DNA of 64,000 nt. It comes from Candidatus Methanoplasma termitum. Its GTDB lineage: Archaea > Thermoplasmatota > Thermoplasmata > Methanomassiliicoccales > Methanomethylophilaceae. A program made the position numbers and the translations under genes. The DNA is taken from contig NZ_CP010070.1 of NCBI RefSeq assembly GCF_000800805.1, positions 744,001 through 808,000 on the forward strand, given 5' to 3'. Below are positions 1 through 64,000 of the stretch, one piece after another (positions within the stretch are counted from its first letter, which is position 1; the number at the start of each line of letters is the position of its first letter). Under the pieces are notes generated by a model. The model worked only from the letters and a program-made list of their open reading frames with translations, did not search any database and was not told where the DNA came from.

Positions 1-29
1 AACTATGAAAAGCATTCTTTATATTTATA

Positions 30-46
30 TTGGATGTATACTCCAA
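30..46. promoter_or_regulatory. TTGG-N9-CCAA palindrome, copy 1 (putative operator)
   Basis: The 17-mer TTGGATGTATACTCCAA matches, in reverse complement, the motifs at 4641-4657 and 4820-4836 in the cobalamin divergent promoter region. On the minus strand it lies directly upstream of an A/T-rich TATA-like stretch (positions 15-29). It would therefore control a minus-strand gene beyond the left window edge. That is inference; the target gene is not visible. Confidence 0.5.
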
Positions 47-127
47 TATACTGATACTTATTAACTTTCTTCTTTTAAGTCTTTGAAGGGAGTCAATGGT
101 TCGGATGTGTTCCGAATTGCACTTTCT

Positions 128-886
128 TCAAACTTTCTTTATCTTTATCAGATACACATTGATAGAGAAGAAAGCTACGCAGAAGCATAACAACACAAAG
201 AGAGACATCCAGGGAAAATCCCAACCTAAGGATGATGCTCTTGCAGTAACGCTTGAATGCGTAAGAGGCAGCGCATACAGTACAGCCTTGAACACTGACG
301 GAAGTCCGTCGACCGCAAAGAAGGTGCCGCAAAGGAAGGTCATCGGGAGGATCACCAGATTGCTGAACAATGCTATTGCCTGATGCGTGTTCGCCAAAAA
401 GGCTGCGGTAACACCCAAGAATGCAAAGGTAAAACATGACAGAAGGATGGAAATTGCAAAAAGAGGAGTGAAATGCAGATGTTCCGGGGACAATGCGATC
501 CCTATCGCAAATATTATGCCGCTGCTGATCAACCCTCTGATCACTCCGTGCATAGACTTCCCCAGCACTACGGCGGGTATGCTCACCGGACACATCAAGG
601 TCTCATCCAAAGAACGATAGTATAAGCGCTGGACGTTAAGTCTTGTGGAAACAGCGGAGAATGATGCAGATAATGAAGACAGCGCCGCGATACCCGGTAT
701 GATGAACGCAATGTACGGGATGCCGTCGACATCGATGTTCTTCACCATCCCGAGTCCGAAGCCGAATGCCAAAAGATACAGCAAAGGACTCATTATTGTC
801 GAGACAGAGATGTTCAGTAGATTGTGCCTCATGAATCTCAGGTCCCCCCACATAACGTAGTAGATCTCTTTCAAGAACCCTAACAT
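128..886 (-). CDS. ABC-2 type transporter permease
   Basis: 252-residue integral membrane protein with about six hydrophobic segments, the usual size and layout of an ABC-2 (daunorubicin/Nod-type) exporter permease. Its start overlaps the stop of the upstream ATPase gene (TGATG at 884-888), so the two are translationally coupled and form one exporter. It is the last gene of the cbiL-F-H-C transcript. The substrate cannot be read from sequence. A role in corrinoid or metal handling is suggested only by the operon. ABC-2 permeases normally export, so this is not a typical BtuCD cobalamin importer. Confidence 0.85.
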   Translation of the reverse strand: MLGFLKEIYYVMWGDLRFMRHNLLNISVSTIMSPLLYLLAFGFGLGMVKNIDVDGIPYIAFIIPGIAALSSLSASFSAVSTRLNVQRLYYRSLDETLMCPVSIPAVVLGKSMHGVIRGLISSGIIFAIGIALSPEHLHFTPLFAISILLSCFTFAFLGVTAAFLANTHQAIALFSNLVILPMTFLCGTFFAVDGLPSVFKAVLYALPLTHSSVTARASSLGWDFPWMSLFVLLCFCVAFFSINVYLIKIKKV

Positions 887-1743
887 CAGTCCTCACCCAC
901 TTTCTTACCTGTGAGTTCCACGAAACAGTCCTCCAGGCTGGTGTTCCTTATCAGCACGGTATTTCTGTCTCCGAGGGTGGAAACAAAATCATTGGCTTCG
1001 TTCCTGGATCGAAAATACCGATAGTGGGTCTTGTGATCCTGACCATAGTACTCCACGGCGGTGGATCCTATTCTGTTGCAGAGATCTGAGGGTGCACCGT
1101 ATGCTATCAGTTTACCCTTATCTATTATCCCTACCGTATCACACAATACCTCGATCTCTTCTATGTAATGAGAAGTAAGGAATATTGTTGTGCCGTTGTC
1201 ATTCAGTTGCCTGATCAGGTCCCAAAGAAGTCTTCTGGCCTGAATATCCAGCCCGGCTGTGGGTTCATCCATGAAAAGCACTTTCGGTTCGTGTATCAGC
1301 GAACATACGATTGCGGCCCTTTTCTTCCATCCCCCGGACAGAGAATCCACTGTACGCTCCATGTATTCTTCAAGACCGACATGTTTTGCCAGCGTCTCTA
1401 TTTTTGTCTTCCTTTCCTTTGGAGGTATCTTTTGAAGCATCGCATGGTGCATCATGTTCTCTCTGATCGTCAGATCTTTGTCTAAGCTGATATGCTGCTG
1501 AATTACCCCCATCAGCTTCTTCGCTTCCTTTGGATTTTTCAGCACATCGTATCCTCCGACGGATATCTCGCCCTCGGAAAAACTGGTAAGCGTCGAGATC
1601 ATCCTCACTGTTGTTGTCTTTCCGGCGCCGTTCGGTCCGAGGAACCCGAAGATCTCACCTTCGGCCACTGTAAGATCCAGACCATCCACCGCTGTCTCGT
1701 CCCCATATTTTTTTACGAGCCCTTTGACAACTATTATGTCCAC
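886..1743 (-). CDS. ABC transporter ATP-binding protein
   Basis: 285-residue ABC ATPase. Walker A GPNGAGKT is at residues 36-43, the signature LSGG at 135-138, Walker B VLFMDE at 155-160 followed by the D-loop, and a switch histidine follows in LTSH. The extra C-terminal region of about 60 residues is typical of the drug-export (CcmA/DrrA) subfamily. It starts 21 nt after cbiC stops and is coupled to the ABC-2 permease downstream, which together suggest co-transcription with the cobalamin genes. The substrate is unknown. Confidence 0.9.
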   Translation of the reverse strand: MDIIVVKGLVKKYGDETAVDGLDLTVAEGEIFGFLGPNGAGKTTTVRMISTLTSFSEGEISVGGYDVLKNPKEAKKLMGVIQQHISLDKDLTIRENMMHHAMLQKIPPKERKTKIETLAKHVGLEEYMERTVDSLSGGWKKRAAIVCSLIHEPKVLFMDEPTAGLDIQARRLLWDLIRQLNDNGTTIFLTSHYIEEIEVLCDTVGIIDKGKLIAYGAPSDLCNRIGSTAVEYYGQDHKTHYRYFRSRNEANDFVSTLGDRNTVLIRNTSLEDCFVELTGKKVGED

Positions 1744-1764
1744 AAAACACCTGCCTTAGTGTAT

Positions 1765-2388
1765 TCAGTCTTTGTAGTATATCATTGCATTGCATATAGT
1801 GGCGGCGATGTTGCTGCCGCCCTTCCTTCCTTTTGCGACAATGTACGGGATATCGAGTTCCATTATCATCTCTTTCGATTCCACGACGTTCACAAAGCCG
1901 ACAGGTACACCTATGATCAGGTCCGGCCTTATTTTCCCGGCCTTTATCAGATCATACAAAGCTATCAGAGCTGTGGGGGCATTGCCGCATGCGATCACCA
2001 GCGGGCCTTTGATGTTCGCCGCCTTTTCCATTGATACTGTCGCTCTCGTGCAGTTCCTTGATTTAGCTTCAGCGATAACATCCTCATCACTGATGAAACA
2101 CTTTACAGAGCCGCCGTAGCTTTCGACCTTGGCCTTATTGATGCCGGCTGAGGCCATCTTCGTGTCGGTGACTATCGTTGCCCCTTTCCTGATGACCGAT
2201 ACTCCTATCTTCTCTGCACCGTCTGAGAAAACAAGATTGTCAGCATAATCGAAATCCGCCGAAGTGTGGATACACCTTTTTACAATAGAGAACTTTGGTT
2301 CCGGCCATGTCCTTCCGTTAAGCTCGGAAGTTATTATTTCCATACTTCTTTTCTCTATTTCTTCCGGTTTCATTATCTCATAGACCAT
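1765..2388 (-). CDS. cbiC: Cobalt-precorrin-8 methylmutase
   Basis: 207-residue CbiC/CobH family protein, full length. It moves a methyl group from C11 to C12 of cobalt-precorrin-8 to give cobyrinate, the last ring-modifying step of anaerobic B12 synthesis. The conserved catalytic histidine is His41, within the local motif CIHTSAD. The glycine-rich motif near the C terminus (KGGSN) is also present. It lies 12 nt downstream of cbiH in the minus-strand cobalamin operon. The reaction is known for the family; the assignment here is by motif and context. Confidence 0.95.
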   Translation of the reverse strand: MVYEIMKPEEIEKRSMEIITSELNGRTWPEPKFSIVKRCIHTSADFDYADNLVFSDGAEKIGVSVIRKGATIVTDTKMASAGINKAKVESYGGSVKCFISDEDVIAEAKSRNCTRATVSMEKAANIKGPLVIACGNAPTALIALYDLIKAGKIRPDLIIGVPVGFVNVVESKEMIMELDIPYIVAKGRKGGSNIAATICNAMIYYKD

Positions 2389-2400
2389 TTTCTCAACTCC

Positions 2401-3135
2401 TTATATCTTATATCCTCTCGGGGTGATCATCCTGCCATCCGAAACATATGTCTGGCTGTTGCCTATTACGACCGTACAGAACATGTCCACCTGAGCATAA
2501 TCTATCCTGCTCATGGTCGTGATCGTTATCTTTTGATCCTTTCTGCCTATATTCCTTACGATGCCCACGGGAGTATCTCCGGAACGGTACTTAAGCAGGA
2601 CGCTCACTGCATGTTCCAGATAGTCGGTTCTGCTCTTGCTCTTTGGATTGTAAAATGCGATAACCATGTCCCCTATCCCCGCGCAGTCCACTCTCTTCAT
2701 GATGAGATCAAAAGGCGTCATCAGGTCGGAGAGGCTTATAAGTGCCAGATCGTGCATCAGCGGGGCCCCTAACAAAGATGCCGCAGATGAGGCGGCGGTT
2801 ATTCCGGGAACTGTTTCTATATCTATTTCAGCGCCCATCTCGTCTGCGATCTGGTATACGATCCCCGCCATCCCGTATATCCCGGAGTCGCCGCTGCTTA
2901 CCATTGCGACGTTCTTCCCGGACATGGCATCTTCTACTGCCATCCTGCATCTCTCGACCTCTTTCATCATGCCGGTGCTTTTGTAGATCTTGCCGGGAAA
3001 GAATTCTTTCAGGATGTCGATGTATGTAGTGTAGCCGGTCACTATATCCGCTTCCTCAATGGCGCTTGCCGCCCTGAACGTCATATCCTCTTTGCTTCCT
3101 GGACCGAATCCTACAACGGTGAGTTTTCCTTTCAT
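2401..3135 (-). CDS. cbiH: Cobalt-precorrin-3 C17-methyltransferase (ring contraction)
   Basis: 244-residue SAM-dependent uroporphyrinogen-III methyltransferase-fold enzyme. The N-terminal VVGFGPGSKEDMT and the VSSGDSGIYGMAG loop near residue 83 are diagnostic of the CbiH/CobJ branch. It methylates C17 and drives ring contraction in the oxygen-independent pathway. Its start overlaps the cbiF stop by 4 nt (ATGA at 3132-3135), indicating translational coupling. There is no C-terminal extension, so this is the short form. Confidence 0.94.
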   Translation of the reverse strand: MKGKLTVVGFGPGSKEDMTFRAASAIEEADIVTGYTTYIDILKEFFPGKIYKSTGMMKEVERCRMAVEDAMSGKNVAMVSSGDSGIYGMAGIVYQIADEMGAEIDIETVPGITAASSAASLLGAPLMHDLALISLSDLMTPFDLIMKRVDCAGIGDMVIAFYNPKSKSRTDYLEHAVSVLLKYRSGDTPVGIVRNIGRKDQKITITTMSRIDYAQVDMFCTVVIGNSQTYVSDGRMITPRGYKI

Positions 3136-3896
3136 TCTTCTTTCACAGCCCCTTTTCTGTATCCGGTAGTGAAATATTTGTCATATAGTTTGGACAAACT
3201 GTACTCGTCGCCGAGGAATCCACCCACTACCGTGAGTGCGGTCTTCTCGATCTTTGCGTCTTTTACCTTCTGCGCAAGGTCTGTAAGGTCCCCGATGACG
3301 ATCTTTTGGTCCGGCCACGTTGCTTTGTATACGACCGCGGCAGGTGTATTCGGGTCATAACCTCCCTCGATAAGCGTTGAGCAAAGCTCCTCGATGAATC
3401 CGATGCTGAGGAAGATTATCATTGTGGAGTTGTGCCTCGCAAGCTCTATCAGTTTCTCTTTCGGAGGCACCGGCGTACGCCCCTCCATTCTCGTGAGGAT
3501 GATCGTTTGGCTTACATCCGGCAAAGTATATTCCTTCTTGAGAACGGCTGCGGTAGCAAGGAAAGAGCTCACTCCGGGAACGACCTCATACTCGATCCCA
3601 AGCTTATCGAGCCTGTCCATCTGTTCCCTGATAGCCCCATATATCGCAGGGTCCCCTGTATGGACCCGCACTACCCTGAGGCCTTTGTCTGTGGATTCTT
3701 TGATCACATCAATGACCTCGTCCAAATTCATGTATGCGCTGTCATGGATGACGGCGGAAGGTTTCGAACCGCTCAGAACATCCGGATTAACGAGCGATCC
3801 CGCAAATATTATCACGTCCGCTTCGTTTATCAATCTTCTTCCCTTGACAGTTATCAATTCCGGGTCGCCGGGACCGGCGCCAATGAAATACATCAT
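3132..3896 (-). CDS. cbiF: Cobalt-precorrin-4 C11-methyltransferase
   Basis: 254-residue member of the same methyltransferase fold. It starts with the typical FIGAGPGDPELITVKG loop and has the VRVHTGDPAIYGA segment of CbiF/CobM. It adds the methyl group at C11 of the contracted corrin. Both ends overlap neighbours by 4 nt (cbiL upstream at 3893-3896, cbiH downstream), which points to a tightly coupled operon. Length equals the family norm. Confidence 0.95.
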   Translation of the reverse strand: MMYFIGAGPGDPELITVKGRRLINEADVIIFAGSLVNPDVLSGSKPSAVIHDSAYMNLDEVIDVIKESTDKGLRVVRVHTGDPAIYGAIREQMDRLDKLGIEYEVVPGVSSFLATAAVLKKEYTLPDVSQTIILTRMEGRTPVPPKEKLIELARHNSTMIIFLSIGFIEELCSTLIEGGYDPNTPAAVVYKATWPDQKIVIGDLTDLAQKVKDAKIEKTALTVVGGFLGDEYSLSKLYDKYFTTGYRKGAVKEE

Positions 3897-4600
3897 CTTA
3901 CTGTTCCCCCATTCTTCTTTATTATCACTGTAGTGAAGTAACCGTACTTTCTCTCCGGGTCGAACTTCCCTATGTATTGATCTTTCATGCTGACATTGCT
4001 GACCACGACGGCATTCTCGTGGGGTATTCCGAGTTCGTTCATCATTGAAGCCAGCGTCCTCATTGAATTGAATGCCTTCATCACAACGATGTTGTCAAAA
4101 TCCCTCAGTGCTTTGAACACCTTGTCGCCCCCTTTGGCCATCGGTACGATCGCCAGTCCTTCGTTATCGATGACAAGCGGGATGTTCGCTTCCGCCGCAC
4201 CGGTGCAGAATGAGGTCACTCCGGGTATGGTCTCCGTCTCATACCCCATTTCGGATATGTCCATGCTGACATGCATATACGTGCTGAACACGGTAGCATC
4301 CCCCAGGTTGATCATGGAAACATCTCCCTCATCGAGCAAAGAGGCGACCTTCTTTACCGCTTCCTTGTAGTTGCTCTCTCTGACGGAGGGGTCTGGACTC
4401 ATTTCGAAAAGTATGCCTTCAATGCGCTTTCCGGAAAGGTCTATCGCTCCTTTGACAATGTTCAGCGCGGTGCTCTCCTCTCCGCGTTCCCGTACGGGGT
4501 ATGCGATAACATCTGACGACTCAATGCACCTTTTTGCCTTTATCGTGATCAGTTCGGGATCTCCCGGTCCGACGCTTACGCCATAGAGTTTGCCTGCCAT
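3893..4600 (-). CDS. cbiL: Cobalt-precorrin-2 C20-methyltransferase
   Basis: About 235 residues from the ATG at 4600. It is the first dedicated methyltransferase of the pathway, acting on C20 of cobalt-precorrin-2. The N-terminal GVSVGPGDPELIT loop, the GDATVFSTY segment and the ETIPGVTSF motif fit CbiL/CobI. An in-frame TTG at 4630 would extend it by 10 residues. A TATA-like TTATAATA lies at about 4631-4638 on this strand, which puts transcription start near 4608-4612 and favours the ATG at 4600 with a very short leader. It heads the minus-strand cobalamin operon. Confidence 0.93.
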   Translation of the reverse strand: MAGKLYGVSVGPGDPELITIKAKRCIESSDVIAYPVRERGEESTALNIVKGAIDLSGKRIEGILFEMSPDPSVRESNYKEAVKKVASLLDEGDVSMINLGDATVFSTYMHVSMDISEMGYETETIPGVTSFCTGAAEANIPLVIDNEGLAIVPMAKGGDKVFKALRDFDNIVVMKAFNSMRTLASMMNELGIPHENAVVVSNVSMKDQYIGKFDPERKYGYFTTVIIKKNGGTVR

Positions 4601-4627
4601 GCTATTTCCAAGCCATGGATATCCTTT

Positions 4628-4657
4628 CAAGTATTATAACTTGGCATATACATCCAA
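4628..4657. promoter_or_regulatory. cbiL: TATA/operator repeat A of the divergent cobalamin promoters
   Basis: A 30-nt unit consisting of a palindromic TATA-like core (CAAGTATTATAACTTG) followed by TTGGCATATACATCCAA (4641-4657). It is 28/30 identical to the unit at 4807-4836 and in the same orientation. On the minus strand the operator-like part precedes the TATA core of cbiL, as an activator site or a BRE-proximal repressor site would. The palindrome TTGG-N9-CCAA also occurs at 30-46. The regulator is unknown. Confidence 0.6.
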
Positions 4658-4806
4658 TTCAATATGACCATTTTTATGGTGGAATATACATCTACAAAGA
4701 GGATGAAAACGCCCTGATCACAACAATAAACATTACATCGGCAAAAATAATGCCGTTTTTCTACTGTAGTTGTTCATATCTCTCCTTCCGAAAACAAAAA
4801 AATTAC

Positions 4807-4836
4807 CAAGTATTATAAGTTGGCACATACATCCAA
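4807..4836. promoter_or_regulatory. cbiD: TATA/operator repeat B of the divergent cobalamin promoters
   Basis: Direct copy of the 4628-4657 unit. On the plus strand TATTATAA (4811-4818) would be the TATA box of cbiD, and TTGGCACATACATCCAA (4820-4836) lies between TATA and the expected transcription start. That is a classic position for archaeal repression. The sequence identity is directly visible; the regulatory role is inferred. Confidence 0.6.
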
Positions 4837-4859
4837 CATCAAGAATTCAGTGAGTGCAT

Positions 4860-6038
4860 ATGCCTGCGATCTCGTTAGCGGAGAAGGGTAAAAAGAACAA
4901 CGACGTGTACGTGGTCGTCAATAAAAAAAAATTGAGATGCGGCTATACCACCGGTTCGTGTGCCGCCGCAGCCTCTAAGATGGCCGCTATAATACTGTTA
5001 GGCGGAGAAAAAGAAGATTTTGTTGAAATAGTCACGCCCGCAGGGACATGTCTCTCCCTTGAGATCGAACACGTCCATTCTTTTGGCGATCGCGTGGCGT
5101 GTGCTGTCAGGAAGGACGGGGGTGATGATGTCGACGCCACTCACGGCATACTAATATACTCAACGGTCTCGAAAAGAAATGACGGAGAGATCGTGATAGA
5201 CGGCGGGGAAGGTGTCGGAAGAGTAACAAGAAAGGGGCTTGATCAGCCGGTGGGGAACGCTGCGATAAACTCTGTTCCCAGAAGCATGATCAAAGAGGCC
5301 CTGGAGGACGTCTGCGAGAGTCTCAACCACAAAGGCGGATTGACCGCATTGATCACCGTTCCCGAAGGATTCACCGCATCAAAGAAGACGTTCAACCCCC
5401 GGCTTGGCATCATCGACGGCATATCCATACTCGGCACCACCGGGATAGTGGAGCCTATGAGCGAAACGGCGCTGGTGGATACAATTAAGGTCGAGCTGAA
5501 CATCAAAAAAGCCAACGGGGACGAGAATGTTCTGGTAGTTCCTGGCAACTACGGCAAACATTTTTACGAAGAGACCGAAAGTGAAGACGGAGATCGGGCG
5601 GTCAAATGCAGCAATTTCATCGGCGAGACCATAGATCACGCTTCGGCCCTCGGCTTCAAGGGATTACTTCTCATCGGGAACTTGGGCAAGATGGTCAAAC
5701 TTGCGGGGGGAATAATGAACACTCACTCACGATGGGCAGATTGCAGAATGGAAATATTATCTGCAAACTCTCTGTTGGCCGGGGCAGACGCAAAGACCGC
5801 TGCGAAAATAATGTCGTGCGTGTCGACCGATGATGCTTTGGACATACTGAACGACGCGGGCGTCGTGGAAAATACTATGAGAGAGATAATGAAAAAAATA
5901 GATTTTCATCTGAACCACAGAGCCAGAGACGGAATGCAGATAGAATGCGTGGTATTCTCTTCTAAGTACGGAAAGCTGGGGGAGACGCATGGGGCAGAAG
6001 AACTCCTGCAAAAGATAAGGGAGCATGCACACAAATGA
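4860..6038 (+). CDS. cbiD: Cobalt-precorrin-5B C1-methyltransferase
   Basis: About 392 residues. The hallmark CbiD motif RCGYTTGSCAAAA sits near the N terminus. It performs the C1 methylation after CbiG has opened the lactone and acetaldehyde has left, a step specific to the anaerobic pathway. The ATG at 4860 is preferred; an in-frame GTG at 4854 would add two residues. It is transcribed divergently from cbiL and overlaps cbiG by 4 nt (ATGA at 6035-6038). Confidence 0.94.
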   Translation: MPAISLAEKGKKNNDVYVVVNKKKLRCGYTTGSCAAAASKMAAIILLGGEKEDFVEIVTPAGTCLSLEIEHVHSFGDRVACAVRKDGGDDVDATHGILIYSTVSKRNDGEIVIDGGEGVGRVTRKGLDQPVGNAAINSVPRSMIKEALEDVCESLNHKGGLTALITVPEGFTASKKTFNPRLGIIDGISILGTTGIVEPMSETALVDTIKVELNIKKANGDENVLVVPGNYGKHFYEETESEDGDRAVKCSNFIGETIDHASALGFKGLLLIGNLGKMVKLAGGIMNTHSRWADCRMEILSANSLLAGADAKTAAKIMSCVSTDDALDILNDAGVVENTMREIMKKIDFHLNHRARDGMQIECVVFSSKYGKLGETHGAEELLQKIREHAHK

Positions 6039-7075
6039 AAATAAGAATGATCGCTTTTTCCAGAAGAGGCTGTGTTCTAGCACAGAAAATATGTGAAACA
6101 CTGGACGGCCATGACTGCGAAATTTATTCTAAAACCTCATCGGATGCCGAAGGAACGATCAAGGTGGATGGCCCTGCGACGGCCTGGACGGAAGAATCGT
6201 TTAAAGTGTCCGATGCGATAATATTCATCGGTGCGACGGCGATAGCGGTCAGATACATAGCCCCGTTCCTGAAAAGCAAAACTTCGGATCCGGCCGTGAT
6301 ATCTGTGGATGAGATGGGAAAGTTTGTGATACCTCTGCTCTCCGGGCACATCGGCGGAGCGAACGACCTTGCCGAGAAGATCTCCGAAGGAATAGGTGCG
6401 GTCCCCATAATAACTACCGCAACGGATATCCACGGAAGATTTTCGGTCGATTCGTTTGCGGTAAAGAACAATTTGCATATCGGAAGTATGTCCGCGGCAA
6501 AAGACATATCGTCACAGATCGTTGATGATAAAAAAGTGGGGCTGGTTTCCGATGTTCCCATTTTGAACGGTGTGCCGCCGGAACTTGATCTCAACGGGAA
6601 CGAAGACACGGGGATATTCATTTCATATTGTGCATCGAAGGGGCCATTCAAAAGAACTTTGAAACTGACCCCGAGATGCCATGTTCTCGGCATAGGATGC
6701 AGGAGAGGTGTTCCGGCGGACAGGATAGAGGTTCTCGTTGATGAGACACTGAAAAAAGAGAATATCTCGATCAAAAGTGTAAGAGCGGTAGCAAGCATCG
6801 ACCTGAAAAATGATGAGCCGGGACTGAAAGAGTTCACCGATAAGATAAAAGCGGAGTCTCTGTTCTTTTCATCGGACGAGCTCGGGTCGCTTCCTGACAT
6901 AGGATTCACGGCATCAGAAAGGGTGAAGACCGTCACGGGCGTGGACAACGTCTGCGAAAGAGCTGCATATGCGGCATCGAAGAACGGAGCAATGGTAGTA
7001 AAAAAGACCTCCAAAGACGGAGTTACGCTTGCAGTCATACGGGAGCCCGTGTGCTTGGATCTGATGAGGTGGTAA
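6035..7075 (+). CDS. cbiG: Cobalt-precorrin-5A hydrolase
   Basis: 346 residues. CbiG opens the delta-lactone of cobalt-precorrin-5A and releases acetaldehyde. The N-terminal domain (residues about 1-200) contains the family motif GHIGGANDLA. The C-terminal CobE-like domain contains VLGIGCRRG and ends with VVKKTSKDGVTLAVI, also typical. It is coupled by overlap to cbiD and followed one base later by the cbiJ-E-T fusion. Confidence 0.93.
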   Translation: MKIRMIAFSRRGCVLAQKICETLDGHDCEIYSKTSSDAEGTIKVDGPATAWTEESFKVSDAIIFIGATAIAVRYIAPFLKSKTSDPAVISVDEMGKFVIPLLSGHIGGANDLAEKISEGIGAVPIITTATDIHGRFSVDSFAVKNNLHIGSMSAAKDISSQIVDDKKVGLVSDVPILNGVPPELDLNGNEDTGIFISYCASKGPFKRTLKLTPRCHVLGIGCRRGVPADRIEVLVDETLKKENISIKSVRAVASIDLKNDEPGLKEFTDKIKAESLFFSSDELGSLPDIGFTASERVKTVTGVDNVCERAAYAASKNGAMVVKKTSKDGVTLAVIREPVCLDLMRW

Positions 7076-7076
7076 A

Positions 7077-9089
7077 TTGCGGAACAAAGAGAGAGTCATA
7101 TTGTTCGCGGGTACAACCGAAGGAAGAAGGATCGCACAATATCTAGATAATGCGGGCATAGATGTGTTAGCATGCGTGGCAACAGAGTTCGGGAGACAGT
7201 TCATTAAAGAAAGCGACCATGTTAAGGTCTCGTCGGAAAGGCTTGGCGGAGAAGGCATGAGGCGCATCATGAAAGAGGGCTGCTCATGCGTGATCGACGC
7301 TACCCATCCCTATGCCACCGTCATCACTGGAAAGATAAAAGAAGCCTGCGAAGAAACAGGCTCAGAATATATCCGCCTGATAAGATCCAAGAGCCGCGAA
7401 TATGATGACATCACCATAGTGCCAGACGTCGCATCGGCAGTCGATCTTCTGAAAAACACCGAGGGGAACATCCTCGTTACGACGGGGAGCAAAGAGCTCG
7501 AGAAATACACTTCGATCGAAGATTATCAGAATAGGGTGTTCGCGAGGGTCCTCTCAATGCCAAATGCCTCGGAATCGTGTGCAAGATTGGGGTTCCAAGG
7601 GAGGAACCTGTTCTGTATGCAGGGGCCGTTCTGTGAAGAACTGAACTACGGCCTTCTGAAACAGGTCGATGCAAAATACATTGTAACAAAGGACTCTGGG
7701 GAACCTGGAGGATTTGAAGATAAGATCAGAGCTGCCCGCCGTGCGGGAACAAAGATAGTCTTGGTCGCAAGGCCGGAGGAAGATGATGGCTATTCGTTCG
7801 ATGAGGTCATCAAGATGCTGAACAAAAAGTTCGCTATCCGCTCTATCCGGAAAGAGCCGCAATCTGAACGCAGAGTATCTGTGATAGGAATAGGCATGGG
7901 GAACGAGGACACGCTAACGATAGGTGCCAGAAGAGCTATCGATGAGGCCGACCTTCTTATCGGAGCAGATAGGATGATCAGATCCGTGTCTACCGGACAG
8001 GACTCATTTATTGAGTACAGGGCGGAGCAGACGATCACGTACATAAACGAACACCCCGAGTATGAAAGGATCGCCGTGCTGGTCTCCGGTGATGTCGGGT
8101 TCCAAAGCGCAGCGAAGAAGATAATCGAGAAGATCGATACTTCCGTATTTGAACTGGATGTCAAATGCGGCGTCTCTTCTGTTTCCTATTTGTGCTCACG
8201 TATCGGCTCATCCTGGGATGATGCATACCTTATGAGCTCGCACGGAAAGGAATCGAACATAGTCGGTGCCGTTCGCAGGCACAAAAAGGTGATATCTCTT
8301 CTTGACGGGGACAAAGGCGTTAGAGCAATGTGCAAAGACCTTGTCGAATACGGGCTTGACGGCGTCGAAGTTAAAGTAGGGCAGGATCTGGGTCAGGAAA
8401 ATGAGAAGATAACGATGGGGAAACCGTCTGAACTCCTGGAAATGACATTCGGAACGCTTTGCATCGCAATGATCGAGAATCCGGACGCCGACGGCAGGAA
8501 CCCGATCGGGATACATGATGATCTTTTTATAAGAGGTGATGCACCGATGACCAAGGAGGAGGTCAGGTCTTTGTCGATCGTCAAGCTCAAACTAGAGAGT
8601 GGATCGGTGCTGTACGATGTCGGTGCCGGGACCGGGTCTGTGGCAGTAGAATCTGCGCTGACTATACCGAACGGAAAGGTGTTTGCGATAGAGAAAGAGG
8701 AAGACGCCGCAGCCCTTATCGAACAGAACAAAAAGAAGTTCATGGTTCCAAACCTTGAGGTTGTAAGAGGCCTTGCGCCCGATGTTCTTAATGACCTTCC
8801 GGCGCCCACTCACGTTTTTATCGGAGGATCCTCCGGAAACCTCAAAGAGATAATGGAGGTCTGTCTGAGAAAGAACCCAATGGTGAGATTCGTCATCAAC
8901 GCAATTACGTTGGAGACCGTATCCGAGATGATAAAGTGTTTTGCCGAGTTGGATGTGAAAGAGGGCGATATCATTTCAGTCAATATCGCCAGATCCAAAA
9001 AGGCCGGCAGGTATCACCTCATGAACGCACAGAATCCTATCTACATCGGCGTCTGCGTCGGAAATGCGGACAAAGATTGTTCCGGCTGA
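7077..9089 (+). CDS. CbiJ-CbiE-CbiT fusion: precorrin-6A reductase, C5- and C15-methyltransferase
   Basis: 670 residues carrying three enzymes in series. Residues about 1-250 are CbiJ, the cobalt-precorrin-6A reductase (FAGTTEGRRIA near the start, DATHPYA at 74-80). Residues about 265-468 are CbiE, the C5-methyltransferase (VIGIGMGNEDTLT; VLVSGDVGF). Residues about 478-670 are CbiT, the C15-methyltransferase/decarboxylase (GIHDDLFIRGDAPMTKEE, then the SAM loop YDVGAGTGSVAVE). The start is TTG at 7077, supported by a Shine-Dalgarno GAGGTGG five bases upstream. CbiE-CbiT fusions are well known (CobL); addition of CbiJ is less usual. With its neighbours it completes the ring pathway. Confidence 0.93.
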   Translation: MRNKERVILFAGTTEGRRIAQYLDNAGIDVLACVATEFGRQFIKESDHVKVSSERLGGEGMRRIMKEGCSCVIDATHPYATVITGKIKEACEETGSEYIRLIRSKSREYDDITIVPDVASAVDLLKNTEGNILVTTGSKELEKYTSIEDYQNRVFARVLSMPNASESCARLGFQGRNLFCMQGPFCEELNYGLLKQVDAKYIVTKDSGEPGGFEDKIRAARRAGTKIVLVARPEEDDGYSFDEVIKMLNKKFAIRSIRKEPQSERRVSVIGIGMGNEDTLTIGARRAIDEADLLIGADRMIRSVSTGQDSFIEYRAEQTITYINEHPEYERIAVLVSGDVGFQSAAKKIIEKIDTSVFELDVKCGVSSVSYLCSRIGSSWDDAYLMSSHGKESNIVGAVRRHKKVISLLDGDKGVRAMCKDLVEYGLDGVEVKVGQDLGQENEKITMGKPSELLEMTFGTLCIAMIENPDADGRNPIGIHDDLFIRGDAPMTKEEVRSLSIVKLKLESGSVLYDVGAGTGSVAVESALTIPNGKVFAIEKEEDAAALIEQNKKKFMVPNLEVVRGLAPDVLNDLPAPTHVFIGGSSGNLKEIMEVCLRKNPMVRFVINAITLETVSEMIKCFAELDVKEGDIISVNIARSKKAGRYHLMNAQNPIYIGVCVGNADKDCSG

Positions 9090-9112
9090 TCGATTAGCAT
9101 CAAAAAATAATT

Positions 9113-9134
9113 AAATGGCACTTTCGTGCCATTT
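9113..9134. terminator. Hairpin between convergent cbi and glyA genes
   Basis: Perfect 9-bp stem AAATGGCAC / GTGCCATTT with a TTTC loop, between two convergent genes (stops at 9089 and 9145). It is followed by a moderately T-rich stretch on the plus strand. It probably acts as a bidirectional transcription end or mRNA 3' structure. Confidence 0.55.
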
Positions 9135-9144
9135 GATTGTTTGT

Positions 9145-10428
9145 TCAAGGTACAAGTTTATGATACTTGTATGCCGGCTCTCCTTCGTTGAAACAGTACT
9201 TTATCTTGGTAAAGTTCTTCTTGAGAGCCTTCACATCCTCTTTCACTTTCTTCGGGTCCTCTTTCTTCTTGACCACCCGCGCAACGAGTTTGGCGACTTC
9301 TTTCATCTCGCTTTCTTTCATGCCTACTCTGGTAAGCTCCTGTGCGCCGAACCTTAAGCCTGAAGGCTTTACAGAGCTGGTATCGCTGGGAAGCATGTTC
9401 TTGTTGCAGATTATGTTCGCATCCTCGAGAAGCTGGGCGCAGTCCTTTCCGCCGCCGAATTTTGACACGTCCAACGCAATTGCGTGAGACCTCGTGAACC
9501 CGAGGTCGGGGCAGAGCACCGGGATACCCTCGGCATAAAGCGCTTCACCCAACGCTCTTGCGTTCTTGCAGGTCTGCGCGGCGTAGTCCTTTGCGAATAC
9601 CTGCATCTCCGCAAGCGTCATCGCCAATGCCGCCATTGCATGAAGGTGGTGGCTTGATGTTACTCCGGGGAACACCGCTTTCTGGATCTTCTTCTCCTCT
9701 TCTTCGGTCAGGTTGGCGCCAAGGATCATTCCGTGGTTGGGGCCGGGGAAGGTCTTATGGGTCGATGATGAAACGATGTTCACGCCGTCTTCGAACGGTT
9801 TGTGGAACTTCCCTCCCGCGATAAGGCCGAGAACGTGCGCACAGTCCTCCCATACAAGACAGTCTATTTCGTTGAAAGTATCCATGAGCTCCTTTATCGG
9901 AGGAGGGAAAAGGAAAACAGAAAGACCGAATTGAGCGATCTTGGGTTTTTCTTTCTTCAGTACTTTTATCGCACCGTCCACATCTATGTTCATGTCCTCG
10001 ACGTTGAAGGGGTAGTTCACAGAGCGTATCCCCCTCTGACCGAACGCACCGAACTCACAAGTGGATATGTGTGCACCTTGTGCGAGAGCGCATGTTGTTA
10101 TTGTGTCGCCGGGGTTTGCAAAGGCAAAAAGAACGGCCATGTTAGCGACCGTTCCGGAGACCGGCCTGACGTCGGAGAATTCCGCTTCGAACAATTTCTT
10201 TGCTAACTCCATCGCTTTCAGTTCTACCTGGTCAACGTAAATGTTCCCCTGGTAGTATCTCTTTCCGGGGAGGCCTTCTGCATATCTGTCAGCAAAATCT
10301 GAGATGAGGATTTCTTTCGCAAGCGGGCTCATCAGATTCTCGGAAGCGATCATGGGAATGCATTCTTCGAACCACTTGTTGTGTTCCATTACTTTCTGCC
10401 TGATAAATCGGCCGTCGTCTGTCATCAT
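9145..10428 (-). CDS. glyA: Serine hydroxymethyltransferase
   Basis: 427-residue PLP enzyme interconverting serine and glycine with a pterin one-carbon carrier. The PLP-binding motif SSSTHKTFPGPNHG is clear, with Lys225 as the Schiff-base lysine. N-terminal PMIASEN, and RYYQGN in the segment of residues 57-62, are family signatures. Two ATG codons are adjacent at the start (10428 and 10425). It stands alone, convergent with the cobalamin operon. Whether it uses tetrahydrofolate or tetrahydromethanopterin cannot be told from the window. Confidence 0.95.
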   Translation of the reverse strand: MMTDDGRFIRQKVMEHNKWFEECIPMIASENLMSPLAKEILISDFADRYAEGLPGKRYYQGNIYVDQVELKAMELAKKLFEAEFSDVRPVSGTVANMAVLFAFANPGDTITTCALAQGAHISTCEFGAFGQRGIRSVNYPFNVEDMNIDVDGAIKVLKKEKPKIAQFGLSVFLFPPPIKELMDTFNEIDCLVWEDCAHVLGLIAGGKFHKPFEDGVNIVSSSTHKTFPGPNHGMILGANLTEEEEKKIQKAVFPGVTSSHHLHAMAALAMTLAEMQVFAKDYAAQTCKNARALGEALYAEGIPVLCPDLGFTRSHAIALDVSKFGGGKDCAQLLEDANIICNKNMLPSDTSSVKPSGLRFGAQELTRVGMKESEMKEVAKLVARVVKKKEDPKKVKEDVKALKKNFTKIKYCFNEGEPAYKYHKLVP

Positions 10429-10547
10429 AGTAATCTGTCACCTTGAATGCTATTTGTGTAAAAAAGATTGCCTTCTTTTTAATGTTAACAGCCTTTTTGA
10501 CGATGGGAGGAAAAATACATCGGCCTAACCGAATTTGAATATGATCG

Positions 10548-10566
10548 GAGGAGGGCGGGCCTCCTC
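10548..10566 (-). terminator. Hairpin downstream of the large surface-protein gene
   Basis: Seven-base-pair G/C-rich stem (GAGGAGG at 10548-10554, CCTCCTC at 10560-10566, five-base loop) about 20 nt beyond the stop codon of the adhesin-like gene. There is no clear T-tract, so the terminator role is tentative. Confidence 0.35.
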
Positions 10567-10586
10567 TGAATAAATTTTAAGGAAGT

Positions 10587-13500
10587 TTATAACTGGCGTT
10601 TTTCCAAGAACACATTGTCGGTTATCTCTCCTTTGGGTATGACATATTCCCCGTTAACATTCGGAAGAACGGTCTTCCAGGTAGCATCGTCGTCTTCCCC
10701 TATGCGATAGGCCATCTTTCCGGAATATCCTACCGCCTTGAACCTGTACTCGGATTTCCTGCGTACCTTATCATTGCCTTCTATGCCTGAGGAACTGTCC
10801 CAGATGACATCATAGCGCCTTCTGTAGAACAATATCAGCCACAGCAGTAAGATGATCAGGATGAGAAGTACGATTATGAACAATATCCATAAGAAGATAC
10901 TGTTATCACCGACGGCACTGCTCTCACCGGCGGTCGAAAAGTACAGCTTCAGGTGCAGGGAGCTTCCGAGGTCGTTGAAGGTAAGCACGGAGCTTGTCTC
11001 AACATTCGGTGTCTCCCATTTGGCAAACTTATAGCCGTCTGCGGCGAACGCCCTTACCACAAGGTCGTCGCCTACCTGTAAGGTCACCGGTTCTGTGTAT
11101 CTGTTGAAGCCTCCGCCATTTATGTTGTATTCTGCGTATCCGTCTCCCTTAACGATATCGATCGTCAGAGTGATCTCGTTGCCTCCCGGGCCTGCTGTGA
11201 TGCTCTTCACTGCGATAGTGTGGTTGGACATCACGTTGGGGAAGGTGTACGATCCGCTGTCGATCTCGGTTTGTGTTAATGGATACAGACCATCTATCAG
11301 CACTTCGGTTATCTTGTAACCTTCCTTCGCCTTGAAGGCGAATGTCTGGCTGCCGCCCTGCTGCACCGTTACCTTTCCGCTCGGAGTTATTGTGGAACCG
11401 GAGTCGGCGGTCGCGGTGATGGTGTACTGCTTCGGTTCCGGCGGTGTGGGTATTATGGTGAACACCGCCGTGATGGTGTTCGCTCCTGTTGCAAGTTCAT
11501 TGTAAGATACTTTGAGGTTTCCGCTTAGAGCATCGGCCGTCTTGTCGAACACAGTGCCATCGCCTGCCGTGAGAATCACGGATTTGATCTCCCATCCGGG
11601 TGCCGGCGATATGACAAAATTGTCTACGAATTGCGGATTACCCAATAGAGGCGGGTTCAGGATAATACTATATAAGGAACCCCCCAAACCATCCGGAATA
11701 TAGAAGTCTCCGCTTCCGGAACTCTTTACATCAAGTTTCAGAGGTTTGTCCTTGAGCTCTGCCAGTATGACAACGTTGTATCCTTCTATCGGGACGCCTC
11801 CGCTCGATGTCGCGATAAGGGGTATTGTTATTATCAGACCATTATCTGCCCTTGTCGGCACCAAAAATACCGTGTTAGTACCTGGATCGGTTGCATTTGC
11901 GCCCATTGGCTGTATCACTGCCAACCAATTATAGTCATTATGGTCATAGGCAGCGCCGCCGATCTTGGCAGGATATGTGATAGTAAAACTGGACGTACCG
12001 GTCGTCCCGTCCACTGAATACCACACGCTGCTGTTCTGCAGACTGTATCCCGAATACTCCGGCATGACAGTTGCTTTGTTCGCTATATTGAGTTTAACAG
12101 TGTCTAACAGCGCCCCGATACGAACGGCGCCGCTCCTGTCCGTTAGGAATACCGCAGGCCCAACATACGTCCCATCATATTTCGAAACACCGATGGGGTT
12201 GGTCCCAATCACTGCATCCTTCCCGATCTGTATGAACTGTCCTTTATCAATTGACGGCGATATATTGTTATTTGAGCCTCCAATGGCGATATCTGCCCCA
12301 TCGGTCACACTGGTGGCAAAGTTACCGCTGACCGTGCCGCCGTTCATTATGAACCTTCCTCCGGTTGTCACGCTTGTGGTCTTACCCGAGACGAACACGC
12401 CTCCGCCTATGCCGGGATACCCTGCAATCCCCGCATAGTTCCCGCTTATGGTGCCGCCGTTCATTATGAAGGTCGCACTGCGGGCAACACATACGCCGCC
12501 TCCGCCTGCCAGACCGGCGTCGGCCATATCTTTACATTGCGCGATATTACCGGATATCTCCCCGCCATACATTGTTAATGTGGCTGTGTAATTAAGGTAT
12601 ATAGCACCCCCTGCTCCATAGGCGGTGTTCCCTATTATCCTTGCACCGTCATATATGAATATCCGGGGATTGTTGTAGATTGCATACAGCGCACCGGCGT
12701 TGTTGCTCAGCGATATATTGTTGCTTATCTCGCCGTAGATGTTGAATTTGATATTAGTGGCATAGTTCAGGTATATAGCGCCTATATTCACCTTATTGCC
12801 TGAGATCTTGCCATCTTTACCAATGGTCGCGATGCAGTCCAGTCCTTGAGCGAAGCATATAGTCTGGCCTGAAACCACGTTGTTCGATATCTCTCCATTG
12901 ATCAATAGTGTTCCGCGCGTACTGCCGCTGAAAAGGAATATCGACGAACCGCCTGTGTTGCCGCTTATTTTCCCGAAGAAATTTATTGTATTATCCTGAC
13001 CGCTCTGAGATATGATGTAGTTCACGCCAGCTGAAACCGTGTTCCCGCTGAACTCGCCTGTTGAAGAAAAATTAAGAGCGTAATTGCTTCCGATAACATT
13101 ATAGAATAACGGCTGTTTGAATGTGCAGTTGATTATCTTTCCCGTGAAGTTATACGTTCCTCCGCTCATATCAGAATAGATGTACTTTGCGTCGAACACA
13201 TTGTATGGGGATGCAAGTGTGCTGCCGTCTATCGTTGTATCAAAGTTTAATGTCGCACCGCCCTGGAACCAGAGTGTTCCGAATAGGGACCCTGATGAAC
13301 CGTTTGTGCCTTGGACATAGCTTCCTTCTTCTAAGTTCAGGATTCCGCCGTCCACCCTTATTGCGGATGCTCCGCCGATATTGATGATTTTCGCCCCTTC
13401 TCCGAGCGTTATCGTCGCTCTGTCCGAATATGCGGCCATCACCGCATCATAAACATATTTTGTTGTATCTACGGATGGATCATTATTCGAATCCCATGGA

Positions 13501-13934
13501 TACTGGAATGCATATGGGCCGCCCGGAGCATTGCGATCGTCCAATGTTATATTCAAAAGGGTCAAAGATGACGTCTTTGAAGTATCGCTTGGACTTGCAG
13601 CCACTTCGATCATCGCGGGGTTGTACCAACCTCTCCTGTCAAAATGCTGAGCGAATACTGAAGCTCTTGAGATCGTTATGTTGCTTCCCGCCGCCCCCTC
13701 GATCGTTATGTGTTTATCTGCTACATAGATCAACTCATTCAAAACTATGTCTTGTGTGACAAGTATCGTGTCGCCGTTTTGGGCGCTATTGACAGCGTTA
13801 AGGAGACTTGTTTGGTCATTCACAGATACGGTCGCTCCTTGCGAATCATCAGACGTGATGACCGCAAATGAAGTTATGAACAGTAACGCTGCAATGCATG
13901 CTACTACGCTCACTTTATGATAAATATTCATCAT
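10587..13934 (-). CDS. Large adhesin-like surface protein (beta-helix, C-terminal membrane anchor)
   Basis: 1115 residues. A signal peptide covers about residues 1-33. Residues about 40-600 form a polymorphic-outer-membrane/pectate-lyase-type beta-helix with many short units such as MYGGEISGN, MNGGTISGN and NGEISNN, often ending in GN. Beyond that are Ig-like or bacterial-repeat segments (for example YTITATADSGSTITPSGK, then KEGYKITEVLIDG). One strong transmembrane helix at about 1012-1036 is followed by RRR and a cytoplasmic tail of about 75 residues. The protein is therefore probably surface-exposed and anchored at its C terminus, a layout common in gut methanogens. The strong Shine-Dalgarno GGGGGGAGG is five bases before the ATG and lies in a leader hairpin. 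Binding partner unknown. Confidence 0.85.
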   Translation of the reverse strand: MMNIYHKVSVVACIAALLFITSFAVITSDDSQGATVSVNDQTSLLNAVNSAQNGDTILVTQDIVLNELIYVADKHITIEGAAGSNITISRASVFAQHFDRRGWYNPAMIEVAASPSDTSKTSSLTLLNITLDDRNAPGGPYAFQYPWDSNNDPSVDTTKYVYDAVMAAYSDRATITLGEGAKIINIGGASAIRVDGGILNLEEGSYVQGTNGSSGSLFGTLWFQGGATLNFDTTIDGSTLASPYNVFDAKYIYSDMSGGTYNFTGKIINCTFKQPLFYNVIGSNYALNFSSTGEFSGNTVSAGVNYIISQSGQDNTINFFGKISGNTGGSSIFLFSGSTRGTLLINGEISNNVVSGQTICFAQGLDCIATIGKDGKISGNKVNIGAIYLNYATNIKFNIYGEISNNISLSNNAGALYAIYNNPRIFIYDGARIIGNTAYGAGGAIYLNYTATLTMYGGEISGNIAQCKDMADAGLAGGGGVCVARSATFIMNGGTISGNYAGIAGYPGIGGGVFVSGKTTSVTTGGRFIMNGGTVSGNFATSVTDGADIAIGGSNNNISPSIDKGQFIQIGKDAVIGTNPIGVSKYDGTYVGPAVFLTDRSGAVRIGALLDTVKLNIANKATVMPEYSGYSLQNSSVWYSVDGTTGTSSFTITYPAKIGGAAYDHNDYNWLAVIQPMGANATDPGTNTVFLVPTRADNGLIITIPLIATSSGGVPIEGYNVVILAELKDKPLKLDVKSSGSGDFYIPDGLGGSLYSIILNPPLLGNPQFVDNFVISPAPGWEIKSVILTAGDGTVFDKTADALSGNLKVSYNELATGANTITAVFTIIPTPPEPKQYTITATADSGSTITPSGKVTVQQGGSQTFAFKAKEGYKITEVLIDGLYPLTQTEIDSGSYTFPNVMSNHTIAVKSITAGPGGNEITLTIDIVKGDGYAEYNINGGGFNRYTEPVTLQVGDDLVVRAFAADGYKFAKWETPNVETSSVLTFNDLGSSLHLKLYFSTAGESSAVGDNSIFLWILFIIVLLILIILLLWLILFYRRRYDVIWDSSSGIEGNDKVRRKSEYRFKAVGYSGKMAYRIGEDDDATWKTVLPNVNGEYVIPKGEITDNVFLEKRQL

Positions 13935-13942
13935 ATAAACCT

Positions 13943-13963
13943 CCCCCCAGGATATAGGGGGGG
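13943..13963 (-). promoter_or_regulatory. Leader hairpin containing the Shine-Dalgarno of the surface protein
   Basis: In the minus-strand transcript CCCCCCC (13963-13957) can pair with GGGGGG (13948-13943) across an 8-base loop. The 3' arm is the core of the ribosome binding site GGGGGGAGG, five bases upstream of the ATG. Folding would hide the ribosome binding site, a layout suitable for translational control. The pairing is visible; its function is inferred. Confidence 0.45.
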
Positions 13964-14081
13964 ATATGTATGTTTAGATTATTAAACTTTTGAATGACAT
14001 TTTTCTTTTTGGATTCGTTTAAAAAACAAAGCGGTCGGGAGACCTACAACACAATCAATCTTTTACAAATTCTTTAGTAGT

Positions 14082-14837
14082 ATGACCGCATTCCACACTC
14101 ACACCATGAATCAATATTCTAAAGTAAACGACATAGATGCGGCGCTCAGGGATATCAGAGCGGGGAAGATCGTGCTCGTTTACGATTTCGACGAGCGGGA
14201 GCGGGAGACCGATATGACCATAGCATCGGAATTCGTTACCCCGGCCGTTCTGAGAAAGATGAGGACGGACGCAGGCGGGCTGATATGCACAACGACCCCG
14301 AGCAAGACCGCAAAAGAATTGGGTCTTCCGTTCTTGTCTGACGTGTTCTGGAACAACAGGAATGAATATCCTCTTCTCGGCCTCATGGCACCAAACGACA
14401 TACCTTACGATCACACGAAATCCTCATTCGGGATCACCATCAATCACAGGAGAACGTATACCGGGATAACAGACAACGACCGCGCCCTGACGATAAAGGA
14501 ATATGTTAACACGATATTCAAGGATGCTCCGGCTGAAGACAGGATTAGGGACCTGGGAGAGCATTTCAGAGCGCCGGGCCACGTACATCTTCTGAACACC
14601 ACCTCCAAATTACTGAAAACAAGACACGGGCACACCGAATTGTGCACTGCGCTGATGTACATGGCGGGCGTCAAGCCGTCGGCGACTATATGCGAGATCA
14701 TGGGCGACAACGGTTCATCCAGACCGAAAGAGTGGGTCATCGATTATGCAAAAAAGAATGACCTTAGTTTTGTTACCGGCCAACAGGTGATCGATGCCTG
14801 GGAATATTTTATTAACAGAACAGGAATGGATGTGTGA
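14082..14837 (+). CDS. ribB: 3,4-dihydroxy-2-butanone-4-phosphate synthase
   Basis: 251 residues, or 243 if translation begins at the ATG at 14106, which matches the usual family N terminus better. It converts ribulose-5-phosphate to the four-carbon riboflavin precursor and formate. The acidic active-site loop DERERETDM, the DAGGLIC motif and the RHGHTE motif near the C terminus are all conserved. It is the first gene of a ribB-ribL-ribC-ribH cluster and is followed by ribL after 4 nt. Confidence 0.95.
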   Translation: MTAFHTHTMNQYSKVNDIDAALRDIRAGKIVLVYDFDERERETDMTIASEFVTPAVLRKMRTDAGGLICTTTPSKTAKELGLPFLSDVFWNNRNEYPLLGLMAPNDIPYDHTKSSFGITINHRRTYTGITDNDRALTIKEYVNTIFKDAPAEDRIRDLGEHFRAPGHVHLLNTTSKLLKTRHGHTELCTALMYMAGVKPSATICEIMGDNGSSRPKEWVIDYAKKNDLSFVTGQQVIDAWEYFINRTGMDV

Positions 14838-14841
14838 TATC

Positions 14842-15737
<896 letters not shown>

Positions 15738-15741
15738 GAAT

Positions 15742-16158
15742 ATGAAAGCATATAAGATAGGAATGGTGGCGGCGGAGTTCAACTTCGATGTCACGTCTAT
15801 GATGATAGAGAGAGCAAAGGCAGAGGCAGAGTTCCTCGGAGTGGAAATAAGCAAGACGATAATGGTCCCGGGCGTGTACGAGATACCGCTTGCGGTGAAA
15901 GCACTGCTTGAGAGGACCGACGTGGATGCCGTGATCACTCTGGGGGCGGTCATTAAAGGTGAGACAAAGCACGACGAGGTCGTGATCGCGCAGGCATCAA
16001 GGCTTGTAGCGGACCTTCAGCTGAAATACGACAAACCGGTCGCATTCGGCATCACAGGGCCGGATATGACGCAGCTGCAGGCGATGGACCGCATCGAGAA
16101 AGGAAGAGATGTTGTCGACGCGGCAGTGAAGATGCTGAAAAGACTTGAAAAAGTTTGA
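15742..16158 (+). CDS. ribH: 6,7-dimethyl-8-ribityllumazine synthase
   Basis: 138 residues, the usual length. It condenses the RibB product with the pyrimidine intermediate. Conserved elements are AAEFNFDVT, VPGVYEIPLAVK, the ITLGAVIKGET loop with the catalytic histidine in KHDEV, and FGITG. It is the last gene of the riboflavin cluster. Together ribB, ribC, ribH and ribL take the four-carbon unit to FAD, apart from the kinase and the GTP branch, which are not in the window. Confidence 0.96.
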   Translation: MKAYKIGMVAAEFNFDVTSMMIERAKAEAEFLGVEISKTIMVPGVYEIPLAVKALLERTDVDAVITLGAVIKGETKHDEVVIAQASRLVADLQLKYDKPVAFGITGPDMTQLQAMDRIEKGRDVVDAAVKMLKRLEKV

Positions 16159-16268
16159 TGCCGCTATGCCGGGATGGGGGTCGCCGACATGTCGGAGCAC
16201 ATGGAGTATATTCTACCCTATGGCCGCACATTAGAGAATGGGGCTCGGGGGCTCTCACGGAGTGAAAG

Positions 16269-17555
16269 TTACTTCTTCTTTTTTCCCTTTATGACATAAT
16301 AATACACAAGTTCGAGTATGACCACGATCGCAATCACTAAGGCCACTGCGATCAGCGCTATTTTCAATACGCCGTTGCTTGATCCGGATCCCGATGCGTT
16401 ATCATTGAGCATCGAATCCGAATAAACGCCCTCGACGGAGATGTTTTTGTTCTCTGTTATGTTCGAGATACTGTACACTCCATCTATCGGGTTCAGCGTA
16501 GCTCCGTTCACTTTCACGACTGGGGATGATTTATTGTAATCTTTATTGAGGGCCAGTTTGAACGAGAACGATCCTCCGCTTTGCACTAAAAACACGGATC
16601 CTTCCGTCGGCGATATCGCAAATCCGGGACCAGCAGGCAAGCCGACATTGTACAGACCGGGGTCTGCCGATGCCTTGACAGTTAAAGTACAAATTGCTGT
16701 GTAGCCGCCGTCGTTGGTCATTGCCGAGACCAATACTGTTCCAGCCTTTATTGCCTTGATCAAACCGTTGCTGCTGATGGTCGCAACGGACTCGTCGGAT
16801 ATACGCCATGTTACAACCTTATTTGTCGCATCTGACGGCGAGATCGCCGCGACCAGAGTTGTGTTGTTGCTGCCTGCAGACAATGTCAAAGAAGTATTGC
16901 TCAGATATATGCCTTTGACCTTTGTTGAGGCGGGTCCGCCTGTTACATTGATCGTACATGTTGATATCTTGGCGCCTTTCGCTGCGGCGACGGTTATTAT
17001 TGCCGTTCCGGGTGACTTTCCTGTGACGACTCCGTTCTGATCGACCGTCGCGATGCTTGGGTCGGACGATGACCAAACTACCTCCAGATCGGTGGCATTG
17101 GAGGGGATGATCTTTGCGGTAAGCTTCCCCGTTTCGTTGAACCTGATATCCATAGAGAACCAGTCCAGATCTACTTCGTGGACCTCGATCACATTTACCA
17201 CATCAAAATATGCGGTGGCTGAGACGGTCTTTTTCCCGAGATCTGAGGCAGTTACCTGAACTTGATATCCCGTGTTCTCGGCAAGGGGTACTTTGATCCT
17301 TGAAGTAAAATCACCGGTCGATTCATCATATATCACAACGCCGGAAGCAAGAGTCATTCCGTTCTTGTTGCAGACGTCCACCGATACCTGATATTTGTTC
17401 GGTACATTTCCGGTGACGTTCACGTACGTTCCGTCGTAAGAAGCCTCTAAGGAAGTGAAGTCGCTGTCGTCGGCAGACACAACAGATGCTGCTAAGACTG
17501 ACAAAAGAGCAAATATGCCCAATATTGCGAACGCGACCAACAATTTATGTTTCAT
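16269..17555 (-). CDS. Surface protein with two Big2 Ig-like domains and C-terminal anchor
   Basis: 428 residues from the ATG at 17555, which has a strong Shine-Dalgarno (GAGGGGGG, about 6 nt upstream). A longer reading from 17702 has no signal peptide at its start and is unlikely. Signal peptide at residues about 1-27; two tandem bacterial Ig-like group 2 domains at about 110-200 and 205-285, each ending in the pattern ATV(or I)xxxGxxxxxxxGTxxxx; a further Ig-like segment; and a transmembrane helix near 395-420 followed by KGKKKK. It is probably displayed on the cell surface. Ligand unknown. Confidence 0.8.
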   Translation of the reverse strand: MKHKLLVAFAILGIFALLSVLAASVVSADDSDFTSLEASYDGTYVNVTGNVPNKYQVSVDVCNKNGMTLASGVVIYDESTGDFTSRIKVPLAENTGYQVQVTASDLGKKTVSATAYFDVVNVIEVHEVDLDWFSMDIRFNETGKLTAKIIPSNATDLEVVWSSSDPSIATVDQNGVVTGKSPGTAIITVAAAKGAKISTCTINVTGGPASTKVKGIYLSNTSLTLSAGSNNTTLVAAISPSDATNKVVTWRISDESVATISSNGLIKAIKAGTVLVSAMTNDGGYTAICTLTVKASADPGLYNVGLPAGPGFAISPTEGSVFLVQSGGSFSFKLALNKDYNKSSPVVKVNGATLNPIDGVYSISNITENKNISVEGVYSDSMLNDNASGSGSSNGVLKIALIAVALVIAIVVILELVYYYVIKGKKKK

Positions 17556-17748
17556 TTCAGCCCCCCTCTTACGGCCGCCGCTGCAGTTTCGGTACACCGC
17601 TTTCGAATAGTACTTCCAATAGCCATCGGAACCGTCGGCGATGACATTCCGCTCAGAGTATTTGATTGTATCACTACAGAACCAGAATCCCTTTGATCTC
17701 ACACTTTTGAAAATGGGAACGTAATAACTATAGCCGCCGCCCTTTATG

Positions 17749-26549: not shown

Positions 26550-27863
26550 ATGTTTCAAATGACCTCTATCAGAGACTCCGGGAATATCAGCAAAGAAGAC
26601 GGGATCGTGACCGTGAAAGGATGGGTCCAGGATACCAGGAACCTTGGCGGCATATCTTTTATCACGTTGAGGGACCGTCACGGCACCCTTCAGATAACTA
26701 TGCCCAAGAAGAAGATCGAACCTGAACTTTTCAATTCACTGACCAGATTACCCAGGGAATCTGTGATCGCAGTTACCGGAGAGGTGAAAGAGAGCAATCA
26801 GACCACTATAGGCGTTGAGCTCATACCCTCATCGTTCATACTTTACAGCGAGGCAGGCGTTCCGCTTCCGATGGGAGTTATCGATAAGGTCAACGTAGAA
26901 ATGGATACCCGCCTCAACAACAGGTTCATGGACCTCAGGAAACCTGAGATAAGAGCTGTCTTCGAGATCCGATCGTTGGTGATCGAGCTCATCTCGGAAG
27001 CGATGAGAGAGAACGGATTCGTGAACATCAACACCCCGAAAATAGGGGCTTCAGGAGCGGAGGGCGGAGCGACATTGTTCAGCGTTGACTATTTCGGAAA
27101 ACCTGCGTATCTGGCACAGAGCCCCCAATTATACAAACAAATGCTGATGTCCACCGGCCTTGACAGGGTCTTCGAATTGGGCCCCGCATTCAGAGCTGAA
27201 CATTCGAACACGAACCGCCACGTGACAGAGTTCCTGTCGTTCGATGGGGAGATGGCCTGGATCGACCGCGAAGAGGACATAATGGCGATGATAGAGAAGA
27301 TCGTCGACCATGTCCTCGTCAATCTGAAGATCAGAGGTAAGAAGTATTTGGACATACTGGGAAAAGAGATAGATGTTCCGAAAAGACCGTATCCCCTCCT
27401 CACCTATACAGAATGCCTGAAGATGGTCATTGAGCACGGCCTTCCCCTTAAGGACGGCGACGATCTTGGGACCGAGGGAGAGAAGATAATCGGCGACATA
27501 ATGGCCGAGAAAGGCAACGAACTTTACTTCATCATCGAATATCCCGAGGAAGCGAAGCCATTCTACATAATGGAAAAGGACGGGACCGCATTATCTTTCT
27601 CATTCGATCTCGATTACAAAGGTCAAGAGATATCTTCCGGAGGACAAAGAGAGCACAGATACCCGGAACTCGTCAGAAGGATGGAGAAGAAGGGCCTGAG
27701 ACCGGAAGACTTCGGGTCCTATCTCGATGCTTTCAAGTACGGTATGCCGCCGCACGGCGGATGGGGCATCGGAGTCGACCGTTTGGTAACGAAGATCTTG
27801 GACCTTCCGAACGTCAGGGAAGCTATCTTGTTCCCCAGAGACATCAGCAGACTTACCCCGTAA
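26550..27863 (+). CDS. aspS: Aspartyl-tRNA synthetase
   Basis: 437 residues, archaeal/eukaryotic-type class II synthetase. The N-terminal OB fold binds the anticodon. Class II motif 1 is around KPEIRAVFEIRS, motif 2 around FRAEHSNTNRH, and motif 3 near the C terminus (GWGIGVDRL). At the OB-fold position that separates Asp-specific (Trp) from Asp/Asn non-discriminating (His) archaeal enzymes, this protein has Gln27 (GWVQDTR), so specificity is unclear. The promoter TATA is near 26518-26530. A repeated 3' element follows the stop at 27874-27893. Confidence 0.95.
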   Translation: MFQMTSIRDSGNISKEDGIVTVKGWVQDTRNLGGISFITLRDRHGTLQITMPKKKIEPELFNSLTRLPRESVIAVTGEVKESNQTTIGVELIPSSFILYSEAGVPLPMGVIDKVNVEMDTRLNNRFMDLRKPEIRAVFEIRSLVIELISEAMRENGFVNINTPKIGASGAEGGATLFSVDYFGKPAYLAQSPQLYKQMLMSTGLDRVFELGPAFRAEHSNTNRHVTEFLSFDGEMAWIDREEDIMAMIEKIVDHVLVNLKIRGKKYLDILGKEIDVPKRPYPLLTYTECLKMVIEHGLPLKDGDDLGTEGEKIIGDIMAEKGNELYFIIEYPEEAKPFYIMEKDGTALSFSFDLDYKGQEISSGGQREHRYPELVRRMEKKGLRPEDFGSYLDAFKYGMPPHGGWGIGVDRLVTKILDLPNVREAILFPRDISRLTP

Positions 27864-27873
27864 ACTCATTTTC

Positions 27874-27893
27874 GTACTTTCGGGTACTTTCGG
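27874..27893 (+). repeat. 3' element GTACTTTCGGGTACTTTCGG, copy 1
   Basis: A tandem pair of TACTTTCGG units 11 nt after the aspS stop codon. The identical 20-mer occurs downstream of arcS (53060-53079, minus strand) in the same orientation relative to the gene. It may be a shared 3' end or processing signal; function unknown. Confidence 0.5.
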
Positions 27894-27941
27894 CCACCCC
27901 CCAAACAACTTTTTATTCTATCACCATAGATAAGGTTCAGC

Positions 27942-29483
27942 ATGGGCTATATCTCACATCCGAAGATCGTTCCCGATAAAGTGGAAGAAAGAAAGTACCA
28001 GATGACCCTGGCAAAGGATTGTCTAAATACGGACACTCTGGTCGTATTGCCTACCGGTCTCGGAAAGACGATAATAGCCCTTTACACAACGGCGGTTGTC
28101 CTGAGCGAGAGTAAAAAGGTCCTTTTGATGGCCCCTACGAAACCGTTGGTCGACCAGCACACCTCTGTTTTCTCGGAACTTCTTGTAGACACGAAGATAG
28201 GAATAATGAACGGCCTTATGAAAGCGGAAACGAGACAGAAGATCGTTGAGAGCAACGAACTTATCGTCTCGACCCCGCAATGCATCGCCAACGATCTGGA
28301 GAATGGGATGTACGACATGGATGATTTCGGTCTGGTGATCTACGACGAAGCTCACAGAGGCACAGGGAACTACGCATACGTCACAGTTGCGGCACACTGC
28401 ACCGAGAAGAGCATATCCATGGGCCTCACGGCATCTCCCGGAAGCGACATAAAAAAAGTGGAAGAGGTCTGCAGGAACCTCAGGTTCGTGCGTATAGAGA
28501 TCAGGACCGAAGAAGACCCGGATGTCGCGCCTTACATACACGACACGTATGTCAAAAAGATAGAAGTGAACCTGCCGAAAGAACTTCTGGACATTATCGA
28601 TGTTTGGAAAGCCCTTCTTGACTATTATTTCAAAGAACTGAAGGACCTAAGACTGGTAAAAGAGAACTGGCCTCCTTCGAGGACCCATATGCTCATGATC
28701 GGGGAAAGCGTCCAAAAAAGATTGAGGAGGGGGGAACGTTCCATTACGCTCTACCGCGGACTTACCGTACAGTCGATCTGCATGAAGATACTGCATGCCA
28801 TAGAGCTTGCGGAGACCCAGGGGATGAGTCCTCTCCGCCTCTATATGGCCAAACTGAACGAGGATGCCCTTGCGCCGAAGGGGAACAAGGGCGGCAAAGA
28901 ACTCGTTGCGAGAAAGGAATATCTTGAGGTCTGGAACATGGCGTCAGAGAGCAAGATCGAACATCCCAAGGTCTCAAAATTGATGAGCCTTGTGAGCCAG
29001 ATCCTGAATTCCGATACCTCATCAAAGGTAATGGTCTTCACGCAATACCGCGATACCTGCGATGTTCTGATCGAGAAACTCTCAGGCATAGAGGTAGCAA
29101 AGGTAGGCAAACTCATCGGCCAGTCCAACGGAGGTCTGCGGCAGAAAGAGCAGATCGGGATATTAGATGAATTCAGGACCGGCGCGAAGAATGTTATCGT
29201 CGCCACTTCGGTGGGAGAGGAGGGACTGGATGTTGCCAGCACGAATGCGGTGATATTCTATGAGCCCGTACCTTCGGAAATAAGAACGATACAGAGACGC
29301 GGACGCACCGGAAGGAAGAACGACGGAGAGGTGTTCGTCCTTATAGCCAAAGGCACCATGGATGAGGTCTTTGAGAATTCAAGTAAGAAAAAAGAGGACC
29401 AAATGCGTTCAAGACTGGATAAACTGAACAAAGAACTCTCCTATTTAAGAAAAGAAGGGCAGTGGAAACTGGGAGATTTCTAA
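27942..29483 (+). CDS. Hef/FANCM-type superfamily 2 helicase, no nuclease domain
   Basis: 513 residues. SF2 helicase motifs: I in LPTGLGKT (Gly-Lys-Thr at 41-43), Ia APTKPL, II DEAH (135-138), III LTASPG, V ATSVGEEGLDV and VI QRRGRTGR. The thumb-like insert between the two RecA lobes at about 215-330 fits Hef. It ends after the helicase with a basic tail, so the ERCC4 nuclease of euryarchaeal Hef is absent. Expected role: remodelling stalled replication forks. The next gene is DNA ligase, 25 nt away. Confidence 0.85.
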   Translation: MGYISHPKIVPDKVEERKYQMTLAKDCLNTDTLVVLPTGLGKTIIALYTTAVVLSESKKVLLMAPTKPLVDQHTSVFSELLVDTKIGIMNGLMKAETRQKIVESNELIVSTPQCIANDLENGMYDMDDFGLVIYDEAHRGTGNYAYVTVAAHCTEKSISMGLTASPGSDIKKVEEVCRNLRFVRIEIRTEEDPDVAPYIHDTYVKKIEVNLPKELLDIIDVWKALLDYYFKELKDLRLVKENWPPSRTHMLMIGESVQKRLRRGERSITLYRGLTVQSICMKILHAIELAETQGMSPLRLYMAKLNEDALAPKGNKGGKELVARKEYLEVWNMASESKIEHPKVSKLMSLVSQILNSDTSSKVMVFTQYRDTCDVLIEKLSGIEVAKVGKLIGQSNGGLRQKEQIGILDEFRTGAKNVIVATSVGEEGLDVASTNAVIFYEPVPSEIRTIQRRGRTGRKNDGEVFVLIAKGTMDEVFENSSKKKEDQMRSRLDKLNKELSYLRKEGQWKLGDF

Positions 29484-29508
29484 ATAGGCCTAAGATATAG
29501 GTGGGCAT

Positions 29509-31260
29509 ATGCTGTATTCCGATATCGCAGATGTGTTCGACAGATTAGAGGGGACGAGCAGCCGCCTCGAGATGACGTCCATCTTCTCGGATTTCTTCAA
29601 AGGACTTGACCCCGGTTCGTTAAGGAAGATAGTTTATCTTTCACAGGGAAGACTCCACCCTGATTTCTATAACGCGGAATTGGGGATGGCGGATAAGCTT
29701 GTTCTGCGGGCGATATCATTCACGGCCGGCGTTTCCGAAAGTAAGATGGATGAACTCTGGAAGAAGGAGGGGGACCCCGGGAAGATCGCAGAGACCCTGA
29801 TGAAGAACAGAAAACAAGCATCGCTGTTCTCCGAGCCTCTTACCCTTGAAAAAGTTCTCAAGAACCTCACTATGATCGAAAGCGCAGAAGGAAGAGATTC
29901 TCAAGATAAGAAAATGAAGTTGTTGTCTAACCTTCTGATGGATTCCAATCCCGTCGAAGCAAGGTATCTGTGCCGCATCGTCACCGGAAGGATGAGGATA
30001 GGTGCCGGGTCGATGACCATACTTGATGCCTTGGCTGAGGCTTTCGGTACAAAAGAGGACCGACCGGATATAGAGAGGGGATTCAACATCACATGCGACC
30101 TGGGCTTTGTGGCAGAGACGCTGGCTATAGGCGGCGTTGAGGCCGTCAAAAAAATGAAGGTCACGGTCGGCAATCCGATAAAGGTCATGCTGGCCGAACG
30201 TCTGCCTTCCATCTCTCTCATCATGGACCGCATGGGCGGAAGGTGCGCAATGGAGTTCAAATATGATGGGATAAGGGTGCAGGCGCATATAGATAGGGAT
30301 TCCGTGAAGTTATATTCCAGACGTTTAGAGGATATGACCTCGAACTTCCCCGATATCGCGGCGGAGCTCAGAAAACAATGCAGAGCGGAAAGAGCGATCA
30401 TCGAGGGAGAATGCGTTGCGATAGACAAAGACGGGAACATGCTTCCCTTCCAGAATGTTACGCACCGCAGAAAGAAGCACGGAATGGATCAGGCTGTTGA
30501 GGATTACCCGGTGAAGATATTCATGTTCGATATTCTGTCTGTTGACGATGAGGATATGACCCTCCGGCCTCTCGGTGAGAGAAGATCGAAATTGAACGAA
30601 ACATTCGGCCTTTCCGACATGATACAACTGACCACAATGGAAGTGGTGAACAGCCCGGAAGAGGGCGAGGATTTCTTCAACCGTGCGCTGGGAAAGAAGT
30701 GCGAGGGGATAATGGCAAAGTCATTGTCCCAGGAGTCTGTTTACAGGGCCGGTTCGAGAGGTTTCCTTTGGATAAAATACAAGAAGGATTACGAAGAGGC
30801 ACTCACAGATTCGTTCGATCTCGTTGTGGTGGGAGCATTCCACGGAAGAGGGAAAAGAGCCGGCAAATACGGTGCTCTGTTGATGGCGGCATTTGACGAT
30901 GAATCCGGAAAATACTGCACCGTCTGCAAACTCGGGACCGGTTTTGATGATGCATTCCTTGCGGGTATGCCGGATATGCTTGACGAGTACCTCAGCGAAA
31001 CTCACCCGAGTACGGTCGATGCCGAAATGATACCCGATGTGTGGTTCCTCCCCACGGTCATATTGGAAGTGGTGGCTGCGGAGATCAGTTTGAGCCCGAT
31101 ACACACGGCAGCAAAAAGTATCATGAAGGACAATGCGGGTCTTGGTCTGAGATTCCCTCGTTTTACCGGACGCGTAAGGGAAGACAAAGGGCCTGAAGAG
31201 TGCACTACCGTAAACGAGATAATCAGCATGTTCGAGATGCAGGCTCAGAACAAAGCATGA
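29509..31260 (+). CDS. lig: ATP-dependent DNA ligase
   Basis: 583 residues, the usual archaeal length. An N-terminal DNA-binding domain (about 1-215) is followed by the adenylation domain with the nucleophile Lys251 in EFKYDGIR (KxDG) and EGECVA as motif III, then the OB domain with WIKYKKDY (motif V). It seals nicks in replication and repair. Position directly after the helicase suggests a repair/replication transcript. Confidence 0.95.
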   Translation: MLYSDIADVFDRLEGTSSRLEMTSIFSDFFKGLDPGSLRKIVYLSQGRLHPDFYNAELGMADKLVLRAISFTAGVSESKMDELWKKEGDPGKIAETLMKNRKQASLFSEPLTLEKVLKNLTMIESAEGRDSQDKKMKLLSNLLMDSNPVEARYLCRIVTGRMRIGAGSMTILDALAEAFGTKEDRPDIERGFNITCDLGFVAETLAIGGVEAVKKMKVTVGNPIKVMLAERLPSISLIMDRMGGRCAMEFKYDGIRVQAHIDRDSVKLYSRRLEDMTSNFPDIAAELRKQCRAERAIIEGECVAIDKDGNMLPFQNVTHRRKKHGMDQAVEDYPVKIFMFDILSVDDEDMTLRPLGERRSKLNETFGLSDMIQLTTMEVVNSPEEGEDFFNRALGKKCEGIMAKSLSQESVYRAGSRGFLWIKYKKDYEEALTDSFDLVVVGAFHGRGKRAGKYGALLMAAFDDESGKYCTVCKLGTGFDDAFLAGMPDMLDEYLSETHPSTVDAEMIPDVWFLPTVILEVVAAEISLSPIHTAAKSIMKDNAGLGLRFPRFTGRVREDKGPEECTTVNEIISMFEMQAQNKA

Positions 31261-31301
31261 TCTTTACGAAAGCTTTATTATTTGCACTCTAATCATAGCG
31301 C

Positions 31302-31556
31302 ATGGATGCCTATACCGTCGAAAAAACCGGCAAATCGATAACCCTCGGATTCAAAGGATATGACCCGACCGTGCTCGAACCCCTTATGAAGACCCTGAAC
31401 GATGACAAGAATGTTGCAATCGTAAGATACATCAACGAGCATCCGGAATTGACCGACGCCATGCTTTATGTAGAGGTCCACAAAGGAAAACCCGAAGATG
31501 CGATCAAAAAAGCATCCAAGAACGTGTCGGCCTACTTCTCAACGGTAAAGCAATGA
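31302..31556 (+). CDS. rpoL: DNA-directed RNA polymerase subunit L
   Basis: 84 residues, a Rpb11/RpoL-like protein that pairs with subunit D in polymerase assembly. The pattern LEPLMKTLNDDKNVAIVRYINEHP followed by a short helix (KPEDAIKKASKNV) matches the subunit L fold and size. It has its own TATA-like TTTATTATT about 25 nt upstream. It overlaps truD by 4 nt. Identification is by length and pattern, since the family is weakly conserved. Confidence 0.8.
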   Translation: MDAYTVEKTGKSITLGFKGYDPTVLEPLMKTLNDDKNVAIVRYINEHPELTDAMLYVEVHKGKPEDAIKKASKNVSAYFSTVKQ

Positions 31557-32863
31557 GCTTGGGATACAAGGAATGCCGCACCGCAGAAGCGGATGTAGGC
31601 ATGTCGTTCTATCTCAGCGGCGCCGATGGTACCGGCGGACGTCTGAAAAAAGAACCTGAAGATTTTATCGTATCAGAGATATTCGATAAACCGGAAGTTG
31701 TTCAGAACGGCAGATTCGTTATCGCCGAAGTGACCACAAGGAATTGGGAGACAAACCGTCTTGTAAGGCTGCTGTCCAAGAATTTAGGTATTTCCCGTGA
31801 AAGAGTGGGGTTTGCGGGCACAAAGGATAAAAGGGCCGTCACAACGCAGCTGATGTCCTTCGAATGCCCTGCCGATCTTATGAACCGGATCGAACTCAAA
31901 GATGTCGAGATCAGGAATCTGTACACAGCGAGGAGGGGGATACAGATCGGCGACCTTAAGGGGAATATTTTCAGCATCAGGGTGAGAGAGTGCAACATGC
32001 AGAAGGATGACATCCCGGAGACGATAGAGTCTGTTTCCTCAGCGATAAAAAAGGTCGGGGGATTCCCGAATTACTTCGGAGTACAAAGGTTCGGAGTGGT
32101 AAGACCGATCACACATAAAGTGGGAGAATACATCATCAGGGGGGACCTGGAAGGTGCGGTCAGATGCTATGTCTCCGATCCCGCGATGTTCGAGAGCGAA
32201 GACTCCGCAAATGTGAGAAAAATGCTGGCGGAGGATGACAACTGGTCTGAAGCCGTGAAAGAAATGCCCGATTCCCTATCTTTCGAGAAGATATTGGTGG
32301 AACACATTATCTCTTCCCCCGGCGACTGGAAAGGAGCCATCGAAATGCTTCCCAGGAACTTGCAGATGATGTTCGTTCACGCTTATCAGTCATATCTTTT
32401 CAATAAAATGCTGAGCGAACGCATGAGAAGGGGCATCCCTCTCGACTCACCGATATTGGGGGACGTCATCATACCATTGGATGCGAACAGGATACCGCAG
32501 CACGAGAATCCCATTGTGACGACGTCAAGCAACATAGATCTCGTGTCCAGACAGATAAGGTCAAAAAGAGCATTCGTTACCATTTCCCTTTACGGTTCAG
32601 ACAGCGTCATCTCCGACGGAGAGATGGGCGATATCGAGAATTCCATAATAAAAGCGGAAAGAATATCTGCAAAGGATTTCATTGTGCCGGGCCTTAGTCA
32701 CTGCAGCTCAAAGGGAAGCCGCAGAGAGGTCCTGTGTCCCGTTTCCGACCTGTCCCACAGGATCTTGGACGAGGGATACGAAATGAATTTCTCCCTCCCG
32801 AAGGGGAACTATGCCACCTGCCTAATGAGAGAGTTCATGAAATCCGAAATGGAAAAATATTGA
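31553..32863 (+). CDS. truD: tRNA pseudouridine synthase D
   Basis: 436 residues. It isomerises a uridine to pseudouridine in tRNA (position 13 in the family). RLKKEPEDFIVSEI at the start, the catalytic aspartate Asp92 in GFAGTKDKRA, and the NYFGVQRFG motif are diagnostic. The large insertion domain typical of archaeal TruD is present. The start overlaps rpoL. The gene abuts the convergent TPR gene with no spacer. Confidence 0.94.
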   Translation: MSLGYKECRTAEADVGMSFYLSGADGTGGRLKKEPEDFIVSEIFDKPEVVQNGRFVIAEVTTRNWETNRLVRLLSKNLGISRERVGFAGTKDKRAVTTQLMSFECPADLMNRIELKDVEIRNLYTARRGIQIGDLKGNIFSIRVRECNMQKDDIPETIESVSSAIKKVGGFPNYFGVQRFGVVRPITHKVGEYIIRGDLEGAVRCYVSDPAMFESEDSANVRKMLAEDDNWSEAVKEMPDSLSFEKILVEHIISSPGDWKGAIEMLPRNLQMMFVHAYQSYLFNKMLSERMRRGIPLDSPILGDVIIPLDANRIPQHENPIVTTSSNIDLVSRQIRSKRAFVTISLYGSDSVISDGEMGDIENSIIKAERISAKDFIVPGLSHCSSKGSRREVLCPVSDLSHRILDEGYEMNFSLPKGNYATCLMREFMKSEMEKY

Positions 32864-35794
32864 TCAGATCTTGCCTTTGATCATCTTCGCCTGATAGATC
32901 CCGATCTTTTGCTTCTGCATTATTTCCTCTATCTTTGTTCCCTTGGGAGTGGATTCCGCTAGCTTTTTCATTTCTGCGGATAACATTTCCGTTGATTTCT
33001 TTGATGTCAACACTTTGTAAATGTATGCGACTAACAGTTTTGCTTCGTCAGCATCCCTCGCACCTCCCGCAACGAATGCGCATGGTATGGATATGATCGG
33101 GTCTTCTTCCAGCCCGGCGCAATTACCTTTCGTTATTGCGTTAAAAGATAACTTTTCCATCCTTTCGAACTCGGGCGTACCGGGAGTTATACTCCCATAT
33201 TCCGACATATCGGACAGGTACCCCAACACTGCATAGGCAGTATCATCGTCAAGACCCAGCGGAGAGATCAGATCAGGATCGCTCAGGGGGAGTTTAGTAA
33301 TGTACGCGCGCCTGAGAACTCTTTCCGCCTGTCTTTTTATAATTTCCTGAACTTTTTGTTTCTGTACATTTTGAACAGGGGGTTTGGATTGCACAACCGT
33401 GTCTTTGGGCACTTCTATCTCGGAATAAAGTCTGTTAGCCGCATTCAGATCGCCTGCCTCGGCATATGCTGCGGCAAGATCTTTCTTTACGATAGAATTG
33501 TCGGGCTGTATCGAAAGGATACGTTTGCATACTGCGATGACCGCTTTGTTGTCGCCCGTTGAAATAAGATGTTCTTTTTTCGCTATCAGAATGGGGATCG
33601 AGTTTTGATCCCTTTGAAGTGCGGCGTCGATCATTTTGACGGCTTCGTCGCCTTTTCCGCGAGCGATGAGTATCCTTGCGGCCGCGATGATGCCCTCATC
33701 ATTATTCGGGTCCAGTTCGGTCATCCTCATCGCAGCCTCTTCCGCTTTGTCAAAATCGTTGAATGCCGTTGCGATGTCGCATTGGATCCTGAACACATCG
33801 ATGTTATCGGGTTCGGTGATGGCCGCCATGTTCATGAAGTACATAGCTTCCTCGTATCTTCCCATCTCCGCGAATATCATTCCCTTTTTCACAAGCGCAT
33901 ATATGTCGGCGGGTCTAAGCTCGATGACCCTGTTCAGTGCGTCGACGGCACCGGAAAGATCGTTCTTCTTTTCAAGTACCGAGGAACGCGATATCCAGTA
34001 TTCGGGTTCGTTCATATTCAGGAGTATCGCTCTGTTGTACGCCTCCTCGGAATTCTTGAGGTCGCCCATGGCCTCGTCGGCCATCCCTTTAGAGTGCCAG
34101 ATGACCGGATCCTTCGGATCCACATCCAAAGCGGATGCGAACGAAGCGGATGCCGATCTATAATTGCCCGTCGCATATTCGGCGTTCCCTTTCAGCCGTC
34201 TGACCAGGGGATAATTTCCGTAATCCCTCTGCTTATCGCCGAACATCTGCACGACCTCGGCGTATCTGCTTTCGTTCATCAACGAGAAAAGGATGTTGAT
34301 GAAATTCTCTACCCTTTTATCGGTCGCCAGGATATCCATGTATTCGGCATACGTCACTTTGCGGTCCGAAGCGATATCGGCTTTTGAGGTCGTGTTCTTT
34401 GTCTCGGCGCCGCCGGGACCTGTCTTAAAGATCCTGCGGCCGGGTTTTGCCGCGTCCTCGCTGCGTTTGCCCGAGCGGGAGATGTCGTTCATCAGAAGGA
34501 TGACCTCCTTGTTTCCGGGATCGATCGATCCTGCTCTCTCCAGCTCGGCAACTGCCTTATCGGATTTACCTGTTTTCAGCAGTATCTTTGCCTTTTGGAC
34601 CCTCATATCGGCATTTTCGGGGTTCCTGTCGACCCCGTAAGAAATGGTTTTGAGTGCGGAGTTGAAATTCCCCGTCTGGAACTGAGATTCCGATTTTATT
34701 ATAAGTGCATCCGGATCGTCGGGGTAAGATGTCATTATGTCATCTGCGATCGCTCCGGCATCTGCATAGAAAGCATTTGACAGCATCATCCTCGCCCCGA
34801 AGATGTGTGCCTCCCGATCTGCGCTCTCGCTGTCCAGGTACTCTTTCACAAATTGCGAGGCCTCTGTTCTCCTGTCCATTGCGGAATATGTTTGGATAAG
34901 CCCCCTCATAACAGCGGGAGAAGCGGGATCGAGAGCGTCCGCATCTCTGTAAAGCGACAATGCCTTCTCGTAGTTCTCCCCAAAATAGAATGCATTTGCT
35001 GTTTCACAGATTATGTATACGCAGTTTGAACTCTTCTCCAAAAGAGAAGAGTACATCATCTGTGCGGAATGCCAGTCTCCTTCGTCCATTGACATCCTTG
35101 CCGAAGCCAGGACATACTCCGAATTCTTTTTCGAATATTCTTCGGAGTCTATCATGGCCTTTGTCGCACCGTCCCTGTTCCCGGTGTACCACTCTTTGTA
35201 TATCTCGTAAAGTTTCTGCACCGGGCTGCTTCCCGTGTTATCTCCGAACGGGATCTGCTTGCCTCCCCTGACCAACAATTCGATGTTCTGTCTGTACATC
35301 CATCCTTCCGCAGGTTCTATCCTTTGGATGAGGTCATAGAACATCGGATATGTGGGGTCGCTGCATCTTGCCGCTATCAATTCTTTCCTTGCCTTGGCGG
35401 TGTCACCGGCATCCATTGCGATCCTCGCTCTTACACAGCTGAGCATCGGTGTGTTCTGAGCGTGTTTTACAAGACCTATCATCTCCTCGGATTTATCCGG
35501 CCTTCCGAGATCGGCATAGATCAGCGCCGCCGTCAGTGCGGGGACGCTGTCGTTGGGTCTGCTTTTTGATACCAGTTGCGAGATGAGCGCATCCAGGTTG
35601 CTGCTTTGTGTCTCATGCAGCTTTCTTATAAGGAGAGATAATATCGCAGAGCTTGTCGGCCCCTCTCGTTTTGTGACGACGCCTGCCAACTGAACATAAT
35701 GATCGCTTTTTCTTGATGCAATGTCTTTTCCGGAAGTGAGCTTCCTCCACAGATCGACTTCGGATCCATCCCTGAAGACAGGCTCGTGCACCAT
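32864..35794 (-). CDS. Large TPR-repeat protein
   Basis: 976 residues made mostly of tetratricopeptide repeats. Patterns such as ALSLYRDADALDPASPAV, SADASFASALDVDPKDP-like units and EAMYFMNMAAITEPDNIDV recur every 34 residues from about 50 to 800. A basic, proline/lysine-rich linker sits near 440-470 and a separate C-terminal domain covers about 815-976. No signal peptide or membrane helix is seen, so it is probably cytoplasmic and a protein-interaction scaffold. Partner unknown. It ends exactly where truD ends, convergent. Confidence 0.85.
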   Translation of the reverse strand: MVHEPVFRDGSEVDLWRKLTSGKDIASRKSDHYVQLAGVVTKREGPTSSAILSLLIRKLHETQSSNLDALISQLVSKSRPNDSVPALTAALIYADLGRPDKSEEMIGLVKHAQNTPMLSCVRARIAMDAGDTAKARKELIAARCSDPTYPMFYDLIQRIEPAEGWMYRQNIELLVRGGKQIPFGDNTGSSPVQKLYEIYKEWYTGNRDGATKAMIDSEEYSKKNSEYVLASARMSMDEGDWHSAQMMYSSLLEKSSNCVYIICETANAFYFGENYEKALSLYRDADALDPASPAVMRGLIQTYSAMDRRTEASQFVKEYLDSESADREAHIFGARMMLSNAFYADAGAIADDIMTSYPDDPDALIIKSESQFQTGNFNSALKTISYGVDRNPENADMRVQKAKILLKTGKSDKAVAELERAGSIDPGNKEVILLMNDISRSGKRSEDAAKPGRRIFKTGPGGAETKNTTSKADIASDRKVTYAEYMDILATDKRVENFINILFSLMNESRYAEVVQMFGDKQRDYGNYPLVRRLKGNAEYATGNYRSASASFASALDVDPKDPVIWHSKGMADEAMGDLKNSEEAYNRAILLNMNEPEYWISRSSVLEKKNDLSGAVDALNRVIELRPADIYALVKKGMIFAEMGRYEEAMYFMNMAAITEPDNIDVFRIQCDIATAFNDFDKAEEAAMRMTELDPNNDEGIIAAARILIARGKGDEAVKMIDAALQRDQNSIPILIAKKEHLISTGDNKAVIAVCKRILSIQPDNSIVKKDLAAAYAEAGDLNAANRLYSEIEVPKDTVVQSKPPVQNVQKQKVQEIIKRQAERVLRRAYITKLPLSDPDLISPLGLDDDTAYAVLGYLSDMSEYGSITPGTPEFERMEKLSFNAITKGNCAGLEEDPIISIPCAFVAGGARDADEAKLLVAYIYKVLTSKKSTEMLSAEMKKLAESTPKGTKIEEIMQKQKIGIYQAKMIKGKI

Positions 35795-35909
35795 GTACCA
35801 GTATCCCCGCCAGAATAGATAAATGTGATTCTTTCTGCCGAAAAAACCTATTTTTTTCTTACACCAGCATTACTGTTATATATCAATTACAAAATAGGGG
35901 AACTTCACT

Positions 35910-35982
35910 GCAACTGTAATCTAGTTGGTTAGGATTCAAGCCTTCCAAGCTTGTCACCCGGGTTCGAATCCCGGCGGTTGCA
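35910..35982 (+). tRNA. tRNA-Gly (anticodon TCC)
   Basis: 73-nt cloverleaf. The acceptor GCAACTG (35910-35916) pairs with CGGTTGC (35975-35981), discriminator A. The anticodon stem CAAGC/GCTTG encloses CTTCCAA, giving anticodon TCC (reads GGA). The T-arm is CCGGGTTCGAATCCCGG. No intron and no encoded CCA. A TATA-like TTATATAT lies about 35-40 nt upstream. Its 3' half is the attachment site of the adjoining island. Confidence 0.95.
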
Positions 35983-35990
35983 CTCATGCT
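35959..35990 (+). repeat. Attachment-site core in tRNA-Gly 3' end (att1)
   Basis: The T-arm and acceptor 3' strand plus a few downstream bases. Partial copies occur at 37430-37465, 37599-37626, 47243-47259 and 47332-47350, all in the same orientation. This is the expected signature of tRNA-targeting integrative elements. Confidence 0.75.
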
Positions 35991-36054
35991 CTCATAGCAA
36001 GATGCTCGGACATGTGCGACCTGCGTGTTCAACCCTCCGTATATCGCCTTTCGA

Positions 36055-37239
36055 TCACTGATCGTTTCCCCATTCGGTCTGTCTTTTGATGAAATCGTCC
36101 ATCAATGGGACAGTGAATGCGACAGTCCCCTGCTTCGGTGCATAGATCAGACCCTTCTTTATTAATTCCGAACGTCTGCTGCTCAGTGCGGTAGTGGGCA
36201 TCTGTAATGATTCCGATATTTGTTTTGTTGATATCTCCTTGGTGCCGGCTGATGCCATCGCCCAAAGATACTCTTTCTGTGCATTTGTTGTTCGATCCCA
36301 TCTTGCGACAAAGAATCCGGCATCGAGGTGCTCACGCACGAGAGGTTCTGCTTTTTCGACCGCTCCGCGATCTATCGGCGATCTTTCTGCCGCAAGCCAG
36401 CATTCAGACCCGTATTCTTGAAGGAAGTATGGATAGCCTACAGATAATTCGATCACTCTCATTGCGGCCTTCTTCTGCCATTCGACCCCGTTCTGTTTTG
36501 CGGGTTCCGTCAGAGCGAGATATGCGTCTGATTCGGAAAGAGGTTCCAATCGATGAAAATTATAGAGTCTTTCGGAATAACTCTTTGCTTTTGAAAGAAG
36601 CCCCGGAAGAGTGGGTAATCCGGCAAGACTCAAGACAAAGCACCACCCGTCCTGAGAGGCGCGATGCGCCAACTCGCTGACTGCCGCCAGATCGCTTTCC
36701 GACAGATCCTGCGCCTCATCTATCAAAAGAGACACCCCCGTATTTTTCTCGGCACATGCGTCGGACAGATCCTTGAACAGTCTCTGTATATCTCCTGTCG
36801 TATTTCCTGTGTCCGCCGCAGATCCCTGTACTCCGCTGAGATCTATTCCGAAGGAGAACAATCCGGGCAGCCCTATACCTGCGCGGAAGGACGTGACGGT
36901 CTTCAGGGCCTTCAGCAATTTCTTCCCGGGACTTGGCGAGATTATTTCCGTGAGTCTTTCTTCAAGTTCGGAACTGACAAGCTCACGCAGGCTTTTCGTT
37001 AAATTCGCTTCGATCCTGATGGAAAGCCATCCTTTTTCTATAGCCGATTCGTGTAGTTTCCCCAACAAGACCGTTTTTCCTATACCTCTGAGTCCGTAAA
37101 GAACAAGAGGTCTGGAATCGAGTCCTTTTTCTATGCGTTCGAGTTCGGCCTGCCATGTTTCGATCTGAACATCACGGCCAACCAAGGCCACGGGCTTTCT
37201 GCCGGCACCGGGCGAATACGGATTGTCTTTCCTGAGCAT
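36055..37239 (-). CDS. AAA/STAND-type ATPase with C-terminal winged helix
   Basis: 394 residues. Walker A GLRGIGKT at 49-56, Walker B LLIDEAQD at about 180-187, then a helical region and a winged-helix-like C-terminal domain (KEISTKQISESLQMPTTALSSRRSELIKKGLI). This is the layout of AAA_16/Orc-like ATPases found on mobile elements. It is the only gene between the tRNA-Gly and the second att copy, so it may be a cargo or maintenance gene of an integrated element. Function not known. Confidence 0.75.
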   Translation of the reverse strand: MLRKDNPYSPGAGRKPVALVGRDVQIETWQAELERIEKGLDSRPLVLYGLRGIGKTVLLGKLHESAIEKGWLSIRIEANLTKSLRELVSSELEERLTEIISPSPGKKLLKALKTVTSFRAGIGLPGLFSFGIDLSGVQGSAADTGNTTGDIQRLFKDLSDACAEKNTGVSLLIDEAQDLSESDLAAVSELAHRASQDGWCFVLSLAGLPTLPGLLSKAKSYSERLYNFHRLEPLSESDAYLALTEPAKQNGVEWQKKAAMRVIELSVGYPYFLQEYGSECWLAAERSPIDRGAVEKAEPLVREHLDAGFFVARWDRTTNAQKEYLWAMASAGTKEISTKQISESLQMPTTALSSRRSELIKKGLIYAPKQGTVAFTVPLMDDFIKRQTEWGNDQ

Positions 37240-37429
37240 ATGCTTATCTCCGTTTATATCGATTTATATGATATTATTTGATGTTATAAGATGTAATCAG
37301 ATAATACCTTATAAATCTTTATAAAAGTTAAATGTGAGCTTTCACGCACCTCATCCTGAGCAGATGCCTTTTCTTTCGGCGGATCTGAACGGGCCTATGT
37401 TGCGCAAATGGATAGATACCGATCAAGAA

Positions 37430-37465
37430 CGGGTTCGAATCCCTGCGGCTGCGCTCTCATGCTCT
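37430..37465 (+). repeat. tRNA-Gly 3'-end copy (att2)
   Basis: CGGGTTCGAATCCC matches the tRNA T-arm exactly, followed by TGCGGCTGCGCTCTCATGCT, which matches the acceptor end and downstream bases with a few substitutions and one 2-base insertion. It cannot form a tRNA; it is a relict attachment site. Confidence 0.75.
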
Positions 37466-37494
37466 GCTCCGTGTATGCTGTTTTTTTGCTGGCC

Positions 37495-37547
37495 CACATT
37501 TTCCATAGGAATAAATGACAGTTTTCACACATTTTCCATAGGAATAA
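37495..37547. repeat. Two 20-nt direct repeats, 33 nt apart
   Basis: CACATTTTCCATAGGAATAA occurs at 37495-37514 and again at 37528-37547. The pair lies in the 130-nt spacer between att2 and att3. It could be recombinase or regulator binding sites of an element; no gene is seen here. Confidence 0.5.
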
Positions 37548-37598
37548 TGTGTACAGACTAAGTCACGGAGCAAGGTCTCTCTTCAAAAATTGTCAACT

Positions 37599-37626
37599 GG
37601 GGTTCGAATCACGGCGGTTGAACTCA
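37599..37626 (+). repeat. tRNA-Gly 3'-end copy (att3)
   Basis: GGGGTTCGAATCACGGCGGT followed by TGAACTCA: T-arm plus acceptor 3' strand of the tRNA-Gly with three or four substitutions. Same orientation as the tRNA. Left border of the restriction-modification segment. Confidence 0.75.
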
Positions 37627-37809
37627 CTTCTCTTCAACCTCCTTTTGTTTTTTTCATAGTTGAACAGATGGACCCTCTTCATTCCGTCATGTTCTGTATG
37701 TCATATATTGCAATAAATGATATTCTAATTGATCCCAAATTCACGATGTTGAATGGGGGGCTCAATAAACAAAATTGATAAATAACTCATAGTTTCTTTC
37801 AATTTCCAT

Positions 37810-38319
37810 ATGAACCATGATAAGGTTCTGATGAAGCTCACTTGTGCAGATGATGTTGTGCAGGACGTAAGGCCGCAACGACCGGACCGCTTCAAATTGG
37901 AATGGGTTGATGATTCGGTGAAGAAAATCCTCTTTAAAAGAGAAAGGTTAAACATCGTGTTCAAAAAGGAATATGCCCCCGATGTTCCGTTTATGGATCT
38001 GGTTGGGAAGAACAGCGATACTTTTAAAGCATGGGTCAAGCACGATTGTCCAATTGAGATCACAAGAACAAAGAATGGTTGCGATATTGACTTTTTCTCT
38101 TCGGACGGAATAATATTTCAGCTTGATGATTTCGTAAAGGAATTTAATAACCTGATAAACATAACCCGCCCGGAAACTACTTTCTATATTTCTTCAATAA
38201 ATGGGGAACCGTATTCGAATAGCCGGGCTACAATGGAACGTAAAATGGCCGGACACATAGACGAAGATGATGAGGACCTTATGGAAGCGGATAAGAGGAT
38301 CTTGGCAATACTCAAATAA
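37810..38319 (+). CDS. Hypothetical island protein
   Basis: 169 residues, not recognised. The ATG at 37810 follows an A/T-rich promoter-like stretch. The protein is mixed alpha/beta in character, with no signal peptide, membrane helix or metal motif, and ends in an acidic helix (HIDEDDEDLMEADKRILAIL). Coding character is supported by a continuous ORF with no strong competitor on the other strand. It may be an antitoxin-like or partner protein for the next short ORF, but that is speculation. Confidence 0.55.
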   Translation: MNHDKVLMKLTCADDVVQDVRPQRPDRFKLEWVDDSVKKILFKRERLNIVFKKEYAPDVPFMDLVGKNSDTFKAWVKHDCPIEITRTKNGCDIDFFSSDGIIFQLDDFVKEFNNLINITRPETTFYISSINGEPYSNSRATMERKMAGHIDEDDEDLMEADKRILAILK

Positions 38320-38357
38320 ACATCAGCTCAGGCAGCGGAGCTACTGTCAAAGTCAGG

Positions 38358-38612
38358 TTGACAGAAAAAGAGAACCTCGCCCTGCGTGAATACTGGTCAA
38401 AAATTAGTAATGAATTATTTTTAGAAACTGTTGCTTTGCTCGAAGAAGGAATAGGGCATTACATAGTTGGCCTGGATTCAACTTTTGGAAAGAAACAGAG
38501 AAACATAGAGCCCTGGCGAATCTTCATTTTTGAACCATTCTCTTTCGGAACGCACACATCGTGCTTTCTACACAATAGATTCAGGAAAAACCCCCATTCT
38601 GCTAACCATTAA
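38358..38612 (+). CDS. Small hypothetical island ORF, possible gene fragment
   Basis: 84 codons from a TTG. The reading frame stays open upstream to a stop overlapping the previous gene, but with no better start codon, so this may be a truncated gene. The first half (LTEKENLALREYWSKISNELF) reads like a real protein; the last 25 residues are of unlikely composition and may be past a frameshift. No family recognised. Confidence 0.3.
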   Translation: MTEKENLALREYWSKISNELFLETVALLEEGIGHYIVGLDSTFGKKQRNIEPWRIFIFEPFSFGTHTSCFLHNRFRKNPHSANH

Positions 38613-38640
38613 TGATGTAAGTCCAACGCTGCATATTTCA

Positions 38641-39546
38641 TTATTTTTGAAATAAAAATTTCAAATCTGGAGGAATGGGGTCATCCTTCCCAATAATGCC
38701 CTTCTCACAACATCGATCTGGTACAACTCCAACGATCTCCCTAAAGTTTTTACTCCCCGTTTGACCATTGCATATTTTTTCCTTAAAAGAGAACCAATCA
38801 AACCCAGAATATTCTTCAAAATAGCACACAATTTTATTGTTTAAGTCATATTTTAGAAGATAATTTGCCACACGAAGAAATACAACATCAAATCTTTTTT
38901 CTCTTTGTGCCTGATCTCTGTTGAAGTTTTCCATGAGGGCATAAATATTTTTTTCACGCAAGACCGTGTATCGTCCAGAAAATAGACATAAATGATTCTC
39001 TGAACGAGTCGTATATGGGAGTTCATTAAGCTTTTCTAATTTTTCATGAAATTGTATGTAAGCGTCATTGAAAGCTTTGAAAGGATTGTCGCACCCTCTG
39101 TCCCTGCCACTTTTTGTGCCAACTGGGATTGAAGTATTAATTGCATTCTTTCCTTCATTTGACAACCAATCATATTGAATTGTTACGGGGCCGGTTTCTC
39201 GAAGTGTAACTATAGACCTGTTTTGTACGTAATAATGGAATAATTTACCATCATATTCACCACCAACATATCTTAGTGTGATATAGCCTTCATATTCAAA
39301 GGACAACTCTGCAATTTCTTTTAAAGTCATTTTATACAAGTCGATGTTATAGAATTGAAAACTATCAGATGGCATTGCTTTTGTGATCTCTAATCCAATT
39401 CTTCCATTTACCCAGTCTGGGCGTTCATGCTTGATAAAATCTAGGGGATATGTGGAATCGAGACTGCAAATATCAAATAACGCTGCAACCTCGAAGCGTT
39501 CCTTTTCTTTCCTTGGATCCAACATATTATTTGAATCGCGTACCAT
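38641..39546 (-). CDS. Putative PD-(D/E)XK nuclease-like protein of the restriction island
   Basis: 301 residues, no named family recognised. Residues 41-57 read ERPDWVNGRIGLEITKA, which fits the PD...E-x-T/K pattern of restriction-like nucleases (Pro43-Asp44, Glu53, Lys56). Similar ERPDF...GIE(I/V)T segments occur in small proteins of defence islands. It lies 185 nt after the end of hsdR in the same orientation, so it may be a nuclease accessory to the type I system or an independent cargo gene. The catalytic assignment is inference. Confidence 0.5.
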   Translation of the reverse strand: MVRDSNNMLDPRKEKERFEVAALFDICSLDSTYPLDFIKHERPDWVNGRIGLEITKAMPSDSFQFYNIDLYKMTLKEIAELSFEYEGYITLRYVGGEYDGKLFHYYVQNRSIVTLRETGPVTIQYDWLSNEGKNAINTSIPVGTKSGRDRGCDNPFKAFNDAYIQFHEKLEKLNELPYTTRSENHLCLFSGRYTVLREKNIYALMENFNRDQAQREKRFDVVFLRVANYLLKYDLNNKIVCYFEEYSGFDWFSFKEKICNGQTGSKNFREIVGVVPDRCCEKGIIGKDDPIPPDLKFLFQK

Positions 39547-39731
39547 GAATGAATAATGTCCTTAGACGTTTAATAATTATGGTTAATTAACCTTCAAGAG
39601 GTCATAGTTTAAAAAATGAACGAACTTTTGTTCCAAAATGTTCGATTATTCATCCAAAATACATGAATGCAGAAATAACATTTCAATCTGCTCCAATCTC
39701 GTTTGCAAGAGCAAAAAAGATTTGCAACTAA

Positions 39732-42700
39732 TCATGCCAAAACTGCATTCCTATTGATCTCTTCGATCGTTGCCCGTATTTCTTTTAAGACTAAAGAATC
39801 CATTGTGAAAATCTCACTTACTCTACCCATATCTGTAAAGGGACTCCTCGTCAATACAGAATTATCTTTCATCATACCGTTTTTACAGATGTAGTTTATT
39901 ATCTGCTTTACAAAATGTCTTTGACGTTCGTTCAAATTAACATCATTTAGAAATTTTGAAAACGCTTCGTTCGCTGCTTGAAGGCTTAGCCCAACAATTG
40001 AACGGACTAACTCCCCAAGTGGCATGCCATACTGTGTTTCGTATTGTTCTTTAGTTCCAAGGTTTTTCCAGAGAATGCCTTCTAGTGCCTCCATATCAGC
40101 TGAAGTCAAAGGCATATTGTCCTTGAGTTTCTTGATGACAGGTATGTCCTGATGCTGTTTGATATAATGCTCAATCTTTTTCTTATAATTGGCAAGATCC
40201 TCACTATCTAGCTCCGACGCATTCCAAGTCTCAGACATTATATCATCAGTAAAGTTCGTGTCATATCGAACACGCTCTCTATCCGGTATGTATTTGATAA
40301 GGTCTCGAAGCTTGAGCCTTATTTCTTCATAATCGGTTATCCCCGCTCTTTCGAGATAATCATTGTGTAATATTTGCTCAATTATTTCTCTTTGAGCAAT
40401 AATATCTGGCACAGTAGCGTAATGTGATAATTCAAGTGTTTTTTTGTATAGATCATTCTTTGCTCTCTGACCTGACCTTCCTGCAATTATTGCGTGCTCT
40501 ATTTGATACAGCAACATGTCAAACCGTTGTGCGGAAACGTCCTCATTACTTGGAGGAATTAGTGGTGCGATGTGCTCTGCTATTTCCAATGTATCCCCAT
40601 ATGTTAGAATATCGAAATCACAGTTGTCCTGATATCTATCAATAACGCTCCAATGAAGCTTAACAGCAAAACTATCTCGATTCAGTGAGTCAATTTGTGA
40701 TAATAAGCTCGCTACTAGTTCATTACGATAATTCTTGAGTTCGTCTGTTTGGAAAACAAGGTCTTGTAAACGATATATAATTTCAACTTTGGTGTTGAAT
40801 AACTTCTCTTGTAATGTGGCTGTTGTTCCCACTTCTCTGCCTCTTGCATCTGTCCTGAAAAATGCAAAATTCTCGCAGAAATCAAAAATATAAAAACAGT
40901 CCTTGTCCTGACCATCAATCAGCTCCGGACAAAGCCTTGTTCCTCGACCTATCATCTGCCAGAATTTTGCGCGACTGAACACTTTTTTGAAGAAAACTAA
41001 ATTGAGAATCTCTGGTATATCTATGCCTGTATCGAGCATATCAACCGATACAGCAATCTGAGGGTATTTTTTCGAGTCGGAAAAATCTTCGATGAGCTTC
41101 TCCACATAGTTAACTTGATTATCAATAACACGACAATAATGTTGTGGAAGTTCTGGAAATTCTTTGCCCCACACTTCAACAATCTCTTCTGCATGATTGT
41201 GGTTCTTAGCAAAAATTATAGTCTTACCAATTTTTGTACCATAGTCCACGCGTTGTCCCTTATCCATCAAATAGTGAAGTACTTGTTTGATCGTATCGTA
41301 GTTGAAAAGTTTTACATTTAATTCCTCAGAGTTAATTAACTCCGGCATATTACCATCCTCATCAGAAAAAGTTTCCTCATATTCTTCTTTTTCATCATCT
41401 GGCAGATCATCATAAACAATGCCGGTTTTCAGTAGTTTTAGTTCTGTTTCAATGGACAAATAATCTACTAACTTTCTGTCCTTTACTGCTTGTGACAACT
41501 CGTAACCATATGTTGGAACGCCAATCTCAAGATCGAATATCTCATAAGTGTTCTTGTCGATATCGTCTTTCGGTGTGGCGGTCATTCCAACAAGTAACGC
41601 ATCGAAATAGGTGAAGATGTCTTTATACCTTCTATAAATGCTTCTGTGTGCTTCATCCACAATAATTAGATCGAAGTGCCCCGGCGTGTATAGGCGATTT
41701 CCTTTCTCATCATAAGTGTTGTCAATGCAATTTATCATCGTTTGATAAGTGGAGAGTATTACGCGATTGGAAGCTCCTTCTTTATTTTTCGTTAAGTTAC
41801 ACAGGGAAAGATTCGGAGCGTGGTCGTTGAATGCTTTGAATGCCTGTATTACAAGAGCTGATCGATCGGCCAGGAACAATACATTCTTTATCCAGCCATT
41901 GCGAATTAGTACATCTACCAGAGAAATGATAGTACGCGTTTTACCGCTCCCGGTTGCCATTACAAGTAACGCTTTACGGCGATTGCGATTGAGAGCCTCA
42001 CATACCGAGAGAATTGCTTCTTTTTGATAGTATCTGTTAGTAATTTCATCATTGATTTTTATGTCTCTTAGTGGTTTTCGATTCTCCATTTTGTTAAATT
42101 CTTTCAGAAGATCCCGCTTGGAAAAAATCCCCGATACTGGTCGTTCTGGATAATGTCTATCATCCCAGAAACGTGTTTCATAACCATTTGTTAAAAAAAT
42201 CATTGGGCGGCGCCCGAATTTCTTCTCAAGAAAATTGGCATATAATACTGCCTGTTGACGACCGATTGCGACGTCTCTGCTTGTGCGTTTGGCCTCGATT
42301 ACTGCAAGAGGCGACCCATCATCGCCAAACAACACATAATCTGCAAAACCGCATCCAGACTTGTTTGGCATCTCATCAATTGGGTACCCTACAGACCAAC
42401 CTTGCCACCCTGCATCGTTTAACATTGTGTCAATATATACTTCACGTGTTTGATCCTCAGAGTACTCTGAGGGTTTTACCTCATATCCATTTTTAAGTCG
42501 GCTGATTCGTTTATCCGAAAACCTTTCGCGTTTGTTCCTGTTTTCTTCAAGCAACGCTTTAAAGTCAATAGAAGAATCGACAAGTGATTGTATCGACATT
42601 GTTGAGTCATTTTTATTTTCACTAGTCAATTGAGACCTATCAAAATCCGTTCCTTTACAATCTATGCCATAGCAGAAACATATGAAATTCAGGAAACTGT

Positions 42701-43043
42701 GCAAACCCTCTAACGACAATATTGCTTTATCTATAGTTATGCTCTTTGATCCATGAATCGCAATGTCACCAAGCTTTCGAATATAGTCAATTTTCGAGAA
42801 CAACTCTTTGGGCAGAATTTCTCGGAAGCACTCATTTCCAATCAGAGCGGTTAAATGATCGCTGTAAGGCTCAGGAAGGGACTTATCAGCACTATACATC
42901 CATTTAAGCGCATCTTCCAATGCTTTGCGGCATGATGCAGCGCAGTGCGCAGGACTTATGGCTAATGCTTTCTCAGCCTGCATAGCCGAATCTGCAAATG
43001 AAATAAATTGTGAATCCTTTGCAAGAAAATCGAAATTAGTCAC
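39732..43043 (-). CDS. hsdR: Type I restriction enzyme, R subunit (EcoEI-like)
   Basis: 1103 residues. An N-terminal DUF4145-like helical region (about 25-125) precedes the nuclease domain with Asp235 and Glu250-Ala-Lys252 (VIEAKR). Then comes the SF2 motor: Walker A ATGSGKT (363-369), DEAH (463-466), MTATP motif III and GRGTR motif VI. The long C-terminal helical region binds the methylase. It cleaves unmodified DNA after translocation, driven by ATP. Transcribed after hsdS with a 73-nt gap. Confidence 0.94.
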   Translation of the reverse strand: MTNFDFLAKDSQFISFADSAMQAEKALAISPAHCAASCRKALEDALKWMYSADKSLPEPYSDHLTALIGNECFREILPKELFSKIDYIRKLGDIAIHGSKSITIDKAILSLEGLHSFLNFICFCYGIDCKGTDFDRSQLTSENKNDSTMSIQSLVDSSIDFKALLEENRNKRERFSDKRISRLKNGYEVKPSEYSEDQTREVYIDTMLNDAGWQGWSVGYPIDEMPNKSGCGFADYVLFGDDGSPLAVIEAKRTSRDVAIGRQQAVLYANFLEKKFGRRPMIFLTNGYETRFWDDRHYPERPVSGIFSKRDLLKEFNKMENRKPLRDIKINDEITNRYYQKEAILSVCEALNRNRRKALLVMATGSGKTRTIISLVDVLIRNGWIKNVLFLADRSALVIQAFKAFNDHAPNLSLCNLTKNKEGASNRVILSTYQTMINCIDNTYDEKGNRLYTPGHFDLIIVDEAHRSIYRRYKDIFTYFDALLVGMTATPKDDIDKNTYEIFDLEIGVPTYGYELSQAVKDRKLVDYLSIETELKLLKTGIVYDDLPDDEKEEYEETFSDEDGNMPELINSEELNVKLFNYDTIKQVLHYLMDKGQRVDYGTKIGKTIIFAKNHNHAEEIVEVWGKEFPELPQHYCRVIDNQVNYVEKLIEDFSDSKKYPQIAVSVDMLDTGIDIPEILNLVFFKKVFSRAKFWQMIGRGTRLCPELIDGQDKDCFYIFDFCENFAFFRTDARGREVGTTATLQEKLFNTKVEIIYRLQDLVFQTDELKNYRNELVASLLSQIDSLNRDSFAVKLHWSVIDRYQDNCDFDILTYGDTLEIAEHIAPLIPPSNEDVSAQRFDMLLYQIEHAIIAGRSGQRAKNDLYKKTLELSHYATVPDIIAQREIIEQILHNDYLERAGITDYEEIRLKLRDLIKYIPDRERVRYDTNFTDDIMSETWNASELDSEDLANYKKKIEHYIKQHQDIPVIKKLKDNMPLTSADMEALEGILWKNLGTKEQYETQYGMPLGELVRSIVGLSLQAANEAFSKFLNDVNLNERQRHFVKQIINYICKNGMMKDNSVLTRSPFTDMGRVSEIFTMDSLVLKEIRATIEEINRNAVLA

Positions 43044-43116
43044 GATTGTTCGTCCGCCTCATTGTGTATTACATCTCTTCGTTAAAGTATTTCTCCATTC
43101 AATACACGGCTTACAT

Positions 43117-44217
43117 TCAAAATTTTGATTTATCGACTTGTTTGACAAAGTCTGCGAAGCGGTATTGGAGATCAAGCGGGGGCATGAAAACGTCTAAATT
43201 TGCAATCGTTCCAGCGTTCAAGTTCATCATTGTCGTACCAACAGCTTTATTTTCCAAAACTTGCCGCATTGCTTCTGATGATATTAAATGTTGGAGCATT
43301 ACCGATAGATAATCGTGTTCAATTCTGATGAACATACTGCCTGTACCGCATAAATACTTGCCATTATCAACAACTGCACATCTACCGATCTCACCCCTGC
43401 GTCCGAGAACAACATCGCCAATTTGCATAGCGTAAGCTGATAAGGAGTCATATTTTTCGAGGGGTAATGTTAGCTTCATGTCTGGCACTATTTCGCCATC
43501 GATTATATGTGAAGGATTCACCAATGGAATACCATTTTCGACATAATCCTCTGCATGAAGCAGACTTCCAAACGGCCCGATTCTAACCATCGCAAAGCCT
43601 TTTATTGGCTTTGTTGGCCATCCTTTACCATTCGTCACCGGGTCACCGAACATCTCGATAAATTGCGATTTGACGAGCAGCTCTAGTTTCTCAATCTGCA
43701 CTCTACGTTTTTCAATAAGCATGCTAGTGTAGTCTAGTACATCGATAATTTTTTCTTGATCAGACAAAGATGGCAGGGAAATATCCATATTGATAAATCC
43801 TCTGGAAATTCCTCCTATTGTTGCTCCCCTATAATCTTTCATTATTTGCCTCTGCCCTCTATCTGAAAAAAAGAAATAGAACAGATATTTAGGAAGCAGT
43901 TGAGGTTTTGTGCGAATTAAGAAAATATGTTCATTTATTGCAGCTTCTGAGAACGGAAAGCTTGAATCTACAAAACTAACCTTTCCTGTCGTCGCTCCAT
44001 CTTTTACTATAAGTATATCGTTGGGCCTTATTCTGCCTTTTTTCATATTTTTATAATGCTCTTCGGAAACGAACTTCAATTTTTCTGGAGATAATATGAA
44101 TCCTCCATTACTGTTAAGATGTTCGCCGCCTATACTTGGGATGCCACTGTCTACCGCACCGCCTTTTTCACGACTACCTGATTCGAGTGCCAGTATGTTG
44201 TCTTTAAGTTTATCCAT
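43117..44217 (-). CDS. hsdS: Type I restriction-modification specificity subunit
   Basis: 366 residues with two target-recognition domains separated by a long helix (SDQEKIIDVLDYTSMLIEKR then KRRVQIEKLELLVKSQF). The second begins after FGDPVTNGKGW and ends with PPLDLQYRFADFVKQ. The first recognition domain seems to start slightly inside the usual N terminus, so it may be a little short. It overlaps hsdM by 8 nt. The two half-sites read cannot be predicted. Confidence 0.9.
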   Translation of the reverse strand: MDKLKDNILALESGSREKGGAVDSGIPSIGGEHLNSNGGFILSPEKLKFVSEEHYKNMKKGRIRPNDILIVKDGATTGKVSFVDSSFPFSEAAINEHIFLIRTKPQLLPKYLFYFFFSDRGQRQIMKDYRGATIGGISRGFINMDISLPSLSDQEKIIDVLDYTSMLIEKRRVQIEKLELLVKSQFIEMFGDPVTNGKGWPTKPIKGFAMVRIGPFGSLLHAEDYVENGIPLVNPSHIIDGEIVPDMKLTLPLEKYDSLSAYAMQIGDVVLGRRGEIGRCAVVDNGKYLCGTGSMFIRIEHDYLSVMLQHLISSEAMRQVLENKAVGTTMMNLNAGTIANLDVFMPPLDLQYRFADFVKQVDKSKF

Positions 44218-45688
44218 CTATGCGCTTCTCCAGTTCCAGTAGCCCATTGATCAGTTCATTTTCTATTTCTTTTATCTCAGATATTATTACGCGTGGATGG
44301 GGATAGTTTTTTTCTACATAGACGCTTTGTTTATAATGGCTGAAAGATAGACTATATTTTTTCTCAACGATTTCAGCCTTTGGTACCAAAAAGCTCTGTT
44401 CCGTGCGCTCGCGACTATTTTCCTCAGCGAGATTTTTGAACCGTAATGTTATGTCTGCTATGTCACTTTTTTCCAAAGGTGTGCGTTTGTCATCTAGACT
44501 ATATCCATCTGATTGCATATCATAAAACCATACTTTGTCGGTGCCTCCTGCGCCCGTTTTAGTAAAGATTATTATTGCTGTAGAAACGCCTGCATACGGT
44601 TTGAAAACACCAGCAGGCATAGAAATTATGGCTTCTAGCCGATGATTCTCAACGATTTCTTTACGTATGTTTAAGTAAGCTTTGTCATTGCTGTTACTCG
44701 ATACGCCACTTGGGACAATTGAGGCGCAGCGACCGCCATTTTTCAACATACGAACGAATAAAGCCAAAAAAAGCAACTCAGTCTTTTTTGTCTTGACAAT
44801 CTTTGTCAGTGTGGGCGAGACGATATCATTATCCAAACTCCCCTTGAATGGAGGATTTGTGAGTATCTTCGTGTAGACACTATTATCTTCATTCTGATCG
44901 GAAAGGCTATCTTTGTACACAATGCGCGGATTCTGAATGCCATGGGTCATCATATTCATGGATCCGATACGAAGCATTGTTCGATCCATATCATAGCCTG
45001 TAAACATGACATTATTATAGTGTTTCATTATTTTTTCATCGTAAAATATCTCTTCTAAATACTTCTCTTTGAGGTACTCACCAGAAGCAACCAAAAACCC
45101 GCTCGTACCACATGCCGGATCACAAATTAAATCGCCTGGACGCAAATCGAGTAACTCCACCATCATACGAATGATGTGGCGCGGAGTCCTAAACTGCCCA
45201 TTTGTACCTGCTGTTGTAAGTTTAGATAGCATATATTCATACACATCGCCCCGTATGTCTTTATTATCGGGTTGCCTTTCAATTAAACAATAAACCTCAT
45301 CTAGCGCTGTTACAATCTTCTCCAACAGCTGGGGTGTGGGGATTTTAAAAATAGCATCGCCCATATATTTTGAATACGTGCTTTCCCCATCCATGTGTAG
45401 TATCTTTATGAATGGGAAAACTTCTCCGATTACTATTTGGTACATTTCTTCTGCGGATTTGTCTCGCAAAGATGACCATTTAAGATGATTTTTCTGAGCG
45501 AAAATACTTTCATATTGCAAATCAAGCATCCTACTATCCTTTTTTCTATCGTTATCCATCTTGTCTAAATCGTGAATAAACATCAGATATGTTATCTGCT
45601 CAATGACATCAAGCGGGTTTGTTAATCCGCCTGTCCAGAACATCTCCCAAAGTTTATCCACTTTATTTTTTAGCTCACCTGTAATCAT
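44210..45688 (-). CDS. hsdM: Type I restriction-modification DNA methyltransferase
   Basis: 492 residues. SAM-binding motif DPACGTSG at 190-197 and the adenine-N6 catalytic motif NPPF at 278-281. The N-terminal helical domain and the C-terminal helices for HsdS contact are present, at the usual length. With HsdS it methylates the host target; with HsdR it restricts. It is coupled to hsdS by overlap and preceded by a wHTH/nuclease-like gene. Confidence 0.95.
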
Positions 45689-45711
45689 CTCTTTTTCCCC
45701 ATTAGTTACAT

Positions 45712-46464
45712 TCAGAACAGTTTATCTTCAATTATTTTTAAATTTTTATTAACCCAGAACATATCTGGATCGTGCTTTATCGCCCTTACTCTTATTTGAA
45801 AATCTGGATCTTCTGGAGAATGACAGTTAAAAAGGATTAACCCTAAACCAAAGTGCATACATAGTGTGTCTAGCCTTGAGACGTCTTCTTCTCGCGAGTC
45901 GTTTGGTACAACAATATATGCTTTGTGGGAAAAGATACTGTATGCACAGGCTTGCCCGAACGCCGTGATAAGTCCATTGGAGTCTGTTTTTATTTCTGCA
46001 ACCACTATCTCCGTTGGGAATTTGATGACGGCACTTTCCCTGGATTTCCGTACTCCGATAACATCGGGCGTTCCCCATTTATCCTGAAAGATATTTCCCC
46101 CCAGAGGAATGGCTTTCGTACATTCTTCGAGATCTTCTGTGAGATACTCTGCAAAGGGTTTGTAGAATGATTCTTCGTCTATTTTTTTAATAGTGTTTTT
46201 TATTCCTTGCTGAGTTTCTTGACCATCTGTGTCTTCTTTGAATTTTGTTAGGCGGAACAATCCTCGGTCGGGTTTATAGACTTCATCGGGTAAGTCGTCG
46301 GGCAATTTTCGTATTAAGTGTCCTACTGTGTTTTGACTCAGCGAGCTGTCTTTTTCTAAAATTTCTCTACGCAGCTCTGAATATCTTACGCCCTCTTGAT
46401 GTTCAGCTAAAATTTCAAGTGCAATTATTTGGACTTTCTCTTTAATCGTCGTATTCGCTGCCAT
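45712..46464 (-). CDS. Winged-helix plus PD-(D/E)XK-like protein upstream of hsdM
   Basis: 250 residues from the ATG at 46464 (a start at 46497 is also open). The N-terminal winged-helix region ([21 protein letters not shown]) resembles HARE-HTH/Mrr-type domains. The second half carries Asp134 in GTPDVIGV and Glu157-Ile-Lys159 in VVAEIKTD, the restriction-endonuclease pattern. It lies 23 nt upstream of hsdM, so it is co-transcribed. It may be an extra nuclease or a type I regulator/loader. Not assigned to a named family. Confidence 0.6.
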
Positions 46465-46506
46465 AAATTTTCTTCTCCAGTTCATATTAAGCATCATAGT
46501 TTCTGT

Positions 46507-46959
46507 TTAAAATTTGTTGTATCGTGCGTTTCTTTGATACGTTTGTTGATCTTTATCGGCGACCCTCTTTTTCTGCATTATTGGTATTAGTGGGAGAACA
46601 TTTGTCCTCCCGTTTGTTCTGATCACCTTGTCCCCTATGCAGATTATTTTTGGAACAGGCCTAATTTCGCAGGTGTCACAGTCTTTCTCACATTTCTCAG
46701 GATTACACTGTGCAGCGTTCTGTAACATTATCCCCATCATTGAGATCAATACATCACCGAATACATCTCTCAATGTTTCCGGCATTTCTTCCTCCGAGAA
46801 TTCTTCAGTTTCTTCTTTGCCTTCCGAATTAATGAAGAAATCTCCTGCCACTGTTTCCTGATTGAAGTGAGAGTACATCTTCGGACCAACGTACAAGTTG
46901 CTCTCGGAGAAGGACATGCTTGAGGTCTTCTGTTCCTCGTCATTGTCGCCGATGTTCAT
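46507..46959 (-). CDS. Hypothetical cysteine-cluster protein at the head of the restriction operon
   Basis: 150 residues. The middle has a predicted helix (MPETLRDVFGDVLISMMGIML) followed by CNPEKCEKDCDTC, four cysteines in Cx4Cx3Cx2C spacing, which could bind zinc or an Fe-S centre. The N terminus is acidic and polar. It starts the minus-strand operon and ends 42 nt before the next gene. No homologue recognised; function unknown. Confidence 0.5.
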   Translation of the reverse strand: MNIGDNDEEQKTSSMSFSESNLYVGPKMYSHFNQETVAGDFFINSEGKEETEEFSEEEMPETLRDVFGDVLISMMGIMLQNAAQCNPEKCEKDCDTCEIRPVPKIICIGDKVIRTNGRTNVLPLIPIMQKKRVADKDQQTYQRNARYNKF

Positions 46960-47242
46960 CTGTCCAAAGTGTGTTCATATCTTCATCCCCATGTATGTTT
47001 CTACATTTGTTGCCATATTTCTCTAGCTCCTTTAGATGTTTATTAAGAAGTTTCTAAGGACGATTTCTCAGTTTTTGCCTCAACTACCAGAGTTTACATG
47101 CCGGTCGAAGGGTCAGAATTTCCTCTAAACAAGGTCACTGAAACGCTCAAAAGACCGGGGTGAAACCAGTTGATTTCGAACTATCGTGAAAAGCGCAGAA
47201 TTGACCCATTACTTAGATATGCTGGCTAAGGGGGATGTGAAA

Positions 47243-47259
47243 CCCGGCGGTTGCACTCA
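47243..47259 (+). repeat. tRNA-Gly 3'-end copy (att4), 17 nt identical
   Basis: CCCGGCGGTTGCACTCA is identical to tRNA-Gly positions 35970-35986, covering the end of the tRNA gene and four bases beyond. Right border of the restriction-modification segment. The surrounding 46960-47378 region holds no gene I can support. Confidence 0.8.
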
Positions 47260-47331
47260 CGATCATTTCTATTTGTAACAATAGGGTTTAGTGATGCCAT
47301 TTGACCGCCATTTAGGCACCACGGATCGAGT

Positions 47332-47350
47332 ATCCCTACGGTTACACTCA
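47332..47350 (+). repeat. Degenerate tRNA-Gly 3'-end copy (att5)
   Basis: ATCCCTACGGTTACACTCA aligns with the tRNA sequence ATCCCGGCGGTTGCACTCA (35968-35986) with three differences. It lies 30 nt before the acyl-CoA synthetase stop and probably marks an older integration border. Confidence 0.6.
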
Positions 47351-47378
47351 CTGCCGACTCTGTTTCACTGAACCGCAG

Positions 47379-49040
47379 TTACTCCTTACTTGGTTCCGAT
47401 TGACGCTCGGCCGACCACTTTCTGATCTCCGCACGTTTGATCTTCCCGCTGATCGTTTTCGGAAGTTCGTCAACGAACTCTACCGCTCTGGGGTATTTGT
47501 ACGGCGCAGTCTCCTTCTTGACGAAGTCCTGTATCTCTTTAACAAGAGCATCTGATTTCGCATATCCGTCCTTAAGGACTATGGTGGCCTTGACAAGCTG
47601 CCCCCGTATCTCGTCCGGTACTCCGGTAACGGCGCATTCTTTGACCGCCGGGTGTAGAACTATCACAGACTCGATCTCGAACGGCCCTATGCGGTATCCC
47701 GAGGATTTGATTATGTCGTCGTTCCTTCCGACGTACCAATAGTGCCCGTCCTCATCCTTCCAGGCGAGGTCCCCCGTGTGATGGTACCCATTGTAGATGG
47801 TGGCATTCGTTTTTTTCTCATCACGATAATATCCCAGATAGATTCCGGGAACACCCACGCGAACGGCGATCTCTCCGGTCTCGCCGGGAGCGCATGACTT
47901 TCCCTCCGGATCTAAAAGATCGACATCATACAGCGGCGATGGTTTGCCCATTGAACCGGGGCGGGGCGTCATCTTGGTCGTGTTGCACACGACAAGTGTG
48001 GCCTCCGTCTGTCCGAAGCCTTCCGCTATCATCACTCCGGTAGCCTTATACCAATTCTCGATCAGATCCGGATTCAAAGCCTCTCCGGCCGTCGAAGCGT
48101 GTTTTATCGCCGACAGATCATATTTCTCAAGACCCTCCTGAATAAAGAATCTGTACATGGTCGGCGGACAGCAAAGGCTGGTGATGCCGAATTCGGATAT
48201 CTTCGAAAGCATATCGGAAGCAATGAATTTCGGATAATCGTATGCGAACGCGGCGGCTTCCATTATCCACTGACCATATATCTTCCCCCATGATGCCTTG
48301 ACCCATCCCGTCTCGGCGATGGTATAATGCACGCCGTCTGGAATGACGTTATGCCAATGTTTCGCGGTCATTATGTGTCCCAGCGGATACGTATGGTCGT
48401 GCAGGACCATCTTCGGATACCCCGTTGTTCCTGATGAAAAGTATATCAGGAGATGGTCGGTGGCCTTCGTAGGGATGCGTTTAAGCTTATCCGATGACGA
48501 TTCGACCCCCGCATCCAGGTCCAGCCACCCTTGCCTCTTGCCGCCTGCCATGGCCTTGACCCTGACATCCGGACATTTCTTTTCTATACCCTCAAAGGCA
48601 TCGGTGACCTTTCCGTATGATGTGCATATCACAGCCACAGCGGAAGAAAGCTTGGCGCGGTACTCGGCATCGTGCTGCGTGAGCATGGAGGTCACAGGGA
48701 TCATCACCGCCCCGATCTTATGCAACGCGACTGTGACGAACCAGTATTGGTAGTCTTCCTTCAGAGCAACGATGACCGGGTCCCCCTTCTTTATACCCAG
48801 AGAGATGAGATAATTGGCGGTCTTGTTCGAATACCGCATCATATCTCCGAACGTGAAAGTCCTGCCCTCGCCCTTCTCGCTGCACCAGACAAGCGCCCGT
48901 CTGTTTGGGTCGTTCTTCCCGATGTCATCGACGATATCATAACCGAAGTTGAAATTGTCAGGATAATGAATGCGCATCTTCGACAGTATGCCGTTCTGGT
49001 CGTATTCTTCGTCGACGTAGCGTAGGTTTATGTTCCTCAT
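47379..49040 (-). CDS. AMP-forming acyl-CoA synthetase
   Basis: 553 residues from the ATG at 49040, which overlaps the regulator's stop (ATGA). An upstream start at 49082 would run into that gene. ANL-superfamily adenylating enzyme: P-loop-like YFSSGTTGYPKM, GFGQTE (A5), YHHTGDLA (A7), then the C-terminal SGKIKR catalytic lysine. The closest type is medium-chain acyl/acetyl-CoA synthetase. It makes acyl-CoA from a carboxylate, ATP and CoA. Chain-length specificity is not decidable from sequence. Confidence 0.9.
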   Translation of the reverse strand: MRNINLRYVDEEYDQNGILSKMRIHYPDNFNFGYDIVDDIGKNDPNRRALVWCSEKGEGRTFTFGDMMRYSNKTANYLISLGIKKGDPVIVALKEDYQYWFVTVALHKIGAVMIPVTSMLTQHDAEYRAKLSSAVAVICTSYGKVTDAFEGIEKKCPDVRVKAMAGGKRQGWLDLDAGVESSSDKLKRIPTKATDHLLIYFSSGTTGYPKMVLHDHTYPLGHIMTAKHWHNVIPDGVHYTIAETGWVKASWGKIYGQWIMEAAAFAYDYPKFIASDMLSKISEFGITSLCCPPTMYRFFIQEGLEKYDLSAIKHASTAGEALNPDLIENWYKATGVMIAEGFGQTEATLVVCNTTKMTPRPGSMGKPSPLYDVDLLDPEGKSCAPGETGEIAVRVGVPGIYLGYYRDEKKTNATIYNGYHHTGDLAWKDEDGHYWYVGRNDDIIKSSGYRIGPFEIESVIVLHPAVKECAVTGVPDEIRGQLVKATIVLKDGYAKSDALVKEIQDFVKKETAPYKYPRAVEFVDELPKTISGKIKRAEIRKWSAERQSEPSKE

Positions 49041-49615
49041 GGGTGTCCGATCTCCTTTATTATCATGGCGATGAACCGGCACCCTTCTTTACTGACCGCG
49101 ATCATCCCGTGCCCCTTCCCGGAATCGTAAAAGACGGCGTCTCCGGGCCCCAGCACCTCTGTGTGCTTCTCGTAGCAGAATTTCATACTCCCTTCTAAAA
49201 CATAATCGAATTCCTGACCGTCGTGCATCGACAGAGGCACCGGCCTGTTCTGGGAATCCTTGTCGAACGGAGCGAAAACCAGGAACGGTTCAAAGAACTT
49301 GTGCCTGAAGTTCGGGGCCAAAAGGTTATACTTGAAGCCCTCGCGCCTTTCTATCGGAAGTCCGTCACCTTTGCGGACAACTGTGTACCCTTTGAGCTTC
49401 GGGGTCTCCCCTGTCAGGAGTTCCGCCATCTCCACGCCGAGTTTCTCTGCGCATTTATGAAGGAAAGTGAATGAGAAATCCTTTTTTCCGGATTCCGTCT
49501 CGATATATTCGGCTACAGATATTCCTGCGGCGGCCGCCATTTCTTCCTGAGAATATCTCTCAATCTCTCTGAGCGAGCGTATCCTTTCGGCTATCGCTGC
49601 GATTTTCGGGTCCAT
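49037..49615 (-). CDS. XRE-family regulator with cupin domain
   Basis: 192 residues. Helix-turn-helix at about 10-66 (SQEEMAAAAGISVAEYIETESG), cupin at about 115-185 (HDGQEFDYVLEGSMKFCY then LGPGDAVFYDSGKGHGM). HTH-cupin proteins often control the neighbouring metabolic gene in response to a small ligand. Here the gene is coupled by a 4-nt overlap to the acyl-CoA synthetase, so the ligand may be an acyl substrate or product. This is inference from context. Confidence 0.88.
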   Translation of the reverse strand: MDPKIAAIAERIRSLREIERYSQEEMAAAAGISVAEYIETESGKKDFSFTFLHKCAEKLGVEMAELLTGETPKLKGYTVVRKGDGLPIERREGFKYNLLAPNFRHKFFEPFLVFAPFDKDSQNRPVPLSMHDGQEFDYVLEGSMKFCYEKHTEVLGPGDAVFYDSGKGHGMIAVSKEGCRFIAMIIKEIGHP

Positions 49616-49774
49616 GTCGCTGAGTATGCAATATCAATAAAAAAAGGAAGGGGGTCCGATGCCTCCTCGGACACGGCTGTTTTTTGAAGGTCTTCTGTAG
49701 ATAATTAAAATAACATTGGGTAGATACACATTCGATCCGATAATTCAGTACGGATCGATAAATGGAGTGAAACG

Positions 49775-50626
49775 ATGAAAGTGGCCTACCTCGGACCGGA
49801 AGGAACATTCACAGAACAGGCGGCGAAAAGTTTCATTGGGTCGCTGGATAAGAAGGGTCTTTCGCTTTCCCCCCTCGCCTCCATCGAAGATGTCTTCCAT
49901 GCGGTCGAGACCGGAAGCGCACTTTACGGCGTTGTCCCCGTAGAGAACTCCATAGAAGGGGCGGTCAACACCACCGTGGACACTTTGATCTTCGATTCCG
50001 ACCTTTTCATTGAAAAACAGTTGGACCTCCCGATCACCCAGAATCTGATGGTGGGGAAGAACAATACCGATTGTAAGATAACAAAGATCATTTCACATCC
50101 GCAGGCACTGGCACAATCAAGAAAATTCATCAACAAGCATTATCCTGATGCTGTGATCGAAGCTACCGGTTCGACCTCGGAGGCCGCGAAGATCGCGGCT
50201 AACTACACCTCCAAGAATAAAGAAACGATCGCGGCAATAGGCCCAAAAAGTTCAGCCGAGCTCTACGATCTCAAAATAATTCACGAGGGGATCCAAGAGA
50301 ACAAGAGCAACACCACTCAATTCATCCTTTTGACAAAAAAAGACACATCGATGCCGAAGGTCGGGTGCAGCACCCTCATCGTGTTCTCGACGGAGGACAA
50401 ACCGGGCGAGCTTTACAAGATACTCGACATATTTGCCATATGGGACCTCAACATGACGAAGATCATGTCCCGTCCTACGAAGAACAGACGCGGAGAATAT
50501 GTGTTCTTCATCGAGCTTTCCGGGTATGATGACGCTTCGGACGTGGCAGATGCGCTTACGATGGTAAAGCGGAAGACCAGTTTTTTCAAAAATCTCGGTT
50601 CTTATCAGATGATCAATAACCTCTGA
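49775..50626 (+). CDS. pheA: Prephenate dehydratase
   Basis: 283 residues, full length. The dehydratase domain starts YLGPEGTFTEQAA. The catalytic region is around GSTSEAAKI, and the C-terminal ACT domain from about 200 (LIVFSTEDKPGELYKIL) binds phenylalanine for feedback control. It converts prephenate to phenylpyruvate. Shine-Dalgarno GGAGTG lies 6 nt before the ATG. Free-standing: no chorismate mutase is fused. Confidence 0.95.
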   Translation: MKVAYLGPEGTFTEQAAKSFIGSLDKKGLSLSPLASIEDVFHAVETGSALYGVVPVENSIEGAVNTTVDTLIFDSDLFIEKQLDLPITQNLMVGKNNTDCKITKIISHPQALAQSRKFINKHYPDAVIEATGSTSEAAKIAANYTSKNKETIAAIGPKSSAELYDLKIIHEGIQENKSNTTQFILLTKKDTSMPKVGCSTLIVFSTEDKPGELYKILDIFAIWDLNMTKIMSRPTKNRRGEYVFFIELSGYDDASDVADALTMVKRKTSFFKNLGSYQMINNL

Positions 50627-50633
50627 ATATTCG

Positions 50634-51512
50634 TCAGAACTGATCGAACAGTGATGATTGTTTACTTTTAGGTTCGAATTGCTTAAGATATCCGAAAACA
50701 TCGTCTGTTTTGTAAAGGATATTATGTTCTTTGCAGACCTTTGTGAAAATGCTCATCAGCCTAGGGTTGTCGGGGCTGTTGCACGAGTATGACTCTCCGT
50801 ATGTATCGATGTATCTCTCCTTCATGCCGGGAAAGAGCTTGTCGAGATTTTGGTAAAAGTATTCTCTATCCCCCTCCCTCAGAGTCACGCCGAATCCAAA
50901 GCACAATATTCCTTTGACATCCGCCTCGATGCAGTAGTCGAGCAATCCTCTAAGGTTCTCTTCCGTGTCGTTTATGAATGGCAGGATCGGACAGAGCCAG
51001 ACGACCGTCGGTATCCCCTCCTCTTTCATTCTCATCAGTACCCTGAACCTCTCATATGTTGTGGATACGTTCGGTTCTATCTTTTTACAAAGCTCCTCGT
51101 CGTACGTTGTCAAAGTGACCTGTATCACACATCTGGCCTTTTTGTTGATCGCTTTCAAGAGATCCAGATCCCTTAAAACGCGTGATGACTTCGTTATGAT
51201 GGAGACCCCGAACCCGTTCCTTTCGATGACGGAGAGGCACTGTCCTGTCATCTGCAGTTCCTCTTCTAACGGTATGTAGGGATCGCACATTGCTCCCGTA
51301 CCGACCATACATTTGCTTCTTTTCCTTTTTAGCTGATCTTCCAGGATCTGCGGCGCATTACGTTTTACTTCTATATCCTCAAAATCATGTTCCATCCTGT
51401 AGCACTTGCTGCGGCTGTCGCAATAGATGCAGCCGTGGGTGCAGCCCCGGTAGATATTCATCCCATTGTTGGGGGACAGTATGGTCTTATAGTCGGCGTA
51501 ATGCATTTCCAT
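50634..51512 (-). CDS. Radical SAM protein, SPL-like family
   Basis: 292 residues. The iron-sulfur motif CxxxCxxC is at Cys24, Cys28 and Cys31 (RGCTHGCIYCDSRS), typical of the Rv2578c/spore-photoproduct-lyase-like family in archaea and anaerobes. Most of the chain forms the radical SAM barrel. True SPL function is doubtful; these proteins are generally of unknown substrate. Convergent with pheA. Confidence 0.85.
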   Translation of the reverse strand: MEMHYADYKTILSPNNGMNIYRGCTHGCIYCDSRSKCYRMEHDFEDIEVKRNAPQILEDQLKRKRSKCMVGTGAMCDPYIPLEEELQMTGQCLSVIERNGFGVSIITKSSRVLRDLDLLKAINKKARCVIQVTLTTYDEELCKKIEPNVSTTYERFRVLMRMKEEGIPTVVWLCPILPFINDTEENLRGLLDYCIEADVKGILCFGFGVTLREGDREYFYQNLDKLFPGMKERYIDTYGESYSCNSPDNPRLMSIFTKVCKEHNILYKTDDVFGYLKQFEPKSKQSSLFDQF

Positions 51513-51679
51513 CGGCCCTTCTTTGCAGTTAATGAATGTGGTCCATCCTTATTGCGTTCGGTGATTTGTAACGGATGTACGTGCGCTGTACTTAAATATC
51601 TGGATTCGTCCGATCACTACCAAATGGGGTATTTCTACTGCTGGCTATTTTATCTGAAACACATCACGAAAAGTGCCAG

Positions 51680-51951
51680 TGGATAGGGAGCCGGAAGTGC
51701 CGGCTCTCTAAGGCGTGGAACACCCGGACCATCGGGGTTGGTAGGTGATAATATCGCTAACGAAGCCTGGTGTATCCGGGTAAGGATATGCTTCGGTCCC
51801 TTGGTGTTCGAGATTATTCTCGAACCACCGTAAAGCAGAAGCGGGTGTGATCCCATCTCATATATCCGGCCCCTCTTATGAGGAGTCGTTAGCCATATCA
51901 CCGCTATTGACAAGATTTCACAGCAACAAAAACCTATGCTATGGTTTTTTT
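51680..51951 (+). ncRNA. Unassigned structured RNA candidate with T-tract terminator
   Basis: A gene-free region with dense complementarity. Stem 1: GGGAGCCGG (51686-51694) / CCGGCTCTC (51700-51708). Long-range stem 2: GGTGATA + GCTAAC (51744-51750, 51756-51761) / GTTAGC + TATCACC (51888-51893, 51896-51902). Stem 3: GGTGTTCGAG / CTCGAACCACC (51803-51812 / 51819-51829). Also ACCCGGA (51722-51728) / TCCGGGT (51775-51781), which would cross stem 2. It ends in a hairpin AAAAACC-N8-GGTTTTT with a run of seven T. A TATA-like CTATTTTATC lies near 51645-51655. It lacks the consensus of SRP RNA (GGAAG...AGCAGC) and RNase P RNA (GAGGAAAGTCC). Confidence 0.55.
51928..51951 (+). terminator. Hairpin plus T-run ending the RNA candidate
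   Basis: AAAAACC (51928-51934) and GGTTTTT (51943-51949) enclose TATGCTAT, and the run of T covers 51945-51951. T-runs are the usual archaeal termination signal. Confidence 0.6.
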
Positions 51952-52040
51952 CGTACGGGCGCATATGCGCCTGGTGAAAACCCGCTGAGCGAAGTGATCC
52001 GTCCCCTTAGTGATTAATATACCCTTGTCCATCCCGAGTC

Positions 52041-52919
52041 ATGGATTCCCCGCTGGTAACGGTAAAAAGATTTTTCATCGGAGTTTTGCTGGGGATCATT
52101 TCAGCCATACCCGGGATAAGCGGCGTTATCATCGCCGTTACGCTGGGAGTCTACGAACGTCTGGTAGAGGACCTCGCACATCTCAGGCACAAGATCGTGG
52201 AGGATTTCTGGTTCCTTTTGACGTTAGGTCTCGGCGTTGTTGTCGGCGTGGTCATAATTTCCTATGTCCTGACAGATGTTCTGGACAAATACATGATACC
52301 GGCGATGATGCTGTTCTTCGGAATGATCTTAGGCCAGCTTCCGCAGCTGTGGAAGTTCACCCTGCCGGAGGTCAGATCGTCAAGTAAAGACTATGCCGCA
52401 TTGGTCGTCGGAGTGGTGTTGATGGTCCTCCTGCTCTTGCTGCGCATCAATGTCGGATCCGTGGAGTACGATCAGGCCACGCACAGCCTCCAGTGGATAT
52501 TGCTTATGGTCATCATAGGCATAATCTATGCAGTTTCGCACATCGCCCCGGGGATAAGCGGTTCCACCCTGCTTTTAGCATTCGGTCTGCTGGTCCTTCC
52601 GTTAGAGGTGATCAAACATCATGAACTCGTTTTCCTTTTGCCTCTTGTGATCGGTGTGATCGTCGGTCTCATCGGTTTTGCGAAGGTCGTCCACTATTTA
52701 CTGAACAAATACAGGAAGCCCGCATACATGATGATATTCGGTTTTGCCATAGGTTCGATCTTCATTGTGTTGTGGGAGACATATGAGTCATACAACGGCT
52801 CCGACAACGGGATGATGAATCTTGCCATCGGGGTTGTGACATTCATCATAGGAATTATTGTAAGCTTGTGGCTCTCCAAAGTGAGCGGCAAGACCTATGA
52901 AGAGAATGCCGTTAGGTGA
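52041..52919 (+). CDS. DUF368 membrane protein, probable polyprenyl-phosphate transporter
   Basis: 292 residues with about eight membrane helices in two inverted halves, each marked by a PGISG motif (residues 24-28 and 170-174). The DUF368 family (PopT) has been shown in bacteria to return undecaprenyl phosphate across the membrane. By analogy this archaeal protein may flip dolichyl or polyprenyl phosphate used for surface glycosylation; that is inference. It is monocistronic, with a possible terminator just downstream. Confidence 0.85.
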   Translation: MDSPLVTVKRFFIGVLLGIISAIPGISGVIIAVTLGVYERLVEDLAHLRHKIVEDFWFLLTLGLGVVVGVVIISYVLTDVLDKYMIPAMMLFFGMILGQLPQLWKFTLPEVRSSSKDYAALVVGVVLMVLLLLLRINVGSVEYDQATHSLQWILLMVIIGIIYAVSHIAPGISGSTLLLAFGLLVLPLEVIKHHELVFLLPLVIGVIVGLIGFAKVVHYLLNKYRKPAYMMIFGFAIGSIFIVLWETYESYNGSDNGMMNLAIGVVTFIIGIIVSLWLSKVSGKTYEENAVR

Positions 52920-52935
52920 AAAAGAAAAAAAGGAT

Positions 52936-52967
52936 AACGGGGGGATGGAATGGGATATTTCCCCGTT
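52936..52967 (+). terminator. Inverted repeat after the DUF368 gene
   Basis: AACGGGG (52936-52942) and CCCCGTT (52961-52967), 18-nt loop, starting 17 nt after the stop codon. Weak terminator candidate; no long T-run. Confidence 0.35.
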
Positions 52968-53059
52968 TCCTGTGAAGCCCTTGTACTTCTTGGGGATGCA
53001 CTTCGGTCTTCAATATCATCATTGACTGCAGGGTATATAAAGTTCCCAGGGGGAGGTCC

Positions 53060-53088
53060 CCGAAAGTACCCGAAAGTACCGAAAGTAC
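53060..53088 (-). repeat. 3' element, copy 2 (three units of CCGAAAGTAC)
   Basis: Three tandem units (53060-53069, 53070-53079, 53080-53088) ending 7 nt before the arcS stop codon on the plus-strand map, that is, immediately 3' of arcS. Read on the minus strand it contains the same 20-mer as that following aspS at 27874-27893. Confidence 0.5.
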
Positions 53089-53095
53089 AAACCGG

Positions 53096-54802
53096 TCATT
53101 TTTTCTTGTGTCTGACCTTGACCGCGATGCCTCTTTTGAGTTCGGTCATCTCTCTTCCCGACATCAATGCCACGCCTACCGCAACGACCTCGCCGTTGAG
53201 CATGATGACGGCTTCGTCGCCTATCCTCATGTTCGGATCGGCCTTCACAACTCCGATCGCAAAAAGGTTGCCTTTCATCTCAAAGTCGGTCATCTCCACG
53301 ATGTTCTTCCCTATCTCGGCGACGATCTCGGCACCCTCGATGGTCAATGAGAGCATGCCCCTTTCGGCCGTGAACATCCCGAGCTGGATCTTCTCTTTGC
53401 TGCTTGGAACATCTCTGAGTATCTTCCAATAGGGGAACTTACCGATCGCATAGCTTCCGCCGCTCATGAGTGCGTCTGCAACATCCTGTCCGAACTGGAA
53501 ATTAAGTATCGACCTAACTGCCTCGTTCCGTTCAACAAGATATCCAACGGGCTCCATGCCTTTTGCCGCCTTTCTCAGAGCATCATCCAGATTCTTCAGC
53601 GATGCGGGGGTGGTGGGGTCTCCGACGACCGTTTCCTCCATATCCGCCAACCCTCTGATCAGTTCGGTGGTCTCGCCGAGATGAGAAACGATCTTGTCAT
53701 AGCCCTGTGATATGATATCCGCTACCATGGACCTTATCATCTCTTTCTCCTGACATTTCCACTCTCCGGTAACAGGTATGTCGTAAGAGTTCGCAGGGTA
53801 GACGAAATCCAATTCTCTCGGGACTATCCCAAGCGGAGATGTCACTATCACCTCATGTACCAGCGTGTCATGCTGTGCGGTGTGTATCGCCGATGCGAAC
53901 GCTTTGTGTGATTTTGATATGTGATACGGCTTCTTCGCTGAGCACGGTAGCAGGAGCAATATGCGCTTGTGTTCCGGCTTCTTGTATCTTTCGGATATCT
54001 TTTCACGATATATCTTCAGGTCCGGTCTCCTTAGCGCCTGTGTGGTGTTGCAGGCGAACCTTGTTCCGACCGTTGAACAGCACTCTTCCTGGTACCTGTA
54101 ACCGACATCGTCGAATATCCTGAGTGTTGCGACGGACAAAGGGGATGATGCTGACCTTTGATCGACCAATTCCCTCAGCCTTCCCGCTTCTGTGAATACT
54201 TTGATCACATCGCATTCTTTCTTCAGATCTGCGATGTTCTCCTCAGAGACATCCTTGTTTGCGCATACTTCCCCTTCCGGGATCAAACGGATTTTTTTTG
54301 AGCCGGCGACCTTTGCAAAGGAATCGTTGAACACATCCACTCCCATGTACGTCAGCAACGCTATTGTGGAAGGTTCTGCTATGCCGAACATACAAAGGAG
54401 TCTGTTATATCCTATCTTTTCTCTTATCTTGATAACAGAGTCGATGAGTTTCCTCGGATCGTTTCTGAGCTCGAATGCATTTGGAATCACAACAACATCG
54501 GAATCGTCTGGTACATCGTGTTCATTGTTAAACGGAAGCCTGATAACGCATACGCCGTCCTTGCAGAAAGGGGCTGTGTCCATCCTTGAAGATGCCGAAG
54601 TAAGAAGTTTTTGATCGATGGGGATCTCCGAACCGAATAGGTGGAACACCCTGCCTTCGGGCAATGTCGAGATTCGGACATCTGTTTCATCTGAGCTGCT
54701 TACGATGAACGGCGTCTTTATGGAAAGTTCTCCTCTGGAATACTCGCATGTCCTTCCTCTTTGAGACCTCCCTATGACGCTAAGCATACTTCCGCGAAAC
54801 AT
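53096..54802 (-). CDS. arcS: Archaeosine synthase (TgtA2/ArcS)
   Basis: 568 residues. ArcS acts on the nitrile of preQ0 at position 15 of archaeal tRNA in forming archaeosine. The signature PCSAKKPYHISKSH is at 286-299. The N-terminal part is a degenerate TGT-like barrel. A PUA RNA-binding domain at about 490-565 ends in KVRHKKK. The first 16 codons and upstream region are duplicated at 55529-55576, on the far side of the next gene. Confidence 0.92.
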   Translation of the reverse strand: MFRGSMLSVIGRSQRGRTCEYSRGELSIKTPFIVSSSDETDVRISTLPEGRVFHLFGSEIPIDQKLLTSASSRMDTAPFCKDGVCVIRLPFNNEHDVPDDSDVVVIPNAFELRNDPRKLIDSVIKIREKIGYNRLLCMFGIAEPSTIALLTYMGVDVFNDSFAKVAGSKKIRLIPEGEVCANKDVSEENIADLKKECDVIKVFTEAGRLRELVDQRSASSPLSVATLRIFDDVGYRYQEECCSTVGTRFACNTTQALRRPDLKIYREKISERYKKPEHKRILLLLPCSAKKPYHISKSHKAFASAIHTAQHDTLVHEVIVTSPLGIVPRELDFVYPANSYDIPVTGEWKCQEKEMIRSMVADIISQGYDKIVSHLGETTELIRGLADMEETVVGDPTTPASLKNLDDALRKAAKGMEPVGYLVERNEAVRSILNFQFGQDVADALMSGGSYAIGKFPYWKILRDVPSSKEKIQLGMFTAERGMLSLTIEGAEIVAEIGKNIVEMTDFEMKGNLFAIGVVKADPNMRIGDEAVIMLNGEVVAVGVALMSGREMTELKRGIAVKVRHKKK

Positions 54803-54823
54803 CCTGGATTAATTAACATTCCC
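54776..54823 (-). repeat. arcS 5'-end repeat, original copy
   Basis: 48 nt covering the first nine arcS codons and about 21 nt upstream. It is 44/48 identical to 55529-55576, same orientation. Confidence 0.7.
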
Positions 54824-54866
54824 ATCCTGTGTTTACTATGCAGGTTTTTGAACTGATCGGTAATCT

Positions 54867-55454
54867 TCACTTTAGCCTTAGTAGGACCCTGACAATAAAA
54901 AGTATGACCGCCAGAACAACAACAAAAACAATGAAATAATACTTGAATTTTTTCGATTCGGTCTTGAAAGCTTGATAATTTGGGTTTGATTCCATTTCAC
55001 CAGCTATGCAAACATTTGATCTGGGAAGTCTGGTTTTCAATTGAGATATGAACTCGTCCTTTTTTATGGGAGTTATGCAAACACTTTCAACTTTTCCTTC
55101 GACATCCGCGAATGTAATCCAGACTTGTTTTGTTTTCGACACGAACGGACTGTAATTAAGAACACCGACCGATGAATCAAATATTTCATCGACACCTTTT
55201 ATTGACGAGTAATCGATATTAAGATTTTTTAAGTATCGTCCAACCACAAGCACATTTTCTTTCATTGTGTATTTTTTCCTGATAAAAAATAACATGAATG
55301 GAAGCAATATCGCACATATGCACACTGCATAAATAATGAATAGCAACAAATCGATATTTGAGGCGAGAATAACAATAAAAATGAACACTGAAAGAACCAT
55401 CAGCATAAAGGTCTGAGTACTTCGCTTTGGCCAGAATATGATATCTTCTCGCAC
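54867..55454 (-). CDS. Membrane protein with bacterial PH-like domain, paralogue 1
   Basis: 195 residues. Two N-terminal membrane helices (about 15-55), a PH-like (DUF1200/PH_9) domain at about 60-145 (MKENVLVVGRYLKNLNIDYSS, then ITPIKKDEFISQLKTRLP), and one C-terminal helix at 172-192. It shares the start MREDI-x-F-x-PK with paralogue 3. It lies between the two copies of the arcS 5' end, so it seems to have entered with that duplication. Function unknown; PH-like domains of this group are thought to mediate membrane-associated assembly. Confidence 0.7.
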   Translation of the reverse strand: MREDIIFWPKRSTQTFMLMVLSVFIFIVILASNIDLLLFIIYAVCICAILLPFMLFFIRKKYTMKENVLVVGRYLKNLNIDYSSIKGVDEIFDSSVGVLNYSPFVSKTKQVWITFADVEGKVESVCITPIKKDEFISQLKTRLPRSNVCIAGEMESNPNYQAFKTESKKFKYYFIVFVVVLAVILFIVRVLLRLK

Positions 55455-55528
55455 TTTTTTGTATCACAGTAAGCCATAAAAAAGGTTTCGGAACCTGACC
55501 AAACCCCTTCTTTTTGGGATTTTCCGTT

Positions 55529-55576
55529 GACGCCAAGCATACTTCCGCGAAACATCTTGAATTAATTAATATTCCC
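55529..55576 (-). repeat. arcS 5'-end repeat, duplicate (decayed gene start)
   Basis: 44/48 identical to the arcS start and promoter-proximal sequence. It encodes MFRGSMLGVNGKSQK from an ATG at 55555 and then diverges. No further arcS sequence is found, so it is a truncated duplicate. It may supply the promoter of the PH-like gene downstream on the minus strand. Confidence 0.65.
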
Positions 55577-55598
55577 TTTTGTTTTTTCTTTCGAAACT

Positions 55599-55703
55599 AT
55601 TCCTTCCATAACGGAATTACAGGCACATTTAGGCTACTAATTCCTTCCATAACGGAATTACATGGACATTTCAGCCACTAATTCCTTCTATAACAGAATT
55701 ATA
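55599..55703. repeat. Three 41-nt-spaced palindromic repeats upstream of the DUF4143 ATPase
   Basis: ATTCCTTCCATAACGGAAT occurs at 55599 and 55640 and, with two changes, at 55681; each is followed by TTA. The period is exactly 41 nt, about four helical turns. Each unit is an inverted repeat ATTCC-N9-GGAAT, and the 18-nt spacers are themselves related (ACATTT-x-xGC-x-ACTA). The array ends 36 nt before the ATPase start, so it is a good candidate for cooperative operator sites. Confidence 0.65.
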
Positions 55704-55738
55704 GACATCATTAAATAATCAAATAATGATGCTCTATC

Positions 55739-56974
55739 ATGCCTGCAGAAAAAAAATTGGTAAGCCGAAAAAGGTATCTGGATGCTCTGACACCATTCAA
55801 AGGGAACGGCAATGCCAAAGTGATAACGGGCATAAGGAGATGTGGAAAATCCTCTCTGCTGGACACATTTATCGAAACGATCCCTGAAAACTACAACGTG
55901 ATTATGATCAACATGGAATTTGCCCAGAACGATGAACTTAAAAACTGGAAAAAAATGCTAGAATACGTTGAGTCCAAACTAGATAAAAAGAAAGAAAACA
56001 TATTGATCGTGAATGAAGTGCAAGATATTACGCAATGGGAGCTTGCGATCAGAGACCTCATCGCAAAAGAGTCGTGCGATATCTACCTGACCGGTTCTAA
56101 CTCCAATCTCCTTTCATCGGAATATTCTACGTACCTCGGAGGGAGATACGACACCGTCCATATGCTGCCGCTTTCTTTCTCGGAGTGTGTGGAATTCAAC
56201 AAACGATACAAAGGAGAGAGCGATCGAGATAAGCTGCTTGAAAGATTTATCAGAGTGGGGGGATTCCCCATTATTTGGCGTTTTGACCAGGACGAAGATT
56301 CTGCCATAAAGACCGTCAGGACCCTTGTAGATTCTTCGATCAATAACGACATCGCGATAAGATACAGTGTGCGTAATGTGGATTTTGTCAAAAAGGTATT
56401 GAAGACCGTGGCATCAACGGTGGGCAGTTATGTTTCGGCGATTAACATATACAACACCCTGGCATCCTCCGGGGCACCTGTTTCTAAAGAAACGGTTTAT
56501 GATTACCTCGAGTACCTCGAAGCTGCGAACCTGATCATCAAGGCGGAGACAATGGACATTAGAGGCAGGGCGATCTTAAGATCCTCTTATAAGTATTATC
56601 TAACCGACCTTGCCATAAAGCACGCTCTTATCGGGTATCGCCCGGAGGATATATCGGGGCACATAGAGAACATCATATTCACTGAGCTCCTTGGAAGAGG
56701 ATATAATGTAAATGCGGGGCGTTCAGACGAAAGAGAAGTGGATATCGTAGCGGAGAAAGGAGATGAGCGCATTTATGTGCAGGCGTGCACAATGTTCGGT
56801 TCCGACGAAACCGTGAGGAGAGAGTTGGGAAGCTTGGAGTCGATCAGAGACAATTATCCTAAATTCGTTGTGCTAAAGGATCCGGGCGCATTCCGAGGAG
56901 TCACATCAAAGGGCATAGTGATCTGTGGGCTCATGGAATTCATAGAAATGGAAAACTACCGCATAACTCCGTAA
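55739..56974 (+). CDS. AAA_14/DUF4143 ATPase
   Basis: 411 residues. Walker A ITGIRRCGKSS (Gly-Lys-Ser near 36-38), then DIYLTGSNSNLLSSEYSTYLGGR, the sensor and arginine region typical of AAA_14. The C-terminal DUF4143 domain, from about 220, looks nuclease-like (REVDIVAEKGDERIYVQAC near 335-355). Such ATPases are common, often in multiple copies, in archaea and anaerobic bacteria and have no agreed function. It stands inside the PH-protein cluster on the opposite strand. Confidence 0.85.
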   Translation: MPAEKKLVSRKRYLDALTPFKGNGNAKVITGIRRCGKSSLLDTFIETIPENYNVIMINMEFAQNDELKNWKKMLEYVESKLDKKKENILIVNEVQDITQWELAIRDLIAKESCDIYLTGSNSNLLSSEYSTYLGGRYDTVHMLPLSFSECVEFNKRYKGESDRDKLLERFIRVGGFPIIWRFDQDEDSAIKTVRTLVDSSINNDIAIRYSVRNVDFVKKVLKTVASTVGSYVSAINIYNTLASSGAPVSKETVYDYLEYLEAANLIIKAETMDIRGRAILRSSYKYYLTDLAIKHALIGYRPEDISGHIENIIFTELLGRGYNVNAGRSDEREVDIVAEKGDERIYVQACTMFGSDETVRRELGSLESIRDNYPKFVVLKDPGAFRGVTSKGIVICGLMEFIEMENYRITP

Positions 56975-57068
56975 CAGATCGGAATTGAGCATATCAAGGC
57001 AGTGTGTTTTATCGGACAGGGTACCACGCACAAATAGGTTTTTACTGCTGACGATATCGGCTGGTATT

Positions 57069-57530
57069 TTATTTCATTTTCACGGTCACACGCAGTCCTG
57101 GAACCTTTGACTCTAACTTACGCAGGAATTCCTGCTTCCTCGATGGAGAAATACAGATCTCTTTTCCCACAACGTATTTTATCGTCATTTGATCAAACGA
57201 AAGTACAGTTCTTCCCATGTAGAAATCGGTCAATTTGGCCAAAAAGTGCGTCCTCTCCTCTACCGCCGTGATCGCTGTGTATCTGATCTCATCGTTCCCC
57301 CATACACCTTTTATCTGAAGGGCATCTTCATTGAAAATATACTTCAGCCTGTGCCACATTAATATCAACAATATCAAAGGGATCGATAACAAAGGCACCA
57401 CATAAAGAACGACCCAATCTTGGTTGATCGTGAAGTCGTAAACCAGATACACGGCACACCCTATAAAAAACGCCGATAAGGCATAGTACCAAATACCGAT
57501 CTTCGACCTGAAAACAGACCTTTGGGACAC
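57069..57530 (-). CDS. Membrane protein with bacterial PH-like domain, paralogue 2
   Basis: 153 residues. Start MSQRSVFRSKIG resembles paralogue 4. Two membrane helices at about 15-60, then a PH-like domain (YIFNEDALQIKGVWGNDEIRY, ISPSRKQEFLRKLESKVPG). It has no C-terminal helix. Shared pattern with the other copies: I-x-Y-x-x-I-x-x-V-E and (I/V)-x-P-x-x-K-x-E-F-(L/I). Function unknown. Confidence 0.65.
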   Translation of the reverse strand: MSQRSVFRSKIGIWYYALSAFFIGCAVYLVYDFTINQDWVVLYVVPLLSIPLILLILMWHRLKYIFNEDALQIKGVWGNDEIRYTAITAVEERTHFLAKLTDFYMGRTVLSFDQMTIKYVVGKEICISPSRKQEFLRKLESKVPGLRVTVKMK

Positions 57531-57615
57531 GGAAATAAATAGACCATCTCAGATAAATACTGCCCGATGTCAAAGGGGATGAAAGCTTGTTTTCAGAAAC
57601 GGGCGATCAATGCAA

Positions 57616-58242
57616 TCACCTTATTACTCTTATTACCACAAAAATTATGATCAAACCCACAACATAGGCTATGTAAAGCGATTTCTTAGTCGGTGACAAA
57701 GCCTTCCAACTTTGGTACTTCACACTGGCTTTCTTTTCCCCTCCGGGCGCGAACACTTCCGGATCTTTGATCCTTGATCTCAACGCCGAAAGGAACTCCT
57801 GCTTCTTGGCGGGGCTGATGTTCACCATCCCTTCTCGTCCGTTAATGTCGGTGTAAGTGATCCACACTTGTTTTGACGATGCTACAGAGGGTGTGAAGTT
57901 GAATAAGAAAATGGAGCGGTCGACCACTTCTTCCACGCTTTTGATCGAAGTGTAATATATCTCGACGGTCTTGAAATACCGCCTTATAACCAGCACGTTT
58001 TCTTTCAGAATATATCTTATCCTTACAAAGAACAACACAACTGGGAATATGAGGATGCACACACATGCCACATACATGATAATGATGTATGATATCATCC
58101 CGTTTAATTCGCCACCACTCATATCGTTCGAGTCCATCATTGTCACAATCAGAAAGACCATCATGACGCAGATGAAGACCGTTCCGATCAGAGTTATGAC
58201 CAGATATCCAAGTTTCGGCCTGAATGAAATATCTTCTCGCAC
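57616..58242 (-). CDS. Membrane protein with bacterial PH-like domain, paralogue 3
   Basis: 208 residues. Start MREDISFRPKLG; two N-terminal helices (about 12-75); PH-like domain at about 80-165 (LKENVLVIRRYFKTVEIYYTS, ISPAKKQEFLSALRSRI); a short linker; and a C-terminal helix at about 186-205. It is closest to paralogue 1 by architecture. It is followed on the same strand by paralogue 2 after 85 nt. Confidence 0.7.
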   Translation of the reverse strand: MREDISFRPKLGYLVITLIGTVFICVMMVFLIVTMMDSNDMSGGELNGMISYIIIMYVACVCILIFPVVLFFVRIRYILKENVLVIRRYFKTVEIYYTSIKSVEEVVDRSIFLFNFTPSVASSKQVWITYTDINGREGMVNISPAKKQEFLSALRSRIKDPEVFAPGGEKKASVKYQSWKALSPTKKSLYIAYVVGLIIIFVVIRVIR

Positions 58243-58358
58243 AATGGGAAATTATTTTCTATATAATAAATATATTTATTAGACTCTTGCGTTCGGTATC
58301 TTGTTTCCTGCCAAAAGGATGAGGGCTGTCCGCCACCGGAGGGTGATCATCGTTCTTA

Positions 58359-58820
58359 TCATTTGAACACGCTCCTGTCCGGAATTCTGGATCTCAGCTT
58401 CAAAAGAAATTCCTGTTTCTCCGCCGGACGGATACGTACCTTATCTTCGCCGCCGCTGTGGTTTATGAAGCTTATCTCGATCGTGCCCGAGGCGCCTTTT
58501 TCGATCGTCTCCTCCACACGCTTGATCGCAGAATACCTTATCTCAAGTTTTTTCAGTAACAGGTTCAGCACAAGACGGTCTTGTTTCAAAATGTACCTTA
58601 CTCTGAAATAGAACACTGCAGCAAATAAAAACGGGAAGCATGCAGCCGCAAGCAGGAACAACGCCACAATAATGAATAGGGTGGAGTAGTCGCCTGTCTC
58701 TGAGGAAAAATACAGAAGAACAACAAACGCCACACCGAGTGTGATATACACGCGTACCATCGTGAAAACAACAAACCGGCTCAGTTTCAGTTTCGCCCGA
58801 AACACTGTGTCGCTCGGCAT
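58359..58820 (-). CDS. Membrane protein with bacterial PH-like domain, paralogue 4
   Basis: 153 residues from the ATG at 58820, chosen because MPSDTVFRAKLKLS aligns with the starts of the paralogues; the frame is open to 58880. Two membrane helices at about 15-70, then the PH-like domain (LKQDRLVLNLLLKKLEIRYSAI, RPAEKQEFLLKLRSRIPD). No C-terminal helix. First gene of the minus-strand run, divergent from pyrB. Confidence 0.65.
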   Translation of the reverse strand: MPSDTVFRAKLKLSRFVVFTMVRVYITLGVAFVVLLYFSSETGDYSTLFIIVALFLLAAACFPFLFAAVFYFRVRYILKQDRLVLNLLLKKLEIRYSAIKRVEETIEKGASGTIEISFINHSGGEDKVRIRPAEKQEFLLKLRSRIPDRSVFK

Positions 58821-58978
58821 CTTTTGTCTGATATACTTCCGAGAATAGATAAGATTTGCTTGGTGCGCAGTCAGACACACTTCAATCAGGCACAGATATA
58901 TACCGACGGCCGCGAAAAAACAATCCCTGCCAACGCTGTTAGAAAAAGAGTTATATCGTCAGTTTCAGATAAGGTTGC

Positions 58979-59914
58979 ATGGACTTCTACGACAAAGACC
59001 TTGTTTCCATACGCGACCTCACAAAAGAGCAGATAAATTATCTGCTGGACCAATCTGAGAAGATGATCCCCTATGCAAAGGGAGAAAAGGTGAAGAAGGT
59101 GTTGGACGGCAAGGTTCTCGGCAACCTGTTCTTTGAACCTTCGACCAGAACAAAATTATCATTCGAGAGCGCGGCCGGAAGGCTCGGATGCACCGTGATA
59201 GATGTTTCCGAGATGTCCATGACCTCCATGTCAAAGGGGGAAACGCTTGCGGACACGATAAAAATGGTGGACGGATACTGCGATGTGATTGTCCTCAGGC
59301 ACCCTCACGAGGGGGCCGCCAGACTTGCCGCGAAATTCTCCGAGAACCCCGTGATCAATGCCGGGGACGGAGCAGGTTCGCACCCGACGCAGACCCTGCT
59401 GGACCTTTTTACGATGAGGTCGGCGAAAGGATCGTTGGAAGGTCTGAATATTGTGTTGGTCGGGGATCTGAAATACGGCCGCACGGTCCATTCGCTCGCC
59501 GAAGCGCTCACTATGTTCGGTGCGAAACTGACACTGGTCGCGCCCGAATCTCTGCAGATGCCCAAGGACATCTACAACCACATTGTGGAAAAGGGCTGCA
59601 AACCTGTTAAGACAGCAGTTCTGGAGGATGTGATTGACCAAGCCGACGTGCTTTATGTCACGAGGATCCAGAAAGAAAGGTTCCCCGATCCCGCAGAGTA
59701 CCAAAAGGTGGCTGGAACATACAGAATAGGGAACGCCATACTCCGCGAGGCTAAGAGCGACATGATCGTCATGCACCCCCTGCCGAGACTGGATGAGATC
59801 CTTCCGGAAGTAGATGACACGCAGCACGCGAAATATTTCGAACAGGCATTCAACGGCGTACCCGTAAGAATGGCGCTTCTCTGTGCGATACTCGGAGGTG
59901 ACATAAATGGATAA
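58979..59914 (+). CDS. pyrB: Aspartate carbamoyltransferase catalytic chain
   Basis: 311 residues. The carbamoyl-phosphate loop STRTKLSFE starts at Ser55. HPHEGAA and the C-terminal HPLPR motif are conserved. It joins carbamoyl phosphate and aspartate, the committed step of pyrimidine synthesis. The start overlaps nothing; TATA-like GTTATATCG is about 25-30 nt upstream. The end overlaps pyrI by 8 nt. Confidence 0.96.
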   Translation: MDFYDKDLVSIRDLTKEQINYLLDQSEKMIPYAKGEKVKKVLDGKVLGNLFFEPSTRTKLSFESAAGRLGCTVIDVSEMSMTSMSKGETLADTIKMVDGYCDVIVLRHPHEGAARLAAKFSENPVINAGDGAGSHPTQTLLDLFTMRSAKGSLEGLNIVLVGDLKYGRTVHSLAEALTMFGAKLTLVAPESLQMPKDIYNHIVEKGCKPVKTAVLEDVIDQADVLYVTRIQKERFPDPAEYQKVAGTYRIGNAILREAKSDMIVMHPLPRLDEILPEVDDTQHAKYFEQAFNGVPVRMALLCAILGGDING

Positions 59915-60377
59915 CAAGATCGTAGAAACGAAGATACCTCCGATAAGGAACGGCACCGTTATCGACCACATTGCCAACGGTCAGTCGCTGAACGTCCTCA
60001 AGATATTGGGAGTGAACGAGCACAACATCGATTCGGTGATAAGCATCGGGATGCATGTTCCGTCGTCAAAGACCGGATGGAAGGATGTGATCAAGGTCGA
60101 GGACAGGGAATTGGATCCGAGCAAAGTGGGAAAGATCGCCCTTATCGCTCCGGACGCAACGATATCCATCATAAGAGACTATTATGTAGCGGAGAAATTC
60201 AGAGTGAATCTTGACGACCACATCGTCGGACTTGCGAAATGCAGTAACCCCAACTGCATCACGAACAGGGGTGAACCTGTTGTTCCGGAGTTCCATGTAG
60301 AAGTGAGGAACCCGCCGAAACTCAGGTGCGTTTACTGCGACAGGATACTGACCAACATTTCCGACAATCTGCTTTGA
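59907..60377 (+). CDS. pyrI: Aspartate carbamoyltransferase regulatory chain
   Basis: 156 residues. The N-terminal nucleotide-binding domain includes GTVIDHIANGQSLNVLKIL; the C-terminal zinc domain has CSNPNC and CVYC as the four zinc ligands. It binds CTP/ATP and gives allosteric control to PyrB, with which it overlaps. Complete by length. Confidence 0.96.
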   Translation: MDNKIVETKIPPIRNGTVIDHIANGQSLNVLKILGVNEHNIDSVISIGMHVPSSKTGWKDVIKVEDRELDPSKVGKIALIAPDATISIIRDYYVAEKFRVNLDDHIVGLAKCSNPNCITNRGEPVVPEFHVEVRNPPKLRCVYCDRILTNISDNLL

Positions 60378-60378
60378 A

Positions 60379-60903
60379 ATGAAGATAATAGTCATCGCAG
60401 GCATGCCCGGTGCCGGTAAAGAGGAACTGCTTTCGGTAGCGAGGTCTCTCGGTATACATTATGCACGCATGGGCGATGCCGTCAGGGAATTTTATTCAAG
60501 ATCCCCGAACAAGGGGATGAGCATCGGGGAATTCGCCAGTTCGGAAAGGGAAAAGTTCGGGATCACTATCTGGGCCAAGCGTACGATCGAAAAAATGAAT
60601 GGCAACATGTTCCTTATCGACGGCTGCAGAAGCATGGAGGAGGTCAGATCGTTCAGGGAACTCGGAGGGGACGTCGTTATCATCGGTATATACTCCTCTC
60701 CCGATCAAAGATACAAGAGATTGATCAACAGAGGAAGGGATGATGCTCCAAGGAACATCGATGAATTCAACCAAAGGGATTCCAGAGAGATCTCGTGGGG
60801 CCTCGCAGAGGTCTTGGCATTATCTGATATCATGTTGGTGAACAGCTCAAGCCTTGAGGATTTTCATTCTGTTTCAGAGATGACCCTGAAGGGATTGAAA
60901 TGA
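60379..60903 (+). CDS. UPF0200-type P-loop kinase-like protein
   Basis: 174 residues. The start IIVIAGMPGAGKEE is a P-loop (GMPGAGKE), followed by FLIDGCRSMEEVRSFRE and a lid-like region (RYKRLINRGRDDAPRNIDEF). This is the archaeal UPF0200 family, related to dephospho-CoA/adenylate kinases. The substrate is unknown; the third P-loop position that usually holds Ser/Thr is Glu here. One base after pyrI and overlapping the next gene by 4 nt. Confidence 0.8.
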   Translation: MKIIVIAGMPGAGKEELLSVARSLGIHYARMGDAVREFYSRSPNKGMSIGEFASSEREKFGITIWAKRTIEKMNGNMFLIDGCRSMEEVRSFRELGGDVVIIGIYSSPDQRYKRLINRGRDDAPRNIDEFNQRDSREISWGLAEVLALSDIMLVNSSSLEDFHSVSEMTLKGLK

Positions 60904-61166
60904 GATTTACGACCATGCGCCTCTGCGGGGGCGAAGCACTGATGGCGATACCGGCCGATACCCTCGACCTTGACATGATAAAGGCCGCCGATGTTCTGAG
61001 AGATATGGGCGGCAATATCAAAGATGCCGATGACATGATGATAGTCTTCGATTGGGAAGGTATGGAGACCACGATATACCCTCAGGGCAAGATAATGTTC
61101 TTTCCGCTCAAGGACCGTTCATTATGCATAAAATATGCAGCGGACATCCTTGGAAAGTTGATCTGA
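60900..61166 (+). CDS. Small conserved archaeal protein of unknown function
   Basis: 88 residues. Alpha/beta character with a distinctive end, YPQGKIMFFPLKDRSLCIKYAADIL, which recalls small proteins in methanogens. No catalytic motif, signal peptide or membrane helix. It is coupled by ATGA to the UPF0200 gene, so it is co-translated and a possible partner. Not assigned. Confidence 0.65.
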   Translation: MRFTTMRLCGGEALMAIPADTLDLDMIKAADVLRDMGGNIKDADDMMIVFDWEGMETTIYPQGKIMFFPLKDRSLCIKYAADILGKLI

Positions 61167-61208
61167 ATCTTACCTTACCTTTATATCCTCAATACCCATC
61201 CCATACAT

Positions 61209-61964
61209 ATGGAACTGATTACCCAGATAATAATTTCTGGTATTCTTTCAGCAGCTTTGTCGATAGTAGCCTACAAGCTCCGGATGCTTACGTACTCGGG
61301 AGCGTTGGCCTCGCTTCTGGTAGGGTACACTGTGGGTGTGTTCGGTTCCTTAGAATGGCTGATCCTTTTGATAATATTCACAGCGGCGGGGCTTGCCGCA
61401 ACGAAGATGGACCTCAGCAATAAAAGAAGTCAAGGGCTTCAGGAGGGCGAGTATGGAGAAAGGACATACAAAAATGTTCTTGGCGTGGGTATACCTGCGA
61501 TCATATTCGCAGTCCTCTATGGGGTTTTACATGCATATTATGGGAAACAGTATGATCTGGCCATGAGCGTAGCTTTCATAACGACCATCACGGTGGCCGC
61601 CGCAGACACCGTGGCAAGCGAAATAGGGGTCAGGGACCCCAAAGTATGGTTGATAACGACCTTTGAGAGGGTCAGACGCGGAACTAACGGCGGCATCTCG
61701 GTATTGGGAACGGTGTCCTCGACAGCCGCGGCGATATTTACTGGTCTCATCGGATGGACGCTTATTATTATAATAAACAAAGACATGAGCGCCAATTTGA
61801 TCTACGTTCTCATACCAATAGTAATGGGCATTTTAGGGAATCTGCTGGACAGCTTCCTAGGTGCGGCGTTGGAAAACAAGAAGAGGATATCGAAATATGT
61901 CAACAACAGCGCCAGCGCCCTCGTTTGTGCAACGCTTGGCGCCCTAATCATCTTACTTCTCTGA
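61209..61964 (+). CDS. DUF92 integral membrane protein
   Basis: 251 residues with about six membrane helices. DUF92 signatures are GALASLLVGYTVGVFG near the start, the loop AADTVASEIG, and GTNGGISVLGTVSS. Plant and cyanobacterial relatives (VTE6) phosphorylate phytyl phosphate; in archaea a role in isoprenoid-phosphate metabolism is possible but unproven. It ends the plus-strand group that begins with pyrB. Confidence 0.85.
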   Translation: MELITQIIISGILSAALSIVAYKLRMLTYSGALASLLVGYTVGVFGSLEWLILLIIFTAAGLAATKMDLSNKRSQGLQEGEYGERTYKNVLGVGIPAIIFAVLYGVLHAYYGKQYDLAMSVAFITTITVAAADTVASEIGVRDPKVWLITTFERVRRGTNGGISVLGTVSSTAAAIFTGLIGWTLIIIINKDMSANLIYVLIPIVMGILGNLLDSFLGAALENKKRISKYVNNSASALVCATLGALIILLL

Positions 61965-62081
61965 AACTGCATATATCCGTCTTCCGGGCTTCTCTGTCAA
62001 TATCGATCCGGCCTTTAGAAATAGCAAGACCCTCATAGCTCGGCCATGCAGAAGAGATCTTTTTAATAAAGGAAATTGAAA

Positions 62082-62098
62082 GAGGGGTGTTACCCCTC
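62082..62098 (-). terminator. Hairpin downstream of porB
   Basis: GAGGGGT (62082-62088) / ACCCCTC (62092-62098) with a 3-nt loop, 8 nt beyond the porB stop on the minus strand and followed by TTTCAATTTCC in transcript sense. Probable terminator. Confidence 0.55.
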
Positions 62099-62105
62099 GT
62101 TTATC

Positions 62106-63056
62106 TTAAAGTTTGCAGAGTTTCAGGAGTGATTCCCACTTCTTATCCAGTTCTGCCTGCATGCTCTCGACCACAGACTTCCACTTGTCGCCCTTGAGGT
62201 GGCTGAATCTGCCCTGAGAGTTGATCCACTCGGTCACCGGCTTCTTCTCGGCCTTACCGTCGGCGATCCTTTGGCTTTCAGGAGACAAATTGTAATTGAT
62301 ACCGTTCTCCACTTCATACAAAGGCCAGATGCAGGTCTCGACCGCAAGCCTCGATATCGATATGGATTCTTCTGTTGCGAACCTCCATCCTCTCGGACAG
62401 GGAGTTATGGCGTTGATGAATGTGGGGCCTTCTGTCTCGAATGCTCTCTGTGCTTTTTGGATCATGTCCTTCCATGCGTGGGGTGCTGCCTGAGCGGCAT
62501 ACGGTATGCCGTGAGCCGCCATTATCCTCGTCATGTCCTTGGGGAACTCTTTCTTCCCATACGCGACGTCGCCTGCCCAGGACGTGGTGGTCGACGCCCC
62601 GATGCCGGTTGCACTCGATCTCTGGATACCTGTGTTCATGTAGGCCTCGTTGTTGAGACAGACGTAAAGCATGTTGTGGCCTCTCTCCGCGGCACCCGAA
62701 AGTGCCTGCAGACCGATGTCGTATGTTCCGCCGTCGCCTGCGAAGGTCACGAACTTCACATCCTCTTTTACTTTCCCCTGTCTCTTCAGGGCTTTGTAAG
62801 CGGTCTCCACTCCCGCACATGTCGCTGCGGCGTTGCCGAATGCTGTGTGTATGTACGGCGTTTTCCACGAAGTATACGGGAACAGTGTTGTCGACACCTG
62901 CAGGCATCCTGTGGCTGCCGACACTACTACATTCTTCTCCGTACCCATTAGTATCTGTTTCGCAATTACCGACTCGGTGCAGCCTGCGCACAGCCTGTGG
63001 CCGCTTGCAAGTCTGACCGGTATCTTGTTGAGCTCCTGTAATGTCACCGCGGTCAT
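62106..63056 (-). CDS. porB: 2-oxoacid:ferredoxin oxidoreductase beta subunit (pyruvate type)
   Basis: 316 residues from the ATG at 63056, which overlaps the porA stop by 4 nt; longer in-frame readings run into porA. The beta subunit binds thiamine diphosphate (GDGGTYDIG) and a 4Fe-4S cluster, with Cys23 and Cys26 in HRLCAGC as ligands. GWRFATEESI and CPRGW are usual in pyruvate-type enzymes. It links pyruvate to acetyl-CoA and reduced ferredoxin. Confidence 0.93.
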   Translation of the reverse strand: MTAVTLQELNKIPVRLASGHRLCAGCTESVIAKQILMGTEKNVVVSAATGCLQVSTTLFPYTSWKTPYIHTAFGNAAATCAGVETAYKALKRQGKVKEDVKFVTFAGDGGTYDIGLQALSGAAERGHNMLYVCLNNEAYMNTGIQRSSATGIGASTTTSWAGDVAYGKKEFPKDMTRIMAAHGIPYAAQAAPHAWKDMIQKAQRAFETEGPTFINAITPCPRGWRFATEESISISRLAVETCIWPLYEVENGINYNLSPESQRIADGKAEKKPVTEWINSQGRFSHLKGDKWKSVVESMQAELDKKWESLLKLCKL

Positions 63057-64000
63057 TCTTTCACCCCCAGGTAGTTGATCCTCTTTGCTTTTCCCTTCTC
63101 TACATCCCTGAATACTGAAATGAAATCGGAGACCATTGTGTCCGCTCCGCCAAGTCCATAGATGTAGTTGTACATCTTCGGCATGCTCTCGTTCTCCAGT
63201 GCTGCGGCGACGACCTCCGGGAACATCGGGCCATATGATCCGATGCTCAGGTGCTTGTCCATAACGATGACCGCTTTCTTTCCTTTCATGAGCTTTGCCA
63301 GCTCTGCGATCGGCCACGGCCTGAACATGCGGGGCATCGCTACTCCGACTTTCTTTCCTTCCTTGCGCAGCTGATCGACCGCCTCCTTCATAGTCCCGAA
63401 AGTGGATCCGAGGACGATAGCGATATATTCCGCATCATCGCACTTGTATTCCTCGACGATCTTGTACTTCCTGCCGGATATCTTCTCGAAATCGTTGAAC
63501 ACGTCCTGCGCCACCTTAGGCACATGGTGCATCGCCACGACCATCTGATATTTGTGCGGGAAGTAGAACATCGGCCCGTCCATCAGGTTGTGGGAGACCG
63601 GGTGCTTCACGTCAAGAAGCGGGTGCAGAGGCTTGAACTCTCCGACGAACTTCCTGACATCTTTCTCGTCGAGGGGAGTTATCCTCTCTATTGCATGAGT
63701 AAGTATGAATCCATCAAGATTGACCAGCACCGGCAGCTGAACACTGTGGTGTTCGGCGATCCTCGTTGCCATTATTGACAGGTCGTACGCTTCCTGAACG
63801 TTCTCGGAGAACAACGATATCCATCCGCAGTCCCTTGCGGACATTACGTCACCGTGGTCGTTGTGGATGTCGATCGGACCGCTGACCGCCCTGTTGGCGA
63901 CCGCCATTACCAATGGGACCCTCATCGAGGCCGCTATCGGCAGCATCTCCCACATGAACGCGAGTCCCTGTGAGGCCGTCGCAGTGAATGTCCTCGCCCC
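63053..64000 (-). CDS. porA: 2-oxoacid:ferredoxin oxidoreductase alpha subunit (pyruvate type), partial
   Basis: The frame is open to the window edge, so the true N terminus lies to the right. About 315 residues are seen. Segments TATASQGLAFMWEMLPIA, VANRAVSGPI and HGDVMSARD are typical of PorA domains I and II; the C-terminal region has KAVIVMDKHLSIGSYGP. It pairs with PorB by a 4-nt overlap. The gamma and delta subunits are expected further right but are outside the window. Confidence 0.92.
   Translation of the reverse strand, partial: GARTFTATASQGLAFMWEMLPIAASMRVPLVMAVANRAVSGPIDIHNDHGDVMSARDCGWISLFSENVQEAYDLSIMATRIAEHHSVQLPVLVNLDGFILTHAIERITPLDEKDVRKFVGEFKPLHPLLDVKHPVSHNLMDGPMFYFPHKYQMVVAMHHVPKVAQDVFNDFEKISGRKYKIVEEYKCDDAEYIAIVLGSTFGTMKEAVDQLRKEGKKVGVAMPRMFRPWPIAELAKLMKGKKAVIVMDKHLSIGSYGPMFPEVVAAALENESMPKMYNYIYGLGGADTMVSDFISVFRDVEKGKAKRINYLGVKE

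Follow-up and report, generated by a model that had tools for sequence, protein, structure and literature searches.

A gene-sized gap in the genome of Candidatus Methanoplasma termitum, a close relative of which is the termite-gut MAG WRNL01000039.1, probably contains a member of a multi-copy family of structured micro-mRNA genes that stand alone and encode stress-regulated microproteins. The window that we analyzed is a stretch of 64,000 nucleotides of this genome, within which the gap lies between a divergent radical-SAM gene (50634-51512, minus strand) and a gene for a membrane protein that resembles an undecaprenyl-phosphate translocase (52041-52919, plus strand). In the scheme that we propose, each copy would be transcribed from its own promoter into an RNA of about 250-300 nt, comprising in order a pseudoknotted 5′ leader hairpin, a strong Shine-Dalgarno site, a frame of 25-31 codons, two hairpins and the end of the transcript. 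Stress-type regulators would activate transcription: in about a quarter of the family the one that acts on radA and other DNA-repair genes as well, and in the window copy another. Because of the folded leader and the frequent near-cognate start codons, translation would stay low or be conditional. The effector would be the microprotein, a predicted beta-sheet.

An earlier note on this DNA had described the gap as a block with a possible structured RNA and a promoter-like A/T box ahead of it, and this is borne out. The fold of the region 51668-51955 is more stable than that of shuffled sequences (z = -6.7), with none of 200 shuffles being as stable, and a TATA-like box precedes the RNA. Transcription of the window copy would begin near 51670-51677. 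The features of the copy are listed in Table 1; the upstream element, the Shine-Dalgarno-like site and the tiny frame had gone unnoticed in the earlier note, as had the existence of other copies.

Table 1. Features of the window copy, in window coordinates
Feature	Position	Strand	Basis or remark
Upstream conserved element GTCCGATCACTACCAAATGGGGTATTTCTACTGCTGGCTAT	51608-51648	+	Probable operator, partly palindromic (TACC..GGTA)
TATA-like box TATTTTAT	51646-51653	+	Read from sequence
P1, hairpin of the 5′ leader, with a pseudoknot between internal and apical loops	51675-51739	+	CM alignment of window; family covariation; pseudoknot swap test
Pseudoknot, GGGAG with CTCTC	51686-51690 with 51704-51708	+	CM alignment
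Shine-Dalgarno-like site GGTAGGTGAT	51740-51749	+	6/7 match to GGAGGTG
Tiny ORF IANEAWCIRVRICFGPLVFEIILEPP, ATC GCT AAC ... CCA CCG TAA, 26 codons plus stop	51753-51833	+	Frame alignment with paralogues; coding test
3′ hairpin Ha (family form xxxCC-aCGUUAc-GGxxx)	51848-51867	+	Window copy degenerate, with three non-standard pairs
3′ hairpin Hb, CGGCCCCTC-TTAT-GAGGAGTCG	51867-51888	+	CM alignment; helix 7, 94.7% of family cells paired
Terminator-like hairpin with T-run, AAAAACC-TATGCTAT-GGTTTTTTT	51928-51951	+	Read by eye

Searching 61 related genomes at the DNA level, we found two paralogues in the same genome, at 582606-582794 (78% identity) and 194029-194193 (74%), together with one further copy in the genome G001. 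The window copy was thus tied to its paralogues through sequence identity alone, before any model was made, and the alignment of the paralogues reaches 60 nt upstream of the start that the earlier note had given. The four copies were used to build a covariance model, R1, with which about 100 sites were located in 33 of 147 Methanomassiliicoccales genomes. When read, these matches revealed a common plan that was not visible in the first four copies: a 5′ hairpin, the sequence AGGAGGTGAT, a short frame and two 3′ hairpins. The first structure, obtained with RNAalifold from the four sequences and used in R1, was wrong for P1 and has been replaced by that of the family. A second covariance model, R2, was built from an alignment of 67 diverse copies (A4), and gave at least 183 matches in at least 57 of the 147 genomes; these counts are lower bounds, only the best candidates per genome having been scored. 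A single-copy orphan RNA is rejected by the paralogues and by the 183 model matches.

The window copy is a member of the RNA family defined by R2, with its covarying P1, Ha and Hb. It matches the whole model with some non-standard pairs, giving 103.3 bits and E = 2e-33, where E-values from the short Infernal calibration are rough and a match to any of the training sequences, of which this copy is one, is by construction. It is a divergent member, with several non-standard pairs in P1 and Ha, and because of this divergence and the broken pairs it could be weakly functional or declining.

The conserved fold of the family consists of a pseudoknotted 5′ hairpin, P1, and two 3′ hairpins, Ha and Hb. 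Covariation was computed for the 67 copies of A4 with a hand-set structure, using five measures and 500 shuffles. In these copies 86.6% of the cells are paired, compared with 77.2% after shuffling, and there are 253 double changes against 79; none of the 500 shuffles reached the observed value for any of the five measures. Double changes occur in 26 of the 35 pairs, and controls in which the partners were slid gave only 31-51% pairing. Five pairs of Ha covary strongly across the family, examples being GC 32/AU 28, UA 38/CG 21 and CG 36/UA 19/AU 5/GC 2. In P1 the internal loop is complementary to the apical loop, forming the pseudoknot in such combinations as GGGAAG-CUUCC/CUUUC, GGAGAG-CUCUCC and GGUGAG-CUCAC. 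On swapping, the loop motif of the same copy matches over 4.59 contiguous pairs, while 200 swaps gave no more than 4.41. Of all the helices the pseudoknot is the least strong (68.9% paired), in part because the subfamilies differ in its register.

The helices predicted from the single sequence fared unevenly. The idea of a crossing helix is borne out for the family by the pseudoknot, but a long-range helix closing about 160 nt forms no part of the conserved structure. The local stem, GAGCCGG/CCGGCTC, is present beside P1 in the window copy and would compete with it, but it does not belong to the conserved structure either. The hairpin with a T-run at the end of the block can be seen by eye, but it was not flagged by a mechanical scan for consensus terminators. 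The homologues and covariation that the earlier note had proposed to seek were both found, in the Methanomassiliicoccales, but a conserved protein neighbor was not.

The known large RNAs do not fit the block, as had been supposed. A search of the window with Rfam 15 at the gathering threshold found only tRNA-Gly, and the block gave no match at a permissive threshold either. Scans of 14 loci that have consensus-like copies gave no hit with E up to 0.5, and nine more loci gave none. Archaeal RNase P RNA is rejected as an identity, since the gene for this RNA sits elsewhere in the genome (C1:630441-630730); there is no match to RF00373 at the block. A literature search found no paper on structured RNAs of the Methanomassiliicoccales. 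By comparison with Rfam and Pfam, the RNA family is new to Rfam and its microprotein is without a Pfam match; a human-gut study (PMC8040213) reports five archaeal structures.

Within the genus there are up to 11 R2 matches per genome, and the source genome has 11 (lower bounds). Further matches occur here and there in the family's other genera and in one genus of another family (G041), and a single weak, partial match was found outside the order among 400 genomes of the class. The neighbors of the copies are unrelated and lie in both orientations, the downstream gene being on the opposite strand in 41 cases and on the same strand in 36, and no protein neighbor is consistent across the copies. 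Some copies are in tandem (G009:C138, G012:C54, G001:C35 and G030:C42), and in three pairs of loci (L095/L097, L073/L115 and L077/L117) the site and neighbors are kept across species. Upstream of priL there is an intact copy in G001 and a shortened copy in G005 (L030/L145), while at the priL locus of G010 (L032) the promoter element alone is present, now driving another gene. Judged by sequence, these three loci are stages in the loss of a copy at one site.

Between the 5′ and 3′ hairpins, ahead of the frame, lies the strong Shine-Dalgarno sequence AGGAGGUGAU. The family consensus AGGAGGTGAT is complementary to the 3′ end of 16S rRNA, and exact GGAGGTG is present in 67 of 103 copies. In nearly all copies a frame starts directly 3′ of this site and closes at a matching stop after 25-31 codons. 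We compared 26 independent pairs of copies of 68-89% identity, including the window copy. Differences at codon positions 1, 2 and 3 number 144, 82 and 172; there are no stops in the frame, compared with 63 and 28 in the other two. The BLOSUM score per changed codon is +1.92 in frame versus 0.38 and -0.33 in the others, so that substitution is conservative in this frame only. The five closest copies, including that of the window, vary at 12, 6 and 16 sites by codon position. The frame, with frame-specific purifying selection and a conserved stop, is under protein-level selection. Frames were assigned automatically, and a few of the copies appear to be broken (L114, L108 and L069).

AlphaFold2 with 82 peptides predicts a three-stranded beta-sheet of 30 amino acids with a mean pLDDT of 95.1. 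For the window peptide it predicts a two-stranded beta-hairpin with an unordered N terminus, with pLDDT of 88-92 over the last 20 residues. A Foldseek search with the 30-residue model gave generic sheet matches and no significant relative; seven peptides had no match in Pfam, and one submitted to PADLOC gave nothing.

The start codons are unusual. ATG, GTG or TTG is found within 17 nt after GGAGGTG in 51 of the 103 copies, and the other 52 have none. Of the copies, 62 share the commonest register; in these the codon five bases past GGAGGTG is ATC in 17, ATA in 13, ATG in 11, TTG in seven, GTA in five and TTA in three, with nearly nothing else. The valine and leucine codons at this position are all GTR and TTR, which are in the minority elsewhere (p about 5e-4 and 3e-7). 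If the position merely required a hydrophobic residue, then GTC/GTT and CTN, the dominant valine and leucine codons inside the frames, would be favored, yet none of these occur. So the constraint on this position is that of a start codon in which the third base may vary, or something equivalent to it. In at least 14 copies a stop lies upstream in the frame and no canonical start comes between; translation of these copies would require a non-canonical start. The window copy has no canonical start 3′ of its Shine-Dalgarno site; it has the near-cognate ATC at 51753, the family start position, and an in-frame TTG at 51738-51740. Translation is not assured, because around half of the copies, including this one, lack a canonical start.

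The best TATA-like words, and a peak of A+T, lie about 90-100 nt 5′ of the Shine-Dalgarno site across the copies. The sequence ACTTTCGG is present upstream in 25 of the 103 copies, where the shuffled maximum is four, and is part of a module ACTTTCGG-N4-ATTCGG-N-GACCCCC-TATA. A looser pattern of this module occurs in the upstream regions of 26 of the 103 copies against a background of 1.1%. The strict pattern gives 28 sites in the genus, compared with none for a reversed control; about half of the sites precede copies of the RNA family, and the rest lie ahead of radA (four), RmuC-type, RPA-like, Vsr, DUF1016 and BRO genes. In full or shortened form, the module is present at every radA gene of the genus, 17 in 17 genomes. 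By pattern search in the source genome, the module precedes XPD-like helicase, RmuC, RadA, RPA and YhcG-type nuclease genes and two of the RNA copies. The sharing of one promoter module between copies and repair genes suggests control by DNA damage, and we infer that some copies would be induced by it, with a role for the microprotein in stress.

A DEAD/ResIII helicase gene inside the window is also preceded by the module, and is likely to be a member of the DNA-repair regulon. The radA-type motif TTTCGGCCACCCC with a tandem GTACTTTCGG is found at 27888-27900 (plus strand), about 41 nt 5′ of the helicase ORF, whose product we take to be Hef-like. In the genome G000 radA-type promoters of DUF1016, BRO/KilA-N and other genes (L237, L238, L240, L245, L248 and L249) are followed by leaders of 160-270 nt, and similar stretches such as AAACGGGTCTCCG are common to at least L237, L238 and L240; these leaders are possibly a second structured leader family.

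By its sequence, the link to DNA repair holds for other copies and not for the promoter of the window copy, where the radA-type module is absent and there is a different upstream element. This element, TCCGATCACTACC-N6-GGTATTTC, is found upstream of the window copy and, nearly identical, upstream of its two closest paralogues and in G001. It also lies ahead of ordinary coding genes, namely a protein-coding ORF at L088:2879 and, in a short form, a gene in G010; the conserved 40 nt at the 5′ end are for this reason a promoter element, and we rejected them as a part of the RNA. At L088:2879-3047 the element precedes an ORF beginning MGKLADKTIVIGLGSPIMSDDAVGL, the product of which presumably resembles a hydrogenase maturation protease; a 42-residue fragment of it had no match in Pfam. 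This site may represent a second regulon tied to the RNA family. Other upstream regions differ again. An ACATGTA palindrome (e.g., AACTGCATACATGTAGTGC) is a candidate operator upstream of L092, L095, L096, L097 and L067, while TCCCGATATGTTTATTTCGG is common to the upstream regions of L070, L141 and L084, copies in another genus, which suggests lineage-specific promoters.

How else might these data be explained? The earlier note had proposed an independent non-coding RNA gene. The gene is indeed discrete, independent and structured, but it belongs to a family, and the block is very probably not simply non-coding because a conserved tiny coding sequence, complete with ribosome-binding site, makes up its middle third. 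A purely non-coding RNA, with a frame that is a by-product of RNA constraints and AGGAGGUGAU serving to bind or titrate ribosomes, would account for the strong covariation, for the copies without a canonical start and for hairpins that extend through the reading frame too. Yet it would not explain why conservative substitution and freedom from stops are confined to one frame with a conserved stop position, why the family alignment yields a confident protein fold, or why the codons at the start position are biased, and we consider it unlikely. A cis-acting leader of the downstream gene, whether riboswitch or attenuator with a leader peptide, would also place a pseudoknotted leader before a ribosome-binding site, and the window copy does lie upstream of a gene on the same strand. 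But the downstream genes are unrelated, with no consistent same-strand gene, and the RNA ends with hairpins and a T-run in the window copy, making this reading scarcely credible.

The many copies, the tandem arrays and the patchy presence among species might indicate a mobile or selfish repeat spreading through genomes. Against this, the protein is under purifying selection and the RNA shows compensatory changes, several copies are at the same place across species, and the tailored promoters are held in common with repair genes. Four pattern scans of viral contigs found no match to the family, and phage and plasmid records had no similarity to the window copy; an origin from these sources is rejected, and a mobile repeat is very improbable. 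A type I-like toxin module, in which a toxic microprotein is restrained by the mRNA structure and a postulated antisense RNA until freed by DNA damage, would fit the tiny proteins, structured leaders and multiple copies, a part of which are in the DNA-repair regulon. Its precedents are in E. coli: tisB is induced in the SOS response (PMC8145889), and the SOS gene dinQ encodes a small toxic peptide with a single membrane helix (PMC3567139). However, AlphaFold2 predicts beta-sheets and not the single membrane helix of DinQ, and no membrane helix was found. We regard this reading as unlikely, and favor stand-alone micro-mRNA genes for stress-regulated microproteins.

These micro-mRNAs would work most like the bacterial SOS-controlled small-peptide mRNAs. 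Common to both would be very small proteins, mRNA structure that limits translation and, for a part of the family, control by DNA damage. The TisB and DinQ proteins have 29 and 27 amino acids. The present family differs in being archaeal, and in its pseudoknotted leader, strong exposed Shine-Dalgarno site, near-cognate starts and many copies under different promoters. We have not filed it with the SOS peptide mRNAs because a sheet rather than a membrane helix is predicted, and no antisense RNA is known. The E. coli gene for IF3, infC, has an AUU start and is regulated through this non-AUG codon. There too the third base departs from AUG and a good Shine-Dalgarno site lies ahead, but in the present case the feature is repeated throughout a family of tiny genes, includes GUA and UUA, and has no known link to an initiation factor. 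In Sulfolobus a DNA-damage response element, ANTTTC, is bound by Orc1-2 (PMC9738581). The radA-type module opens with ACTTTC, which fits this element, and likewise lies 5′ of the TATA boxes of repair genes, but it is a longer composite motif (ACTTTCGG..ATTCGG.GACCCCC) in another phylum; the agreement is a lead and not a test, since a match to a single hexamer may arise by chance. The family has the same covariation-type support as the large structured RNAs of bacteria and archaea found by comparative genomics (PMC2864571; PMC8040213), several of which are also multi-copy, but it matches no Rfam model.

Our analysis brings to light two families, one of RNAs and one of microproteins, that are absent from Rfam and Pfam and have been overlooked by gene callers, with up to eleven occurrences in the 1.5 Mb genome of a gut methane-producer. 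More tentatively, the Methanomassiliicoccales might possess a large new family of micro-mRNAs controlled by DNA damage or stress, with beta-sheet microproteins, near-cognate starts altered at the third position (AUA, AUC, GUA and UUA) and a pseudoknotted leader, as a convergent archaeal counterpart of the SOS-induced peptides. One promoter motif joins the archaeal repair genes radA, RPA, XPD-like and RmuC, and would provide a handle on the wiring of the euryarchaeal DNA-damage response. The recurrent near-cognate starts would open non-AUG initiation in archaea to direct test.
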